Origin: Bordetella genomosp. 4
GTDB taxonomy: Bacteria; Pseudomonadota; Gammaproteobacteria; Burkholderiales; Burkholderiaceae_B
DNA length: 64,000 bases
Direction: 5' to 3'
NCBI RefSeq assembly: GCF_002261185.1
Contig: NZ_NEVQ01000022.1
Coordinates: 186,001-250,000 of the forward strand
A program made the position numbers and the translations under genes. The notes beneath the pieces were generated by a model. That model worked only from the letters and a program-made list of their open reading frames with translations. It ran no database searches and was not told where the DNA came from. Below, in pieces: positions 1 to 64,000 of this stretch; within the stretch, counting starts at the first letter, position 1, and the number at the start of each line of letters is the position of its first letter.

Positions 1-525
1 CCATATCTCGCCTTCAGCGGTCACGACCTCCAGCCCCAGCGCCAGTTCGCGGGCATTGCCGTAGCGCAACACCTGCGTACCGCCCGCATTCGTAGCGAGA
101 TTTCCGCCTATCGTGCAACTGCCTTCGGCCGCCAGGCTCAGGGGAAACAGACGTCCGGCCTCGGCTGCCGCCTGCTGTACCGCCTGCAAAATGCAGCCAG
201 CCTCGACCGTGATCGTATCGTTGGCTGTGTCGATGGCACGGACACGGTTCAGCCTGCCCGTGGACAGCACGACCGCCTGGCCCGAATCGTCGGGGGTTGC
301 GCCGCCGCACAGGCCGGTATTACCGCCCTGGGGCACCACAGGCGTCCCGTGCTGGACACACAGCCGCACTGCCTGCGCGACTTGTTCAGTGGAATCGGGA
401 CGGATCACCGCCAGCGCAGTTCCGCGATAGCGGCGGCGCCAGTCCTGCAGATACGTCGCAGCATCGTCGCCGGTCAGCACATGGGCCGGGCCCAGTAGGG
501 ATTGCAATGCGTTCAATAAGCTCAT
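1..525 (-). CDS. FAD-binding oxidase, GlcD/D-2-hydroxyacid dehydrogenase family (5' part)
   Basis: This is the first 175 codons of a gene that runs off the left edge. The ATG is at 525 and the frame stays open to base 1. Around residues 62-72 there is the glycine-rich VPQGGNTGLCGG motif, and later GGNLATNAGGTQVLRYGNAR. Both are hallmarks of the PCMH-type FAD-binding domain of GlcD, D-lactate and D-2-hydroxyglutarate dehydrogenases. Such enzymes oxidise a 2-hydroxyacid to a 2-oxoacid with FAD and pass electrons on to quinone or cytochrome. The substrate-specifying C-terminal domain lies outside the window, so the substrate cannot be stated. It is transcribed away from the mutase gene at 763. 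Confidence 0.85.
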   Translation of the reverse strand, partial: MSLLNALQSLLGPAHVLTGDDAATYLQDWRRRYRGTALAVIRPDSTEQVAQAVRLCVQHGTPVVPQGGNTGLCGGATPDDSGQAVVLSTGRLNRVRAIDTANDTITVEAGCILQAVQQAAAEAGRLFPLSLAAEGSCTIGGNLATNAGGTQVLRYGNARELALGLEVVTAEGEIW

Positions 526-656
526 AGCGAAAACCGCAATCAAAGCGCCCGGCCACGCGGGACGACATGGAAGACAGGAGGGTTATTGTAGGGGTTGACC
601 GGCGGATATGGCGGTCTGCCGGCCTCCGGCCGCCCCGCAAGCCCCGCGAATCGAGG

Positions 657-698
657 ATAATTCACATTCCTGCACACATAATTCACATTCACGCACAC
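657..698. promoter_or_regulatory. tandem 21-bp direct repeat upstream of the mutase gene
   Basis: Two head-to-tail copies, 657-677 and 678-698, share ATAATTCACATTC then two variable bases then GCACAC (19 of 21 identical). The period of 21 bp is two helical turns, so both copies face the same side of the DNA. They lie 65 bp before the TTG start at 763, between divergent genes, which suits an activator or repressor site. That function is inference. Confidence 0.45.
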
Positions 699-762
699 GT
701 AACGCCCTGCTGCTTGAATATGATCAGCCCTATTTGATTATTCATCATTCCCAGGAGTCTGC

Positions 763-2166
763 TTGAACACCGCCACTCATTACCCCGATTCCGTCTTCAA
801 GGCATACGACATCCGGGGCACGGTACCCGATGCATTGAACCCGGCCTTTGCTACTGCATTGGGCCGCGCGCTGGCCGCCGAGGCACGCGCCCAAGGCATT
901 TCCGCGCTGGTGATCGGCCGTGACGGCCGACTCAGCAGCGCCGAGCTGTCACGAGCCCTGCAAGACGGCATTCTGGATGGCGGCGTCGACACGATCGATA
1001 TCGGCGAAGTCCCGACTCCACTGGTGTACTACGCAGCGTATACGCAAAAAACCGGCTCTGGCGTTGCCATCACCGGCAGCCATAACCCGCCGCAATACAA
1101 CGGGTTCAAGATGATGATGGGCGGCAAGGCGCTCTACGGACCGGGCGTCCTGGCGCTGCGCGATGCGATGAATACCGCTGCAACGTCCGGCCAAACCGCG
1201 CCGGCAAGCCAACGCGGCACCCGCCGTGAGCTGAATCTGATCGACGAGTACATCCAGCGCATCGTCGGTGACGTCAAACTGGCGCGCCCGCTCAAGATCG
1301 CGATCGACTGCGGCAACGGCGTTGCCGGCGCCGTGGCGCCAAAGCTCTTTCGCGCGCTGGGCTGCGAAGTCACCGAACTGTTCTGCGAAGTCGACGGCAC
1401 ATTCCCCAATCACCACCCCGATCCGGCCGACCCGCACAACCTGGAAGACCTGATTCACTGCCTGGCCACAACCGACTGCGAAATCGGCCTGGCGTTTGAC
1501 GGCGACGGCGACCGTCTGGGCGTAGTCACCAAATCCGGGCAGATCATCTGGCCCGATCGCCAATTGATCCTGTTCGCGCGCGACGTACTGCAACGCTGCC
1601 CGGGCGACACCATCATTTATGACGTCAAGTGCAGCCGCCACGTAGGCCTGGCCGTCGAGGCCGCCGGTGGTAAACCGCTGATGTGGCAGACCGGCCACTC
1701 GCTGGTCAAAGCCAAACTCGCCGAAACCGGCGCGCCGCTGGCTGGCGAAATGAGCGGCCACATCTTCTTCAAGGAGCGTTGGTTCGGTTTCGACGATGGC
1801 CTGTACACGGGTGCACGTCTGCTCGAAATCGTCTCGCGTGAAAGCAATCCGTCGCAACTGCTGGAGGCGCTGCCTCAGGCCGTTTCCACGCCTGAACTCA
1901 AGCTCGAAATGGAAGAAGGCCAGCCGTTTGCGTTGATCAAGACGCTGCAAGAGCAAGGCAAATTCGATGGTTCCCTGCGCGTGGTCACCATCGACGGAGT
2001 GCGTGCAGAATATCCCGACGGTTTCGGCCTGGCGCGTGCATCGAACACCACGCCGGTCGTCGTGCTGCGATTCGAGGCCGACACGGACGAAGCACTGACC
2101 CGCATCCAGGAGGATTTCCGCAAGCAATTGCAGCAACTCGCTCCTGATGCGAAATTGCCGTTCTGA
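763..2166 (+). CDS. phosphomannomutase/phosphoglucomutase
   Basis: A 467-residue alpha-D-phosphohexomutase of the AlgC/ManB type. It interconverts 6-phospho- and 1-phospho-sugars (mannose, glucose) in the cytosol and feeds nucleotide-sugar synthesis. The N-terminal FKAYDIRGT block, the phosphoserine loop TGSHNPPQYNG (Ser about 106), the metal-binding loop FDGDGDR and the sugar loop GEMSGH are all present, and the length is normal for AlgC-like enzymes. The start is TTG at 763, because the conserved KAYDIRG block follows directly and AGGAG lies 6 nt upstream; no in-frame ATG fits. It converges on the glycosyltransferase operon and probably supplies it with sugar phosphates. Confidence 0.9.
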   Translation: MNTATHYPDSVFKAYDIRGTVPDALNPAFATALGRALAAEARAQGISALVIGRDGRLSSAELSRALQDGILDGGVDTIDIGEVPTPLVYYAAYTQKTGSGVAITGSHNPPQYNGFKMMMGGKALYGPGVLALRDAMNTAATSGQTAPASQRGTRRELNLIDEYIQRIVGDVKLARPLKIAIDCGNGVAGAVAPKLFRALGCEVTELFCEVDGTFPNHHPDPADPHNLEDLIHCLATTDCEIGLAFDGDGDRLGVVTKSGQIIWPDRQLILFARDVLQRCPGDTIIYDVKCSRHVGLAVEAAGGKPLMWQTGHSLVKAKLAETGAPLAGEMSGHIFFKERWFGFDDGLYTGARLLEIVSRESNPSQLLEALPQAVSTPELKLEMEEGQPFALIKTLQEQGKFDGSLRVVTIDGVRAEYPDGFGLARASNTTPVVVLRFEADTDEALTRIQEDFRKQLQQLAPDAKLPF

Positions 2167-2188
2167 TTGGGATCACGTTTAACGCCGA

Positions 2189-2216
2189 ACGAGCGCCTTG
2201 ACGTCAAGGCGCTCGT
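2189..2216. terminator. perfect 28-bp palindrome between convergent genes
   Basis: The two 14-base halves starting ACGAGCGCCTTGAC are exact reverse complements. The palindrome sits 22 bp after the mutase stop and before the end of the convergent glycosyltransferase gene. It can form an 11-bp RNA stem with a GACGTC loop on either strand, but no T-tract follows. It may slow polymerase or protect mRNA ends rather than act as a classical intrinsic terminator. Confidence 0.4.
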
Positions 2217-2254
2217 AACGCGCTTACAAGCATATCCAGTTGCATGCCGCCCGG

Positions 2255-3394
2255 CTAACGGGCACGCTGATCGAGCAAGGTCTGGTAGATATCCAGGTGC
2301 TTACGGCACACATCGTCGATATCGAATTCGCGCTCGGCCAACACGCGACCCGCATGACCCATTTTTTGGCGCAATGCGTTGTCGTCGACTAAACGGCCAA
2401 TCGCTGCAGCCAGCGCTGGCGCATCATGCGAGGGAACAAGCAGCCCAGTCGTATCAGGCTCGATGGCATCACGGCAACCCGGCACATCGGTGGTGACGAC
2501 CGCACGGCCGCATGCCGCAGCCTCGATCAGGGATTTCGGCAGGCCCTCTCGATATGAGGGCAATACCGCAATATGCGAAGCCGCGTACAACGCAGCGATA
2601 TCGCTGCGTTCGCCCAGGGCCTCGATAATGCCCTCTTGCTGCCATGCGTCGACATCGGCTTGCGTGACCGAAGCGGGATTGCCGGGGTCAATGCCGCCGG
2701 CCAAGCGCATGCGCACGTTGATTCCCTCACGCCGCAGGATGCGGGCAGCTTCGACAAACTCCTGCAGTCCCTTGTCCCGCAGCAAACGGGCCACCATCAG
2801 TGCAACCACTGGCGGCGGCGGTTCAGCCACGGCGGCATAGTCGGACAGGTTCACACCGGACCCACGAATCATGACGACCTGCTCGTCGCGCACAGCGCCC
2901 AGACCCTGCAGCACGTCCCGATCGTTTCCATTCTGAAAAACGATACGGCTGTTGCGATGACCCAGCGCCAAGCGATACAACATGGCGACCACCTGCCGCA
3001 CCAATGCGGCTTTAGCGCCTTTGGCGACGAACACGAAACCCAGTCCCGAGATAGCCGACACCATCGCGGGCACGCCGGCCAATCGTGCGGCAATGCCGCC
3101 GTACAACACAGGCTTGATCGTCACCAGGTGCACGACATCCGGCCGCACGCGGCGGAACAATTGATACAGCGCCCACACCGTGCGTAGTTCTTGCACGGGA
3201 TTCTTGCCACTGCGCGTCATCGGTATTGCATGATGCGTCAACCCATATCCCTCGATACGCGACACGCTGTCGCCCGCCATGGTGGCCACGTGAACCTCGT
3301 AGCCGGCACGCTGGGCGGCCAGCGCCAATGGTAAACGATGCGAGAGAAAGAACGCGGGATTATTCACCACGAACAGCAAACGAGGTGCGGTCAT
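2255..3394 (-). CDS. glycosyltransferase family 4 (GT-B), polysaccharide operon, last gene
   Basis: A 379-residue GT-B enzyme. It has the N-terminal Rossmann half with a 'FVVNNPAFFLSHRLPLA' acceptor loop, as in WbpT/PglA-like enzymes, and the C-terminal donor motif EGLPKSLIE (E-x7-E), followed by AAACGRAVVTTDVPGCRD. It should transfer one nucleotide-activated sugar to the growing lipid-linked oligosaccharide at the inner face of the membrane. The ATG at 3394 overlaps the previous stop as ATGA, with AGGAG upstream. Longer upstream starts would intrude into the neighbour and are unlikely. It is the distal gene of the 2.3-13.8 kb operon. Confidence 0.85.
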   Translation of the reverse strand: MTAPRLLFVVNNPAFFLSHRLPLALAAQRAGYEVHVATMAGDSVSRIEGYGLTHHAIPMTRSGKNPVQELRTVWALYQLFRRVRPDVVHLVTIKPVLYGGIAARLAGVPAMVSAISGLGFVFVAKGAKAALVRQVVAMLYRLALGHRNSRIVFQNGNDRDVLQGLGAVRDEQVVMIRGSGVNLSDYAAVAEPPPPVVALMVARLLRDKGLQEFVEAARILRREGINVRMRLAGGIDPGNPASVTQADVDAWQQEGIIEALGERSDIAALYAASHIAVLPSYREGLPKSLIEAAACGRAVVTTDVPGCRDAIEPDTTGLLVPSHDAPALAAAIGRLVDDNALRQKMGHAGRVLAEREFDIDDVCRKHLDIYQTLLDQRAR

Positions 3395-4638
3395 CGATTC
3401 TCCTGCGCGATGCGGCGCCACACGGCGTCGTACGCTGCGATCATGTGAGCCAAGTCGAATTCAGCCAGCACGCGCGCGCGCCCTGGCTCGCCGACAGCCT
3501 GACGGCCGCGTGCGGCGATGTCGTGCAATGTCGTAGCGATCCCCCCGGCCAGAGCCTCGGCATTTTCTGCAGGCACTACAGCCGCTGTCTGGCCAACAAT
3601 GTGCGCCGCATCGCCCACGTCCGTGACGACGCAAGGCGTGCCGCAGGCCATGGCCTCGGCGACCACATTGGGAAATCCTTCTGCGCAACTGGATAGCACG
3701 TGGATGTCCAATGCATTCATGACGGCAGGGACGTCATCGCTGGGCCCCAACAACAGGACATGATCGCGCAGTCCCAAACGATCTATCAACGCGCCCAGCT
3801 CGGCATTGTCTGGCGACATGCCGCGTCCCACCAACGCGCAACGCAACTGAGCCAACGCAGCCGGATCGGCCGGGGTGTCGGGACCAGACCCTGCGTCCCT
3901 CTCGCTGCTGGCGTGTCCTTGATCCGTACCGTGTCCACGAACACGTCTCTGGCGCAATAGCACGGCCATAGCACCCAGCAAATTCGCATGATCCTTCAGC
4001 GGATCCCAACGCGCCACGCAGCCGATCACAGGAACCTCGTCGGCCAGTTGCCATTGCTCGCGCACGCGCCGGCGAGCCTCGGCATCGGGCTGATAGCGCG
4101 ATAAATCATAGCCATTGGCAATCACCACGAGGCGATCGGCGCGATAGCCGTACTGTTCATGACGTACCGCGGCATCGCGTGCAGCACAAACAATCGCGGC
4201 AGGTACGCGACCAGATAACAACGCGCAGAGCTTCAACACCAATCGCGCCGAACGGCTGCTGCGTTGCAGATGCGCCCCAGAATTACGAATTCCCCACGCT
4301 ATGGCACGCACACCAGCCAACCGCGCAGCCAGCCCGCCAATCAAGTCCGCGTGATACATCCATGTCTGCACCGCATCGGGTTTTTGCGCGGCCAATAGTC
4401 GACGCAACTTCGACAATCCACTCAGGCTCACACGGCCGCGCGCCATGCCCAGCGTATGGACAGTGACCCCTGCCGCACGCAGACGCTCTCCATACACGCC
4501 CTCGTCCGTCAGCGACACCACCGTGTGATGTACCTGCTGGTCAGGATACGTCGCCAAGCGAAACAGCACAGCTTCTGCTCCGCCCTGCCCCAACCCGGTA
4601 ATCACATGCGTGACGCGCAAGATCGCAGGCATAGTCAT
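3391..4638 (-). CDS. glycosyltransferase family 4, polysaccharide operon
   Basis: A 415-residue GT-B glycosyltransferase. It opens with RVTHVITGLGQGGAE, the GG-AE phosphate/acceptor loop of GT4 enzymes, and has the donor-site motif EGFPNVVAEAMACGTP near residue 330. An additional polar stretch at about residues 235-260, rich in Arg, His, Ser and Asp, sits between the two Rossmann halves and is not typical of the family core. The start at 4638 overlaps the upstream stop as ATGA. The donor and acceptor sugars are unknown; in this cluster a hexosamine or its uronic acid is likely. Confidence 0.85.
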   Translation of the reverse strand: MTMPAILRVTHVITGLGQGGAEAVLFRLATYPDQQVHHTVVSLTDEGVYGERLRAAGVTVHTLGMARGRVSLSGLSKLRRLLAAQKPDAVQTWMYHADLIGGLAARLAGVRAIAWGIRNSGAHLQRSSRSARLVLKLCALLSGRVPAAIVCAARDAAVRHEQYGYRADRLVVIANGYDLSRYQPDAEARRRVREQWQLADEVPVIGCVARWDPLKDHANLLGAMAVLLRQRRVRGHGTDQGHASSERDAGSGPDTPADPAALAQLRCALVGRGMSPDNAELGALIDRLGLRDHVLLLGPSDDVPAVMNALDIHVLSSCAEGFPNVVAEAMACGTPCVVTDVGDAAHIVGQTAAVVPAENAEALAGGIATTLHDIAARGRQAVGEPGRARVLAEFDLAHMIAAYDAVWRRIAQENR

Positions 4639-5759
4639 GATCTGCCTCGCACGCTGTCAAACAAGGCATCCCATTGCGCCAGTACCGCCGGCAACGCATA
4701 GCGATTGCGCACCGACTCGGCTGCACGTTTGCCCAAGTCCTGGCGCAAAGCCGGGTCGGAAAATACGCGGCGCAGGGCCTCTCGCAACTTGTCCCGGTCA
4801 CCCGCGGGCACCAACACCGCGTCCTGGCCATCGCGCGTCATTTCTCGCGGGCCGCTTGGGCAATCGAACGCGACGCAGGGCAGGCCCAATGCCATCGACT
4901 CCAGCAACACATTCGGAAAGCCCTCTACCGCCGAGCTCAGCACAAAGGCCTGACCTTGAGATAACGCATCCCAAGGGGCGTCGGTACGTCCCCGCAGTTG
5001 CACGCGATGCTGCAGGCCTGCTGCATCGATACGCGCCTGCAAATCATCGCGATCCGCGCCTTCGCCCCAGATGCTGAGGTCCCAATCGGAAAACTCGTCG
5101 GCCAAGCCGGCAAAAACATCGATCAGCAAATCGAACCGTTTGGCCGGCGCCAGCCGCCCCATTGCCAACAACTGTTTGCGCGGCGTCACGGCCTGCGTAT
5201 CGACCAAGGGCGCGTCCAACAACTCGGGCGGCAAGGGATTAGGAATGACTTTCAATTGCTTGATGCCGGGCACGTCACGTGCAAACGGACCCACCGTATC
5301 ATCGGCCTGTACCGTTACCATGTCCGCACGGGGATAGAGCCAACGGCGCGCAATACGCCATACACGGCCCGTCGAAAGCTCCGCTACCGGGTTCGTCCGT
5401 TCGCACACGATCAGCGGTGTGTCCAATTTGCCCAGTACCTTCGTCGCCAGGATCGCGGCCACATTGACGTTGGTCAGAAAGGACACCACCACATCAGGGG
5501 CCTGCTCGCGAATCAACTCCCGCAATGCGCGCAATCGCCGCCACGCGGTCAATGGGCCGCCGCTGCGCGTACCGACCCGGTCAGCCAGCCAGATCAGGTT
5601 CACCGCATCGGAAACAGGATAAAAACACGTGCCCTTGGAGGAATAAGTGGGCACCAGTGTCACGGTATCACCGCGATCGGTCCAGGCGTTTACTAACGTG
5701 GCGGCCACCCGTTCGGCTCCGCCTGCATGCATGGAACTGACCAGCAGCAATATTTTCAT
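4635..5759 (-). CDS. glycosyltransferase family 4, polysaccharide operon
   Basis: A 374-residue GT-B enzyme beginning MKILLLVSSMHAGGAERVA, with EGFPNVLLESMALGLPC and DCPSGPREM in the C-terminal nucleotide-binding half. The DCPSGP signature resembles the GalNAc-transferring PglJ/PglH group and is also found (as DCDTGP) in the enzyme at 7730-8866, so the two are probably related and may add similar sugars. The start is ATG 5759, which overlaps the asnB-like stop as ATGA. Upstream in-frame codons lie inside that gene and are rejected. Confidence 0.85.
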   Translation of the reverse strand: MKILLLVSSMHAGGAERVAATLVNAWTDRGDTVTLVPTYSSKGTCFYPVSDAVNLIWLADRVGTRSGGPLTAWRRLRALRELIREQAPDVVVSFLTNVNVAAILATKVLGKLDTPLIVCERTNPVAELSTGRVWRIARRWLYPRADMVTVQADDTVGPFARDVPGIKQLKVIPNPLPPELLDAPLVDTQAVTPRKQLLAMGRLAPAKRFDLLIDVFAGLADEFSDWDLSIWGEGADRDDLQARIDAAGLQHRVQLRGRTDAPWDALSQGQAFVLSSAVEGFPNVLLESMALGLPCVAFDCPSGPREMTRDGQDAVLVPAGDRDKLREALRRVFSDPALRQDLGKRAAESVRNRYALPAVLAQWDALFDSVRGRS

Positions 5760-7684
5760 CGTGAAGCATCCTTTTCGCCGGCAACGCCGGCGTGATAGCG
5801 ATCCAACCAGGCCTGCATCATCAGCACGCCCCACAAGCGGCTGCTCCAGTCGCGATGACCGGAGACATGCTCACGCCATTTGTGCAGAATGGGTTCGGGC
5901 TCAAACCAGCCCTCCTGGCGCAAGCGCGCCGGGTCCAGCAACGATTCGGCCCAATCTCGCAACGGCCCGCGCAGCCAGCTTGCCAGCGGCACGGCAAATC
6001 CGCGCTTGGGACGATCCACCAAAGACTGCGGCACATGGCGGTACAGCACTTGGCGCAACAGCCACTTGCCGGTGTCGCCGCGCACCTTGTATTCAAAGGG
6101 CAAGCGCCAGGCAAACTCATAAACGCGATGGTCCAACAAGGGCACGCGCGTTTCGAGGCTGACGGCCATGGCGGCGCGATCGACCTTGACCAGAATGTCG
6201 TCCGGCATATACGTCACCGTGTCGAGTTTCATCATCACGTCGAACACAGAGCCGTCCATGGGCTGCTCGAACAACGACGGAGGTTCGACACCCTGCTTGA
6301 CGACCGAAGTCGGATCCGACCAATACGACACAAACGACCGATAAAAATCACCATGGGTGTCGGCGCGCAGCATCTCGCCGAACTTGCCCACTTTACCGCG
6401 CCAGGCGCCACGTCCAGGCAACCTCGTGGACGCTCCCATGAGAGCGCCCATCGCATGGCGCACCGGGCCGGGAAAGCGTTCGCACTTGCCCCACCAATCC
6501 CGCACGCGGAAATACCGTGAATAGCCGCCAAACAATTCATCGCCACCGTCACCGGACAGCGCCACAGTCACATGCTGGCGCGCCATGCGCGTCACCAACG
6601 CGGTGGGAATCTGCGAAGAATCCGCAAACGGCTCGTCATACATATCGGCCAACGTCGGCACGACAGCCAGCGCATCGTCGGCCGTGACATAGAGCTCGGT
6701 ATGGTCTGTGCCGAGATGCTGCGCCACCGCCTTGGCGTGCTCGGCTTCGTTATATTTTTTCTCGTGAAATCCAATCGCAAACGTGCGCACAGGCTGCGAG
6801 CTTTGCGCCTGCATGAGCGCGACAATCGTCGACGAATCAATACCGCCCGACAGGAATGCGCCCAGACTCACGTCAGACAGCATCTGTCCGCCCACTGCCT
6901 TGGACAGCACGGCCTCGAGTTCATCGGTGGCCTGCGCATCCGAGGCAAAACTGCTGCGTGTCCGCACTCCCTGATCCGCCATCTGCAAAGCAGACCAATA
7001 GGCATGATGTGCGGGCACACGCTGCGCGCGCATGTCTGCCTCGGAAATCTCCAGCCACGTTCCGGGAGGCAGCTTGTAGATACCTTCGTAGATCGATTGA
7101 GGCGACGGGATGTAGTTGTGACGCATCAACGAGGTAATCGCAGCGCGGCTCAGATCGCGGCCGAACCCTGGAATCGGCATCAAGCCCTTCAGCTCGGAGG
7201 CGAACACCAGATTGGCGCCCGTATAGCCGTAGTACAGCGGCTTCTCGCCCATCCGGTCGCGCGCGAGCGTCAATGTACGGCGTTCACGATCCCACAGGGC
7301 AATCGCGTACATGCCCACCGCTGCCTGCAAGGTCGCCTCGACACCCAATGCGGCGAAGCTGGCCAGTACGGTCTCCGTATCCGAGTGGCCACGCCACTGA
7401 GGTGCCTGCCCCGATTGTTCCAGGCGGGCACGCAGCTCCATATGGTTATAGATCTCGCCGTTGAGCACCAGCACGTACCGGCCGCAGGCCGATACCATGG
7501 GCTGATGCCCGGCCTCGGTCAGGTCCAGAATGGCCAGGCGAACATGGGCCAGCGCCACATCGGCGGCCGGGTCTTCCCAAAAGCCATTGCTGTCGGGACC
7601 ACGATGCCGAATACGCCGGCAGCTCTCGGCCAGCACCTGCGCCTTGTCCTGCAAGGGTCCCCAGATTCCGACTATTCCACACAT
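5756..7684 (-). CDS. asnB: glutamine-hydrolysing asparagine synthase-like amidotransferase
   Basis: 642 residues with Cys2 of MCGIVGIW as the N-terminal nucleophile that hydrolyses glutamine. The glutaminase domain follows, then the ATP-pyrophosphatase motif SGGIDSSTI around residues 280-290 and the C-terminal synthase domain. All catalytic landmarks of AsnB are visible. Its place between glycosyltransferase genes, together with UDP-GalNAcA-forming genes, suggests that it amidates a uronic acid carboxyl rather than making asparagine, as proposed for WbpS in Pseudomonas aeruginosa O6. That is inference from context; housekeeping asparagine synthesis remains possible. Confidence 0.85.
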   Translation of the reverse strand: MCGIVGIWGPLQDKAQVLAESCRRIRHRGPDSNGFWEDPAADVALAHVRLAILDLTEAGHQPMVSACGRYVLVLNGEIYNHMELRARLEQSGQAPQWRGHSDTETVLASFAALGVEATLQAAVGMYAIALWDRERRTLTLARDRMGEKPLYYGYTGANLVFASELKGLMPIPGFGRDLSRAAITSLMRHNYIPSPQSIYEGIYKLPPGTWLEISEADMRAQRVPAHHAYWSALQMADQGVRTRSSFASDAQATDELEAVLSKAVGGQMLSDVSLGAFLSGGIDSSTIVALMQAQSSQPVRTFAIGFHEKKYNEAEHAKAVAQHLGTDHTELYVTADDALAVVPTLADMYDEPFADSSQIPTALVTRMARQHVTVALSGDGGDELFGGYSRYFRVRDWWGKCERFPGPVRHAMGALMGASTRLPGRGAWRGKVGKFGEMLRADTHGDFYRSFVSYWSDPTSVVKQGVEPPSLFEQPMDGSVFDVMMKLDTVTYMPDDILVKVDRAAMAVSLETRVPLLDHRVYEFAWRLPFEYKVRGDTGKWLLRQVLYRHVPQSLVDRPKRGFAVPLASWLRGPLRDWAESLLDPARLRQEGWFEPEPILHKWREHVSGHRDWSSRLWGVLMMQAWLDRYHAGVAGEKDASR

Positions 7685-7729
7685 GATGGTTTCTTCCGTG
7701 CTCGTCCAGACGACTGGCGGGCGGGGCGG

Positions 7730-8866
7730 TCAGCCCTGCCCTCGCACATCGTCGAAAAGTTGTTGCCACAAGCCCAGCACCCGCTGAGCCGAAAATCGTT
7801 CACGCGCCTCGATCGCACGCTGCGCCAAGGCTTGGCGGGTCTGGTCATCGTCCATCAATGCCGACAGCGCCGCCGCCATGGCCGCGACATCGCCATTGGG
7901 CCGAACCAGCACACCGTCCGTACCGTCACGGACAACCTCGCGCGGCCCCGTGTCGCAATCAAAGCAAACCGCAGCCAATCCGCTGGCCAAAGACTCCAGC
8001 AAGGTATTGGACAAACCCTCGAAACGAGAGCTCAGCACATAGATGTCGGCACTCGCATACCAGTCGCCTACATTGCCTACCCGTCCCGGCATACTGACAC
8101 GCCCCTGCAAACCCGCCGCATCGATCTGGGCCTGCAAACGTTGGCGCTCGCCGCCCTCGCCCAGGATGATCAGATCCCACTGCGGGTGCCGATCCGCAAT
8201 CTGCGCATAGGCCTGTACCAACAGGTCGAACCCCTTGTCGGGATGCAATCGTCCCACCGCCAACAGACGGCGCCGGCCATCGGCAGCAGGCGGCGCGACG
8301 ACCGGCTCGGCGCGCGACAACGGCCAATGCACCGGATTCGGAATCACCGCGAGCTTGCTCCCCGGCACATGCTGTTCCAACCAATCCGCCGTACCGCGCG
8401 TGAGCGCCACCACGCGTGCAGCCTGCGGGTACGTCCACCGGCGCAAGCGTTGCCACAACCCCGACAAAGTCTGCGACGGCGGATGCGTGTGTTCTGTCGC
8501 GATGACCTGACACGGCATACCGCGCGCGGCCATCACCGCCAACACCGAGGCCGTCGTCATCATGCCCAGCACGATATCGGGCTGGAACTTTCGCAGCACC
8601 CGGCGCAAGGCATGCACGCGCCGCACATTCGCCCATATTCCGCGTAGACCGCCACCCTCGCCTGCCGTGTGCAGAATCTTGCGCTGCACGTGCGGATGCA
8701 AGGTATAGGCATCGTCGCTAGCATCGGCCTGTGTAACCAGCATGACCTGCCAGCCCGCCTGCGCCCAATGCGCGCTCAAATCGGCAGCGACACGCTCTGC
8801 GCCACCGCCATGCAGCGAATGAATAAAGATCAGGACACGCGGCTCATGCGTCGCAGGCGAATCCAT
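7730..8866 (-). CDS. glycosyltransferase family 4, polysaccharide operon
   Basis: A 378-residue GT-B enzyme with IHSLHGGGAERVA near the N terminus and EGLSNTLLESLASGLAAV plus DCDTGPREV in the donor-binding half. The start is ATG 8866, sharing one base with the flippase stop (TGATG), with AAGGAGG 7-8 nt upstream. A TTG one codon earlier is less likely. It is a paralogue of the enzyme at 4635-5759. The 45-nt gap to the amidotransferase gene has no visible terminator, consistent with one transcript. Confidence 0.85.
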   Translation of the reverse strand: MDSPATHEPRVLIFIHSLHGGGAERVAADLSAHWAQAGWQVMLVTQADASDDAYTLHPHVQRKILHTAGEGGGLRGIWANVRRVHALRRVLRKFQPDIVLGMMTTASVLAVMAARGMPCQVIATEHTHPPSQTLSGLWQRLRRWTYPQAARVVALTRGTADWLEQHVPGSKLAVIPNPVHWPLSRAEPVVAPPAADGRRRLLAVGRLHPDKGFDLLVQAYAQIADRHPQWDLIILGEGGERQRLQAQIDAAGLQGRVSMPGRVGNVGDWYASADIYVLSSRFEGLSNTLLESLASGLAAVCFDCDTGPREVVRDGTDGVLVRPNGDVAAMAAALSALMDDDQTRQALAQRAIEARERFSAQRVLGLWQQLFDDVRGQG

Positions 8867-10239
8867 CAAACGGCCTCCTTAGCAGCGGGCGGCTCATGAC
8901 GCTGCAACGCCACCACGAGATAACATGCGAACGACAAGGCGTACATCAACGCCGTCGCCAACATGATGCCCGATGCCCCCATACGCGGCGCAAGCACCAT
9001 GTTCAACACGGCCTTGAGCAGAAAATTGGCCACGGCAATCAGCGCCATGACGCGATATCGATTCTGGCTCGCCAACAGTTGCACCAGAATCAGCACCCCG
9101 AAATAAAACGGCAGTTGCAGCAGTCCCCAGCGAAATACCTCAGCCACAGCCTGTGTGTTGTCGGCGGTAAACGCACCGCGCTGGTACAACACCGACACGC
9201 CCCAAGGCGCCAACACCCAGGCCACCGCCACCGCAACGGCGCCAGCTCCCAGCATCAACACCGACCATTTCAAGGCCATCGTCCGCGCCCGCGACGCATC
9301 GCCACGGCTTTGGATGTCCGCCAGCACCGGCAACGCAGCTCGGCCGACGGACACGGCGCCAATGCCGATCAACAACGACAACAAGCGAGCCGCATATCCC
9401 AACGTCGCATTGGCGTTGTCGCCCAGATTGGCGGCCGTGTACTGATCCAGCGGGCCGACAAAACTCATCGCCACCTGACCCACCAGCATGATGCCCGCGG
9501 CGCTGACCAGCTCGGGCCAGTGCGATGATTGCATCGTCAATCGCGGAGCGCCCCAAAACCCGTTGTCGGCACGGGCCGCCAGCCAAGCCAGCCACACCGC
9601 CTGGATCGCATATCCAACCAGCGTGCCCCATAGCAATGGGCCCACATCGTGCGGCGAAGCGGCAGCCAACATGACCCACGCCAGTGTGGCGATGGCCGGC
9701 ACGCTGTCCAGCAAGGTATTGACGTGCCGCTCATGCGAACGCAAACGCGCACCGCTGATGCCAGCCATCAACAAGAACACCGTCACCGGCGCAAACGCCA
9801 GCAGCAAATCCGTACTCATGCTGGCGACCTGCACGGACAGGCCGCTGCCCAGCCATTGCAATACCCAGGGCCAGGCCAGCGCAGTCGCTACAGCCAATAC
9901 CAGCCCCAGCATCAGCATCCAGCCCTGGAGCTCGCTGACAAACAGGTCGCGTTCCTTGCCCCCCGTGCGCCGCAAGCGCACGAGCACGGGAATCAATACC
10001 ACTCCCAAGACGCCCACGATCGTGACCGGCAACCAGTTGGTCATGGTCATCGTGAACTGATAGGCGTCTACCGCATCGCTGATGCCGTAGCGGTACGCGA
10101 CCGCCATTTCCTTGACGGCGCCGGCGGCCTTGCCCAGGATCAGAAAGACTGCCACCCGGAACGCAGCCTTGAAGATGCGTTGATGATCCGGATGGATCGC
10201 GTTGACTCTGCGAATGAGCGCTTTCAAGAATTCTCCCAC
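8866..10239 (-). CDS. MurJ/MviN-family lipid flippase in the polysaccharide operon
   Basis: 457 residues and very hydrophobic, with roughly 12-14 membrane segments. Its N-terminal pattern (FLILGKAAGAVKEMAVAYRYG, then AYQFTMTMTNWLP) belongs to the MurJ branch of the MOP superfamily rather than to the classical Wzx branch. Within this operon it probably flips the lipid-linked oligosaccharide across the inner membrane. The start given is GTG 10239; a TTG at 10227 with GGGAGA just before it is a real alternative. It is smaller than housekeeping MurJ (about 510 residues), so I read it as a specialised paralogue. Confidence 0.8.
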   Translation of the reverse strand: MGEFLKALIRRVNAIHPDHQRIFKAAFRVAVFLILGKAAGAVKEMAVAYRYGISDAVDAYQFTMTMTNWLPVTIVGVLGVVLIPVLVRLRRTGGKERDLFVSELQGWMLMLGLVLAVATALAWPWVLQWLGSGLSVQVASMSTDLLLAFAPVTVFLLMAGISGARLRSHERHVNTLLDSVPAIATLAWVMLAAASPHDVGPLLWGTLVGYAIQAVWLAWLAARADNGFWGAPRLTMQSSHWPELVSAAGIMLVGQVAMSFVGPLDQYTAANLGDNANATLGYAARLLSLLIGIGAVSVGRAALPVLADIQSRGDASRARTMALKWSVLMLGAGAVAVAVAWVLAPWGVSVLYQRGAFTADNTQAVAEVFRWGLLQLPFYFGVLILVQLLASQNRYRVMALIAVANFLLKAVLNMVLAPRMGASGIMLATALMYALSFACYLVVALQRHEPPAAKEAV

Positions 10240-10320
10240 TCGCCTATGATTCGTCGCGGTAAAAGCGACCGCATGGCACGCAGGCGGCTCGGCAGAGCGC
10301 GCCCGCGGCCTTTTGAATGA

Positions 10321-11346
10321 TCAGCCCAGGAATTTGACGTACCAGGGCATTGCGGTTTCCAGCCCACGCAGAATATCGAACGCGGGCTGATAACCCAGCA
10401 GTTTGCTTGCCTTGCTGATATCGGCCTGCGAATGCCGTACATCGCCTGCGCGGAAATCCACGTATACCGGTTTTTTGTCGTATTGCACGCCCTGCTCGGC
10501 CAAGGTTTTGGCCAGGAAGCCATAAAGCTGGGTCAACGTCGTGCGGCCGCTATAAGCCACGTTGTAAACCTGGTTGATGCCTTCTTCGGGCGCCAGCGCA
10601 GCCAGCAAATTGGCTTGCACCGCGTTGTCGACAAAGCAGAAATCCCGGCTGGTTTCGCCATCACCGTTGATGTTGACGTCCTCGCCGCCGATCATGGCGG
10701 CTGTCCATTTCGGGATCACCGCCGCATAGGCGCCATCGGGATCCTGGCGTTTGCCGAACACGTTGAAATAACGCAGGCCGACGCTGCGGAAGCCGTACGA
10801 ACGCGCAAACACGTCCGCATACAGTTCGTTGACGTATTTGGTGACCGCGTAAGGCGACAGCGGCTTGCCGATCTGGTCTTCGACCTTGGGCAAGGCAGGA
10901 TGATCCCCATAGGTCGAACTGGACGCAGCGTACACAAAGGTCTTGACCTTGGCATCGCGTGCCGCAACCAACATGTTCAGCGAACCGCTGATGTTGACCG
11001 CATTCGTCGTGATCGGATCGTTCAAGGAGCGGGGCACGGAACCCAGCGCCGCCTGGTGCAATACATAGTCCACGCCTTGCGTGGCCTTCTGGCAATCCTC
11101 GAGATTGCGGATATCGCCCTCGATGAAGGTAAAGCGCGCCCATTGAGCCGGTTCTACCGAATCACGCACCTCGTCCAGATTGCGCTGATGGCCCGTCGCG
11201 AAGTTATCCAACCCCACGACCGTCTGGTCGAGCTTGAGCAGCGCTTCCAGCAGGTTGGACCCAATGAACCCGGCGCAACCCGTGACCAGCCACTTACGCG
11301 GCGTGGCGCGCAACTCGCGCTGAATGTTTTCGTAACGTTCGCTCAT
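10321..11346 (-). CDS. wbpP: UDP-N-acetylglucosamine 4-epimerase, WbpP type
   Basis: A 341-residue extended short-chain dehydrogenase/reductase, exactly the WbpP length. It has the NAD motif GCAGFIG at residues 23-29, the catalytic triad region ASSST (about 141-145) and YAVTK with Tyr166 and Lys170, and the C-terminal SRDFCFVDN substrate loop. The family interconverts UDP-GlcNAc and UDP-GalNAc in the cytosol. It lies 10 bp after the WbpO-type dehydrogenase gene, the same pairing as in P. aeruginosa O6 and the Vi antigen locus (TviB/TviC). UDP-GalNAcA or UDP-GalNAc is therefore the likely product of the pair. Confidence 0.88.
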
Positions 11347-11356
11347 ACCACCCTCT

Positions 11357-12631
11357 TTACAGACGCAGGTCGGATTCGTTGGTGGCCAGCACGTACTTCA
11401 AGTCGTACAACACATGCTTGGCCTTGCCCAGCTTACGAATCTCGGCAGCGCCCATTTTGACGAATTGCTCATGCGACACCGCCAGGATGATGGCGTCGTA
11501 TTTGCCCGGTTCCGGTTTGGCGACGGGCGTGATGCCGTATTCGTGCACGGCTTCCTCCGGATCGACCCAAGGATCGTAAACGTCGACATCGACGTTGTAT
11601 TCACCCAGCTCGTGCACGATGTCGACCACGCGGGTATTGCGCAGATCGGGGCAGTTTTCCTTGAAGGTCAGGCCCATCACCAGCACGCGCGCGCCTTGCA
11701 CGTGAATGCGTTCTTTGGTCATGGCCTTGACCAATTGCGACACCACGTAGCCGCCCATGGAATCGTTCAGGCGGCGGCCCGCCAGAATGATTTCGGGGTG
11801 ATAGCCGATGGATTGCGCCTTGTGCGTCAGATAGTACGGATCCACGCCGATGCAATGCCCGCCCACCAGACCCGGACGGAACGGCAGGAAATTCCATTTG
11901 GTGCCGGCGGCCTGCAGCACGGCCTCGGTGTCGATGCCCATCTTGTTGAAAATCAGGGCCAGCTCGTTGATCAAGGCGATGTTCACGTCGCGCTGGGTGT
12001 TTTCGATGACCTTGGCGGCCTCGGCTACACGAATGCTGGGCGCCTTGTGCGTGCCCGCCGTGATGATTTCGTTGTACAGCGCATCGACCAGATCGGCGAC
12101 CTCGGGTGTGGAGCCCGCGGTGACTTTCTTGATCGTGCTGACGCGGTGTGCCTTGTCGCCCGGGTTGATACGCTCGGGGCTGTAGCCGGCGTAGAAATCC
12201 TCGTTGAATTTCAGGCCCGACACGCGTTCCAGCACTGGCACGCAGTCTTCTTCGGTAGCGCCGGGATAGACGGTGGATTCGTAAATGACGATATCGCCGC
12301 GCTTGAGCACCGCACCGATGGTTTCGCTGGCCTTGACCAGCGGTGTCAGATCGGGCTGCTTGTATTCGTCAATGGGTGTCGGCACCGTCACGATATACAC
12401 ATTGGCCTTGGCCAACTCGGCGCGGTCGGCGGTGTACGTCAGATGCTTGGCCTCGGCCAACTCGGCGTCATCGACCTCCAGCGTGTGGTCATGACCAGCC
12501 TGCAGGGCCTGAATACGTTTGACGTTGATGTCAAACCCAATGACCGGACGCTTCTTGCCGAACTCCACGGCCAGCGGCAGCCCGACATAACCGAGGCCGA
12601 CCACGGCAAGTTTTACCTCATCGATACGCAA
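11357..12631 (-). CDS. wbpO: UDP-N-acetylgalactosamine/glucosamine 6-dehydrogenase, WbpO/TviB type
   Basis: A 424-residue UDP-sugar dehydrogenase. It has an N-terminal NAD fold with [12 protein letters not shown], a middle dimerisation domain, and the catalytic Cys260 in [15 protein letters not shown]. The enzyme oxidises the C6 hydroxyl of UDP-HexNAc to a carboxylate in two NAD-dependent steps. The start is TTG at 12631, with GGGAGA 6 nt upstream and the conserved KLAVVGLGY block directly after; no in-frame ATG exists nearby. It is the second gene of the operon and pairs with the epimerase downstream. Confidence 0.88.
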
Positions 12632-12738
12632 GATAGCTCTCCCTTTGCCGCGCTACGATCACGGCATTTTAAATAGGAACGGGGAAAATTGTAACAGCGG
12701 CCTTTGACCCATTGTGGGCCTATCGCCAGGACATCCAC

Positions 12739-13833
12739 TCAGTGAGTCCGTGGCAACAATAGCCACGCCGGACGACGCCACGACACCAGCCGAACGTAGA
12801 GCCAGATATAAGCAGCCGCAAAGACGGCCAGGCTCAAGCTCAGGATCCAGGCGTTGTCCCACCAGATGGTCGCCGGGACCAGGCCTATCAAGGCCAACAC
12901 CCACATATATGGTGAGGCCAGGGCATTGCACAAGGCCGGCACTGCATGGCGGCGCCCGCGGCTGAATGTCACCCGGACCAAGCGGCGAAACACCAACTGG
13001 TGCAGGTGCAGCGCATCCGGCTGATCCACCGGCACACCGCGCTTGAAACGGCGGCGCCAGATCGAAAAGCCTGTTTCGAATACCGGATAAAACAGCACAG
13101 CCAAGGCATAAAAAGGCGACACGGACGGATTGCGCACCACCAGCAGCACCGCCAGTTCCGCCAACATAAAACCCAGGAAATACGCCCCGCCATCACCCAG
13201 GAATACCCGGCCGAATGGGAAGTTCCACACCAGAAAACCCAACGTAGCAGACGCCAACGACGCCGCAATCATAAAGATAGGCATATCGCCGACCTGCAGC
13301 GCGACCAGCGCGATGGACACGGCCATCAGCGTCGCCACCATACCGGCCAGGCCGTTCATACCATCCACGATATTCAGCGCGTGCGTACAGCCGCCGACAG
13401 CAAACATCGTAAACACCAGCGAGACAGGCCAGAACGACAGTACCCAGTCTACCGGCGCGATACCGACACGGCTGACACCGCCCAATAGCCACCAGGCAAT
13501 CGCCGCAGACAGAAAAGCCGCCAGCAGACGTTTGCTGGCGCCGATATCTTTTGTAATGTCTTCGAGCAGACCCGCTACAAACACGGGCAGCGCCGCCACA
13601 AACAGCGCGGGCCACAGCCAGGTCAGCGTCATGTTGCTGGGTCCCAGCACCAGCAGCCCCGCCAAAGAGCCTGCCAACACGGCCAAGCCGCCCACTCGAG
13701 GCGTCGCACGCGTGTGCGAGGCCTGCGGCTTGCTCAGGTCGCTATCACCGGTAAATGCACCATGCCAGCGTTCGGAGGCAACGATGAGCCCCCCAACCAT
13801 GAACGCCGCCACGCAGATATACAACCAAGTCAC
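12739..13833 (-). CDS. polyprenyl-phosphate sugar-1-phosphate transferase (WecA/WbpL family)
   Basis: A 364-residue polytopic membrane enzyme of glycosyltransferase family 4 (PNPT). It shows the SHTRATPRVGG motif at about residue 40, NIVDGMNGLAG (catalytic Asp region) near 155 and FLGDGGAYFLGF near 210, plus about ten hydrophobic segments. It transfers HexNAc-1-phosphate to undecaprenyl phosphate and thereby starts the repeat unit. It is the promoter-proximal gene, consistent with initiating the pathway. The start is GTG 13833. The repeat copy at 13841-13873 lies immediately upstream and includes the GGGGGTT ahead of the start. Confidence 0.87.
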   Translation of the reverse strand: MTWLYICVAAFMVGGLIVASERWHGAFTGDSDLSKPQASHTRATPRVGGLAVLAGSLAGLLVLGPSNMTLTWLWPALFVAALPVFVAGLLEDITKDIGASKRLLAAFLSAAIAWWLLGGVSRVGIAPVDWVLSFWPVSLVFTMFAVGGCTHALNIVDGMNGLAGMVATLMAVSIALVALQVGDMPIFMIAASLASATLGFLVWNFPFGRVFLGDGGAYFLGFMLAELAVLLVVRNPSVSPFYALAVLFYPVFETGFSIWRRRFKRGVPVDQPDALHLHQLVFRRLVRVTFSRGRRHAVPALCNALASPYMWVLALIGLVPATIWWDNAWILSLSLAVFAAAYIWLYVRLVSWRRPAWLLLPRTH

Positions 13834-13840
13834 AAAATCT

Positions 13841-13873
13841 AACCCCCACGCTGCGCCTTCGGCTTGCTGCCCT
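13841..13873 (-). repeat. dispersed GC-rich repeat, copy 3
   Basis: Read on the minus strand this contains GGCAGCAAGCCGAAGGCGC followed by AGCGTGGGGG, nearly identical to the two copies at 44797-44838 and 44873-44914. It occupies the leader of the sugar-phosphate transferase gene and partly supplies its G-rich ribosome-binding region. Three copies in 64 kb indicate a frequent intergenic repeat of this genome. Confidence 0.6.
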
Positions 13874-14236
13874 CACAAGAAGGCGTTTTGCCTTGAGCCG
13901 GCTCGGCGGTAAAAAAACCAGATTGGGCGGAATGCCCGGAAACACAACATTATCTACAGTGCGTGTAACGCTCTTGTATGCAGCGCATAAACAAGTGCAA
14001 GGCAGCCCCACAAAACGTAACGGTTGTCTTGAGGCGGGCCCGCATTACACACAGCGTTTCAAATGGATTGTAATGCTATCCCTACGCTAATCGAGATAAA
14101 GAAATAGCGTGGTCTCTGAACAGGTTCAACAGAGACTGCCGCCTCGCGCCGGTTCTGCCGCCGGCGCGCATCCGCGCGTTCGCGCCGATCGAAACCGAGG
14201 CTGCCCTTCAAAATTAGGGACGTAACAATTTTGGTT

Positions 14237-14269
14237 AAAAAAAAGCCCGAGATCTTGCGATCTCGGGCT
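14237..14269 (-). terminator. intrinsic terminator of the small RNA
   Basis: On the minus strand AGCCCGAGATC, GCAA loop and GATCTCGGGCT form an 11-bp perfect stem, followed by U8 (14244-14237). This is a textbook rho-independent terminator oriented for the small RNA. Confidence 0.9.
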
Positions 14270-14389
14270 AAATCCACCAAAGGAGGAGGGTGGAGGAGAC
14301 AACCGGGGCATGTTGGGGTGAACACTGCATCAGGTTCTACCGCTACGCATCGGGGTGATTCACCGCGCCGCTGCGTTTTCAACATCCAT
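14237..14389 (-). ncRNA. candidate small RNA with anti-Shine-Dalgarno loops
   Basis: A free-standing transcription unit of about 153 nt. It starts near 14389, just after a strong promoter, and ends at an 11-bp hairpin with a GCAA tetraloop and eight U residues (14237-14269). Just before the terminator, a 6-bp stem (14273-14278 with 14289-14294) displays the loop CUCCUCCUUU, a perfect complement of an ideal ribosome-binding site, and a second CUCCUCC lies directly 5'. Two more C-rich segments (CACCCC, GCCCCGG) lie further 5'. A nine-codon frame (MDVENAAAR) begins at the predicted first base. It resembles what I recall of the Rfam 'Betaproteobacteria toxic small RNA'; that match is untested. 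Confidence 0.65.
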
Positions 14390-14395
14390 GAATGA

Positions 14396-14424
14396 ATATT
14401 AGCGCATCGTTTTGTGCGATGCAA
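14396..14424 (-). promoter_or_regulatory. sigma70-type promoter of the small RNA with internal inverted repeat
   Basis: On the minus strand TTGCAT (14424-14419) and TAATAT (14401-14396) are separated by exactly 17 bp. The inverted repeat GCATCG...CGATGC (14404-14409 and 14417-14422) overlaps the -35 element and the spacer, a natural position for a repressor site. The predicted first base is A at about 14389. Confidence 0.7.
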
Positions 14425-14530
14425 GATATTTTTTGATTTGGGATTTTGATCTCTGTCGCGTGTTGCAAAACTACATCACCTCACCGGAAAGCCGCACCGC
14501 AGCAAGCACATGCATCAAACCCAATTTTAG

Positions 14531-14560
14531 TAAAAGGGTAAACCCTTGCGGGCTTACCCT
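14531..14560 (-). terminator. terminator downstream of coq7
   Basis: On the minus strand AGGGTAAGCCC, GCAA and GGGTTTACCCT make an 11-bp stem with one G-U pair and a tetraloop, followed by UUUUA. It lies about 110 bp after the coq7 stop. It is orientation-specific for coq7 and separates it from the small RNA promoter. Confidence 0.75.
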
Positions 14561-14672
14561 ATAGTTTTCAACCACTTATGTCGGGTGCGTTGAGGTAATT
14601 CATATCGATATGACGATTTTGTTGTGCGACGCACCACGGGTTTGCCAACGACCGTCACGCCGCCATCGCGCC

Positions 14673-15350
14673 TCAAATCCGATATGCGGTCGTGGTCATC
14701 ACGCGCGACATGGCGCGCATCATTCCCCGTACGGGCATAGGTAGCGGCACCCCACCAGCATGTTCGGCGCTCGTACGATGCTTGGCCTCGTCGTCTTTCA
14801 TCTTGCTCACGATCTGGCGCGAACGCTGGTCGGTCGCCGGCAAGGCAGACAGATGGCTGTCGAGATGCTCTTCGACCTGGCGCTCGGTCTCTGCCATGAA
14901 ACCTAGATTACGCGGCGCGCCGGCACAACTGGCCAGCACGCCCAATGTAAAGGAGCCCGCGTACCAGATCGGATTGAGCAGGCTGGGACGGCTGCCCAGT
15001 TCCTCGAGCCGGTGGGCGCACCAGACGAGGTGGTCGACTTCTTCGACGGCGGCATCGAGGAGCAATTTTTTAATCGGTTCCTCTCGGCAGGCCGCTGCCT
15101 GGCCCCGATAGAGCGCCTGTGCACATACCTCGCCGACATGATTGACGCGCATCAGGCCCGCGGCATGACGCTTTTCTTGCTCCGTCAGCGGTGGCTGGGG
15201 CTCGGGCGCCTCGGCAGGGTTGGGACGAGACGCCGTCGCCGCCCCCGTCAACACTCGCAATGCCCGGTCAACCTCGCCAAACAAAGCGTCAAGCGGACCT
15301 CGCCGGCGTGAAAAAGGGGCGAAATCGGACATCGAGGGTGACACAGACAT
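14673..15350 (-). CDS. coq7: demethoxyubiquinone hydroxylase Coq7 (ubiquinone biosynthesis)
   Basis: A 225-residue di-iron hydroxylase that performs the penultimate hydroxylation of ubiquinone synthesis. The ferritin-like core shows the iron ligands in [15 protein letters not shown], in [21 protein letters not shown], in [14 protein letters not shown], and in [15 protein letters not shown]. All four helices of the bundle are present. The N terminus (about 60 residues) is Pro/Ala-rich and variable, as in other betaproteobacterial members. The start is ATG 15350 with AGGAG 8 nt before. It is transcribed divergently from the OsmC-like gene. Confidence 0.93.
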
Positions 15351-15604
15351 AAATAGGACTCCTAAGTAGACATCCCCGGCTATGGCCGGGGTTCTCCTCT
15401 AGGAATTGTACGGAAATGCATAAAGACATGCCGCGCGCGCCGGCCATGGACCGAACCCTAGCGACAACGATCTCTCATTATCCAGCCAGCGTTGACCATA
15501 TGCTCGGGAGGTCTCTGTGTCGTGATGCAATGCGCCAGCACGCCGGCAATCCCACCGGTTATCATCAACCTTTGTTCGCGAATCACGCACAAGGAATTTT
15601 TCTC

Positions 15605-16045
15605 ATGGATTGCACGATCAACTGGGGTGGCCCGGACGGCATGCTGTTCGTGGCCCAGACTGGCAGCGGTCACATCGCCACCATGGACGGCGCCGTCGAG
15701 GGCGGCGGCAACAATCTGGCGCCGCGCCCGATGGAGCTGCTGCTGGCCGGCACCGGCGGGTGTACGGCATACGATGTCGTGTTGATCCTCAAGCGCGGCC
15801 GCCATGCGGTCACCGGCTGCAGTGTCAAACTCTCGGCCGACCGTGCGGAAACGGATCCCAAGGTCTTCACCCGGATTCATTTCGCCTTCACCGTCACGGG
15901 CAAGAATCTGCCGCGTGCCGCAGTCGAGCGCGCCGTACAGTTGTCGCATGAAAAATACTGCTCGGCATCCGCCATGCTGGAAAAAACGGCAGAGCTGACC
16001 TTCTCGGTAGATATCGTCGACACGCAAGAAACCCAGGCTGCGTAA
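15605..16045 (+). CDS. OsmC family protein (peroxide/stress-related)
   Basis: A 146-residue OsmC/Ohr-fold protein. The two family cysteines are visible: Cys53 in LAGTGGCTAYDV and Cys119 in HEKYCSASAML. Homologues reduce organic hydroperoxides with these thiols, but this YhfA-like branch has no proven substrate. The start is ATG 15605, because AAGGA lies about 11 nt upstream and the conserved domain begins at once; the open frame upstream to 15416 has no family resemblance. It is likely monocistronic, followed by thyA after 121 bp. Confidence 0.85.
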   Translation: MDCTINWGGPDGMLFVAQTGSGHIATMDGAVEGGGNNLAPRPMELLLAGTGGCTAYDVVLILKRGRHAVTGCSVKLSADRAETDPKVFTRIHFAFTVTGKNLPRAAVERAVQLSHEKYCSASAMLEKTAELTFSVDIVDTQETQAA

Positions 16046-16166
16046 AGCGGGCCCACAAAGCCAGGATTACCCCGGCTCGCCCCGCGAGGGGCTCTAGCAA
16101 TTTGAGACGGCTGCGCGTTTTTGAATGCCGCCTCGCCATCACGCCCGCATCGGCGGGCAGATCGCC

Positions 16167-17138
16167 ATGAAACAATACCTTTCGCTCATTCAATCCATTC
16201 TCGATCACGGTTCGTGGCAGGAAAACCGCACGGGCATACGGACGCTGTCGCTGCCTGGTGCGGCGCTGCGTTTTGACCTGCAACAGGGCTTTCCCGCCGT
16301 GACCACCAAAAAGCTGGCGTTCAAATCCGCCATCGGCGAACTGGTAGGTTTCATGCGCGGCGCACGCAGCGCAGCCGATTTTCGGGCATTGGGCTGCAAA
16401 GTCTGGGACCAGAACGCCAATGAAAACGCCAATTGGCTGGCCAACCCCTATCGCGAAGGCCCCGATGACCTGGGCCCCGTCTATGGCGTCCAATGGCGCC
16501 GTTGGCCTGCGTACAAGCTGCTGCCTCGCGCAAACACCTTACAGATTCAGGACGCGCTGAGCCGCGGCTACCGCCAGGTCGCCGAACCCGACGAAGACGG
16601 CGTGCCTCATGTGCTGTTGTACAAAGCCGTGGATCAACTGCGTCAATGCCTGGACACGATCCAGAGCAACCCGCAAGATCGCCGCATCCTGTTCCATGGC
16701 TGGAACTGGGCGCAGATCGAGGAAATGGCGCTGCCGCCGTGCCATCTGCTGTACCAATTCCTGCCCAATGCCAGCACGCGGGAAATCTCGCTGTGCCTGT
16801 ATATCCGTTCGAACGATGTCGGCCTGGGCACGCCATTCAACCTGACCGAAGGCGCGGCGCTGCTGCACCTGGTCGGCCGCCTGACGGGCTACAAGCCGCG
16901 CTGGTTCTCGTATTTCATCGGCGACGCGCATATCTACGAAAACCATCTGCCGATGCTGCGCGAGCAATTGACGCGCGAACCCTATGACGCACCACGGCTC
17001 GTGCTGTCAGACCGCATTCCCGATTACGCAGTGACCGGCAAATACGAACCAGAATGGTTGGAACAAGTCGAGCCTACGGATTTTGTCCTGGAAGGCTACG
17101 AACACCATCCTGCCCTGACGGCGCCGATGGCGGTCTGA
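16167..17138 (+). CDS. thyA: thymidylate synthase
   Basis: 323 residues. It methylates dUMP to dTMP using methylenetetrahydrofolate. The phosphate-binding RTGIRT lies at residues 21-26 and the catalytic Cys192 in [21 protein letters not shown] follows, and the protein ends APMAV as in most ThyA proteins. It is about 60 residues longer than the E. coli enzyme because of an insertion around residues 110-170, a known long form. The ATG at 16167 is chosen because the conserved MKQYLSLI opens there. The 3' end overlaps the convergent CoA-transferase gene by 65 bp. Its usual partner folA lies 7.8 kb away. Confidence 0.95.
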
Positions 17139-18300
17139 GGCCGAACTCGCCGCAAATCGCCGCCGTGTGTTGACCAATATGAGGCGCGGCCCGTGCCGTG
17201 CTCAACCGGCGGCCATCGATGCGCACGGGACTACACGTCGTGGTAATGTGCGTAGCGTCGCGCGATACGACTTGCAGCATTTCCAGACGGCGCATTGCTT
17301 CGCTTTGCAGCAGTTTGGGCCAATCGTAGACCTCGGCACACCAGATGCCTGCGTCCTGCAGCACCCTCAGCCAATGCGAGGTCTCTTGTTGAGCCAGGCA
17401 CTCCGCAATCAACTGCTTGATGGCGTCGCGGTGCTCAAAGCCAGCCGACGCATCGTCACAGTATGGTTGGAGCCCGGGCAACGGCAAACTGTCGCGCAAT
17501 TGCGCCAATGGCATCATGGCCACCGCCAGGTAGCCATCCCGTGTGGGGTAGACCCCGTACGGCGCCGCCAGATAGGCATGGCCGTTGTATGAAGCCGATC
17601 GCCGCGGCAGGCGGCCGCCGTCGTTCAAGTGTGTCGTCAGGACCTCGAACTGAAAATCGATCAGTGCCTCGAGCAAGCTGGTCTGCACCCATGCGCCCTC
17701 GCCCGTGATCGAGCGCCGCACCAGGCTGGCCAGAATACCCTCGACCAATGCATGCCCTGCCAGCATGTCGGCCACGGACAAACCAAACGGCACAGGACCG
17801 TCATCACGATTTCCCGTCAACCACATGGCGCCAGACACGGCTTGCGCCAGCAAGTCCTGCCCCGGCAACCCCACCCAGGGGCCGTCCTCTCCATAACCCG
17901 AGATTCCCGCATAAACCAGACGCGGATTGATCTGGCGCACCTCGTCATACCCCAGCCCCAGCCGCTCGATGACGCCAGGCCGGAAATTCTGAATCAACAC
18001 GTCCGCGTGGCGAATCAGTTCACGCACATACGCCAGATCGCCGGGATCTTTCAGATCAGCGGCGAAACTTTCCTTGTTGCGATTGATGGCGTGAAACAAG
18101 GTCGAGTCGCCGCCCAGATCGGTATCGCTCAAATACAAATGCCGGCAGATATCGCCCCCCTCGGGACGTTCGACCTTAATGACGCGCGCGCCCAAATCAC
18201 CGAGCCGCAAGGCAGCGGACGGCCCAGACAGAAACTGGCTCAAGTCGAGCACCAACAAGCCGTTCAAGGGCGGCTGGCCCGTCACTGTCGCCTGCATCAT
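17074..18300 (-). CDS. CaiB/BaiF (class III) CoA-transferase
   Basis: 408 residues. It moves coenzyme A between organic acids. The N-terminal block [37 protein letters not shown] and the presumed catalytic Asp in [10 protein letters not shown] are typical of the family. It is a clear paralogue of the transferase at 22456-23631; long stretches such as [18 protein letters not shown] match. Its ATG at 18300 overlaps the stop of the preceding gene (ATGA), so it ends the operon that starts with the TRAP genes. The last 65 bp overlap thyA tail to tail. The acid handled is unknown. Confidence 0.85.
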
Positions 18301-19436
18301 GCGGACACCGTCAGACTATCGCGAAACAAACGATTGAGATCATGCAGTAAACCGGCAGACGTCTCACCGGCTGCCAAAGCCTGGTTCAAACGCACGGAAG
18401 CAGCATGTTGAAATGCCATATAGCCGTTGTGCCGCGGCCGCACCCACGCGCCGTCCAGCGTCGCGCGCGTGGCGCGATAGAAATCTCCTGTCGCCGCATT
18501 GACCGCAGTGTCTTCCCACGCTTTGCCATGTCCGGCCTGCCCTCCAGCCGCGGTGTACAGGGTCCGCTGCGTGGTTTCACCGGCCACCCAATAGGCGAAA
18601 TCGGCCGCCTGCACGGCATGCTCGCGCAAGGCCGACACCGCAATGCCAGTCCCGCCCAAGGCCGAACCACGCGGTGCTCGCCCGGCTATGACAGGTATAT
18701 CCGCAAACGCAATGCGTTGCTCTCGGAATCCCTCGATAGCGTAATTCACGTAGCCATAAATCAAAGGTACGCACGCCACGCGAGACTGCGGTGTAGCCGC
18801 CTCTTCGAATACAGCAATGGGATCCATGCCGAAATTGTCGGCGGGCACCAGCGCTGCCAACTCGCGTAATCGCTCATAAGCCTCATGCGGCGCATCGCCG
18901 CTGAACAACTCGGGCCCCGTGACACTGGTCAGTCCGCCCAGATGAGCGGACAAGGTGTACAACACCATCAGCGAATGAGGGGGCCGCAAGGGGCAGGCGA
19001 CTGCGCCTTGTTTAGCGAGCGTCATCACATCATCCCAGTCCCGCAGGGGTTGTGCCAAACGCCCCGGGATCCAGGCCTGGACTTGCGTGGCCGCATCAAT
19101 AGGCAGCGCCCAGATGCGTCCATCCCATTGATAGCTTTGCAGCGATGCGCCCACGGCGTCACGCGCAATAGCGTTCAGATCAGCCTGACGCTGAGGCTCG
19201 TCCAACGGTGCCAGGCAATGCTCCTGTGTGATCTGTCCGACATGAGGATGATCGATCACGATGAGATCGAACTGGCGAGCCAATTCTTGAACAGGGAAGG
19301 ACTCGAAGTCTTGCAAGGACCGGCGATGCCAGACGATATCGACCTGTGTCCGCGCTTTCCATTGCTGGGCGCAAGCCACTAGCGGGTCATAGCCACGCGG
19401 ATGATCCCAGGTCATGCCATGTAGGGTGAGCATCAT
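18297..19436 (-). CDS. solute-binding-fold protein without signal peptide
   Basis: 379 residues. It resembles extracellular solute-binding protein family 1: a short GxTWDHPRG N terminus, QFDLIVIDHPHVGQ near residue 65, and a sugar-binding-protein-like C-terminal helical region. No hydrophobic signal peptide or lipobox precedes the mature-like sequence, and no ABC permease is nearby, so it should stay in the cytosol. It is translationally coupled to the CoA-transferase downstream and follows the TRAP permease by 16 bp. It may be an intracellular ligand binder or an enzyme on that fold; I cannot assign a reaction. The start is ATG 19436; a TTG at 19445 is possible. Confidence 0.7.
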   Translation of the reverse strand: MMLTLHGMTWDHPRGYDPLVACAQQWKARTQVDIVWHRRSLQDFESFPVQELARQFDLIVIDHPHVGQITQEHCLAPLDEPQRQADLNAIARDAVGASLQSYQWDGRIWALPIDAATQVQAWIPGRLAQPLRDWDDVMTLAKQGAVACPLRPPHSLMVLYTLSAHLGGLTSVTGPELFSGDAPHEAYERLRELAALVPADNFGMDPIAVFEEAATPQSRVACVPLIYGYVNYAIEGFREQRIAFADIPVIAGRAPRGSALGGTGIAVSALREHAVQAADFAYWVAGETTQRTLYTAAGGQAGHGKAWEDTAVNAATGDFYRATRATLDGAWVRPRHNGYMAFQHAASVRLNQALAAGETSAGLLHDLNRLFRDSLTVSA

Positions 19437-19452
19437 TATCAACAATCAAGGG

Positions 19453-20766
19453 TTACTGAACGGCAACACCGCCATAGATCAAATCCGGCAGCCACAACGT
19501 AATACCGGGAAAGGCCGACAGCAGCACGAGCAGCAGCATCATCATGGCCAGATAAGGCAGGACCTCGCGCGCGTACTCGCCCATCCGGACACGCAAGACC
19601 TGCGACGAGATATACATCAGCCCGCCGACAGGGGGCGTGATGCCCGCGATGGTCAGGTTGGTGATCATGACAATGCCGAAATGCACCTTGTCGATCTGCG
19701 AGTGATCGATGATAGGCAGCAGCATCGGCGTCAGGATGATCAGCGCGGCAGAGCCTTCGATGGCCGTGCCCAGCAGAATCAGGGTCACGTTGATCAACAG
19801 CAGCATGGTGAGGGGATCGGATGTCGCCCCCGCCAGCCACGAGGACATCGATTGCGGCACTTGCTCCCACGTGAGATAAAAGCCGAAAGCCGATGCGGCG
19901 CAAATCATCATCATCACGGCGCTGGCATCGCGTGCGGACTCGGCCAACACACCCGGCAAGTCCCGCATCCGGATTTCCCGATAGCCCAGCACCGCCACCA
20001 ACAGTACATACAGCACGACGATGGCGCCCGACTCGGTGGTGGTGAATAAGCCATACCGCGTCCCCGCAAAAATCACCACGGGGATCGACAAGGCCCACAA
20101 CCCATCGATGACAGCTTTGGATATCTCGCCCGCGCTGGCTCTGGTCGCACGTTGTGCGGTGTAGCCTCGCCGCCGCGCCACGACGTGCGTTGTCAGCATC
20201 AGGCCGACCGCCAACAGCAGCCCTGGTACGACACCCGCAGCAAACAATCTGCCGATCGAGGTCTCGGACAAGAATCCGTAGATGATCAAACCGATAGAGG
20301 GCGGGATCAACGCCGTGATGATGGCGGCGGACGAGGTAATCACCGCGGCAAAGGCACGGCTATATCCCCGCTGCGCCATTTGATTGCCTATGGTTTTGGC
20401 CAGCATGGCAGCATCCGCATTCGCCGACGCAGTCAGGCCGCCCAGCAATGTCCCGAGCACCGTACACATTTGCGCCAGCGCGCCGGTCATATGCCCCACC
20501 AGCACTTCGGCCACATTCATCAGGCGCCGCGTGATTCCCGAGGCGTTCATGATGCATCCGGCCAGCACAAACAAGGGCAACGCCAGCAGTGACACTGACT
20601 CTGTTCCCGCCGCCATTTCCTGGGCGAAATTGGCCACGGGCATGGTGTCCATATTGAGCAGAAAAAAACTCAATGCCGCAATGGCCATGCTCCAGGTGAT
20701 GGGTGTCTGCAGGAACAGCAGCACCAGCATCAAGATCGACGGCAGCCATAAATGCATCCACGTCAT
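19453..20766 (-). CDS. dctM: TRAP transporter large permease (DctM)
   Basis: 437 residues with about 12 membrane segments. Family motifs include the glycine-rich GTLLGGLTASANADAAMLAKTIG region and LIPPSIGLIIYG in the first half, and a matching ITPPVGGLMY in the second half. It is the sodium-driven channel subunit of a tripartite transporter for an organic acid. The ATG at 20766 overlaps the DctQ stop as ATGA; the longer open frame upstream reads through DctQ in another frame and is not real. Confidence 0.92.
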   Translation of the reverse strand: MTWMHLWLPSILMLVLLFLQTPITWSMAIAALSFFLLNMDTMPVANFAQEMAAGTESVSLLALPLFVLAGCIMNASGITRRLMNVAEVLVGHMTGALAQMCTVLGTLLGGLTASANADAAMLAKTIGNQMAQRGYSRAFAAVITSSAAIITALIPPSIGLIIYGFLSETSIGRLFAAGVVPGLLLAVGLMLTTHVVARRRGYTAQRATRASAGEISKAVIDGLWALSIPVVIFAGTRYGLFTTTESGAIVVLYVLLVAVLGYREIRMRDLPGVLAESARDASAVMMMICAASAFGFYLTWEQVPQSMSSWLAGATSDPLTMLLLINVTLILLGTAIEGSAALIILTPMLLPIIDHSQIDKVHFGIVMITNLTIAGITPPVGGLMYISSQVLRVRMGEYAREVLPYLAMMMLLLVLLSAFPGITLWLPDLIYGGVAVQ

Positions 20767-21281
20767 AGCGGCACCTCGGCATGTTGTTCTTGGGCCATCC
20801 ATCCATGACGCCACGGGCGCAGTAATACATGCTGCAGCAACATCATCGCCGACGCGATCGCCAACGGCGCATACACCACGGAGCGCGGCATGCTGAGAGC
20901 GACCGTCAAAATGCCGTGCGCCAATACGGCCTGCAACGCGAACAATGCCGTCATGGCGGCAAAGAACGCAGCCAACAGCACCCAATTGCAGATGGCAATC
21001 ACGCGCCGCACCGGCAGCGAAAAACACGCAGTCAACACATCAATATCCGCATGCATGCGGCGCCGCACACCGGCTGCAGCGCCGAAAAACACCATCCACG
21101 CAAACGCCATCACGGCGACCTCAAAGGTCCACGATGCGGGTTGAGGCAACACATACCGTGTCACGACGCCCCATGCAATAGCGAACACGATAGCCAGCAA
21201 ACAACATACGGCAATCAGCTCATCCAGACGGCGCAAGCTCAGCAGCGGGCCTTCGTTCGCTGCGGTAACGGCTTCACTCAC
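20763..21281 (-). CDS. dctQ: TRAP transporter small permease (DctQ)
   Basis: 172 residues with four hydrophobic segments, the DctQ norm. It has the characteristic W-x-F-E motif (SWTFEVAVMAFAWMVFFGAAAGVRRR) and a hydrophilic C terminus. It forms the membrane complex with DctM. It starts 12 bp after the binding-protein gene and is translationally coupled to dctM. Confidence 0.9.
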   Translation of the reverse strand: MSEAVTAANEGPLLSLRRLDELIAVCCLLAIVFAIAWGVVTRYVLPQPASWTFEVAVMAFAWMVFFGAAAGVRRRMHADIDVLTACFSLPVRRVIAICNWVLLAAFFAAMTALFALQAVLAHGILTVALSMPRSVVYAPLAIASAMMLLQHVLLRPWRHGWMAQEQHAEVPL

Positions 21282-21292
21282 GGCAACGCCCC

Positions 21293-22267
21293 TCAGTTAC
21301 CCATGGCCGCGCGTACGCGATCCACCATGCCGGGCGTCAAACCCTTGATATTTCCATAAGCGCTGCGCGCTTTCTCGGAGAAAGCCTTGACGTCGACATC
21401 CGTGACGATCTCGACACCGTGACGTTTGAGTTCTTCTGCATAGGCGGCGTCCGACTCCAGCGTTGCTTTTGTCAGTTCCTGGCCAGCACGCTTGCCTTCT
21501 TCCAGCAAGATGGTCTGCAGATCAGGCGAGAGGCTGTTGAAAAACTGCGTGCTGGTGGCAAACGCCGCGAACATGATCTGGTGGCTGGTCATGGAAACGA
21601 CCTTGCGTACCTCGTACAGCTTGGAACCCGCCAGAGAACCGAAATTGGCCTCTGCCGCATCCACGACCCCGGTCTGCAAGGCGTTGTAGACCTCGCTCCA
21701 GGGCAGGTCGGTGGGCCGGGCATCCAACGCAGTGAACGTCTCCAGCATGATCGGCGATGGCGGCACACGGATGGTCATGCCCTGCATGTCCGCAGGTTTG
21801 CGTACGGCTTTGTTGGCAATCACGTGACGATAGCCAAACAGGCCGTCCGCCATGATCAGCTTGATGCCCTGCGCCTCGAGTTTGCCCGACAGTTCAGCAA
21901 AGACGTCAGACGCGAACAGGCGATTGGCTTCGTCCAGATTGCTGTACATGTATGGCCCGGCCAGAATCCCCAAGTCCGGCACGAACTGGCTGAGTTGTCC
22001 GTAGTCGGTCACGTTCACAATGCGTGCGCCGCTCTTGAGCATCTCGTTCACTTTCTTTTGAGCGCCCAGCTGATCGCCCGTGAACAGGGGCAGCTTCAGC
22101 TTGCCGCCGGACCGCTCCTCTACGCGTTGCGCAAAGGCCTTCATCGTTTTCACGACGGGCTCATTCGGGTTGACCTGCGAAGTCGCAAAACGCACCGTTT
22201 GCGCGGCGGCGGAACCGAAAGCTCCCAGGCACAGCACCGCGGCCAGCGCCAAATGGCGGATTTTCAT
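21293..22267 (-). CDS. dctP: TRAP transporter periplasmic solute-binding protein (DctP family)
   Basis: 324 residues. It has a cleavable signal peptide (Lys/Arg start, LALAAVLCLGAFGS, AAAQ cleavage site). The mature DctP fold includes the conserved arginine that binds the ligand carboxylate in MTIRVPPSPIMLETFTALDARP, then PLPWSEVYNALQTGVVDAAE. It captures the substrate in the periplasm for DctQM. The start is ATG 22267 with AAGGAGA upstream. It is the first gene of the minus-strand operon, divergent from the CaiB-MaoC-IclR genes. Confidence 0.92.
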   Translation of the reverse strand: MKIRHLALAAVLCLGAFGSAAAQTVRFATSQVNPNEPVVKTMKAFAQRVEERSGGKLKLPLFTGDQLGAQKKVNEMLKSGARIVNVTDYGQLSQFVPDLGILAGPYMYSNLDEANRLFASDVFAELSGKLEAQGIKLIMADGLFGYRHVIANKAVRKPADMQGMTIRVPPSPIMLETFTALDARPTDLPWSEVYNALQTGVVDAAEANFGSLAGSKLYEVRKVVSMTSHQIMFAAFATSTQFFNSLSPDLQTILLEEGKRAGQELTKATLESDAAYAEELKRHGVEIVTDVDVKAFSEKARSAYGNIKGLTPGMVDRVRAAMGN

Positions 22268-22340
22268 GGCTTGTCTCCTTGTTGCCACTCGGGCATGTTT
22301 ATTTAAATATTAATTTCTTGTTTATATACAAAATTCTAAG

Positions 22341-22358
22341 CTGGCAAAATTTTGCCAG
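22341..22358. promoter_or_regulatory. perfect 18-bp palindrome, candidate operator
   Basis: CTGGCAAAATTTTGCCAG is exactly self-complementary. It lies between the divergent TRAP and CaiB operons in an AT-rich stretch. The TGG-N-AAA...TTT-N-CCA pattern resembles IclR-family operators, and an IclR gene closes the plus-strand operon. Binding is inference. Confidence 0.55.
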
Positions 22359-22391
22359 TCAAGCAAATTTATCGACCCATATTGGATTGAC

Positions 22392-22411
22392 TAGGTTCAT
22401 ATATAAACCTA
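22392..22411. promoter_or_regulatory. second near-palindrome, candidate operator
   Basis: TAGGTTCATATATAAACCTA is self-complementary at 18 of 20 positions. It is centred about 52 bp from the first palindrome (near five helical turns) and 45 bp before the CaiB start, so it could overlap that promoter. Confidence 0.5.
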
Positions 22412-22455
22412 ATATTTTTCAACAAACAAAACCGTCAACGATAAATAGAGGCAAC

Positions 22456-23631
22456 ATGGAGGCACACGATCTTCCCTTGGCGGGGCTCGTGGTTCTGGAT
22501 TTCAGTCAGTATCTGGCTGGCCCCTCGTGCGCGATGCGACTGGCCGATTTGGGAGCCGATGTCATCAAGGTCGAACGCCCCCAGGGCGGCGACGCGTGCC
22601 GTGGCCTGGTCGTGGCTGACCAGATGCACGATGGCGACAGCGCCCTGTTCCACACCATCAACCGCAACAAGCGCAGTTTTGCCGCAGACCTGAAAGACCC
22701 CGGCGATCTCGCACGCGTGGTCGCCCTGGTACGCCAGGCCGATGTGATGATTCATAATTTCCGCCCCGGCGTCATGGAGCGCATCGGGTTGGATTACCCT
22801 TCGGCCTCGGCCATCAACCCGCGCCTGGTGTATGCCAGCATCACGGGATATGGCGCCGAAGGACCTTGGCAAGACAAGCCCGGCCAGGACCTGTTGGTGC
22901 AGTCGCTGTCCGGCCTCGCCTGGCTGGCGGGCAATGACGCAGATCCGCCAACGCCTGCCGGCGTCTCGGTCGTGGACATCCTCACTGGCGCCCATCTGGC
23001 GCAAGGCATCCTGGCGGCGCTGCTGCGCCGCGCCGTTCACGGACGCGGCGCGCAGGTCGAGGCCAGCCTGTTGGAGTCCGCGCTGGACCTTCAATTCGAA
23101 CCGTTCACTGCGTTCCTGAATGATCCGTCCGGCCTGCAACCTCGTCGCAGCGCGGTCAGCCACGCCAATGTGCATGCCGCTGCCCCATACGGCATCTATG
23201 CAACCGCGGACGGACATCTGGCGCTGGCCATGGGCGCCCTGGATCGCCTTGGAGCGTTGCTGGAATGCGAGCCGCTGCGCGTGGCCGCAGCAGCGGCACC
23301 CGACACCTGGTTCAGCCGCCGGGATGATTTCAAGCACCTCCTGGCCGAACACTTGCGCACGCAAAGCACGGCGTATTGGCTAGCGCGGCTGGAACCTGCC
23401 GGCATCTGGTGCGCCGACGTCCTGACATGGCCGGAGCTGGTTGCGCACCCTGGCTTCACGGTTCTGGACATGGTGCAGGAAATCACAAGCGACAGCGGGG
23501 CCCGCATGCGCACAACGCGCTGCCCGATCCGTATCGATGGCAAGCCCTTGCGTCACGCCCGTGGCGCCCCACGGCTGGGCGCGCATACCCAAGACATCGT
23601 CACCGCCTTTGGCCTGCCATCGGCGCAATGA
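22456..23631 (+). CDS. CaiB/BaiF (class III) CoA-transferase
   Basis: 391 residues. It starts [24 protein letters not shown], with [14 protein letters not shown] and the presumed catalytic Asp in [10 protein letters not shown]. It is the paralogue of the transferase at 17074-18300. The ATG at 22456 is chosen because AGAGG precedes it and the conserved domain begins about ten residues later; the AT-rich open frame upstream is promoter DNA. With the MaoC hydratase next to it, it probably activates an imported carboxylic acid to its CoA ester. Confidence 0.85.
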
Positions 23632-23647
23632 CCTCCCGGAGATCGAC

Positions 23648-24094
23648 ATGAGCCAGGACATTTACTTCGAAGATTACGTCATCGGCAGCGAGCGCCGCAC
23701 CCAGGGCCGCACCATTACCGAAACCGATATCGTGCTGCACGCTGGGCAGACAGGGGATTTTTTCCCCCATCACATGGACGCAGCATGGTGCGCGACACAG
23801 CCGTTCAAACAACGCATCGCCCATGGCACGTTGATTTTCAGCGTAGGCATCGGCCTGACCGCGGGCCAGGTCAACCCGCGGGCAATGTCGTATGGATATG
23901 ACCGCCTGCGTTTTGTGAAGCCGGTCTTTATTGGCGATACCATTTATGCTCGTGTCGAGATTACAGACAAGCGCGATCATCCCAAACGAACCGAGCATGG
24001 CATCGTGACCGAGACCGTCACCATGATCAACCAGCATGACGAGGTGGTCCTGGTGTGCGATCACTTGCACTTGGTCGAACGGAGAACGCGTTAA
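23648..24094 (+). CDS. MaoC-family enoyl-CoA hydratase/dehydratase
   Basis: 148 residues with a single hot-dog domain. It contains the hydratase-2 signature in [18 protein letters not shown] (a variant of D-x4-H), [14 protein letters not shown], and a C-terminal beta strand with [13 protein letters not shown]. It should hydrate or dehydrate a 2-enoyl/3-hydroxyacyl-CoA. It starts 16 bp after the CoA-transferase, with GGAG 7 nt before the ATG. Mesaconyl-CoA or methylmalyl-CoA type substrates are plausible but unproven. Confidence 0.85.
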
Positions 24095-24127
24095 GATTCG
24101 CGCAATCCACCGTCCCGCCCCGCCTTT

Positions 24128-24949
24128 ATGCCCAAAACAGCCTCCCCCACACCGGACGACAACAAGAAAAACAAGTACTCCGTCCCAGCGGTAGAAAAAG
24201 CGCTGGACGTGCTTGAGCACCTGTCCGACCGGGCAGTGCCCCTGACTCAATCGCAAATTGCGCGCGCGCTGGGACGGCAGCCGGGCGAGATTTTTCGCAT
24301 GCTGACCTGTCTGGAATCGCGCGGTTACCTGCGGCGCGACCCTGTCAACGGCGGCTACAGCCTGACACTGAAACTGTTCGAACTCAGCCGCGCACATTCG
24401 CCGCATGACAAGCTCCTGCAAACGGCGCAGCCCCTGATGCGCGAGTTAGCCGACACCATAGGCGAGTCGTGTCACCTCTGCGTGCTGCACCGGGGCCAGG
24501 TCATGGTGCTGGCCCAGGAACAAAGCCCGCAACCCTTTCGCCTGTCGGTTGAGGCCGGCTCATTGCACTCCCCGGTCTTGACCACATCGGGGCGCGTGCT
24601 GCTGGCCCATTTACCGGCAGCCGAACGCGATACCCTGTTGAATCAACGGGCCGACTTTGTCAGCATGCCTTCTGCCGGACGCCGTCAGTTCCTGGCACAA
24701 TTGGAGGTTATTCGCGATCGCGGATACGAGTACGCAGATGGCGAAAAATTCGTCGGCGGCCTGGACCTGGGTGTTCCCGTTGGCACACCTCACTCGCAGA
24801 CTCAAGCCGCGCTGACGGTGGCAACACTAAAGCGCCGGGATGGCCCAGACCTGCTGGAGGCGCTGCCTCGCCTGACCCGCTGTGCTCAAGACATCGCTCA
24901 TCAGGCGGGCTTGCTCATGCACGAGACCGCCGGTGAGCTATCCGCATAA
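24128..24949 (+). CDS. IclR-family transcriptional regulator
   Basis: 273 residues. An N-terminal winged helix-turn-helix (VEKALDVLEHLSDRAVPLTQSQIARALG and RGYLRRDPVNGGYSL) precedes the IclR effector domain with LHSPVLTTSGRVLLAHLP and a C-terminal GGLDLGVPVG segment. These proteins usually sense a small organic acid or its CoA ester. It lies 33 bp after the MaoC gene in the same orientation, so it is probably autoregulated together with both divergent operons through the palindromes at 22.34-22.41 kb. Confidence 0.9.
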   Translation: MPKTASPTPDDNKKNKYSVPAVEKALDVLEHLSDRAVPLTQSQIARALGRQPGEIFRMLTCLESRGYLRRDPVNGGYSLTLKLFELSRAHSPHDKLLQTAQPLMRELADTIGESCHLCVLHRGQVMVLAQEQSPQPFRLSVEAGSLHSPVLTTSGRVLLAHLPAAERDTLLNQRADFVSMPSAGRRQFLAQLEVIRDRGYEYADGEKFVGGLDLGVPVGTPHSQTQAALTVATLKRRDGPDLLEALPRLTRCAQDIAHQAGLLMHETAGELSA

Positions 24950-24964
24950 CTCATCAATACTGCC

Positions 24965-25459
24965 ATGTCCGCCTTGCCTCGCCTGACTCTCGTCGTCGCC
25001 TATTCTGAAAACCGTGTGATTGGCCGCGACAATGCGTTGCCCTGGAAACTGCCGGGCGATCTGGCGCACTTCAAACGGACCACGCTGGGCAGCCCGATCA
25101 TCATGGGCCGCAAGACATGGGAATCATTGGGACGCCCGTTGCCGGGACGCACGAACGTGGTCGTGAGCCGTAATACGGAATATGCCGCGCCGGGTGCTGT
25201 CGTGGTGCCCACGCTGCACGCCGCAGTTCAAGCCTGTGGCGATGTAGCCGATGCCTACGTTATCGGCGGCGCCCAGATTTATGAACAAGCCCTGTCCCTC
25301 GCGCAGCGACTGATTGCCACCGAAGTGCATGCCGTTGTTGAGGGCGATGCGTTTTTCCCTGTATTGCCCGCTGAACAATGGCACGAAATATCGCGTGAAC
25401 CGCAGCCTGCCGAGAACGGCTACGCGTACGACTTTGTCGTGTACGAACGCCGGGCCTGA
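24965..25459 (+). CDS. folA: dihydrofolate reductase
   Basis: 164 residues, the normal bacterial length. It has NRVIGRDNALPWKLPGDLAHFK (Met20-loop region with the active-site acid Asp), IIMGRKTWESLGRPLPGRTNVVVSR (NADPH binding) and YVIGGAQIYEQAL. It regenerates tetrahydrofolate for thymidylate and purine synthesis. It follows the IclR gene by only 15 bp. In related bacteria it commonly follows thyA directly; here a transport and CoA-transferase module separates them. Confidence 0.95.
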   Translation: MSALPRLTLVVAYSENRVIGRDNALPWKLPGDLAHFKRTTLGSPIIMGRKTWESLGRPLPGRTNVVVSRNTEYAAPGAVVVPTLHAAVQACGDVADAYVIGGAQIYEQALSLAQRLIATEVHAVVEGDAFFPVLPAEQWHEISREPQPAENGYAYDFVVYERRA

Positions 25460-25582
25460 TCGTTATCGAAACGATGGTGCACGAACACTTGGCGATCATT
25501 GAGACAGTCACTGAATCCGAAGGCGCATGCCGTCTTGCGCCTATGCAGCGGCCTGGGATTCGATCGCAGGCCGCTGTCTCGA

Positions 25583-27007
25583 TCAGCGCTCGCCCGCCTG
25601 CATACGCTGCAAGAATCGCCATAACTGCGCGCCCTGCGAATACGCGACATTAAAGCGTATCCAGGGAATGTCCGCTTCATCGGGGTCGAAATAAGAACCC
25701 GGCGCCAGCCAGATACCGTCTTGCAACGCCAACTCGGCCAACGCATTGGCACCCGCATGCATACCGGACTCGGCCAAGCGAGCCCATAAGAACAGCCCGG
25801 CCTGCGGCCGCGACCACACCTGCATACCCAACTCATCCATCTGATGCGTCACCTGCGCATGAGCCTGAGCCAGACGCTCGCGCGTACGAACGATGTGCGC
25901 GCGGTAACGGCCCTCGCGGATCACCTGATGCACGACACGCTCCATGATCTCTGGCGAGGTCAGCCCCACCGCCATCTTCGTGCGGGCGATATCACGGATC
26001 AAATCCCGGTGCGCGGCGATGTAGCCCACGCGGACCGACGGGCTGATCACTTTGGAATAACCGCCGAGATACACCACGCGTTGCGCGCCGTCCAGCGCAG
26101 CCAATAGCGGCGCGGTACCCGGCATCAACTCGCGTGAGATATCGTCCTCGATGATCCAGAGATTATGTTGTTGCGCAGCCTGCAACACCCTGAATGCATT
26201 CGCCATGGTCATCACGGCGCCGGACGGATTTTGCAGCACCGTGTTGACGAACAATGCCCGCGGATGATGCGCCTCGGCCACCCGAGTCAACGCCTCGCAA
26301 TCGAGTCCTTCCGAGGTGCGCGGCACACTGACGATCCGCAGCCCCGCCAGGCGCAACAGCGGTAGCAGGTTCGCATAACACGGCTGCTCTACCAGCACCG
26401 TATCGCCCGGTCGCAGCAAGGTACGAATCACCACATCCAGACCATGCGCTACGCCCTGCGTCAGCACCACCTGATCCATCGTCACATCCAGCCCCTGCGT
26501 CGCGAGGCTGGCCGCTACCGTTTCACGCAATGGCGCATAGCCGTACGGATGTCCATAACCTGCAATACGCAAAGCCGGCACACGCCCCAGATGCCGCAAT
26601 GCTTGATGCAGGCCTTCCTCGTTCAGCCATTCGCCTGGCAACCATCCCCCGCCCGACTTGATGGGAATGGAATGGTCCGCATAAATGTCCGATAGCAGCC
26701 AGCCCGCATTCAGCCGTGGCGGCTGCCATGGCGTTGGCAATGCCTGCGCGTCCGACTTGGGCCGAGGCGCAACACGATAGCCGGCGCCGGGCCGCGCGAC
26801 CAGCCACCCTTGCGCCACCAGCCGGCTATAGGCGCCCGCCACCGTAAACGTGCTGAGCTGATAGGTCCGGGCAAAATCGCGAATAGACGGCACAGGCATG
26901 CCCGAACGCAGCGTCTGGTCCCGGATGGCGCTCACGTAGGCGTCGACGACCTGGTCCACCAGCGTCGGCGCCTGATGGCGGGTACGGACAGGCTGGAAAT
27001 CGAACAT
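25583..27007 (-). CDS. MocR/GabR-type PLP-dependent transcriptional regulator
   Basis: 474 residues. An N-terminal GntR-type winged helix (PSIRDFARTYQLSTFTVAGAYSRLVAQGWL) is linked to an aminotransferase fold type I domain. That domain has the PLP lysine in LGGYSKVISPSVRVGYI and the Asp of IIEDDISREL. Members sense an amino acid or amine through PLP and control neighbouring genes. It is divergent from the aminotransferase gene at 27155, which is its obvious target. The start is ATG 27007. Confidence 0.9.
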   Translation of the reverse strand: MFDFQPVRTRHQAPTLVDQVVDAYVSAIRDQTLRSGMPVPSIRDFARTYQLSTFTVAGAYSRLVAQGWLVARPGAGYRVAPRPKSDAQALPTPWQPPRLNAGWLLSDIYADHSIPIKSGGGWLPGEWLNEEGLHQALRHLGRVPALRIAGYGHPYGYAPLRETVAASLATQGLDVTMDQVVLTQGVAHGLDVVIRTLLRPGDTVLVEQPCYANLLPLLRLAGLRIVSVPRTSEGLDCEALTRVAEAHHPRALFVNTVLQNPSGAVMTMANAFRVLQAAQQHNLWIIEDDISRELMPGTAPLLAALDGAQRVVYLGGYSKVISPSVRVGYIAAHRDLIRDIARTKMAVGLTSPEIMERVVHQVIREGRYRAHIVRTRERLAQAHAQVTHQMDELGMQVWSRPQAGLFLWARLAESGMHAGANALAELALQDGIWLAPGSYFDPDEADIPWIRFNVAYSQGAQLWRFLQRMQAGER

Positions 27008-27012
27008 ATCAA

Positions 27013-27042
27013 TACAGTTGTAGAATTAAAACCAGTACAGTT
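27013..27042. promoter_or_regulatory. TACAGTT direct repeats in the MocR-aminotransferase intergenic region
   Basis: TACAGTT occurs at 27013-27019 and 27036-27042, 23 bp apart (about two helical turns). MocR-type dimers typically bind widely spaced direct repeats in just this position. Function is inferred from position and spacing. Confidence 0.45.
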
Positions 27043-27154
27043 CGCAAGCTTTGCACCCATTGTATATTTTCATCCTGTCCCGGCACGATCAGAATGGTTG
27101 CCATCCTGCTGCGTACCAGCGGCCCATCGCGCAGTTTCATCTGGAGCTTGCATC

Positions 27155-28480
27155 ATGAATGCCCCCACCGATTTGCCCGACCTGTCCCATCTGTGGATGC
27201 CCTTTACCGCCAATCGGCAGTTCAAGAGCAAACCGCGCCTGCTGGCCAGCGCCAAGGGCATGTACTACACCTCGGTTGACGGCCGCCAGATCCTGGATGG
27301 CACCTCTGGCCTGTGGTGCGTCAATGCCGGCCACTGCCGCGAAGAAATCGTGCAAGCCATCGCCAGCCAAGCCGCAGAGATGGACTACGCGCCCGGTTTC
27401 CAGCTGGGGCACCCCTTGGCCTTCGAAGCCGCATCGGCCGTTGCCGCGCTCATGCCGCAGGGCCTGGACCGCATCTTCTTTACCAACTCCGGCTCCGAGT
27501 CAGTCGATACCGCACTGAAAATCGCCCTGGCCTACCACCGCGCCCGCGGCGAAGGCCAGCGCACGCGCCTGATCGGCCGTGAGCGCGGCTACCACGGCGT
27601 GGGATTCGGCGGCATCTCCGTCGGCGGCATCTCGCCCAACCGCAAGACCTTCTCCGGCGCCCTGTTGCCCGCCGTCGATCACCTGCCGCACACCCACAAC
27701 CTGGAGAAAAACGCCTTCTCGAAGGGCCAACCCGCCTGGGGCGAACATCTGGCCGACGATCTCGAACGCATCGTCGCCCTGCATGACCCCTCCACGATTG
27801 CCGCCGTCATCGTTGAACCCATGGCCGGCTCTACCGGTGTCCTGGTCCCCCCTAAAGGCTACCTGGAACGCCTGCGCGCCATCACTGCCAAATACGGCAT
27901 CCTGCTGATCTTTGACGAAGTCATCACCGGCTTTGGCCGCCTGGGCGCCGCCACCGCGAGCGAATACTTCGGCGTTACTCCCGACCTGATCACTATGGCC
28001 AAAGGCATCAGCAACGCAGCGGTCCCCGCGGGCGCTGTCGCCGTCAAACGCGATATCCACGACGCCATTGTCAACGGCGTACAAGGCGGCATCGAGTTTT
28101 TCCATGGCTACACCTACTCGGCCCATCCCTTGGCCGCGGCAGCCATCCTGGCCACGCTGGACATCTACCAGCGCGACAAACTCTTCACCCGCGCCCGCGA
28201 GCTTTCCGCCACCTTCGAAGCCGCCGCCCACAGTCTGAAAGGCGCCCCTCACGTCATTGACGTGCGTAACATTGGCTTGGTCACCGGCATCGAACTCGCG
28301 CCCCGTGAAGGCGCGCCCGGCGCCCGCGCTGCCGAGGCATTCCAAAAATGCTTCGACAGCGGCCTCATGGTCCGCTACACCGGCGACACCATTGCTCTCT
28401 CGCCTCCCCTGATCATCGAAGAAGCCCAGATCGCGGAGCTCTTCCAGCACATCGGCAATGCACTGAAAAGCATTGCCTGA
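27155..28480 (+). CDS. omega-amino acid--pyruvate aminotransferase (class III)
   Basis: 441 residues. It has LSHLWMPFTANRQFK at the N terminus, the pyridoxal-phosphate site TNSGSESVDTALK, the Asp in LLIFDEVITGFGRLG and the Schiff-base Lys in LITMAKGISNAAVP. This is the pattern of beta-alanine/omega-amino acid:pyruvate transaminases, which convert beta-alanine or similar amines to semialdehydes. The usual partner, a methylmalonate-semialdehyde dehydrogenase gene, is absent here. The start is ATG 27155, with GGAG about 8 nt before. Regulation by the divergent MocR protein is likely. Confidence 0.88.
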   Translation: MNAPTDLPDLSHLWMPFTANRQFKSKPRLLASAKGMYYTSVDGRQILDGTSGLWCVNAGHCREEIVQAIASQAAEMDYAPGFQLGHPLAFEAASAVAALMPQGLDRIFFTNSGSESVDTALKIALAYHRARGEGQRTRLIGRERGYHGVGFGGISVGGISPNRKTFSGALLPAVDHLPHTHNLEKNAFSKGQPAWGEHLADDLERIVALHDPSTIAAVIVEPMAGSTGVLVPPKGYLERLRAITAKYGILLIFDEVITGFGRLGAATASEYFGVTPDLITMAKGISNAAVPAGAVAVKRDIHDAIVNGVQGGIEFFHGYTYSAHPLAAAAILATLDIYQRDKLFTRARELSATFEAAAHSLKGAPHVIDVRNIGLVTGIELAPREGAPGARAAEAFQKCFDSGLMVRYTGDTIALSPPLIIEEAQIAELFQHIGNALKSIA

Positions 28481-29033
28481 TTATCGAATCGGGCTCTGAT
28501 GGAATGAGCCTGAGTACGATATCTTTCGGTGGCTTTAGTGCAGGGAAAGATCGGGTTCTTAACGCGTTTGTCGCCGCCCGGCGGGAGTCGCGGACAGGCC
28601 TGGTCGGCTGACTCACCCCCTGAACGGGGGTTCGGCCTTCGTCCGCAAAGGATTGGCGGGCCGGGGGCCAAACTCGCTTCGCTCAAACATGGCCCCCGGA
28701 CTTCCCCCGCCAATCCTCTGCGGACTCGGCAGCCTCCGACAGGCCTGCCCGCGACTCCCGCCGCGCGGCGACAAACTCAGATCAGATAAGCCGAACCGTT
28801 CGCCGTTCATTGCTGCAGTCGGGGCGGAAACGCCATCGCTAAAAACAAACTCCCACGTCAAAAACAAACGCTAATTACAAAAACAAACATCTCAACAAAA
28901 CGCCTTCCCCGCCTCACAGGCATGCCTCATCCAAACATCCGGGCAAAGCCTGATTGCCCATCCCTTGCATCTTCCGCAGAATCCTTATAGTCAACTACCA
29001 CCAACGCACGCCCACTACAGAAGGATCGTACCG
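28481..29033. other. 553-bp gene-free region with a nested inverted repeat
   Basis: It contains the element at 28566-28776 and AT-richer DNA (28830-29000) in which a promoter for the peptidase/peptide-transport operon could lie. The stretch AAAAACAAAC recurs three times in 28840-28890. I see no coding frame. Confidence 0.7.
28566..28776. repeat. 211-bp nested inverted-repeat element (element C)
   Basis: The outer arms 28566-28602 and 28740-28776 are 37 bp and complementary at 35 positions. Inside, an ACCCCC/GGGGGT hairpin (28615-28631) is followed by a second long hairpin: 28642-28660 pairs with 28706-28724 (18 of 19), 28661-28670 pairs perfectly with 28690-28699, a 6-nt bulge intervenes, and the 19-nt loop contains CGCTTCG. 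The internal sequence is not homologous to the two elements near 45 kb, apart from a shared CGGACTCGGC that may be chance. It is probably a dispersed palindromic repeat. Confidence 0.7.
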
Positions 29034-30545
29034 ATGCGTATCGGGATAGGCGGGTTCCAGCACGAAACAAACACTTTTGCACCCTCACGCGCCACCTGGG
29101 AAGAATTCGCCGACAAAGGCGGCGGGTGGCCCAAACTAGTATCCGGTCCAGCCATGTTTGACGCCGTTGCAGGCGCCAACATCCCCATCGCTGGCTTCAT
29201 CGACGCCATGCGTGCCTATACCCTCCTACCCACCACCTGGGCCGCAGCCAGCCCATCCGGACACGTCACCCGCGACGCCTACGAGCGTATCAGCGGCATG
29301 ATTCTCAGCGGCCTGGAACAAGCACTCCCCCTGGACGGCGTCTATCTGGATCTGCACGGCGCGATGGTGGCCGAACATCTCGACGATGGCGAAGGCGAAC
29401 TCCTGCGCCGCGTACGCGCATTAGTCGGCCCGAACGTTCCCATCGTCGCGAGCCTGGACCTGCACGCCAACGTCACGCGCGCCATGATCGCGCACGCCGA
29501 CAGCCTGATCTGCTATCGCACCTATCCGCACATCGACATGGCCGAAACCGGTCAACGTGCAGCACAACTGCTCGATCGCCGATTGCACGGCATGCCGCGC
29601 CCCTACGTCGCCCTGCGCAGCATCCCTTATTTGATTTCGCTGTGCTGGCAATCGACCGACATCGAGCCCTCGAACAGCCTGTATCAGCGGCTCGAGGACC
29701 TCGAGTCTCGCGATTCCTCGATCAGCTTGTCCTTTGCCACAGGCTTTCCAGCGGCTGACTTTCCCGAATGCGCTCCCACTGTCTGGGCCTATGGCGACAC
29801 ACAGGCCGACGCCGACGCGGCAGCAGATGCCATGGAACGCGCCGTCCTCAATGCCGAAGCCGACTTTGGCGGCAAGATACTGAACGCCGACGAAGCAGTG
29901 CAAATGGCCATCACCCTGGCTCACACCAGCCTTCGCCCCATCGTCATTGCCGACGTCCAGGACAATCCCGGCGCAGGCGGCAGCTCAGACACTACCGGCA
30001 TTTTGCGTGCACTGATACGCCACAACGCTACCAATGCAGCCATCGGTTTGATCGTGGATCCTGCGGCGGCGCTCGCTGCGCATCACGCAGGCGAAGGCAA
30101 AACCGTGCGCCTCGCGCTGGGCGGGCATTCGGGCATCCCCGACGACGAACCACTCGAAGCCGACTACATCGTCGAAAAAATTTCCGATGGCCGTTTCGAC
30201 ACGCACGGCGCGTTTTACCGGGGCTTTCACATGGACCTGGGCCCCAGTGCCTGCTTGCGCCTGAATGACGTACGCATTGTGGTCGCGTCCAACAAAGTTC
30301 AGATGGCGGATCAGGAAATGTTCCGCTTTGCCGGCATTGAACCCACGCGCCAGGCCATCCTCGTATTGAAAAGCTCGGCCCATTTCCGGGCCGACTTCAC
30401 CCAGATTGCGCAGACTATCCTGGTGTGCGCTGCGCCCGGATCGATGCTGATGGATGCAGCACAGCAGCCATGGACACGGCTACGCCACGGCATCAGAATG
30501 GCGCCTTGCGGTCCCGCCTTTGAGGCCCGCACGGCAACACTCTGA
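29034..30545 (+). CDS. M81 family metallopeptidase (microcystinase C/MlrC-like), first copy
   Basis: 503 residues of the DUF1485/M81 fold. Metal-site candidates are GGFQHETNTFAPS at the N terminus, YLDLHGAMVAEH near residue 105, SLDLHANVT near 140 and YRTYPHIDMAETG near 160. MlrC hydrolyses linear peptides with unusual residues in microcystin breakdown; other members have unknown peptide or amide substrates. AAGGA lies 8 nt before the ATG at 29034. It opens an operon with a peptide ABC transporter and a second M81 gene, pointing to uptake and cleavage of a particular peptide. Confidence 0.87.
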   Translation: MRIGIGGFQHETNTFAPSRATWEEFADKGGGWPKLVSGPAMFDAVAGANIPIAGFIDAMRAYTLLPTTWAAASPSGHVTRDAYERISGMILSGLEQALPLDGVYLDLHGAMVAEHLDDGEGELLRRVRALVGPNVPIVASLDLHANVTRAMIAHADSLICYRTYPHIDMAETGQRAAQLLDRRLHGMPRPYVALRSIPYLISLCWQSTDIEPSNSLYQRLEDLESRDSSISLSFATGFPAADFPECAPTVWAYGDTQADADAAADAMERAVLNAEADFGGKILNADEAVQMAITLAHTSLRPIVIADVQDNPGAGGSSDTTGILRALIRHNATNAAIGLIVDPAAALAAHHAGEGKTVRLALGGHSGIPDDEPLEADYIVEKISDGRFDTHGAFYRGFHMDLGPSACLRLNDVRIVVASNKVQMADQEMFRFAGIEPTRQAILVLKSSAHFRADFTQIAQTILVCAAPGSMLMDAAQQPWTRLRHGIRMAPCGPAFEARTATL

Positions 30546-30624
30546 CCGTATATGCTGCCTTTGCGGCACATGCGGTCATGCGGCGGCTCTCGCTCGCCCA
30601 ACAACGGAAAGAAAGGGGATTTTC

Positions 30625-32190
30625 ATGTTGAAGTTTGTTCGTGCGGCCGCCCTGGCCGGTGCTGCGATCCTGGCAGTGGGAAGCGCCCATGCAGAAACCG
30701 CCATTCGCGCGGTCATGCATTCCCCGCTGCGATTGACCGACCCTCATGCCACCACCGCGTACATCACGACGTGGCATGGCTACATGATCTATGACACCTT
30801 GCTGGCCACCGACGCCAACAACAAAATCCAGCCGCAAATGCTGGACAAGTGGGACGTGTCGAGTGATGGCAAGACCTACACCATGACACTGCGGGCCGGC
30901 CTGAAATGGCATGACGGCCAGCCCGTCAAGGCTGAAGACTGCGTCGCCTCGATCAAGCGCTGGGCCGCCGGCGATGGCATGGGCCGCACGCTGCTGAAAT
31001 TTGTCTCCAGCATTGACGTGGTCGATGACAACAGCTTTCGCATCGTCATGACCGAGCCCACGGACCTGGCCTTGCGTGCGCTCTCCAAACCCACCGGCAC
31101 TGCAGCGTTCATGATGCCCAAGCGCATCGCTGAGACGCCTATCGGCAAGCCCATCACCGACATGACAGGCTCCGGCCCGTTCAAGGTCGCCGAATTCAAA
31201 CCCGGCGTCAAAACGGTCTATGTCAAGAACACGGACTATGTGCCGCGCAAAGAACCCGCCAGCGGATTGGCGGGCGGCAAAGTCGTCAACGTAGACAAAG
31301 TGGTCTGGGACGTCATGCCCGATGCGCTGACCACAGCGAATGCGCTGTTGGGCGGCGAGCTCGACTACGTCGAACAGTTCCCGTATGACCTCTTGCCCAT
31401 GCTGGATGGCAACGACGAATTCAAGGTCGAGTCGCTCAGCCCGGTAGGCTATTTCACGATGTATCGCTTCAATTTCAAGTACCCGCCCTTCGACAATAAG
31501 AAAATCCGCCAGGCCGCCATGTATGCGATCGGCCAGGAAGACGTCATGAAGGCACTGGTAGGCAATCCGAAGTATTACCAGACCTGCGCCTCGCTCTGGG
31601 GCTGCGGCACGCCGTTTGAAAGCGATATCGGCAAAGATGTCGTCGTACCGTCCAACATCGATAAAGCCAAGGCGCTACTCAAAGAAGCCGGGTACGACAA
31701 CACGCCTATCTTGGTCATGCACGCGACCGACGTCGGCACCCTCAGCCCGCAACCCGTCGTCATGGCGGAGGCGCTGCGCAAAGCCGGCTTTAACGTGAAC
31801 CTGGCCGCCATGGACTGGCAAAGCGTCGCCACTCGACGCGCGTCGAAGGCCGCACCGGATGCTGGCGGCTGGAACATCCACAACACCAACTGGTACGCCA
31901 CCGACATCATGGACCCGGTGCGCTCGGCCCCTGCATCGGCCAATGGCGACAGTGCCTGGTTCGGCTGGCCGAATTTCCCGGAAATCGAAGCCTTGCGCAC
32001 CAAGTTCGCGTTGACCTCGGATCCCGCCGAACAAAAGAAAATCGCCGACGAAGCGCAACGCATCGGTATCGACGAGGGCCTGTATGTGCCGCTGGGTCAG
32101 ATGTCTGTTCCCACCGCGTACTCCGTCAAACTCAGCGGGCTGGTGCACGCACCGATCATGGCGTTCTGGAACGTCAAGAAAGCTCCTTGA
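30625..32190 (+). CDS. ABC transporter substrate-binding protein, oligopeptide/dipeptide family (SBP_bac_5)
   Basis: 521 residues with a signal peptide (MLKFVRAAALAGAAILAVGSAHA, cleaved after AHA). The family 5 binding fold includes the characteristic GKTYTMTLRAGLKWHDGQPV motif and a C-terminal YVPLGQM segment. It delivers peptides or similar ligands to the permeases encoded directly downstream. The start is ATG 30625 with AAAGGGG before it. Confidence 0.92.
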   Translation: MLKFVRAAALAGAAILAVGSAHAETAIRAVMHSPLRLTDPHATTAYITTWHGYMIYDTLLATDANNKIQPQMLDKWDVSSDGKTYTMTLRAGLKWHDGQPVKAEDCVASIKRWAAGDGMGRTLLKFVSSIDVVDDNSFRIVMTEPTDLALRALSKPTGTAAFMMPKRIAETPIGKPITDMTGSGPFKVAEFKPGVKTVYVKNTDYVPRKEPASGLAGGKVVNVDKVVWDVMPDALTTANALLGGELDYVEQFPYDLLPMLDGNDEFKVESLSPVGYFTMYRFNFKYPPFDNKKIRQAAMYAIGQEDVMKALVGNPKYYQTCASLWGCGTPFESDIGKDVVVPSNIDKAKALLKEAGYDNTPILVMHATDVGTLSPQPVVMAEALRKAGFNVNLAAMDWQSVATRRASKAAPDAGGWNIHNTNWYATDIMDPVRSAPASANGDSAWFGWPNFPEIEALRTKFALTSDPAEQKKIADEAQRIGIDEGLYVPLGQMSVPTAYSVKLSGLVHAPIMAFWNVKKAP

Positions 32191-32205
32191 TCCGGTAGCC
32201 CCGTC

Positions 32206-33147
32206 ATGCTGGCTTTTATTCTGCGCCGACTCCTGGCCACCATTCCGGTACTCATCCTGGTTGCCGTGGTCGTCTTTGCCATCTTGCGTCTGAGTCCTGG
32301 CGATCCGGCTGTCATCATGGCCGGCGACGGGGCCACGCCCGAACGCATCGAGCAGATACGCCAGGTGATGGGGCTGGATCAACCGCTGTTCAAACAGTTC
32401 TTTCTTTGGGCCGGCCGCCTCGTACAGGGCGATTTCGGCACGTCATTGATGTCGGGCGTGCCTGTACGGCAGTTGATCGGGCAACGTCTGGAACCCTCGC
32501 TCAGCCTCGCTGTGCTGACACTGGTGTTCACGCTGATCGTGGCGCTGCCGCTGGGCATTCTGGCCGCCTGGAAACAGGGCCGCTTGCTCGACCGCATGGT
32601 CATGGGATTTTCCGTATTGGGTTTTTCCGTGCCGGTCTTCGTGACAGGGTATCTCTTGATCTGGGGCTTCGCGATCGAACTGAACTGGTTCAAGGTGCAA
32701 GGCTATACGCCCTTATCCAGCGGTTTCTGGCCCTTTCTCCATCGGTTGATTTTGCCTGCGCTGGCGCTTTCTACCATCTACATTGCACTGATTGCGCGCA
32801 TCACCCGCACCAGCGTCATCGAAGTCATGGGCGAAGACTTCATCCGCACTGCACGCGCAAAAGGCTTGGGCGAAACCGGCGTATTGCTGGGACATGCGCT
32901 ACGCAATGCGGCCGTACCCATCGCCACGGTGATCGGCGTGGGCATTGCCTTGTTGATCAGTGGCGTCGTCGTCACGGAGTCGGTGTTTAACATCCCTGGC
33001 CTGGGACGTCTGGTGGTCGAGGCGGTGTTGGCGCGCGATTATCCGGTCATTCAAGGGCTGACGCTGTTCTTTGCCTTTGTATATGTGTTCATCAATCTGG
33101 TCGTCGATTGCGCCTATACGCTGTTCGACCCGCGCATCAGGTACTGA
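32206..33147 (+). CDS. peptide ABC transporter permease (DppB/OppB type)
   Basis: 313 residues with six predicted membrane segments. It starts with the family-typical MLAFILRRLLATIPVLILV and RLSPGDPA, and has the EAA loop with the ATPase-contacting helix in RTARAKGLGETGVLLGHALRNA. It forms half of the membrane channel. It lies 15 bp after the binding-protein gene. Confidence 0.93.
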   Translation: MLAFILRRLLATIPVLILVAVVVFAILRLSPGDPAVIMAGDGATPERIEQIRQVMGLDQPLFKQFFLWAGRLVQGDFGTSLMSGVPVRQLIGQRLEPSLSLAVLTLVFTLIVALPLGILAAWKQGRLLDRMVMGFSVLGFSVPVFVTGYLLIWGFAIELNWFKVQGYTPLSSGFWPFLHRLILPALALSTIYIALIARITRTSVIEVMGEDFIRTARAKGLGETGVLLGHALRNAAVPIATVIGVGIALLISGVVVTESVFNIPGLGRLVVEAVLARDYPVIQGLTLFFAFVYVFINLVVDCAYTLFDPRIRY

Positions 33148-33149
33148 CC

Positions 33150-34049
33150 ATGGCCACCCCGCCCAACGTCGCCGCCCCTGCCGTTCAGGCACCCGACATA
33201 GCGCCACGATCCACGGCATGGCATCGCGTGCGGCAGGGATTCAAAAGCTGGCCTGTGCTGCTGGCGCTGGCGATTCTGCTCATCATCACGGCGGCCGCGC
33301 TGTTGGCTCCTTGGCTAGGGACAGTCGACCCGACTGCCCTGGACCCTGGCCAGCGGCTCAAACGGCCCTTTACCGAAACCTTGCTGGGAACAGACGCGTT
33401 TGGCCGTGATCTCTGGTCCCGCATCGTGTACGGCGCACGCGTCTCGCTCATCACCGGCCTGGGCGCCGCGGTCATCAGTGTCGCCCTGGGCTTGATCATC
33501 GGCCTGCTCGCAGGCTGGTTCCGTCGATTGGACGGATTCATCATGCGCGTCATGGACGCGATCATGGCGATCCCGGGAATCTTGCTGGCGATCTCGTTGG
33601 TCGCCGTCACCGGCGCGAGTCTGACCACGGTCCTGGTGGCCGTCACCATTCCAGAAATTCCTCGCGTCGTACGCCTCGTACGCGGCCAGATTCTCAGCGT
33701 ACGCGGCGAGCCCTACGTCGAGGCTGCGCTGGCGCTGGGCACACCATTGCCGCTGCTGTTGTGGCGCCATATGGTGCCCAGCACGATTGCTCCGCTCACC
33801 GTGCAAGGTACCTACGTATTCGCCTCGGCCATGCTGACAGAGGCCATTCTCAGTTTTCTGGGGGCAGGCATTCCGCCGGAAATTCCGTCCTGGGGCAACA
33901 TCATGTCCGAGGGTCGCATGTACTTTCGAATGCTGCCTGGCCTGATTCTGTTCCCCGGCCTGTTTCTGTCGCTCACGGTGCTCAGTGTCAACATTCTGGG
34001 TGATGCGTTGCGCGACGCACTCGACCCCAAAATGGTACGCAGGATCTAA
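33150..34049 (+). CDS. peptide ABC transporter permease (DppC/OppC type)
   Basis: 299 residues. A short cytoplasmic N terminus is followed by six membrane segments, the motif LLGTDAFGRDLWSRIVYGARVSL typical of DppC/OppC, and the EAA loop VEAALALGTPLPLLLWRHMVPST. It pairs with the preceding permease. ATG 33150 is only 2 bp after the upstream stop, so translation is probably coupled. Confidence 0.93.
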   Translation: MATPPNVAAPAVQAPDIAPRSTAWHRVRQGFKSWPVLLALAILLIITAAALLAPWLGTVDPTALDPGQRLKRPFTETLLGTDAFGRDLWSRIVYGARVSLITGLGAAVISVALGLIIGLLAGWFRRLDGFIMRVMDAIMAIPGILLAISLVAVTGASLTTVLVAVTIPEIPRVVRLVRGQILSVRGEPYVEAALALGTPLPLLLWRHMVPSTIAPLTVQGTYVFASAMLTEAILSFLGAGIPPEIPSWGNIMSEGRMYFRMLPGLILFPGLFLSLTVLSVNILGDALRDALDPKMVRRI

Positions 34050-34053
34050 CGTC

Positions 34054-35715
34054 ATGCCCTATTCCCCGTACCCCCCTGCCGGAGACACCTCGGACGCGGT
34101 CCTGGCCATTCGCAACCTGTCCGTGACGGTTGCCGGCACTGACAAACAGGTCGTCCGCAATCTGAGCCTGGATGTGCGTGCAGGCGAAACCGTCTGCGTA
34201 GTCGGCGAATCAGGATCGGGCAAATCGGTCAGTTCATTGGCCGTCATGGGGTTGCTGCCGCCCGGCGCGCTCAAACCCAGCGGCGCCATTCGCGTCGAAG
34301 GCGAGGACGTCCTCAGCGCAACGCCGCAGCGTTTGCGCGAGATGCGCGCCACCCGTATGGCCATGGTGTTTCAAGAGCCCATGACCGCGCTCAACCCCGT
34401 ACACACCGTGGGCCGCCAGGTCGATGAGGTTCTGCGGCTGCATCGCCGGCTGTCGCGTGCCGAGCGGCGCGAGAAAGTACTGAACATGTTCCGTTCGGTA
34501 CATCTGCCAGACGTCGAGCGCATTTATGACTCGTACCCGCATCAACTCTCTGGCGGTCAGCGCCAGCGTATCGTCATCGCAATGGCGCTCATTCTGGAGC
34601 CTCGCCTGCTGATCGCCGACGAGCCGACCACGGCTCTGGATGTCACCACGCAAAAACAAATCCTCGCACTGATCAAAGAACTGCAGACCGAACACCAGAC
34701 CGCGGTCTTGTTCATCACGCATGATTTTGGCGTCGTCGCAGAAATCGCCGACCGCATTGTGGTCATGAATCGAGGCGATCTGATCGAGTCCGGTACACGC
34801 GACGATATTCTGGCGCGCCCCGAACAAAGCTATACCCGCCGCTTGGTATCGTCCGTGCCCAGCCTGGTCCCATTGCGTCGCGACGCGCCGACGGGCGATC
34901 CGGTATTGCGGGTGCAGGGACTCGGGCGCACCTACATCGACAAACGTTCATTCTGGTCCGGCGGCCTGCGCCAAGTGCCCGCCGCGCAAGACGTCAATCT
35001 GGTACTGCACAAGGGCGAGATCCTGGGTATCGTGGGCGAATCCGGTTCCGGCAAATCCACCGTCGCGCGTTGCATCATGCGCTTGATCGAGCCCACGACA
35101 GGCAAAGTATTGATGGGCAACGACGATATCGCCGCGTTATCGGGCACTGCGCTCAGACCGGTACGCCAGCGTATTCAGATCGTTTTTCAGGATCCTTATC
35201 GCTCGCTGAATCCACGCCGCAAAGTTGGCGAATCCATTATCGAGGGCCTGCTGAATTTCGGCACCCCACGCGATCAGGCTACTGCAAAGGCCGTCGACAC
35301 ATTGCGCGTCGTCGGGCTCGATGCTGAGGCCATGGATCGCTATCCCCACCAGTTTTCCGGCGGACAACGGCAGCGCATCTGCATCGCCCGCGCCTTGGTG
35401 ATGGAACCCGAAGTCCTCGTTGCCGACGAGGCCGTCTCGGCATTGGATGTCTCGGTGCAGGCCCAAGTATTAGGCTTGCTGGAACAAATCCGCCAACGCA
35501 CCGGCGTAGGCGTGTTGTTCATTACGCACGACCTGCGAGTCGCGGCGCAAATCTGCGACACGATCCTGGTCATGCAACGCGGGCAAGTCGTAGAAACGGG
35601 CGCAGCAGAAACCGTGCTCACGCAGCCAACACACGATTACACCCGCGCCCTGATCGATGCTGCGCCCGGGCGCGGATGGGATTTTCAGCATTTCCGGCCT
35701 CTGGCCGCTGCGTGA
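34054..35715 (+). CDS. peptide ABC transporter, fused dual ATP-binding protein (DppD-DppF type)
   Basis: 553 residues carrying two complete nucleotide-binding domains. The first has Walker A GESGSGKSVSS, LSGGQRQRI and Walker B LLIADEPTTALD; the second, from about residue 290, has GESGSGKSTVA, FSGGQRQRI and VLVADEAVSALD. Each is followed by the short C-terminal extension of peptide importers. The Walker B catalytic glutamate of the second domain is followed by Ala instead of Pro, a minor variation. The fusion replaces the usual two genes (compare GsiA/YejF). It lies 4 bp after the permease. Confidence 0.92.
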   Translation: MPYSPYPPAGDTSDAVLAIRNLSVTVAGTDKQVVRNLSLDVRAGETVCVVGESGSGKSVSSLAVMGLLPPGALKPSGAIRVEGEDVLSATPQRLREMRATRMAMVFQEPMTALNPVHTVGRQVDEVLRLHRRLSRAERREKVLNMFRSVHLPDVERIYDSYPHQLSGGQRQRIVIAMALILEPRLLIADEPTTALDVTTQKQILALIKELQTEHQTAVLFITHDFGVVAEIADRIVVMNRGDLIESGTRDDILARPEQSYTRRLVSSVPSLVPLRRDAPTGDPVLRVQGLGRTYIDKRSFWSGGLRQVPAAQDVNLVLHKGEILGIVGESGSGKSTVARCIMRLIEPTTGKVLMGNDDIAALSGTALRPVRQRIQIVFQDPYRSLNPRRKVGESIIEGLLNFGTPRDQATAKAVDTLRVVGLDAEAMDRYPHQFSGGQRQRICIARALVMEPEVLVADEAVSALDVSVQAQVLGLLEQIRQRTGVGVLFITHDLRVAAQICDTILVMQRGQVVETGAAETVLTQPTHDYTRALIDAAPGRGWDFQHFRPLAAA

Positions 35716-35811
35716 CGATGACGGCCGATGAGCATAGCGGTTTTCCGGCTTTGCGATCTCTCTCACCGACTTCGACTCTCTCTTCATTGATAGGTTAATA
35801 AGGACTTCGAC

Positions 35812-37290
35812 ATGCGTTGGCTACTGGCAATGATCAAGCATGAAACCAATACCTTTTCTCCTGTGCCCACGCCGCTCGAGCGATTCTTTCGCGGCAGCCC
35901 CGAGATCCTGGCGGGCGAGCGCGCCGTTCGCGCCTACGAAAACACCGATAGCGGCCTGGGAGGCTATATAGAGGTCGCACGCCGCGAAGGCGCCGAGATC
36001 ACCATCCCCGTCGCCGCGGAATCGTGGCCCAGCGCCCCCACTGATGCAGACACTTACGCGCGCTTGTGCGAACTCATCCTGGATGAGGTCAGACGCGGCG
36101 GCTACGACGCCATCCTGCTCGATCTGCACGGCGCGATGGTGGCAGAGGGCGTAGAAGACGCAGAGGGCAATCTGCTGCGCCGCCTGCGCGAGATCGACCC
36201 TGACACGCCTGTGGGCGTCACGCTGGATATGCATGCCAACATCTACGACGACATCGTGCGCCACGCCACCGTCGTCACCGGATTTCATACCTACCCCCAC
36301 GTTGACATTCGCGCCGCGGGCGTTCGCGCGGCCGATACGATTGCACGCACGCTGAAAGGCGAAATTCGCCCCGTGATGACATGGGCCAACAAACCGATGC
36401 TGCCGCACATCATGTGCCAGGGCACCCATGCCGAGCCGAACAAATCCCTGCAGCAACGCTGCGAAGCACTGGAATCGCAGGATAGCGTTCTCGCGGCTTC
36501 TGTATTTGTCGGTTTTCCCCACGCAGACATTCGCGAGGCGGGCCTGAGCGCCGTCATCTGCACCGACGGCGACCTGCCTGCCGCCGAACGTTATCGCGAC
36601 GAGTTGCTGGACACAGCCTGGAACGCACGCGAACAATGGGTCTTTCACTGCGAGCCCCTGGCTCCGGCCATCACCCGCGCAAAGGCCATCGCACAAGGCC
36701 CTGTCGTCTTGCTGGATCATTTTGACAATACGGGCTCGGGCGGCACGATGGACACCACCGAAGTCCTCGCCGAGATCCTGCGCCAGGACCTGAAAAACGT
36801 GGCCTTCTATGCGCTGTGCGACCCCGAAGCCGCCCAACAAGCCGCCGCCGCCGGGGTAGGTACCGAGATCACTTTGAACCTGGGCGGCAAAATGCCCATG
36901 CCCGCGCTCAAACAGCAAAGCCGGACCCTGTCTGTCACCGGTCGCGTCAAGCTGATCTTTGACGGCGTCTACCTGAACCGCGGCCCCATGTATCGCGGCG
37001 TACGCAACGACACCGGACTCACCGTCGTCTTCGACACCGGCAATGTCGAAGTCGTCCTGATCTCGCGCCACCAGGAACCTTTTGACATCAACTGCCTGCT
37101 CTCGGCGGGCATAGACCCCCTGCAGAAAAACTATGTGGTCCTGAAAAGCCGCGTTCACTGGCGAGCCGGCTTTTCCGATCTGGCGACCGACATCATCGAA
37201 TGCACCGGGGTGGGCGTCACTACCTCCGACTACAGCCAATTGGAATTCAAACACGTGCGACGCCCGATTTATCCCCTGGACCCGCTTTAA
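35812..37290 (+). CDS. M81 family metallopeptidase (microcystinase C/MlrC-like), second copy
   Basis: 492 residues. The same landmark motifs as the first copy recur: MIKHETNTFSPV, LLDLHGAMVAEG, TLDMHANIYDD, GFHTYPHVDIRAAG and LLDHFDNTGSGGTMDTT. The two proteins are full-length diverged paralogues, not a recent tandem duplication. It follows the ATPase gene by 96 bp and has AAGGAC before the ATG. It may act on a different bond of the same imported peptide or hetero-associate with the first copy; both ideas are inference. Confidence 0.87.
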   Translation: MRWLLAMIKHETNTFSPVPTPLERFFRGSPEILAGERAVRAYENTDSGLGGYIEVARREGAEITIPVAAESWPSAPTDADTYARLCELILDEVRRGGYDAILLDLHGAMVAEGVEDAEGNLLRRLREIDPDTPVGVTLDMHANIYDDIVRHATVVTGFHTYPHVDIRAAGVRAADTIARTLKGEIRPVMTWANKPMLPHIMCQGTHAEPNKSLQQRCEALESQDSVLAASVFVGFPHADIREAGLSAVICTDGDLPAAERYRDELLDTAWNAREQWVFHCEPLAPAITRAKAIAQGPVVLLDHFDNTGSGGTMDTTEVLAEILRQDLKNVAFYALCDPEAAQQAAAAGVGTEITLNLGGKMPMPALKQQSRTLSVTGRVKLIFDGVYLNRGPMYRGVRNDTGLTVVFDTGNVEVVLISRHQEPFDINCLLSAGIDPLQKNYVVLKSRVHWRAGFSDLATDIIECTGVGVTTSDYSQLEFKHVRRPIYPLDPL

Positions 37291-37642
37291 ACAAAAACGG
37301 ATTGCGTCAACATCGACAGGATCGCGCCCGCGTGTTCCGCGGGTCCGAATTGGGGGCATCAAAGCAGGCTGTGCCCCCTGTACATCTTCGATTCCAGCAC
37401 CTACAGTGGCCTCGTTGCCCCAAAATCCCTTCGCTATGCTCCCTGCCGATCTCTTACCGTCGTCGGCGAGATCCCTGTAGTCAGGCCAGATGTTATTTGT
37501 TTACCCTAGACACGACTTGTAATGTAGTTCTCAGAACGCGCTGACTACACCTCGTTATACTCACCGCGGGCGAGTATCGCTCCTGCCGGGACGGCGCACC
37601 ATCGCCGTCCCGGCAGCATGCAAACAATAAATGGACGAAAAA
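37291..37642. other. gene-free region before the YdgA-family gene
   Basis: 352 bp without a coding frame. It holds an imperfect GGGGGCA...TGCCCCC hairpin about 60 bp after the peptidase stop, which has no T-tract, then AT-rich DNA around 37.49-37.56 kb suitable for a promoter, and the strong hairpin at 37583-37616. Confidence 0.6.
37583..37616 (+). promoter_or_regulatory. 14-bp perfect hairpin in the 5' leader of the YdgA-family gene
   Basis: CTGCCGGGACGGCG and CGCCGTCCCGGCAG flank a CACCAT loop. It ends 26 nt before the preferred ATG at 37643 (14 nt before the alternative ATG at 37631) and has no following T-tract, so it should be part of the leader RNA and may stabilise the mRNA or limit initiation. 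Confidence 0.5.
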
Positions 37643-39766
37643 ATGAAAAAGGTAGTAGGGATCACGACGGGCGTGGTCGTCATCGCAGTTGCGGGCTGGC
37701 TCGGCGCCACGTGGTACACCGGCAAGCGCATCCAAACTGAAGAGCCTGTGCGCCTGACGGAACTCAACAAAGAGTTGGCCAGCGCATTGGGCGGTACAGG
37801 CTTTGGCGTCACGATCAGTCAGATTTCCTACGACCGCCATTTTTTCAGCAGCGACGTCCGTTATGGCATCCAGCTGACTAAAGTCCCAGGCGAAGAAACG
37901 CCGCCCAAAGGCATGGTGGAAATTGTCGGCCGCATTGAACACGGCCCCTTCCCCAAAGGTGCCTTGGCCCGTGGCCAATGGCTGCCCAAGCTGGCTTTCG
38001 TTCATAGCGAAGTCGCCTCAAATGATCTCGTCAAGCCCTTGTTCGAACTGACCAAGGGCGTCTCGCCGCTGGTCGGTGACACGATCTTGTCTTACAACGG
38101 CGACGGCGTCGGCACGGCCACGATCGCCCCTATCGAGTACGCTCCGCAAACGGACCAGTCCGTCAAGTTCAGCGGCGCCCAATTCGAAGGCAGCTTTGTA
38201 CGCGCCACCAAACACGCTGTCGGCACCGGCAAGATCAACCAACTGGCTCTGCAATTGACCGAGGACGACGAAGGCCGGAAGGTCAATGCGAACATCACCG
38301 GCATGACGATGGACGTCGATAGCCAGCAGGGCAAATTCGGCTTTGGCGTAGGCAGCTCCGGCGCCAAATTCGATAACATCATGATCGAGATCGAAGAGCC
38401 GCTGGATCCCTACGCGGACGAAACATCGGACGCTGAAGAAGAAGCCGCCCGAGCCGCCGAAGAAGCCGCCCAAGCCGCCGACGAGGCAGCCAATGCCGCG
38501 CAGAATCCGAGCGCAGAAAGCCAGGCACCGGCTCAACCCGAACAGCCGGCCCAGCCTGAACAGGCGGCTCAGGCCCCCGCGGCAACCGTCAAGACCAAGA
38601 TCGAACTGAAGGATCTGGCTTACACCGCAAAAATCGCCGAACAAGACACCACCATCAACGTCGCGGCCGATTACAAAATCGGCCAGATCGCCGTCAATGG
38701 CAGCGATTTCGGCAAGGGCCATGCCACGATCAAATTCGACAAGATCGACGGCAAAGCCGCAAAAGCACTGTCCGATCTTTATAACGAAATGCTGACCAAG
38801 GTCGCCAACGGTACGGAAGACAGCTCGGCGGACGGCGCGCAGGCGATCGAACTCGTCAACCAGGCTATCCAATTGCTGGCCGCCAACCCGACCATGCGCG
38901 TCGATCCTTTCGTATGGGAAACCGCCAAAGGCCAGAGCAACCTGAACCTGGCCATCGAACTGACCAAACCCGCCGGCCTGGTTGCGGGCAAGGAACTGCC
39001 AGACGATGCCAAGCAACTATTGCAGCAATCCGTCAAGCTGATCGACATGAAGGTCTCGGTGTCCAAGCCCATGGTGCAGGGCCTGGCCGCGCAGTACTTG
39101 CAAGGTGAAGGAATAGACGCGGCAGCCGCTGCCAAGGAAGCCGCCGACCAGGTAACCTCCATGGCCGGCATGGCCGAGATGTTCGGCATCGCCAAGACCG
39201 ATGGCGACAATGTCGTGAGCACGTTCCACTATGCCGACGGCAAGGCCAACCTGAATGGCGAAGAAGTTCCCGCCGACGAGCTTTTTGGCGCCCTGCTGAG
39301 CAGTGTCGAGGACGACGAGTATGGCGAGGAAACCGAAAACACCCTGCTGAATTCGCTGGATCCTGCTCAGATCGGTCAAATGGTCAGTGACATAGGCTTT
39401 GACTACGAACTCGGCACCACGGAATACGACACGCCCGTGCTGAAGATCGATGGCACCAACGAAGGCGCCAAGAACGTCGAGATCCTGTTCAACGATTGCG
39501 AGACCGAATCCTCGTGCACCGACATGCAAATGCGCATCACCGTCGCCACGCCTTACCCCGTGCCGATGCGCGTGCTCAACGAATGGAATCAAACCAACCG
39601 CCTGACGCGCGCCTACTGGGACGCTGACAACAAAGTCGCCACGATGGAAATGGACGTCAACGCCTACGGCGGCGTCGGCCAAGACAATGTGGAATTCACA
39701 GTACAGATGTTCCTGGCCAATGTGTCGATGTTCACCAACACGATAAAAGAAGCGCCTCGTAAATAA
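37643..39766 (+). CDS. YdgA/DUF945 family protein
   Basis: 707 residues. One N-terminal membrane anchor (KKVVGITTGVVVIAVAGWLGATWYTGKRI) precedes a large periplasmic domain of the DUF945 type; the WYTGK motif right after the anchor is a family hallmark. An Ala/Glu/Gln/Pro-rich linker of about 55 residues, near residues 260-320 (DEAANAAQNP, PEQPAQPEQ), splits the domain, so the protein is longer than E. coli YdgA (about 500). The molecular role is unknown. The start is ATG 37643 because the family begins MKK; ATG 37631, four codons earlier, is possible. Confidence 0.82.
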   Translation: MKKVVGITTGVVVIAVAGWLGATWYTGKRIQTEEPVRLTELNKELASALGGTGFGVTISQISYDRHFFSSDVRYGIQLTKVPGEETPPKGMVEIVGRIEHGPFPKGALARGQWLPKLAFVHSEVASNDLVKPLFELTKGVSPLVGDTILSYNGDGVGTATIAPIEYAPQTDQSVKFSGAQFEGSFVRATKHAVGTGKINQLALQLTEDDEGRKVNANITGMTMDVDSQQGKFGFGVGSSGAKFDNIMIEIEEPLDPYADETSDAEEEAARAAEEAAQAADEAANAAQNPSAESQAPAQPEQPAQPEQAAQAPAATVKTKIELKDLAYTAKIAEQDTTINVAADYKIGQIAVNGSDFGKGHATIKFDKIDGKAAKALSDLYNEMLTKVANGTEDSSADGAQAIELVNQAIQLLAANPTMRVDPFVWETAKGQSNLNLAIELTKPAGLVAGKELPDDAKQLLQQSVKLIDMKVSVSKPMVQGLAAQYLQGEGIDAAAAAKEAADQVTSMAGMAEMFGIAKTDGDNVVSTFHYADGKANLNGEEVPADELFGALLSSVEDDEYGEETENTLLNSLDPAQIGQMVSDIGFDYELGTTEYDTPVLKIDGTNEGAKNVEILFNDCETESSCTDMQMRITVATPYPVPMRVLNEWNQTNRLTRAYWDADNKVATMEMDVNAYGGVGQDNVEFTVQMFLANVSMFTNTIKEAPRK

Positions 39767-39776
39767 GCACTGACAT

Positions 39777-39842
39777 GATGCCGGCCCCGCCGGCATCGCC
39801 AAACAAAAACGCCCGCCGACTATTCAATCGGCGGGCGTTTTT
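39777..39842. terminator. double hairpin, bidirectional terminator between ydgA-like gene and gcvP
   Basis: First hairpin: GATGCCGGC/GCCGGCATC (39777-39797) with a CCC loop. Second: AAAAACGCCCGCCGA (39805-39819) pairs with 39828-39842 around an 8-nt loop, giving T5 tails on both strands. It should end transcription from both convergent genes. Confidence 0.9.
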
Positions 39843-39888
39843 ACGTTGACGCGCGCTATCTGCGCGGCGCCATCGTCACACTACGATG

Positions 39889-42762
39889 TCACGCATACGC
39901 CTCGATAGGCAAACACGCGCACACCAGATTGCGATCACCGTAGGCGTTATCCACACGCGCCACAGGAGGCCAGTACTTGGTCTCGCGCAGAGACTCGACC
40001 GGATACGCGGCTTGCTGGCGCGGATAGTCGTGGTGCCATTCTTCGGCCAACAGCATCTGCGCCGTGTGCGGAGCGTTCTTCAGCACGTTGTCATCGCGAT
40101 CACGCTCACCCCGTTCGATTTGCGCGATCTCTTCACGGATGGAGATCATGGCATCGATAAAGCGATCCAGTTCTGCCAGGCCTTCGGACTCGGTCGGCTC
40201 GACCATCAGTGTTCCTGCCACGGGGAAGCTCATCGTAGGCGCGTGGAAACCATAGTCCATCAAGCGTTTGGCGATGTCCTCGGCGCTGATGCCAGTCGTA
40301 TCCTTCAGCGGACGCACATCCAGAATGCATTCGTGCGCGACACGGCCATTACGGCCGGTGTACAGCACCGGATAATGATCACGCAACCGTGCAGCCAGAT
40401 AGTTCGCATTCAGGATCGCCATCTCGGTCGCGCTACGCAGACCGTCGGCTCCCATCAGCGCAATGTAGGCAAACGAAATCGGCAAAATGCTGGCCGAACC
40501 AAACGGGGCAGCAGACACCGGGCCGACTTCGGCTTCGCCATCCAGCTTGCCCTGCGCATTCAACACGCCCGGCAGATACGGCGCCAAGTGCGAACGCACG
40601 GCCACCGGACCGACACCGGGCCCGCCACCGCCGTGCGGAATGCAGAACGTCTTGTGCAGGTTCAGGTGCGAGACATCGGAACCGAATTTCCCGGGCTGGG
40701 CGACGCCGACCATGGCGTTCATGTTGGCGCCGTCCAGATAGACCTGGCCGCCGGCCTGATGCACCAGATCGCAAATCTCGGTGATGGATTCTTCGAACAC
40801 ACCGTGGGTCGACGGATAGGTGATCATCAAGGCAGCCAGACGATCGCCCACCTGTTCGACCTTCGCGCGCAAGTCGGCGATATCGACGTTGCCATTGGCG
40901 TCAGAGGCCACCACCACCACGCTCATTCCCACCAACTGTGCGGATGCGGGATTGGTGCCGTGCGCCGAGGCCGGGATCAAACACACATCGCGCTGCGATT
41001 GGCCATTGGCGCGGTGATAACCGCGGATTGCCAGCAAGCCCGCGTACTCTCCTTGCGCGCCCGAGTTCGGCTGCAGGCTGATATCGTCATATCCAGTGAT
41101 TTCGCACAGCGCGTCAGACAGGCGCTGCACCAATTCACGATAGCCCTGGCTTTGATCCACCGGCGCATAGGGATGGATCTGCGCAAACTCCGGCCACGTG
41201 ATCGGAATCATCTCGGCCGTCGCGTTCAGCTTCATCGTGCACGAACCCAATGGAATCATGCTGCGATCCAGGGCCAGGTCCTTGTCGGACAGCTTGCGCA
41301 GATAACGCAGCATGTCGGTTTCGGACTGCACGCTGGAGAACACCGGGTGCGACAGAATCGCACTCTTACGTTGCACCGCCGCGGGAATCCCGCCAGCCGC
41401 CTTGGCGTCCAAAGCGTCGATGTCCAGCGCCACGTCGTCTTTTTCCAGACCCGCGGCAAAGACATTCACCAAAGCCTGTAAATCGGCGGCAGTCACCGTC
41501 TCGTCCAGCGAGACCGACAAGCGTGCGCCATCGACGCGTCGCAGATTGATGTGCTCGCACTCTGCGGCCACGACCAACGCGGGCGTCGCCGCCCCCGTTT
41601 CCAGCAGCAGCGTGTCAAAGAACGTGTCGTTGACGACCTTGATCCCCAATTGCGTCAGCGCCGTGCGCAAAATCGCCGTGTAGCGCTGCACGCGCGTGGC
41701 GATGCGACGGATGCCCTCGGGACCATGCCATACGGCGTACAAGCCCGCCATCACGGCCAGCAGCACCTGCGCCGTGCAAATATTCGACGTCGCTTTCTCG
41801 CGGCGGATATGCTGTTCGCGCGTCTGCAATGCCAGACGCAATGCCGGATTGCCCTGCGCATCTTTCGACACGCCGACCAAACGGCCCGGCATATTGCGCT
41901 TGAAGGCGTCTTTGCAGGCCATGAAGCCCGCGTGCGGGCCGCCGAAACCAAACGGCACCCCAAAGCGCTGCGACGAACCTACTGCAATGTCCGCGCCCCA
42001 TTCGCCCGGCGGTGTCAACAACGCCAGCGCCAGCAAGTCCGTCGCGCACGCGACAACGGCGCCTTGTGCATGCGCGGCCTCGGCCAACGCACGATAGTCC
42101 GTGACTGCGCCCAGGCTGTGCGGATACTGCAGCAATACGCCAAAGCATTCCGGCAAACCTTGCGCCTCATCGCCTACGGCGATCTCGATACCCAGACCTT
42201 CGGCACGCGTGCGCACGACTTCGATCGTTTGCGGATGGCAGTGCGCCGAAACAAAGAACACCGGGCTGGCCGATTTGGAACCACGGCGCGCCAGCGTCAT
42301 GGCCTCGGCAGCCGCTGTCCCCTCGTCCAGCAGCGACGCATTGGAAATATCCAGGCCCGTCAGATCAGCCACCATGGTCTGGTAGTTCAACAGGGCTTCC
42401 AGACGGCCTTGCGAGATCTCGGGCTGATAAGGCGTATACGCCGTGTACCAAGCAGGATTCTCCAGCACGTTGCGCAACACCACATTCGGCGTGTGCGTGC
42501 CGTAATACCCCTGGCCGATGTAATTGCGGTAGATGCGGTTGCGGCCGGCGATGGCCTTGAGCTCGGCCTGCACATCGGGCTCGCTGCGCGAGGCAGGCAG
42601 CGCTAAAGGCGCCTGGCTGCGAATCGCGGGCGGCACCACCTCGTCAAGCAAGGTGTTCAGACTGTCGCAGCCAACGGCCGCGAGCATTTTTTCCTGATCC
42701 CCCTGCGAGGGACCAATATGACGAGGAATGAAATCGGAATGGGTATCTAGGGCGCGCGACAT
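39889..42762 (-). CDS. gcvP: glycine dehydrogenase (decarboxylating), P protein
   Basis: 957 residues, the single-chain length of E. coli GcvP. The PLP lysine is Lys704 in [18 protein letters not shown]. The N-terminal half begins with [17 protein letters not shown] and carries the second, degenerate aminotransferase-like domain. It decarboxylates glycine and transfers the aminomethyl group to lipoylated GcvH. It is the last gene of the gcvTHP operon, 61 bp after gcvH, and ends before a strong bidirectional terminator. Confidence 0.97.
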
Positions 42763-42823
42763 GAGAGGTCTCGGTACAGAAAAATGGCCGCGCAGGCGCA
42801 GCGCCCGCGCGGCGTCAACCAGA

Positions 42824-43201
42824 TCAGCCGTTGGCGACGGCTTCGTAGCCGGCGGCGTCCAACAGCTTGTCGGCGTCAGCGGCGTTGTCCGGCTTGATTT
42901 TGTAGATCCAGGCGGTATAGGGCGATTCGTTGATCAGGTTCGGCGTGTTTTCCAGCGCTTCGTTAAAGGCCACGATCTCGCCCGTCACAGGGGCGTAGAT
43001 ATCGGAGGCGGCCTTGACCGACTCGACCACGCCAGCGGTCTCGCCAGCCTTGAGCTTGGTGCCTACGTTGACATCGCCAACGAAGACGAGATCGCCCAGT
43101 TGCTCCTGGGCGTTGTCGGTAATGCCGACGACGAACACGTCGCCTTCGGCGAGCACCCATTCATGGGACTCAGTGTATTTACGATCGGTGGGCAGGCTCA
43201 T
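42824..43201 (-). CDS. gcvH: glycine cleavage system H protein
   Basis: 125 residues. The lipoyl attachment site is Lys63 in [18 protein letters not shown], as in all GcvH proteins. It shuttles the aminomethyl group between P, T and L proteins. The start is ATG 43201 with AGGAG 6 nt upstream. It lies between gcvT and gcvP in the same direction. Confidence 0.97.
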
Positions 43202-43262
43202 AAAAGCTCCTAAAAATTGGGTCGCGCCTGCGCCGGCACCCCTGCCAGCGCATGGCGGCAGT

Positions 43263-44363
43263 TTACGAGTGTTCGACGGCTTTGCCGTGACGCACGAATG
43301 GTAATTTGGTTACCAGGGCGGGTACCCATTTGCCGCGGATCTCGACTTCGACCGTCTGACCGGGCTCGACGCCCAGAGGAACGCGGGCAAAACCCACGGA
43401 TACGCCCAAGGTCGGCGACATAGTGCCGCTGGTGAGCTCGCCCGCGCCCTGCGGCGTACGCACCGCCATATGGGCACGCATCACGCCGCGATCCTGGAGC
43501 TTGAGCCCCACGAATGCGCACGGCGTTGCGAATTGTTCCAACGCATCGCGGCCAACGAAACGGCGCGCCGCGTCTTTCAGAGAAACGGTCCAGGACAGCC
43601 CTGCCTGATTCGGCTGGGTCAATTCGTCCATGTCCTGGCCGTAGAGATTCATGCCAGCCTCCAGGCGCAGCGTGTCGCGCGCACCCAGACCGCAGGGACG
43701 CACGCCCTGAGCGGCCAGATCGTTCCACAATGCCACGACCTCGGCGGCGGGCAGGACGATTTCGAAACCATCCTCGCCGGTATAGCCGGTACGCGCCACC
43801 AGGGTGTCGTCGGCCACCTCGGCAGCCACGAAGGGAGTCAACGGCTCGGTCGCAGCCTGCCATGCCGGACGCGCAGCCCAGACTTTGGCGCGGGCGTTGG
43901 GACCCTGCACGGCCACCATTGCGAGATCTCGGCGGGGAGTAATCGTCACGTCGAACTGCCCGGCGGCCGCCACGCGGCGCATCCAGGCGATGTCTTTGTC
44001 AGCCGTGCCGGCATTGACCACCACACGCCACTGATCCGCGGCAAAGAAATAGACGATCAAATCGTCCACAATGCCGCCCTGGGGGTTCAGCATGCAGGTA
44101 TAGAGCGCTTTGCCCGGCACCGTCAGTTTGGCGACATCGTTGGCCACCAGACGCTGCAGAAATTCGGTCGCCTGGGGACCGGCGACATCGGCATTCAACA
44201 TGTGCGACACGTCAAACATGCCCGCGTCGCGGCGCACGGCGTGGTGTTCTTCCAGTTGCGATCCGTACGCCAACGGCATATCCCAGCCGCCAAAATCGAC
44301 CATGCGCGCGCCAGCGGCGACATGGGTCTCGGCCAAGGGGGTACGTTGAAGAACAGCAGACAT
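43263..44363 (-). CDS. gcvT: aminomethyltransferase, glycine cleavage T protein
   Basis: 366 residues, normal length. It has [35 protein letters not shown] and YTGEDGFEI of the folate-binding T protein. It releases ammonia and forms methylenetetrahydrofolate, which also serves thyA elsewhere in the window. The ATG at 44363 follows CTGGAG; the longer frame upstream runs into the riboswitch and is not coding. Expression should rise with glycine through the tandem riboswitch. Confidence 0.96.
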
Positions 44364-44450
44364 GAACAGGCTCCAGGGTGGCGGCATCGCCTCGAGGTTA
44401 CGGAATGCCGGTCTGGATGCGGAAAGCGCCAGAAACCAGCTGGATTTTCC

Positions 44451-44692
44451 GCCCCTCTGTCCTTTTGCCTGAGAGTTGCCCCGCGTTGTGCGGGTTTGCA
44501 CCTTCGGCGCCTGGGCTACGCACGGAATCCGCGGCGCCAGGTCTCTCCAGAGTGCTGTGTCAGCGACCTGCCTTGGCCCAAGGCCAGAGAGGAAACTGAT
44601 GCGTCGCGGTATGGGTTACCTGAGCGATTCCGGGCGAATTGCGCCTTCGGCGGCGACCCTATACCTTGGTGGTGGGCCGCTCTCTCCCGCGA
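44451..44692 (-). ncRNA. tandem glycine riboswitch controlling gcvTHP
   Basis: On the minus strand two aptamers follow each other. The 5' aptamer begins CGGGAGAGAGC and holds GCCGCCGAAGGCGCAA, CGCTCAGG and CCTCTCTGG. The 3' aptamer begins CTCTGGAGAGACC and holds GGCGCCGAAGGTGCAAA, CTCTCAGG and GGACAGAGG. These GAGAG/CCGAAGG-GCAA/CTCAGG blocks are the conserved core of glycine riboswitches. The 3' end lies 87 nt before the gcvT start. A GCGGAAA/TTTCCGC hairpin directly after it may be part of the expression platform; it lacks a T-tract, so translational control is more likely than termination. Confidence 0.93.
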
Positions 44693-44796
44693 CGAACATG
44701 ACAGCGGAGTGAAGCATACCGCGAAAAGCGGGGTGCCGACTAGCGGCGGCGTGCCGGTTTTCCATACTCGAGACAGTTGGATATCAAAAAGCCTCC

Positions 44797-44838
44797 GAGG
44801 GGGGCAGTAAGCCGTAAGGCGCGGCGTGGGGCTTTTTT
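44797..44838 (+). repeat. dispersed GC-rich repeat, copy 1 (terminator-like)
   Basis: GGGGGGCAGTAAGCCG, then TAAGGCGCGGCGTGGGG, ending in CTTTTTT. The upstream AAAAAGCC (44786-44793) can pair with GGCTTTTT, so the unit can act as a terminator on either strand. It is about 90% identical to copy 2 next to it. Confidence 0.65.
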
Positions 44839-44872
44839 GCCGCCGGGCCGCCCCGAGGCAAAAACGCCCCCT

Positions 44873-44914
44873 TGGGGGGCAGCAAGCCGAAGGCGCGGCG
44901 TGGGGGCTTTTTTT
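44873..44914 (+). repeat. dispersed GC-rich repeat, copy 2 (terminator-like)
   Basis: GGGGGGCAGCAAGCCG, then AAGGCGCGGCGTGGGGG, ending in CTTTTTTT. The preceding AAAAACGCCCCC (44860-44871) pairs with GGGGGC and the T-tract. It is a direct repeat of copy 1, offset by 76 bp, and matches the minus-strand copy at 13841-13873. Confidence 0.65.
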
Positions 44915-44962
44915 ACGCCACGGTTGTAGTCTGTGGCATGCGTAGTGTGGAGTTCTTTTGGC

Positions 44963-45096
44963 GCAGGAGGTCGGCGTGTAAAAGCCCCACCGGGCCTATC
45001 GCCGCGACTCGGCCCATGACCAGGGGCCTCGGCCCGCTTCGCGGGCTAAATCGCGGCTCAACGGCCCGGTGGGGCTTTTACACGCCAACCTCCTGC
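44963..45096 (-). repeat. 134-bp structured inverted-repeat element A
   Basis: The arms 44963-44996 and 45063-45096 are 34 bp and complementary at 33 positions; the single exception is a G-U pair if the minus strand is read as RNA. The 66-nt core folds further: GCCGCGA/TCGCGGC (45001-45007 with 45051-45057) encloses a GGCCC/GGGCC hairpin (45011-45015 with 45024-45028) and a CCCGC/GCGGG hairpin (45033-45037 with 45041-45045), a three-way junction. The arms contain AAAAGCCCCACC/GGTGGGGCTTTT, which looks like a former terminator stem. Element B has the same plan with a homologous core. Confidence 0.85.
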
Positions 45097-45259
45097 TCGC
45101 AATGTCTTCCGGTGACGGATGTCATGCGCTTTGCTGCATCAACTCTGTTGTGTTGAGTTCACGATGGCCGAATGGCACTAGCTCAACCCACCGCATTGCC
45201 AAAGTCGGTTTCGAAAAACACGGATGGCAATCAGCCCTCGTTGCATTCCCTCATCATGA

Positions 45260-45393
45260 GTCCCTGTCGCGTGCCTGGGCGTGGTGCCGGGCCGTTGAGC
45301 ACGGATTCAGTCCGCGCAGCGGACCGAGGCCCCTGGTCACGGGCCGAGTCCGTGCGATAGGCCCGGCGCCACGCCCAGGCACGCGACAGGGAC
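45260..45393 (+). repeat. 134-bp structured inverted-repeat element B
   Basis: The arms 45260-45293 and 45360-45393 are 34 bp with 33 Watson-Crick pairs and one G-U pair. The 66-nt core is 55/66 identical to that of element A read in reverse complement. The differences at the enclosing stem change all three affected pairs together (C-G, G-C and C-G become A-T, C-G and G-C), and the small hairpin changes C-G to T-A. Only the innermost 7 bp of the arms, GGCCCGG, match element A; the outer 27 bp are unrelated. Confidence 0.85.
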
Positions 45394-45446
45394 GCCTTCA
45401 AAAAGACAATCTAAGAGCAGCAAACGCCCACAACACCAACAGCGAT

Positions 45447-45482
45447 AAAAAAATGCCACTCAGCGCTTCACTGACCAGCATT
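45447..45482 (-). terminator. weak intrinsic terminator after the ZIP transporter gene
   Basis: On the minus strand ATGC...GCAT enclosing TCAG/CTGA forms an imperfect stem followed by seven T (45453-45447). It lies 40 bp after the transporter stop and is the only T-tract hairpin there. Confidence 0.45.
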
Positions 45483-45522
45483 TCCCGTTTGGGCGAGGCG
45501 AGCTGCATTTGGCGCAGCTGAT

Positions 45523-46416
45523 TTACCCCAGCGCAGTATCCAGCAACATCATCAGGACAAAACCGATCATCAGGCCCCCGGTCGCAAAAACCTCGTGGCC
45601 CTTGCGGTGGGATTCCGGAATGATTTCATGACTGATGACAAACAACATGGCGCCCGCCGCAAAGCCCAGCCCCCAGGGCAGCAGCTCCGCGGACCAGCCG
45701 ACCACGAGGGCTCCTACGACCGCTCCCAAGGGCTCCACGAGCCCCGACAGCATGCCGAGCGCCACGGAAAACGCCCGGCTATAGCCCGCCGACAGCAACG
45801 CCAGCGCCACCACCAGCCCTTCGGGCACGTCCTGGATCGCGATCCCGGTCGCGAGCGCGCTGCCTTGTACCGGGTCATTACCCACATATCCAACGCCGAT
45901 AGCCAGGCCCTCGGGCAGGTTATGCAGCGCAATGGCAAACACAAACAGCCAGGTGCGGCGCAAACGGTGCACCTCGATGCCTTCTTTGCCTTTGATGAAA
46001 TGTTCGTGGGGCAAGAGACGATCCATCGTCAACAACACCGCCGCACCCAATAGAATCGCGCCGCCGACGATGAAACCCGAGCCCCAGGGCCCATGCCCCA
46101 ACTGGCCGGCGGCTTCCAGACCTGGCGCCACCAGGGAAAAGGCGCAGGCCGCCAACATGACGCCCGCGCCAAATCCAAACATCGTGTCCTGGACCTTGTC
46201 GGACAGGGTTTGCGAGAACATCACCGGGACCGTCCCCAGCGCCGTCGCGCCCGCTGCCAGCAATCCGCCCGCCAATGCATTGGCGACATGCGGCGCACGC
46301 GGCAACAGATATTCCCACAACGCGTAGGCGCCCAGACACGCGACCAGAACAGCCAGTGTCCAGATACTGACGCTGGTCAGTTGCGGGCGAATACGGTGAC
46401 GGCTGAATGTGTTCAT
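45523..46416 (-). CDS. ZIP family divalent metal transporter
   Basis: 297 residues with eight hydrophobic segments. The metal-path motifs are visible: HNLPEGLAIGVGYVGND in helix IV and QDVPEGLVVALALL in helix V, both typical of the GufA/ZupT branch, which imports Zn, Mn or Fe. The start is ATG 46416, leaving 37 bp after the SOD gene; longer starts would overlap the SOD gene. Grouping with an Mn-type SOD behind a Fur-like box suggests metal supply under iron limitation. Confidence 0.87.
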   Translation of the reverse strand: MNTFSRHRIRPQLTSVSIWTLAVLVACLGAYALWEYLLPRAPHVANALAGGLLAAGATALGTVPVMFSQTLSDKVQDTMFGFGAGVMLAACAFSLVAPGLEAAGQLGHGPWGSGFIVGGAILLGAAVLLTMDRLLPHEHFIKGKEGIEVHRLRRTWLFVFAIALHNLPEGLAIGVGYVGNDPVQGSALATGIAIQDVPEGLVVALALLSAGYSRAFSVALGMLSGLVEPLGAVVGALVVGWSAELLPWGLGFAAGAMLFVISHEIIPESHRKGHEVFATGGLMIGFVLMMLLDTALG

Positions 46417-46453
46417 CAAAACCCTGCGCAAAGGATGCAGCACAAACCGGTAC

Positions 46454-47068
46454 TCAGGCCACGGCGGCCTCGTAGCGGCGGGCCACTTCGGCCCAGTCAA
46501 TCACATTGAAAAACGCACCGATGTATTCCGGGCGGCGGTTCTGGTATTTCAGATAATACGCGTGTTCCCAGACATCGAGGCCCAACACCGGAGTATTACC
46601 CTGCATCAGGGGGCTGTCCTGGTTCGCCGAGCTTTCCACCACCAGCTTGCCTTGCGGCGTGACGCTCAGCCAGGCCCAGCCACTGCCGAAACGAGTCAAG
46701 GCCGCCTTGGTAAAGGCGTCACGGAACGCCTCGACGCCACCCAGATCAGCGTCGATCGCGGCCGCCACGCGGCCCTGGGGCTGGCCGCCGCCTTTGGGAG
46801 ACATGACCGTCCAGAACAAACTGTGGTTGGCGTGGCCGCCCCCGTTATTGCGGACGGCGCCGCGCACGGCCTCGGGCAGGCTGTCGATACGGGCGATCAG
46901 TTTCTCGACCGGCTCATCCGTCGGCAGGCCGGCGCCTTCCAATGCGGCATTCAGGTTGTTGATATAGGTCTGGTGATGCTTGGTGTAGTGAATCTCCATC
47001 GTCTGCGCATCGATGTGCGGTTCGAGCGCATCATAGGCATAGGGTAGATCGGGCAAGGTATAGGGCAT
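46454..47068 (-). CDS. sodA: superoxide dismutase, Mn type
   Basis: 204 residues. Metal ligands are His27 (EIHYTKHH), His82 ([11 protein letters not shown]), Asp165 and His169 ([19 protein letters not shown]). The second-sphere residues favour manganese: Gln150 in SANQDSPL and GG at 77-78, where Fe enzymes have AAQ. It dismutates superoxide in the cytosol. AGGAG precedes ATG 47068. Bordetella sodA is known to be iron-repressed, which fits the Fur-like site upstream of the first gene. Confidence 0.93.
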
Positions 47069-47185
47069 GGCAAATCTCCTGTTCGAGCTCCCGAAGGAGC
47101 GGTTCGGATGCCGAGATCAATCGGCCGTAGTGAAATACGTAGCGCCTCTGGCAACAACTGGAGGCGCTGGATATTTCCTTGAGAT

Positions 47186-47662
47186 TCAATGCTGCGGCTG
47201 CGTCTGGTCGCGCCACACCAGCGCGGCGGCACGGCGGGCGCGATCATGATCCGGGTGACGCTGCAAAAACTGCAGCAGCTCCGCATAGGTCACACGCCCA
47301 TGGCGCCAGGCTGCCTCGCGCCAGCACTCCGGCAAGACATAGTCCAACGCGATTTCATGCAGCAATTCATGTGCCCGACAGGCGTGGGCGGCGGCCAACT
47401 CAAACTGGCCGGTCTGCTCGTATAGCGTCAACAGGTTGTGATGCGACACCACGAGCGCGGCCAATGCGGCTTCAACATCGTCCGACTGCCCCGGCAAGGT
47501 ATCGGCCAGGCTCAATGCCGCACGGTATTGCGTCAGCGCCGCAGCGTAGTCGCCCCGCTCATAGGCACGATTGCCGCGCAACGTCGCCCGTTGCCAAACG
47601 CCAAGGCAAGACGTCGTCGCAGGAGGCGGCACAGTGGCGGGCCTGGGTTGAATTTGGACCAT
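47186..47662 (-). CDS. TPR-like protein of unknown function in the sodA operon
   Basis: 158 residues. After a Pro-rich start there is a TPR-like helical pair (NRAYERGDYAAALTQYRAALSLAD and HHNLLTLYEQTGQFELAAAHACRAHELLHEIA). The C-terminal third, ECWREAAWRHGRVTYAELLQFLQRHP, is distinctive. No enzyme motif is visible. It lies 117 bp before sodA in the same direction, and its promoter carries the Fur-like box. A comparable small gene precedes sodA in some pseudomonads, but homology is not established here. Confidence 0.7.
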   Translation of the reverse strand: MVQIQPRPATVPPPATTSCLGVWQRATLRGNRAYERGDYAAALTQYRAALSLADTLPGQSDDVEAALAALVVSHHNLLTLYEQTGQFELAAAHACRAHELLHEIALDYVLPECWREAAWRHGRVTYAELLQFLQRHPDHDRARRAAALVWRDQTQPQH

Positions 47663-47702
47663 CGAGACTCTCCGTCAGGATGAAATTATCAATAAAGATA
47701 AC

Positions 47703-47721
47703 TCAAATGATAGTCATTTTT
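47703..47721 (-). promoter_or_regulatory. Fur-box-like operator
   Basis: TCAAATGATAGTCATTTTT matches the 19-bp consensus GATAATGATAATCATTATC at 13 positions, including 12 of the 13 central bases AATGATAATCATT. It lies about 40 bp before the start of the TPR gene in an AT-rich promoter. Confidence 0.65.
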
Positions 47722-47858
47722 ATTTAATAAAACAACGCGACGCATCCTGCTCGCGCTCACGGCGCTCAGATTCGAACCGACCTTGGCCGGACGGATTTCG
47801 AAGTCGGAAAAAGATTTGGGTGATGCAGGGCGGCACAGCACCTATGCCGGCCGCGCCC

Positions 47859-49118
47859 TCACAACGCGCGGCCGCACGCCACGCCAGAGGCCCAGGCCCA
47901 TTGGAAGTTATAGCCGCCCAGCCAGCCGGTCACATCGACCGCCTCGCCTATGAAGTACAGGCCCGGCACGGCGCGCGCCTGCATGGACTTTTGATCCAGC
48001 CCGCGCGTATCGACGCCGCCGCGCATGACTTCGGCCTTTTTATATCCGGCGGTGCCGCTGGGCACGAGACGCCATTGATGGATGCCGTCGGCCAGGGACC
48101 GCAGAGTTTTATCGGGAATGTCAGCTAAACGCTGTTCGGCCAATTCGCTCCTGCCGGCAGTGCTGACCGTTTGCCGCCCTGCCTGTCTGGTTTGCCCGGC
48201 GGCCTGATGTCCTGATTGTCCCGCTAAACCCAGCCATTGATCGGCCAGGCGCCTGGGCCATAGTCCGCCCAGGACCGTATGCAATTGCTGCCGGTTACCC
48301 GGCTTGGCTGCGATCAGTTCGGCAGCCAGGTCACGGCCCGGGGCGAGATCGATCACGATGGCCTCGCCGGGTTGCCAAAAGCTGGAGATCTGCAAAATCG
48401 CCGGTCCCGACAAACCGCGATGCGTGAACAGCAGGTCCTCCAGGAATTCTCCACGTGCACGGCCGGCGCCTGTGACCAGGGATACCTCCAGCGCCACCCC
48501 GGACAATTCGGCAAAAGGCTTCCACTGCGCAGCATCAAACGTCAGCGGCACCAACGCGGGACGCGGCTCGACGACTTTCAAGCCGAATTGCCGCGCAATC
48601 TTCAGGCCAAAATCCGTGGCGCCCAATTGAGGGATGGCCATTCCGCCGCTCGCAATCACCAATTTGGCAGCGCGGATCTCGCCCTGGCTGGTGCGCAAGG
48701 TATAGCCCGCCTCGGAGCGGCTGATCTCGTTCACGCTGCAGGGCATGCGCCAATGCACGCGTCCTGTCTGACATTCCGCACGCAGCATCTCGATAATCGA
48801 TTCGCTGCTGTCATCGCAGAACAACTGCCCGCGATGCTTTTCGTGCCACGCCACGCGGTGGCTGCGCAACAGCGCCAGAAAGTCCTGCGGGGTATAGCCC
48901 GCTAATGCCGACCGGCAAAAATGCGGGTTATCGGACAGGAAATTTGCTGGCCCTGCCCCCAGGTTGGTGAAATTGCAGCGGCCGCCGCCCGAGATGCGGA
49001 TTTTTTCCGCCAGGCGCTCGGCATGATCGATCAATACCACGCGCAACCCACGCTGCCCCGCCACCGCGGCGCACATCATGCCCGCAGCGCCCGCGCCGAT
49101 GATGGCTACGTCGAACAC
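47859..49118 (-). CDS. BaiN/HI0933-like NAD(P)/FAD-dependent oxidoreductase
   Basis: 419 residues. The FAD dinucleotide fold is IIGAGAAGMMCAAVAGQRG; ISGGGRCNFTNLG is the family signature, and GEAVDVTGWLGGYNFQWAWASG the C-terminal FAD contact. The cellular reaction is unknown for most members. A Gly/Gln/Ala/Arg-rich segment of roughly 25-30 residues (AGQSGHQAAGQTRQAGRQ) interrupts the region where the family usually has a short loop. The start is GTG 49118 with GGGGAG before it. Confidence 0.87.
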   Translation of the reverse strand: MFDVAIIGAGAAGMMCAAVAGQRGLRVVLIDHAERLAEKIRISGGGRCNFTNLGAGPANFLSDNPHFCRSALAGYTPQDFLALLRSHRVAWHEKHRGQLFCDDSSESIIEMLRAECQTGRVHWRMPCSVNEISRSEAGYTLRTSQGEIRAAKLVIASGGMAIPQLGATDFGLKIARQFGLKVVEPRPALVPLTFDAAQWKPFAELSGVALEVSLVTGAGRARGEFLEDLLFTHRGLSGPAILQISSFWQPGEAIVIDLAPGRDLAAELIAAKPGNRQQLHTVLGGLWPRRLADQWLGLAGQSGHQAAGQTRQAGRQTVSTAGRSELAEQRLADIPDKTLRSLADGIHQWRLVPSGTAGYKKAEVMRGGVDTRGLDQKSMQARAVPGLYFIGEAVDVTGWLGGYNFQWAWASGVACGRAL

Positions 49119-49209
49119 AGGCGGCTCCCCAGCGATGGACAGTGGTCCACGCCGACATTACGGAGCCTGCCGTGCTCCGAGTCCAGCACGGCAGTCACTA
49201 ACACGGCGC

Positions 49210-51471
49210 TCACTCTTCGATCAGGCAATCCACGTAATACCGCTTGCTGCCATCGGGCGCGGTCTCTTCGGCCAGGCCGTGGATATAGGTTTCGAATCCC
49301 GGGAAACGCTCGTTGAAGTCACGAGCGAACTGCAGGTACTGCACGATGGTGCGGTTAAAGCGTTCGCCCGGGATCAGCAACGGAATGCCCGGCGGGTACG
49401 GCGTCAGCAACACGCCGGTTACGCGCCCTTCGAGCTGCGAGACTTCTACGCGCTCGACTTCGCGGTGCGCCATGCGCGCGAATGCATCCGAGGGCTTGAG
49501 CGCCGGCACCATGTCGCTGAGATACATCTCCGTCGTCAAACGCGCCACATCGTTGGCTCGATACGCCTCGTGAATCTGCTGGCACAGATCACGCAAGCCC
49601 ATGCGCTCGTAGCGGCGATGATCGCGGCAGAACTCGGGCAGGATGCGCCACAACGGCTGGTTGCGGTCGTAGTCGTCCTTGAACTGCTGCAACGCGGTCA
49701 GCAGCGTGTTCCAGCGGCCTTTCGTGATGCCGATGGTGAACAGAATAAAGAACGAATACAGGCCGGTCTTTTCTACGACCACGCCGTGTTCGGCCAGGTA
49801 TTTGGACACCAGCGCGGCCGGAATACCCGTCTCGCCAAAGCTGCCCGACATGTCCAGGCCCGGGGTGACCAAGGTCGCCTTGATCGGGTCCAGCATGTTG
49901 AAGCCGTCAGCCAACTCGCCAAAGCCGTGCCAGTGATCGTTGGCCTCCAGCACCCAATCCTCGCGATTGCCGATGCCTTCGGACACGAGGCGATTCGGTC
50001 CCCAGACCTTGAACCACCAATCGTTCTTGCCGAACTCGGACTCCACCTTGCGCATCGCGCGACGGAAATCCATCGCTTCGCGGATGCTTTCTTCGACCAG
50101 CGCGGTGCCGCCCGGGGGCTCCATCATCGCCGCCGCCACATCGCACGACGCGATGATCGCGTACTGCGGCGAGGTCGACGTGTGCATCAGATAGGCTTCG
50201 TTGAAGATATTGCGGTCCAGTTTGCGCGCCTCGGATTCCTGCACAATGATCTGCGATGCCTGGGAAATACCGGCCAGCAATTTGTGCGTCGAGTGCGTGG
50301 CGAACACCATCGGGCCATGTGGACGCGGACGGCCTTGACCGATAGCGTGCATGTCCTGGTAATACTCATGAAACGCGGCATGCGGCAGCCACGCCTCATC
50401 GAAATGCAAGGTGTCGACGTAATCGCCGAGCTTTTCCTTGATCATCTCGACGTTGTAGATCACGCCGTCGTAAGTGCTTTGCGTCAAGGTCATGATGCGA
50501 GGCTTTTTATTGACAGCCTCGCGTGCAAACGGGTTCGCCTCGATTTTCTTTTTAATGTTCTCGGGGTCGAATTCCTCCAGCGGAATCGGCCCGATAATGC
50601 CCAGGTGGTTACGCGTAGGACGCAGAAACACCGGGATTGCGCCCGTCATGGTGATGGCGTGCAGAATCGACTTGTGACAGTTGCGGTCCACGACTACCAC
50701 GTCACCGGCAGCTACGTTGGCATGCCACACGACTTTGTTGGATGTGGACGTGCCGTTGGTCACGAAAAAGCAGTGATCCGCGTGGAAAATCCGCGCGGCG
50801 TTTAACTCCGACTCAGCCACCGGCCCAGTGTGATCCAGCAACTGTCCCAATTCGTCCACGGCGTTGCACACATCGGCACGCAGCATGTTTTCACCGAAGA
50901 ACTGGTGGAACATCTGGCCCACCGGGCTCTTCAAGAACGCCACGCCGCCCGAGTGCCCCGGGCAGTGCCACGAATACGAACCGTCTTGCGCGTAATTGAC
51001 CAGCTCGCGGAAAAACGGCGGCGGCAGGCCATCGACGTAGCTGCGGGCTTCACGGATGATGTGACGCGCCACGAACTCAGGCGTGTCCTCGAACATGTGA
51101 ATAAAGCCATGCAGCTCGCGCAGGATATCGTTGGGGATGTGCTCGGACGTGCGCGTCTCACCGTATAGGTAAATCGGGATGTCGGCATTGCGGAAACGCA
51201 ACTCGCCGATAAAGCTGCGCAGATTCTTGATCGCGCTGGCCACATCCTCGGGCGAAGCGACGTCGAACTCCTCGTCGTCGATCGACAAGATAAACGCGCT
51301 CGCCCGGCTCTGCTGTTGCGCAAAGGAACTCAGATCACCATAGCTGGTGACCCCGATCACCTCGACGCCCTCGGCCTCGATCGCCGTCGCCAATGCACGA
51401 ATTCCCAGACCCGAGGCGTTCTCGGAACGGTAGTCTTCGTCGATGATAAAAATAGGGAAGCGGAATTTCAT
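49210..51471 (-). CDS. Orn/Lys/Arg decarboxylase (PLP-dependent, basic amino acid)
   Basis: 753 residues. An N-terminal receiver-like 'wing' domain (residues 1-130) is followed by the PLP core with SWHCPGHSGGVAF, VDRNCHKSILHA, LHFDEAWLPHAAF and the Schiff-base lysine in FATHSTHKLLAGISQAS; the C-terminal domain contains LLTPYPPGIPLLIPGE. It removes the carboxyl group of arginine, lysine or ornithine to give a polyamine precursor; the sequence alone does not settle which. The start is ATG 51471 with AGGAG 8 nt upstream. Confidence 0.9.
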   Translation of the reverse strand: MKFRFPIFIIDEDYRSENASGLGIRALATAIEAEGVEVIGVTSYGDLSSFAQQQSRASAFILSIDDEEFDVASPEDVASAIKNLRSFIGELRFRNADIPIYLYGETRTSEHIPNDILRELHGFIHMFEDTPEFVARHIIREARSYVDGLPPPFFRELVNYAQDGSYSWHCPGHSGGVAFLKSPVGQMFHQFFGENMLRADVCNAVDELGQLLDHTGPVAESELNAARIFHADHCFFVTNGTSTSNKVVWHANVAAGDVVVVDRNCHKSILHAITMTGAIPVFLRPTRNHLGIIGPIPLEEFDPENIKKKIEANPFAREAVNKKPRIMTLTQSTYDGVIYNVEMIKEKLGDYVDTLHFDEAWLPHAAFHEYYQDMHAIGQGRPRPHGPMVFATHSTHKLLAGISQASQIIVQESEARKLDRNIFNEAYLMHTSTSPQYAIIASCDVAAAMMEPPGGTALVEESIREAMDFRRAMRKVESEFGKNDWWFKVWGPNRLVSEGIGNREDWVLEANDHWHGFGELADGFNMLDPIKATLVTPGLDMSGSFGETGIPAALVSKYLAEHGVVVEKTGLYSFFILFTIGITKGRWNTLLTALQQFKDDYDRNQPLWRILPEFCRDHRRYERMGLRDLCQQIHEAYRANDVARLTTEMYLSDMVPALKPSDAFARMAHREVERVEVSQLEGRVTGVLLTPYPPGIPLLIPGERFNRTIVQYLQFARDFNERFPGFETYIHGLAEETAPDGSKRYYVDCLIEE

Positions 51472-51595
51472 GCGGGCGCTCCTGAGGCAAGGCCAAAACG
51501 GACGCGAGTGTACAGCGATAAGGAGGCAGCAGGTTGACATCCCGTCAACCTGGCAGGGAGATTTACATCTGGATAGCGCCGATCGAGCAATGACA

Positions 51596-52042
51596 CTAGC
51601 TGATCGTCACCGAGGCACGCGTATTCACCGCGCTGACATACCGTTGAAAAAAGGCCGGCAGCGCTTCGGTGTGGCCATCGCGAATCCGCCGTTCGACCTT
51701 GGAGATTGCGCACAGGCAAACGTCGAATTCGGGCTCGCCCGTCACCAGAACCACGGGATCCTCGTCGTCGCATACCTCATACAGACCGCCAAAGTGCCGC
51801 CGAGCCACCTCGTACAGATAGGCGGCAGCGCCAACGGTTTGCATCGGAGTCAGAGTGAGGCGCCCGTGGTGAGCGTCGGCCAGCACCGAATCCAAGGCAT
51901 CGATGCTTTGGAGGGAGTAGTCCAGGGCGGACTGATCAGACACTGCCGTCAAAAAGTCCTCGGCTGCTGCATTGACGCGCTCGACAAACTCATCTTGCGC
52001 GTCTTCGTCCACATGTTGGGGGTTTTTGAGGAAACCGAACAT
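51596..52042 (-). CDS. conserved small acidic protein, unknown function
   Basis: 148 residues and acidic, mostly helical, beginning MFGFLKNPQHVDEDAQDEF. It has no signal peptide, membrane segment or catalytic motif that I recognise; two cysteines (CDDEDP and CLCAIS) stand in the second half. AGGAG sits 7 nt before ATG 52042. It lies between dcd and the decarboxylase gene in the same orientation, with gaps of 113-124 bp, so it may have its own promoter. Confidence 0.7.
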   Translation of the reverse strand: MFGFLKNPQHVDEDAQDEFVERVNAAAEDFLTAVSDQSALDYSLQSIDALDSVLADAHHGRLTLTPMQTVGAAAYLYEVARRHFGGLYEVCDDEDPVVLVTGEPEFDVCLCAISKVERRIRDGHTEALPAFFQRYVSAVNTRASVTIS

Positions 52043-52155
52043 CGTAGGCTCCTGCGCCGGCAACCCGCGCGATAAGGAAACCCCATTATATTCCGGCCAC
52101 CCGCGTAAAGTTGCAAAAAAGCAACACAAAACTGCCCCGCAAATCCGGCGCGCCG

Positions 52156-52719
52156 TCAGGTGCGCGGCAAGGTCACCCCACGTTGGCCCTGGTATTTTCC
52201 GCCACGGTCACGGTACGAGGTCTCGCAGATCTCATCGCTTTCCAGGAACAACATCTGAGCGCAGCCTTCTCCAGCGTAGATTTTGGCCGGCAGCGGCGTG
52301 GTGTTGGAAAACTCGAGCGTGACGTGACCTTCCCATTCCGGCTCGAGCGGCGTGACGTTGACGATGATGCCGCAGCGAGCATACGTGCTCTTGCCCAGGC
52401 AAATGGTCAGCACGCTACGCGGGATGCGGAAAAACTCCACCGTACGCGCCAGAGCGAACGAATTGGGCGGGATGATGCACACGTCGCCCGTGAAATCCAC
52501 AAAGGATTTCTCGTCGAAATTTTTGGGGTCGACGATGGTGGAATTGATATTGGTAAAGATCTTGAATTCGTTCGCGCAGCGCACGTCGTAGCCATAGCTA
52601 CTGGTGCCATAGCTCACAATACGGCCGCCATTGGCCGTGCGAACCTGGCCGGGCTCGTAAGGTTCGATCATGCCGGCCTCGGCCGCGCGTCGGATCCAGC
52701 GGTCGCTTTTAATGCTCAT
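52156..52719 (-). CDS. dcd: dCTP deaminase
   Basis: 187 residues. It has [20 protein letters not shown] at the start, [16 protein letters not shown], the active-site segment [29 protein letters not shown], and the nucleotide-closing tail [15 protein letters not shown]. It deaminates dCTP to dUTP, the feeder reaction for dUMP used by ThyA. It lies 43 bp after tamB in the same direction, so it could be the end of the mrp-tamA-tamB operon. Confidence 0.95.
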
Positions 52720-52761
52720 GGTAATAACTTGCTCAGGTTGGTTAGCAGGTATTTTATCGCC

Positions 52762-55700
52762 TCAATCGGCAAAGAACGTCCGGTACACCAATGCCAGCCC
52801 GTTGACTGCCCCACCCTTCAGGTCCAGCGACCAGCGGCGAGACAATTGATAGCTGGCACGCCCCACGGTTTCCGACCCGGCCATCGCTTGTTCGACGCTC
52901 AGCGTGATTCCATTGGCAAAGCGCTTACTCGCCACCAGGAATTGCGTCGCCAAATCGCTGTCGCTGTCTGCGTTGACCGCACTGGCCACGGTACGGTCGG
53001 GCAGCAAACTGCCCGAGCTGCCGATATCGCCAGAGCGAATACTCACGTCGTCCAAGCCGAACTGCTTGTAAAACGGCTGTCCACCGCCCAGCAACGCCGC
53101 ACCTACCGACAACATCAGGGCAGCGTCATTGCCGCTCTCGTCCGGCCCGCGGCCCAGCACCAGCCAGGACAATTTCTCAACATCGCTGACATCCGGATAC
53201 GACACCAGATCGATCCTGGGACGCTGCGCGGTGCCTCCTACTTTGACGCCGGCCTCGACCTGATCGCCGACACGCAACGCCTCGATATCCAGCAGCGGAT
53301 TATCCAATCGTCCCTGGAACGTGAGGGTGCCGCGCCGCAGGCGCAGTTTTTGGCCATATGCCTCGATGCCACCGCCTCGCGTGCGCAATGCGCCGATACC
53401 CGTCAGGCGGCCGTCGGCCATGTGGATCTGAATCGAACCCAATAAGCCCGCATCCAGCCCCATACCCGTAATGTAGAAACGCGGTCCCATATCGAATTTC
53501 AGCGTCATGGACATCTGCATCGGCGAATCCGACGCCTGGTCCGTCTCACCGGCCTTAATGACATGGACATCCTCATCCAGGCTCGGAACGCCCTGCAGGA
53601 TCTCCAGGCTGAACCAGCCCGCGTCCGCAGTCAGATCGCCGGTAATCGCTATGCGGGGCAATTGCGCATCGACATCGACAGTCCCCGACACCATGGCATA
53701 CCGGTCAGAACGCTGCAACGCAGGAAACCGATGCAGTTTCAGATGAATCGCGCCTTGCATCGTCTGCAGATCCCACTGCCCCGAGGCCTCGGCATAGCCG
53801 TTCTTGGCGTCTGGATTCTGAGTCACCCATTCCTTCGTGCGCCACTCGTCCGGCATTACGCGCAGCGAAGCCGGGAATTTCAACGAGTCCAACACCAGAC
53901 GCGTGCCGTCCAGGCGTGCATTCAGCGTGCCGTCGATGAGCCGCACGCCATCATCGATGCGGACAATGCGCAACGCTTCACCGCGTATCGTTCCCGCCGT
54001 ACTCCACTTGCCATTGAGCGTACCTTGCGCGTCGAGCTTCGCCTGGACTTTGCCACGGACCTCCATTGTGTCGCCGACAAACAAGTCTACCCACGTCAGA
54101 TCGGCAATGTCCGCATCGAGATTGGCGCGAATCGGACGTTTGGCATCCAAGGCCATTGCACCGCCCGCGCTGCTCACCAGCACCGCCGAGGCGGAACCAG
54201 ATATCGTGCCCATTTTCTGAGTACGCACATCCAGCGTGGCATCCAGGCGGCTGGCGTTGCCGCCAGTCGGCGTTGCTTTGACATCGATTGCGAGATTGGT
54301 CAGTCCCAAAGGAATCGGAGGATCCCCAGGAATGCGTAGATCCCCATCACGGCGGGCGACACGCGCGGTGCCCGACAATGCCCCTGCGAATTTCAGATCC
54401 CAAGCAGCATCCAGCGCAATGCGGCGCTGCCCCTCCGATGGGCGGGCATTGACACGCTGCTGGCGGGCTTCGGCCGCTGTGGGATCCAGCGCCCGCATGA
54501 TCTGGCGCAACATGGACGCGGTAATCACGAGATTATCCGCACGGCCAGCCGTCTGCCACCGGCCTGGGGCGCCACGCGACCCTTGATGCGAAAGCACGGC
54601 ACGCTGTTTGTCTGGCAAGGTCATGGTGAGCTGCGTCGCCCCCACGTCCCATTGCCAATGAGGGGCCTTGGCATCGGGCAAGAACGACAACGTCACGGGC
54701 TGCAACGCCGCCGCGAATTTCATCGATTCCGCCGTCAAGCGCTCTATCTTGCCGCGCCAGCCAATGAGGTCGGCAGCAACGTTTTCCGCGGGTCCAGAGT
54801 GTGTGTTCGTCTGCGCCGCAGGTGCAGTTCCTGAAGCGTGTGTGGGGCGTCCCGGCCCCCAACCGCCGCTAAAAGCAAGATCTGCCTGCATCGGTGCTCG
54901 GCCCAATGTATCGGCGCGGGAATCTCCGGGCGTATAGCGGGCCGAAAGCTGTCCCTGGTGCTGATCCAGCCTTCCGGCCAGCTTGGCCTTCAGCGATGCG
55001 CCACCGGGCAGATCCGGCCAGAACGCATCCAACCGCGGCGTATCGGCGTCCAACGTCAACGTGCCCTCGCCCCGGCTCAATCCGCCCTGTGCTTTCACTC
55101 GATTCGGGCCCACCGTGAGATCCAGCAGCAGATCGCGAAGCTCAAAGCCGGCCAGGGGATCATCGGAATGCGACGCGGACGCTTGCGGTGCTGGTGTCGA
55201 TGTTGATGTTGATGTCGATGTCGATGTCGATGTCGATGTCGATCCAGATGTTGCCTCAGACGCCACACTCCGCAGCGCGTCAATGCGGCCTGTCAGACTC
55301 CCGGCCAATACCTGCTTATTCCAACGGCTGTCCTTGGAAATCGTGGCCTGTACATAGGCGTGCTTCAGGTCATAGACATTTTCGAGCTGTGCATCGATGG
55401 CCATACGCGCGCTCAGCAACGCAGGCGGGATCACGTCACCGACAAAATCGCCGATATTCAGCCGCTCGGCATCGAGCGTCGCCACGACCCGATCCATACC
55501 GGGCTGTAATGGCAGAGGTTGACGATCCACCGTTACGACGACACCTGACTGATCCGCCAAACGCATATTCACATTGGCCGTACGCAGGGGAAAGGGCTGA
55601 TCAAGCTCCAGGCCGGCCTGTGCCAACAATTTCAACGCGCCATCAGCGGTTGCGCCATCCAGGCGCACGTCCATCTGCTGTAGCGAACCTTCTGCCTGCA

Positions 55701-56610
55701 ACTGCACCGTCGCTTCGCAGATAGCCGACGACGTAGCGGGAGCTGCGGCCGTCGATGCGGCGTCCGTTGAGCCTGCCGTTTTTGGGCCGCCCTCTTGTGA
55801 TGCCGCCGCTTTCGAGCCAGACGCCTTCGATGCCGCCGCTTTCGACTTGGACGCCTTGGTCGCAGCGCTCCTCGACGCCGCTGCTTTCGCCCCGGCAGCT
55901 TTATCGGATTTGGCGGCCAGCATCTGGCTGGCACATAGCGGAGAATCGTCGCCCCTTCCCTGAGCCCGGATATCCAGCGCTGCCTGCAACGGCCAGGGTT
56001 GAGCCATCCCCAACAATTCGACCTTGCCGTGCATATCAGCAAGCACCTGATCGTGCGCCACATGCAAGCTATGCAGATTCAAGCTGGCGCCCTTTTGATC
56101 CGCGCCCAGGCTGACAACAAAATCATTCACAGCGACAGGCAGGGGCTCACCGTCCATCGTCACGTCCAGCGCGCCCACGGCAAACCGGTCAACCTGTGCT
56201 TTCACAGGCAAATCCGGCATGACGAAAGGCTCGTCAACCGCCGGCGGCTCCGGCTCGTCCGGCGTCGTCGTCAAAGCCACCTGTACTTTACCCGCAGACA
56301 GCTCCTGTACATGCACCAGACGCTGCCCCAAGGCACTCCAGCGTATATCCAGACGCAGATCAGATAGATCGACCGCCGTCCCGGGAAACGCCAACTGCAG
56401 ACGTCCGACCTGCAACTTACCGAGGATCGTACCGTTGACGTCCTCTGCCCTTCCGTCAAACTGCTGCGCCACCGCGCCCAGCAACGTGCGCGTTCCCGAT
56501 TGCGTGCCTGTCAGCCACAATGCAAAGCCGCACAGCAGCACCACCAACGCAATCGGCAGCGGCAACCACCACACCAACAGGTGACGCAACAGCGCTCGCA
56601 GGCCCTTCAA
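52762..56610 (-). CDS. tamB: translocation and assembly module protein TamB (DUF490)
   Basis: 1282 residues. An N-terminal signal anchor (LLVWWLPLPIALVVLLCGFALWL) is followed by a very long beta-rich periplasmic body and the conserved C-terminal DUF490 block, ending KGGAVNGLALVYRTFFAD. TamB spans the periplasm and works with the Omp85 protein TamA in outer membrane assembly or lipid transport. Two low-complexity inserts stand out: an Ala/Lys/Ser stretch near residues 235-290 and (Ser-Thr)9 near residue 455, encoded by a hexanucleotide repeat. The start is TTG 56610, overlapping the tamA stop. Confidence 0.9.
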   Translation of the reverse strand: MKGLRALLRHLLVWWLPLPIALVVLLCGFALWLTGTQSGTRTLLGAVAQQFDGRAEDVNGTILGKLQVGRLQLAFPGTAVDLSDLRLDIRWSALGQRLVHVQELSAGKVQVALTTTPDEPEPPAVDEPFVMPDLPVKAQVDRFAVGALDVTMDGEPLPVAVNDFVVSLGADQKGASLNLHSLHVAHDQVLADMHGKVELLGMAQPWPLQAALDIRAQGRGDDSPLCASQMLAAKSDKAAGAKAAASRSAATKASKSKAAASKASGSKAAASQEGGPKTAGSTDAASTAAAPATSSAICEATVQLQAEGSLQQMDVRLDGATADGALKLLAQAGLELDQPFPLRTANVNMRLADQSGVVVTVDRQPLPLQPGMDRVVATLDAERLNIGDFVGDVIPPALLSARMAIDAQLENVYDLKHAYVQATISKDSRWNKQVLAGSLTGRIDALRSVASEATSGSTSTSTSTSTSTSTSTPAPQASASHSDDPLAGFELRDLLLDLTVGPNRVKAQGGLSRGEGTLTLDADTPRLDAFWPDLPGGASLKAKLAGRLDQHQGQLSARYTPGDSRADTLGRAPMQADLAFSGGWGPGRPTHASGTAPAAQTNTHSGPAENVAADLIGWRGKIERLTAESMKFAAALQPVTLSFLPDAKAPHWQWDVGATQLTMTLPDKQRAVLSHQGSRGAPGRWQTAGRADNLVITASMLRQIMRALDPTAAEARQQRVNARPSEGQRRIALDAAWDLKFAGALSGTARVARRDGDLRIPGDPPIPLGLTNLAIDVKATPTGGNASRLDATLDVRTQKMGTISGSASAVLVSSAGGAMALDAKRPIRANLDADIADLTWVDLFVGDTMEVRGKVQAKLDAQGTLNGKWSTAGTIRGEALRIVRIDDGVRLIDGTLNARLDGTRLVLDSLKFPASLRVMPDEWRTKEWVTQNPDAKNGYAEASGQWDLQTMQGAIHLKLHRFPALQRSDRYAMVSGTVDVDAQLPRIAITGDLTADAGWFSLEILQGVPSLDEDVHVIKAGETDQASDSPMQMSMTLKFDMGPRFYITGMGLDAGLLGSIQIHMADGRLTGIGALRTRGGGIEAYGQKLRLRRGTLTFQGRLDNPLLDIEALRVGDQVEAGVKVGGTAQRPRIDLVSYPDVSDVEKLSWLVLGRGPDESGNDAALMLSVGAALLGGGQPFYKQFGLDDVSIRSGDIGSSGSLLPDRTVASAVNADSDSDLATQFLVASKRFANGITLSVEQAMAGSETVGRASYQLSRRWSLDLKGGAVNGLALVYRTFFAD
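55199..55240. repeat. hexanucleotide microsatellite inside tamB
   Basis: Seven tandem units: GATGTT twice, then GATGTC five times (plus strand). On the coding strand this gives alternating Ser-Thr codons. Because the unit is 6 bp, slippage changes protein length without breaking the frame. Confidence 0.8.
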
Positions 56611-58478
56611 AACGCGATCCCCAACGAAAAGTGCAGCCGCAGGTCACGCTCTTTTTGACCGTACGCCAGATCCAGAAAAATGGGGCCCGCCGGCGTGCGC
56701 ACGCGCAGCCCGGCCCCGTACCCCACATGCATTTCCATCTCGCCGAAAGACTCGGCCGCATCGCCGGCGTCGACAAATACGCCCATCCCCCAACGCTCGT
56801 CAAAATAATGGTCGTATTCAATACTCGCGACGGCCAACGTGGGCGCCCCTACCACCGCGTCATCTTGCTCCACACCGATACTCTGGTAGCGGTAACCCCG
56901 AATCGTACGGGCGCCGCCCGTGCGGAACCCGAAATCATCCGGCACCCGGGTCTTCGAATCAGACCAGATGCGGCCGACCTCGCCACGCAACGTCAACACA
57001 TCGCGTTCGCCGATGGGCCACCATTTCTGACCGCGTAAGCGGGCGCGGAAGAACGGCTTGCCAGTATCCAGCACAACCCCGACCCCGCCGCCGATGGCAA
57101 TCAAATTACCTTCACGCGGATCATATTTATTATCGACATCCCGCCGCAGCCATTCCGATGTCACGGTTGCCGTGGGCAAATCGTATTCGTCGCCGCCATC
57201 GATTTTTACCTTGTCATAGGCCAACAATGCGCCCCAACGGTTTTCGTATTCGACCCGGCTGTCGCCTGCTCCCTTGCGTTCGCGCAACCGCGTCGCCCCC
57301 AGGGCAACACGACGGACGTCCAGCCCTTGGATATCCGAATGGCTCGCCAATACGCCAATCGAGTCCTTCTGACCTTTTTCGTCGGGCGGCAGATGGAAAT
57401 CAGCATAGGCTCGCTGCTCCTGCCGGTCCAGGCTGATGCCGCTCTCGAGGGTCACCGGCAAACCGAACACAACGTTCTGCTGGTATGTCACTTCACCACG
57501 CACGCCCACGGCGTCGTCCACGCCGATGGATGCGGCCAGGCGGCGCGCGGGCCCCTCGACCACGCGCACATCGACTGGCAAAGTCACGACACCGTCGGAA
57601 TCGCGCGCTGGCGCGGGCGCTGCCGCGGGTCCACCTGACACAGCAGGATCACCTCCCGGCGTCGCTGCCGCCAGATCGTCCGCCCCCGACGACCGCGCCT
57701 GGTCGTCAGACGACGCTGCCCCCAAGGTCACAAAGGCCCCCCGGAAAAACGAGGTAGCCTGCAAATCCTGCTGCCAATTATCGAGCTTGTCCTGACTGTA
57801 GGGCTCGCCTTCGTCATAGCGCACATAACGGCGCGCCAATGAATCGGGCACGCGCTTGAAGCCCTGTGTCTTGAGCGGCCCCATGCGCACCAGCGGCCCG
57901 CTGTCGATAGTGACCGCCAAATAGACCTCAGCCGTGTCGGCGTGCACAGCCGCCTCTGACGCCGCCATATAGGCCAGCATGAAATCGCGCGAAGACACCG
58001 AATCCAGCAACTCCGCCTTGGCCTTGTTCCAATCACTATTAATAAAAGGCTGTCCGACCGCCAAGGACCAGCTCTTGCGCAGCTCCTCGATGCGCGCCGC
58101 GTATTCCGGGCGGGTCACGCGCCCGGTGAACTTCAGATCCACCGCAGCCACCACGGCACGTTTGCCGGGCTGAATCGTGATATCCCAGGTCTCGCCGCCA
58201 ACATCGGTTCCGGCCTCGAGCGTGACCGTAGGCGTGAAATACCCCTGCGTGGCCAGCGCGGCCAATGCGGCATCACGCGCGCGCCGCCGCAGCCGATTGA
58301 TCTCGCCACCGTCCTGGTCTTCGGCCAGGCGCGTAATCGCGGCAACCGCCTCGGTGATAGAAGTCAGTGCCGCAGGCGGTACGCCCCCAGGATCAATAAT
58401 GACCTCGGGTCCCTGCGCGCGAGCGCTGCCCATCACGCCCAACAGGCCTACGAGTAACAGTGCAACCCAGACCCGCAT
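56607..58478 (-). CDS. tamA: outer membrane assembly protein TamA (Omp85 family)
   Basis: 623 residues. It has a signal peptide (VALLLVGLLGVMGSARA), periplasmic POTRA domains (about residues 25-260) and a C-terminal 16-stranded barrel. The Omp85 motif GGARTIRGYRYQSIG is present, and the chain ends in a Phe (FSLGIAF), as barrel proteins do. An Asp/Gly/Ala/Pro-rich insertion of about 40 residues near residues 255-295 separates POTRA and barrel. ATG 58478 lies 3 bp after the mrp stop and its stop overlaps tamB, so all three genes are coupled. Confidence 0.92.
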   Translation of the reverse strand: MRVWVALLLVGLLGVMGSARAQGPEVIIDPGGVPPAALTSITEAVAAITRLAEDQDGGEINRLRRRARDAALAALATQGYFTPTVTLEAGTDVGGETWDITIQPGKRAVVAAVDLKFTGRVTRPEYAARIEELRKSWSLAVGQPFINSDWNKAKAELLDSVSSRDFMLAYMAASEAAVHADTAEVYLAVTIDSGPLVRMGPLKTQGFKRVPDSLARRYVRYDEGEPYSQDKLDNWQQDLQATSFFRGAFVTLGAASSDDQARSSGADDLAAATPGGDPAVSGGPAAAPAPARDSDGVVTLPVDVRVVEGPARRLAASIGVDDAVGVRGEVTYQQNVVFGLPVTLESGISLDRQEQRAYADFHLPPDEKGQKDSIGVLASHSDIQGLDVRRVALGATRLRERKGAGDSRVEYENRWGALLAYDKVKIDGGDEYDLPTATVTSEWLRRDVDNKYDPREGNLIAIGGGVGVVLDTGKPFFRARLRGQKWWPIGERDVLTLRGEVGRIWSDSKTRVPDDFGFRTGGARTIRGYRYQSIGVEQDDAVVGAPTLAVASIEYDHYFDERWGMGVFVDAGDAAESFGEMEMHVGYGAGLRVRTPAGPIFLDLAYGQKERDLRLHFSLGIAF

Positions 58479-58481
58479 ATG

Positions 58482-59588
58482 TCAGGTCGGCGGCTGTACG
58501 ACGATAGAAGGCAATTTGCCCGCCATGTCACGCGGCAGCGCCGCAACCGCTCTGGCCAGCTTACGCGCGATGTCACGATAATGCCGGGCTGCTTCACTGT
58601 CGGGATCCGACACCATCGTGGGGCGGCCGGAATCCGTTTGTTCGCGAATGCGCATCGTCAACGGCAGGCTTCCAAGCCAGGGCGTCTGATACTGCTGCGC
58701 CATACGCTGGCCGCCGCCTTCGCCGAAAATATGTTCGGCATGACCGCATTGCGTGCAAATGTGCACGGCCATGTTTTCCACAATCCCCAGAATCGGGACA
58801 TCGACCTTCTGGAACATACGCAACCCCTTACGGGCATCCTGCAACGCCAGATCTTGCGGCGTCGTCACAATCACCGCCCCCACGACAGGCACCTTTTGAG
58901 CCAGAGTCAAGGCCAAATCTCCCGTCCCTGGCGGCATATCGATAATCAAATAATCCAGATCGCCCCAGTTCGTCTGCCGCAACATCTGTTCAAAAGCCCG
59001 CGTCACCATTGCACCTCGCCAGATAGCGGGGGCGTCGGCATCGATCAGAAATCCGATCGAGTTCGCCTGCAGGCCATGGCCCTCGAGCGGCTCCATCGTC
59101 TTGTTGTCATGGCTGGCCGGGCGACCCGAAATCCCCAGCATGGTGGGCACGCTAGGACCATAAATATCGGCATCGAGCATTCCCACCTGGGCACCATCTG
59201 CGGCCAATGCCAGCGCTAGATTGACTGCTGTCGTACTTTTGCCAACCCCGCCTTTACCAGAGGCTACTGCGATGATGTTACGCACATTGGGCAGCGGTTT
59301 CAGGCCACGCTGCACGGCATGAGGCTTGACGGACCAGTTCACTGTCACTTGCGCCTGCTTTGCCCCAGCCGCGATCAAGGCCTGCCGCGCCGCCTGCTCT
59401 ATGCGACTGGCGGCATAGGCAGCGGGATATCCCAGCGTCAGAGTGAGCGCCACCGAGTCGCCGGCCACGTCTATGTCACTGTCTCTTACAAACGTCGCCA
59501 ACGCCTGCCCCGCCATCGGGTCGGAGGAGCCTGCCGAATCTGTAACTGTTCGCAACACCTCGCGAACTTGCGCTATCGTTATACTCAT
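58482..59588 (-). CDS. mrp: Mrp/ApbC P-loop iron-sulfur carrier ATPase
   Basis: 368 residues. An N-terminal DUF59-like domain (residues 1-80) precedes the deviant Walker A GKGGVGKSTTA (111-121), DADIYGPSVP, and the cluster-binding CxxC in VHICTQCGHAEHIFGEGGG. It transfers iron-sulfur clusters to apoproteins in the cytosol. It is divergent from metG with a small membrane-protein gene between them; the mrp-metG neighbourhood is common in proteobacteria. Confidence 0.93.
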   Translation of the reverse strand: MSITIAQVREVLRTVTDSAGSSDPMAGQALATFVRDSDIDVAGDSVALTLTLGYPAAYAASRIEQAARQALIAAGAKQAQVTVNWSVKPHAVQRGLKPLPNVRNIIAVASGKGGVGKSTTAVNLALALAADGAQVGMLDADIYGPSVPTMLGISGRPASHDNKTMEPLEGHGLQANSIGFLIDADAPAIWRGAMVTRAFEQMLRQTNWGDLDYLIIDMPPGTGDLALTLAQKVPVVGAVIVTTPQDLALQDARKGLRMFQKVDVPILGIVENMAVHICTQCGHAEHIFGEGGGQRMAQQYQTPWLGSLPLTMRIREQTDSGRPTMVSDPDSEAARHYRDIARKLARAVAALPRDMAGKLPSIVVQPPT

Positions 59589-59680
59589 TACTCTAATTCC
59601 ATAGGCAGGAGAGCTTTGCGCTCGCCGCTACCCGCAAGGATAGCGGATACAAGGGAACCTTTTCTCCTGTTTTGCATCGG

Positions 59681-59989
59681 ATGATCATGATCGACACAAT
59701 TTCCCGATTTCTACGTGCTGTCGCGTTCGCGGTGCTGGCTCTGTTCGGCATGGCCATGGCGCTGGCCTTCATGATATCGACCGCCATCGCGATCGGTATC
59801 CTGTATCTCGTCGCCAAGGTCCGTGGCAAGCCCTTTGGCGTACGCGCCTATTGGAGCCAGCGCACGAACGGGCGCCCGAACGCTTTCCGGCCTGGCGGCC
59901 AGACCGCATCGTCGTCCACGCGCTCTGCATCGCCTTTTGCGACGCCGCGCGGCGAGGTCATCGACGTCGAGGCCCGAGAAATCCACTGA
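59681..59989 (+). CDS. small membrane protein, unknown function
   Basis: 102 residues. One long or two short hydrophobic segments (FLRAVAFAVLALFGMAMALAFMISTAIAIGILYLVAKV) are followed by a basic, Ser/Pro-rich tail ending RGEVIDVEAREIH; the EVIDVEARE-like end is seen in other small betaproteobacterial membrane proteins. The start could be ATG 59681 or 59687; neither has a strong ribosome-binding site. It stands alone between mrp and metG. No function can be assigned. Confidence 0.6.
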   Translation: MIMIDTISRFLRAVAFAVLALFGMAMALAFMISTAIAIGILYLVAKVRGKPFGVRAYWSQRTNGRPNAFRPGGQTASSSTRSASPFATPRGEVIDVEAREIH

Positions 59990-60207
59990 CGCGGGTCCTT
60001 GGCACGGCGCGACCGCCAGCATGCCGCGCCCCTGGCGTACCCGGCCTTTCCGGCCACGTCACAGATCTCTGCGTCCGGCGCACCAATCACCAGCCCCTGT
60101 CCTGGCACGAGCCTAGGCGGGGGCATCGCTTTTTTCACCTCTGCCACATGACCCTGACGGGGCCGGTAAAATAGCGCCACTCTAGTCCTCAAACCGTCAT
60201 CCACGAT

Positions 60208-62283
60208 ATGTCTCGCACTCTGTTCGTCACGACCGCGCTTCCCTATGCCAACGGATCCTTCCATATCGGCCACATCATGGAATACATCCAGGCCGACATC
60301 TGGGTTCGTTCGATGCGTATGGCGGGTCACACCGTGCATTTCGTGGGAGCGGACGACGCGCATGGCGCGCCCATCATGCTCAAGGCCGAAAAAGAAGGGA
60401 TCTCGCCGCGCGACCTGGTGGCCCGCTATGCTGCCGAGCGCCCGCGCTATCTGGACGGCTTTCATATCCGTTTCGACCACTGGCATTCGACCGATTCGGA
60501 CGAAAACGTCGCCTTGTCGCACGACATCTACCGTGCGCTCAAAGCACAGGGCCTGATCGAAACGCGCGCCATCGAGCAGTTCTACGATCCAGTCAAGGGC
60601 ATGTTCCTGGCTGACCGCTACATCAAGGGCGAATGCCCCAAGTGCCATGCCAAGGACCAATACGGCGACTCCTGCGAAGTCTGTGGCGCCGTCTACGCCC
60701 CGACCGAACTGATCAACCCCTACTCAGCCCTGACCGGCGCCACACCGGTACTGAAATCGTCCGAACATTTTTTCTTTAAGCTGTCTGACCCCCGCTGCGT
60801 CGAGTTTCTGCAAAGCTGGACGACCGGCACCAACGCCATGGGCCTGAAGCACCTGCAACCCGAGGTGCAGGCCAAGACCCGCGAATGGTTGGGCGGCGAC
60901 GACGGCGAAGCCAAACTGGGCGATTGGGATATCTCGCGCGATGCGCCCTATTTCGGTATCGAGATCCCCGACGCACCGGGCAAGTATTTCTACGTCTGGC
61001 TGGACGCGCCGGTGGGCTACCTGGCTTCGCTCAAATCCTATTGCAACAAACAAGGACTCGATTTCGACGCGTTGCTGGACCCGCAAGGCAGCACCGAACA
61101 AGTGCACTTCATCGGCAAAGACATCATCTATTTCCACGCGCTGTTCTGGCCGGCCATGCTCAAATTCGCCGGCCGCAAAACACCTGACTCGCTGAATGTG
61201 CACGGCTTCATCACCGTCAGCGGTGAAAAAATGTCCAAGAGCCGGGGCACTGGCATCTCGCCGCTGCGCTATCTGGAAGTCGGCATGAATGCCGAATGGC
61301 TGCGTTACTACATCGCCGCCAAGCTCAACGCCAAGGTCGAAGACATCGATTTCAACCCCGATGACTTCATCGCACGCGTCAATAGCGATCTGGTGGGCAA
61401 ATACGTCAATATCGCCAGCCGCGCCGCCAACTTCATCACCAAGCACTTCGACGGCGCGTTGGCCTACACCGGCGATACCGATGCGCTGTCGGCCAGCTTT
61501 GCGGCCCAGGCAGAGACCATCCGTGCCGCCTTCGAGGCCCGTGAATACAACCGCGCCATCCGCGAAATCATGGGCTACGCCGACAGCATCAACCAGGCGT
61601 TCGACACGGCCCAGCCCTGGGTTCTGGCCAAAGGCATCGGCACCGCTGACGCGGCGCAAAAGGCCGCGCTGCAAGATATCTGCTCGCGGTCGCTGGCTGG
61701 CTTCAAGGCGCTGTCGGTCATGCTGACGCCTGTCCTTCCCGCCTTGACCGATCGTGTGGCGCGCGAGTTGTTCGGCGCCCAGCAGGGATATACTTGGGCC
61801 GACGCCGCAGTGCTGCCCCAGCACGTGGCGCCCTTCAAGCACCTGATGCAACGGGTAGACCCTGCCATGCTGGATCAGCTCTTCGAGCCGCCGGCAGCGC
61901 CGGAGCCAACCGCTCCCATGCCGGGTGGCGAAGCCATCGCGGACACCATTACCATCGACGATTTTGCCAAAATCGACCTGCGTATTGCGCAGATCGTCGA
62001 TTGCCAACACGTCGAAGGCTCGAACAAGCTGCTGCAACTCACCCTCGACGTCGGCGAGGGCCGTCATCGCAACGTGTTTTCCGGCATCAAGTCTGCCTAC
62101 AAACCTGAGGATCTGGTCGGCAAGCTCACCGTCATGGTCGCCAATCTGGCGCCACGCAAGATGAAATTCGGTGTCTCCGAAGGCATGGTGCTGGCCGGCA
62201 GTCATGCCGATGACAAGGTCGATGCCGGCATCTACGTCCTGGAGCCCTGGCCTGGCGCCAAGCCCGGCATGCGGGTGCGTTAA
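60208..62283 (+). CDS. metG: methionyl-tRNA synthetase
   Basis: 691 residues. HIGH is at 19-22 ([10 protein letters not shown]) and KMSKS at 341-345. The zinc knuckle cysteines are 143, 146, 156 and 159 ([17 protein letters not shown]). The C-terminal tRNA-binding/dimerisation domain (about residues 585-691) carries [15 protein letters not shown]. The length is normal for the dimeric type-1 form. ATG 60208 directly precedes the conserved [12 protein letters not shown]. Confidence 0.97.
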
Positions 62284-62324
62284 AACATCGCGCTGGGCGC
62301 CGGGGCTTCCCGGCGCACCAGATG

Positions 62325-62369
62325 AAAAAGCCAGGGGCCGAATGCGTTGCAACCGGCCCCTGGCTTTTT
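62325..62369. terminator. bidirectional terminator between metG and trhO
   Basis: AAAAAGCCAGGGGCCG (62325-62340) pairs with 62354-62369 around a 13-nt loop, giving T5 tails on both strands. It lies 41 bp after metG and 54 bp after the convergent trhO. Confidence 0.92.
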
Positions 62370-62423
62370 ATAGATCATTAGGCGTCAGACGGAACGCTCT
62401 GCGCCACACCGGCTTCGACTGTT

Positions 62424-63179
62424 CTAGCCTGCTGAATCGTCCGGAACAGCAGCCGGCTCCAGCGCCGGATCCAGCGCGATACGTTCGTCGAACACAAAAC
62501 AATTGCCGCGAAACCCCTTGCCGCCGGTTTCTTCGAAATATTTCAGGATGCCGCCATCGAGCTGATAGACATGCTCGACCCCAGCTTCTGCCATGTACAG
62601 GGCGGCTTTTTCACAGCGAATGCCGCCTGTGCAGAAACTGACCACCGTCTTGCCCTCCAGACTGTCGCGGTTCGCCTGCACCGCATCGGGAAACTGCGTA
62701 AACCGGTCAATGCGCCAGTCGATGGCCCCTTCGAAAGTCCCCTCGTCGACCTCGAAGGCATTGCGCGTATCCAGCATCACCACCGGACGTCCCTCGTCGT
62801 CCGCGCCTTGATCCAGCCAACGGGCCAATGTCGCCGGCGCGACCGCGGGGGCGCGCCCGGTCCGTGGTTGAATCGCCGGATGATCCATGCGGATGATCTC
62901 GCGCTTGATTTTGACCAGCATCTTGCGAAAGGGAACATGCGCCGAATAGCTGAATTTCACCTCTAATTCAGCAAAGCGTGAGTCGGACTGCAGCCATTGC
63001 AGCCACGCCTGGATACCGCTGGCAGACCCTGCCAAAAAGAGATTGATCCCCTCTTCGGCCAACAGCACAGTGCCTTTCAGGTCTGCCGCTTGAGCCTGAG
63101 CCAACGCCTCCGCCCTCAGATCGGGGAGATCCTGCAAAGGGACAAATTTGTAAGCGGCAATATTGACGATGGAAGACAT
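62424..63179 (-). CDS. trhO: tRNA uridine 5-oxyacetic-acid pathway hydroxylase TrhO (YceA, rhodanese family)
   Basis: 251 residues. An N-terminal acylphosphatase-like UPF0176 domain (YKFVPLQDLPDLR, LLAEEGINLFLAG) is followed by a rhodanese domain with the active Cys in VSFCTGGIRCEKAALYM. TrhO catalyses prephenate-independent hydroxylation of uridine 34 in certain tRNAs. The usual C-terminal Cys-rich extension is short here: only GNCFVFDERIALDP follows the rhodanese domain. The start is ATG 63179. Confidence 0.9.
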   Translation of the reverse strand: MSSIVNIAAYKFVPLQDLPDLRAEALAQAQAADLKGTVLLAEEGINLFLAGSASGIQAWLQWLQSDSRFAELEVKFSYSAHVPFRKMLVKIKREIIRMDHPAIQPRTGRAPAVAPATLARWLDQGADDEGRPVVMLDTRNAFEVDEGTFEGAIDWRIDRFTQFPDAVQANRDSLEGKTVVSFCTGGIRCEKAALYMAEAGVEHVYQLDGGILKYFEETGGKGFRGNCFVFDERIALDPALEPAAVPDDSAG

Positions 63180-63266
63180 GGCAAATAAAACAACGGCATA
63201 AGCGGAGCGGCGTAATAGTAAACGAGTCCGCCCCGAATGACGTCTTTCATTTTTTACCCGGGTAAA

Positions 63267-63794
63267 TTATTGCGGCGTCGGAGGGTCTTGCCTGCGCACG
63301 AACTCCAGCACATCCCCATTTCGCACGTTGAATGTCAGATGACGCGGCGCACCGCCACTATCCAGGGTAAACGACCGAATATCCGACAAAGCACGCAAAT
63401 ACGAGGCTTCCAGCTGGGCACGGTCCGGCGACGCACACGCCATGCGAGTCGCCCCCTGTATAGAAATCGACAGTTTCCCATCCTGCAAGCGATAATTGCC
63501 CATATAGCGATTACACCCGGAAAACCCATTGACCCGATATGTTTGGCCTTGGGCCAAAAATACCAACTGAATAGGTTCACCATTGTCACCATGCGGAATC
63601 GCCCGTTGATCACCTGGCGCGCTCACCCAGCGGGTCAGCTCCCAGCTGGTCTGGGCCAACGAATCTGCACTGGTGGCCGCATTGCTGGCCGCAGCGCCCT
63701 CTGCCGTAGCATGGCCGGTTGTGCTGGCACACCCCGCCATCCCGACAAGTAGACCGGCAAGTATCACGTTACGCACATGCAACCAAGTGAACAT
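63267..63794 (-). CDS. META-domain (HslJ-like) lipoprotein
   Basis: 175 residues. A lipoprotein signal (NVILAGLLVGMAGC) with Cys at about residue 21 as the likely lipidation site is followed by an Ala/Thr-rich linker and one META domain: LAQTSWELTRW, FSGCNRYMGNYRLQDGKLSI, then ATRMACASPD. HslJ/META proteins are outer-membrane-linked and tied to stress or novobiocin resistance, with unclear mechanism. The start is ATG 63794, because GGAG lies about 7 nt upstream and the signal peptide begins there. Confidence 0.82.
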   Translation of the reverse strand: MFTWLHVRNVILAGLLVGMAGCASTTGHATAEGAAASNAATSADSLAQTSWELTRWVSAPGDQRAIPHGDNGEPIQLVFLAQGQTYRVNGFSGCNRYMGNYRLQDGKLSISIQGATRMACASPDRAQLEASYLRALSDIRSFTLDSGGAPRHLTFNVRNGDVLEFVRRQDPPTPQ

Positions 63795-64000
63795 CTTTGC
63801 ACTCCAACTTATTTGTACACTTATTAACTGTAACGCGGACTTCGGCCCGCATCGCGCCATATGACACACAGCGTCACACAAGATTGCCCTTCACATCTCG
63901 TCTGTTACAGCCTGGCGATCTATCCTTGATCCGCGCGAATTGGACATTAGCTCAGATTTGCCGCGTGCATCCTGCACGGCTCGTCCTGAGCCATAACACA

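Follow-up and report, generated by a model that had tools for sequence, protein, structure and literature searches.

What are the two structured elements, A and B, that lie in inverted orientation within a 64,000-nt window of Bordetella genomosp. 4 DNA? We consider it reasonably probable that they are the inverted halves (Y and X, respectively) of one dispersed, non-coding and probably mobile repeat unit of Alcaligenaceae. The anatomy of the elements, the covariation of their copies and the arrangement of these copies in related genomes are considered in turn.

Anatomy of the window unit

Element A (Y type) folds on the minus strand, with its 5′ arm at 45063..45096, its apical core at 44997..45062 and its 3′ arm at 44963..44996. 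Element B (X type) folds on the plus strand, with the 5′ arm at 45260..45293, the core at 45294..45359 and the 3′ arm at 45360..45393. Each thus consists of a 34-nt arm, a 66-nt core and a second 34-nt arm, and the coordinates of the original prediction are confirmed to the base. The core of element A is a three-way junction composed of a 7-bp stem, 6-bp and 5-bp hairpins and a GUUGA/GAUA internal loop. A spacer of 163 bp (45097..45259), a length found in three source-genome pairs, links the halves at their 5′ sides. Beyond the 3′ arms lie conserved flanks: that of the Y half is element-owned (44929..44962, reading GCCAAAAGAACTCC... on the minus strand), as defined by the conservation profile of 14 Y copies, and that of the X half (45394..45424, plus strand) has the consensus GTCTTAATAGAGACACCC..CGCCAGCAAA in the profile of 33 X copies. 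The whole type I unit (Y half, spacer and inverted X half) occupies 44929..45424, with approximate ends placed by similarity to the unit at locus L014.

The arms are 97% complementary in both elements. Folding energies on the better strand are −117.9 kcal/mol for element A (z −15.5) and −123.4 kcal/mol for element B (z −13.9), and 0 of 200 shuffles equals either value. Comparison by eye in one orientation shows 11 differences over the 66 core positions, as had been predicted. These include four compensated pairs, three in the 7-bp stem (C-G/A-T, G-C/C-G and C-G/G-C) and one in the apical hairpin (C-G/T-A); the original prediction had the number right but gave this hairpin five pairs, where it has six. 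The three remaining differences fall singly in loops or at the junction, again as described.

Covariation and strand bias

A core search of the 5.53-Mb source genome returned 39 matches, around which 40 copies were read. Alignment A2 contains 38 of them and leaves out L012 (at a contig end and probably the same copy as L013) and L033 (with a core deletion); a weak copy at C6:227670 (79 bits) was left unused. The covariance model R1, built on A2, matches 50 places in the source genome on one strand at ≥90 bits, two of which lie at contig ends and probably represent the same copy. The folded outward strand is called R here (minus for A, plus for B), and it reads in order a 34-nt arm, GUWGA, the 7-bp stem, the 6-bp hairpin, the 5-bp hairpin, the closing strand, GAUA and a 34-nt arm.

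Across the 38 copies, the stems are preserved rather than broken: 99.2% of 1968 pair cells are paired (100% in the core stems), compared with 76.6% in shuffled alignments, and 39 of the 52 pairs show changes on both sides. The covariation score is 0.597 against 0.170 for shuffles (0/500 reaching it) and 0.058–0.088 for slid controls; since the copies are related, the shuffles overstate significance, whereas the slid controls are less affected. The conserved three-way-junction fold with compensatory change, proposed from A and B alone, is therefore borne out. Arm length is exactly 34 bp in 29 of the 38 copies and 32–36 bp in the others.

Departures from Watson-Crick pairing are strand-biased. 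On R, the arm mismatches of the source-genome copies are 27 G.U, 3 A.C and 4 others, and the core wobbles are 13 G.U and 0 A.C. Among 4127 pairs in 127 copies from 13 other genomes, counted with both wobbles penalised equally, there are 68 G.U, 11 A.C and 41 others; the strand of these relatives was picked by R1, itself built on R, and the core motif agrees with it. The arms of type II, a larger-core form described below, give 27 G.U and 1 A.C over 58 distinct copies, once 18 A.C at one fixed position in an internal loop are set aside. R is also the more stable fold in 48/49 source-genome and 105/127 other copies, a preference that depends partly on the wobbles and is not independent evidence. 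R lies on one DNA strand in one half of a pair and on the other strand in its partner, so a double-stranded or replication-level cause of the bias would be unexpected. The strand-biased wobbles point to a folded single strand, either RNA or ssDNA.

Paired units and genomic placement

With double counts removed, there are 134 units, made up of 41 pairs and 93 singles; the table of copies from other genomes leaves out opposite-strand matches and those in genomes G031 and G013. The R strands point outward in 40 of the 41 pairs, so that the pairs are inverted and, with the accompanying singles, have the doublet organisation of REPINs. A GT-type arm (X) is joined with a GC-type arm (Y) in 34 of the 41. 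Between about 44931 and 45450, most 20-base steps of the window pair are about 95–100% identical to the L014 pair, and similarity drops beyond; L013, at a contig start, has the same pair as the window. The flanks beside the arms are conserved as well.

None of the 134 units overlaps a predicted ORF, in agreement with the earlier statement that the elements contain no coding frame; genes were called with a codon model made for this analysis rather than taken from annotation. The neighbouring genes are codirectional for 59 units, convergent for 44 and divergent for 17, with 14 undetermined, and in a small control from the window, 4 of 27 gaps >60 bp are convergent. Singles between codirectional genes have R in the mRNA sense in 28 of 39 cases (p 0.009). 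The tail 14–65 nt behind the hairpin on R is C- and A-rich (C 0.39–0.44, G 0.13–0.18), compared with C 0.31 and G 0.29 downstream of 25 gene ends in the window. Judged from composition, such a C-rich, G-poor tail could reflect either a target preference or a Rho-type tail. The sequence between widely spaced source-genome copies holds genes that look ordinary, judged from the start of their translations only.

Distribution and larger cores

R1 matches all 8 other genomes of the genus (4–28 matches apiece) and at least 17 of 268 genomes of the taxonomic family, including G031 and G013. The G013 match has a larger core. Those in G031 were rejected as family members, being by eye an unrelated GGGGTCAGACCCC repeat; at L052 and L064 of this genome, which belongs to a different genus, the repeat is a long palindrome nearer to RAYT doublets than to the type I/II family (by eye). 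A pattern scan of named genomes returned 65 stretches, 63 of them from Bordetella (including petrii, ansorpii and genomosp. 2, 7 and 13); the other two are taken for chance.

Type II, found through a match in another genus, has a similar chassis with a larger apical core, and the branched cores range from 66 to about 137 nt. In the source genome it occupies at least 40 places (40 of 95 candidates were scored), many of them paired 620–670 bp apart. Eleven units at different loci can be aligned over about 880 bp with sharp common ends and differing surroundings, and 8 of these are 89–94% identical. In the type II alignment, from which the structure itself was predicted, 94.4% of cells are paired and the covariation score is 0.522 versus 0.175. 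The type II model, R2, matches at least 73 of 268 family genomes in at least 15 of 43 genera, and at least 4 of 399 genomes drawn from the taxonomic order, all four in the same taxonomic family; the family-wide searches with both models applied stricter filters. Genus g6 has a still larger core; each of two genomes gives 21 matches, some of them incomplete.

Variability differs sharply within the 8 related type II units: 3 of 120 columns vary in the arms, 122 of 542 in the spacer (Fisher p 1e-8, arms versus spacer) and 44 of 210 in the cores. The arms thus appear constrained in the short term while changing by compensation in the long term, although conversion between copies could also contribute to their low variability. 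The type II apical helices differ by whole cassettes, the same cassette turning up in left and in right halves (L305 and L309–L315; by eye), a pattern that suggests exchange between copies. In the source assembly (G000), contigs C3, C4, C8, C10, C14, C15 and C21 end at or near type II copies.

Several of these features go beyond the original prediction: A and B together make up a single inverted unit, the copies number in the dozens, the wobbles are strand-biased, the arms and near flanks are element-owned, and a second apical core exists.

Site history

The relative G007 has a ZIP gene (PF02535), a tandem glycine riboswitch and a gcvT-like gene (the last judged by eye) in the same order as the window. 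This syntenic site has about 100 bp and lacks the element. The other seven genomes of the genus have different sequence beside the ZIP gene (by eye), and R1 finds no match in this ZIP-side stretch; because of the different sequence, they say little about occupancy. The empty-site evidence comes from one syntenic relative, which limits its support for mobility.

Eighteen groups of sites have a common flanking gene between species in a one-sided comparison, so many copies may be old, which speaks against mobility. The arms at such sites are usually very different, yet each is self-complementary (by eye), and an X half in one species may correspond to a Y half or a pair in another, or a pair to a single. 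The 5′ arms of L215 and L221 are identical.

Proposed mobility and the search for an enzyme

The reading that we favour is that types I and II are REPIN/MITE-like, non-autonomous mobile repeats that are recognised as a single strand. It is supported by the number of copies, their covariation, the geometry of the pairs, the strand-biased wobbles, the repeated units with common ends and the empty syntenic site. Each half would fold on its outward strand into a 32–36-bp arm carrying the branched apical core, and this folded strand, RNA or ssDNA, would be what is recognised and selected. Units would spread as pairs, with singles as their probable remnants, and would move rather than being lost elsewhere, presumably through an enzyme acting in trans.

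MITE-like intergenic repeats such as ERIC/RU and Correia are small, non-coding, dispersed and structured, and are probably moved in trans. Type II units likewise have terminal inverted repeats and no coding capacity, as MITEs do; here, however, the ends are long hairpins of changing sequence, and a non-exhaustive search found no parent IS. Several further results count against mobility. No transposase was found, no ORF is common to the units (8 units compared), no target duplication is visible by eye around the 11 type II units, and RAYT genes have no match in the source genome. Core columns of type II vary at the spacer's rate, which confines the visible short-term constraint to the arms. Plasmids gave no matches for types I and II, nor did phages for type II.

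The only IS found at the units in a non-exhaustive search is a Mutator-type one (PF00872) in G152. There, uniform 1.9-kb pairs were considered as an autonomous form and rejected: the extra 1.4 kb is this IS, present in both orientations and 99.8–100% identical over about 1382 bp. It lies between pair halves or beside one half at 8 of 11 G152 loci (L335–L341 and L345), and the repeat units look like a preferred landing site for it.

Beside six Bordetella RAYT genes, R1 has no matches, and R2 has three weak ones (19–27 bits) that represent another doublet, GGTGTCTGACACC; the RAYTs thus have a REP of their own. These doublets, at L159:2056-2156, L160:2163-2258 and L161:2240-2322 near the RAYT (PF01797) genes, are apparently the REPINs of the Bordetella RAYTs and a family separate from types I and II.

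Alternative explanations

The main rival of the mobile-repeat reading is a host RNA module, in which the outward strand would be an mRNA 3′ end whose hairpin blocks exonucleases and whose C-rich tail loads Rho, the unit thereby insulating genes from one another. The tail behind the hairpin, unlike that of the 25 window gene ends, fits this, as do the mRNA-sense bias of the codirectional singles and the absence of units from ORFs. However, species differ in copy number and sites, convergent genes do not flank 76 of the 120 units for which both neighbours were called, and the window unit has no promoter-like site, so that we regard such a module as rather unlikely. A further reading, possible though doubtful, is a new class of mobile RNA-based element. 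It would be an inverted pair of structured RNAs whose double-stranded arms are free in sequence and whose apical domain can be exchanged (type I, type II and the larger core of one genus), and either its spread or a host function would depend on the folded RNA. Ordinary bidirectional intrinsic terminators would also place hairpins near gene ends, but the hairpins have no T tract behind them, and a scan of 44400–45540 gave two terminator-like sites, neither inside the elements; this explanation is very improbable.

Selection on the fold, as originally proposed, is likely but unproven, since template switching between arms could also give compensated changes. Neutral palindromes would then be kept perfect during replication, and their covariation would be uninformative on function. 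Consistent with this are arms that differ between species at common-gene sites while remaining self-complementary, and arm-length changes that affect both arms. Template switching should nevertheless treat G.T and A.C alike, contrary to the observed ratios (27:3, 68:11 and, for type II, 27:1), and the wobble-favoured strand is a different DNA strand in each half of a pair. If the arms drifted neutrally and were copied one from the other, they should also vary as much as the spacer, which the type II columns contradict. We therefore judge template switching improbable as the explanation. REPINs proper, mobilised by a RAYT (IS200/IS605-type) transposase, resemble the present units in their inverted doublets, their singlets left as remnants, their location outside genes and their compensatory changes (PMC3116915). 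The source genome has no RAYT match, however, the Bordetella RAYTs have the GGTGTCTGACACC REP, and the present units have a branched apex and stems of several times the length, which leaves this identity scarcely credible.

Relation to known repeats

REPs are 20–40 bp long with short stems (5–13 bp) and GTAG or CGTC tags (PMC3116915 and PMC3733652). As described there, REP, BIME and REPIN sequences resemble types I and II in forming intergenic inverted doublets alongside singles, in their hairpins and compensatory changes, in often being heterodimers and in lying in many cases at gene 3′ ends. They differ in size and architecture: the arms here are 32–36 bp and the units about 500 bp (type I) and 880 bp (type II), the core is branched and of 66 to about 137 nt, and neither type is a short tagged palindrome. 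A resident or linked RAYT is also absent here.

Two Bordetella repeats deserve comparison. Bor-2, reported in 2008 from B. bronchiseptica, is a 167-bp intergenic repeat with predicted structure (P 1.00) and 17 copies, 6 of them full length (PMC2267715); its comparison with types I and II is by description only. The Bor short repeats (PMC1590033) lie near coding regions and thus resemble types I and II in their gene-adjacent placement in Bordetella, but they measure only 26–30 bp.

The family had not been recognised in the original prediction, and Rfam 15 indeed gives no match at the gathering score for the window elements or for 17 loci of both types. At E<=1 on the window elements, MIR8788 scores 53 and 48 bits, where its cut-off is 124, accompanied by weaker, mainly miRNA-shaped hits; these sub-cut-off hits are taken to reflect hairpin shape, and MIR8788 was dismissed as an identity. 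No such family appears in the repeat-word search of the accessible text of the B. petrii genome paper (PMC2572626), and no description was found in the open-access literature, including the available portions of PMC2817692 and PMC4624362. A large non-coding repeat family of Bordetella and its relatives is thus apparently undescribed, Bor-2 having been compared by description only.

A much-sequenced bacterial family seems to have hidden a large structured repeat family. Its many copies, strand-biased covariation, common and private sites and exchangeable cores make it a test bed for a selected single strand, and it offers a way to ask which enzyme moves bacterial intergenic repeats. It also carries a caution: before covariation in long hairpins is taken to indicate RNA function, the strand needs to be tested.

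Neighbouring features

The tandem glycine riboswitch upstream of gcvT, also present in G007, consists of two aptamer matches (RF00504) at 44447-44699 on the minus strand. Between it and the unit, at 44786-44912, a terminator-like repeat (GGGGGGCAGYAAGCCG..GGCGCGGCGTGGGG..TTTTT), perhaps of the Bor-1 kind, occurs twice in direct orientation, and a similar repeat stands beside the L014 copy. Elsewhere in the window, a Betaproteobacteria toxic small RNA (RF02278, 69.6 bits) is matched at 14237-14301 on the minus strand.
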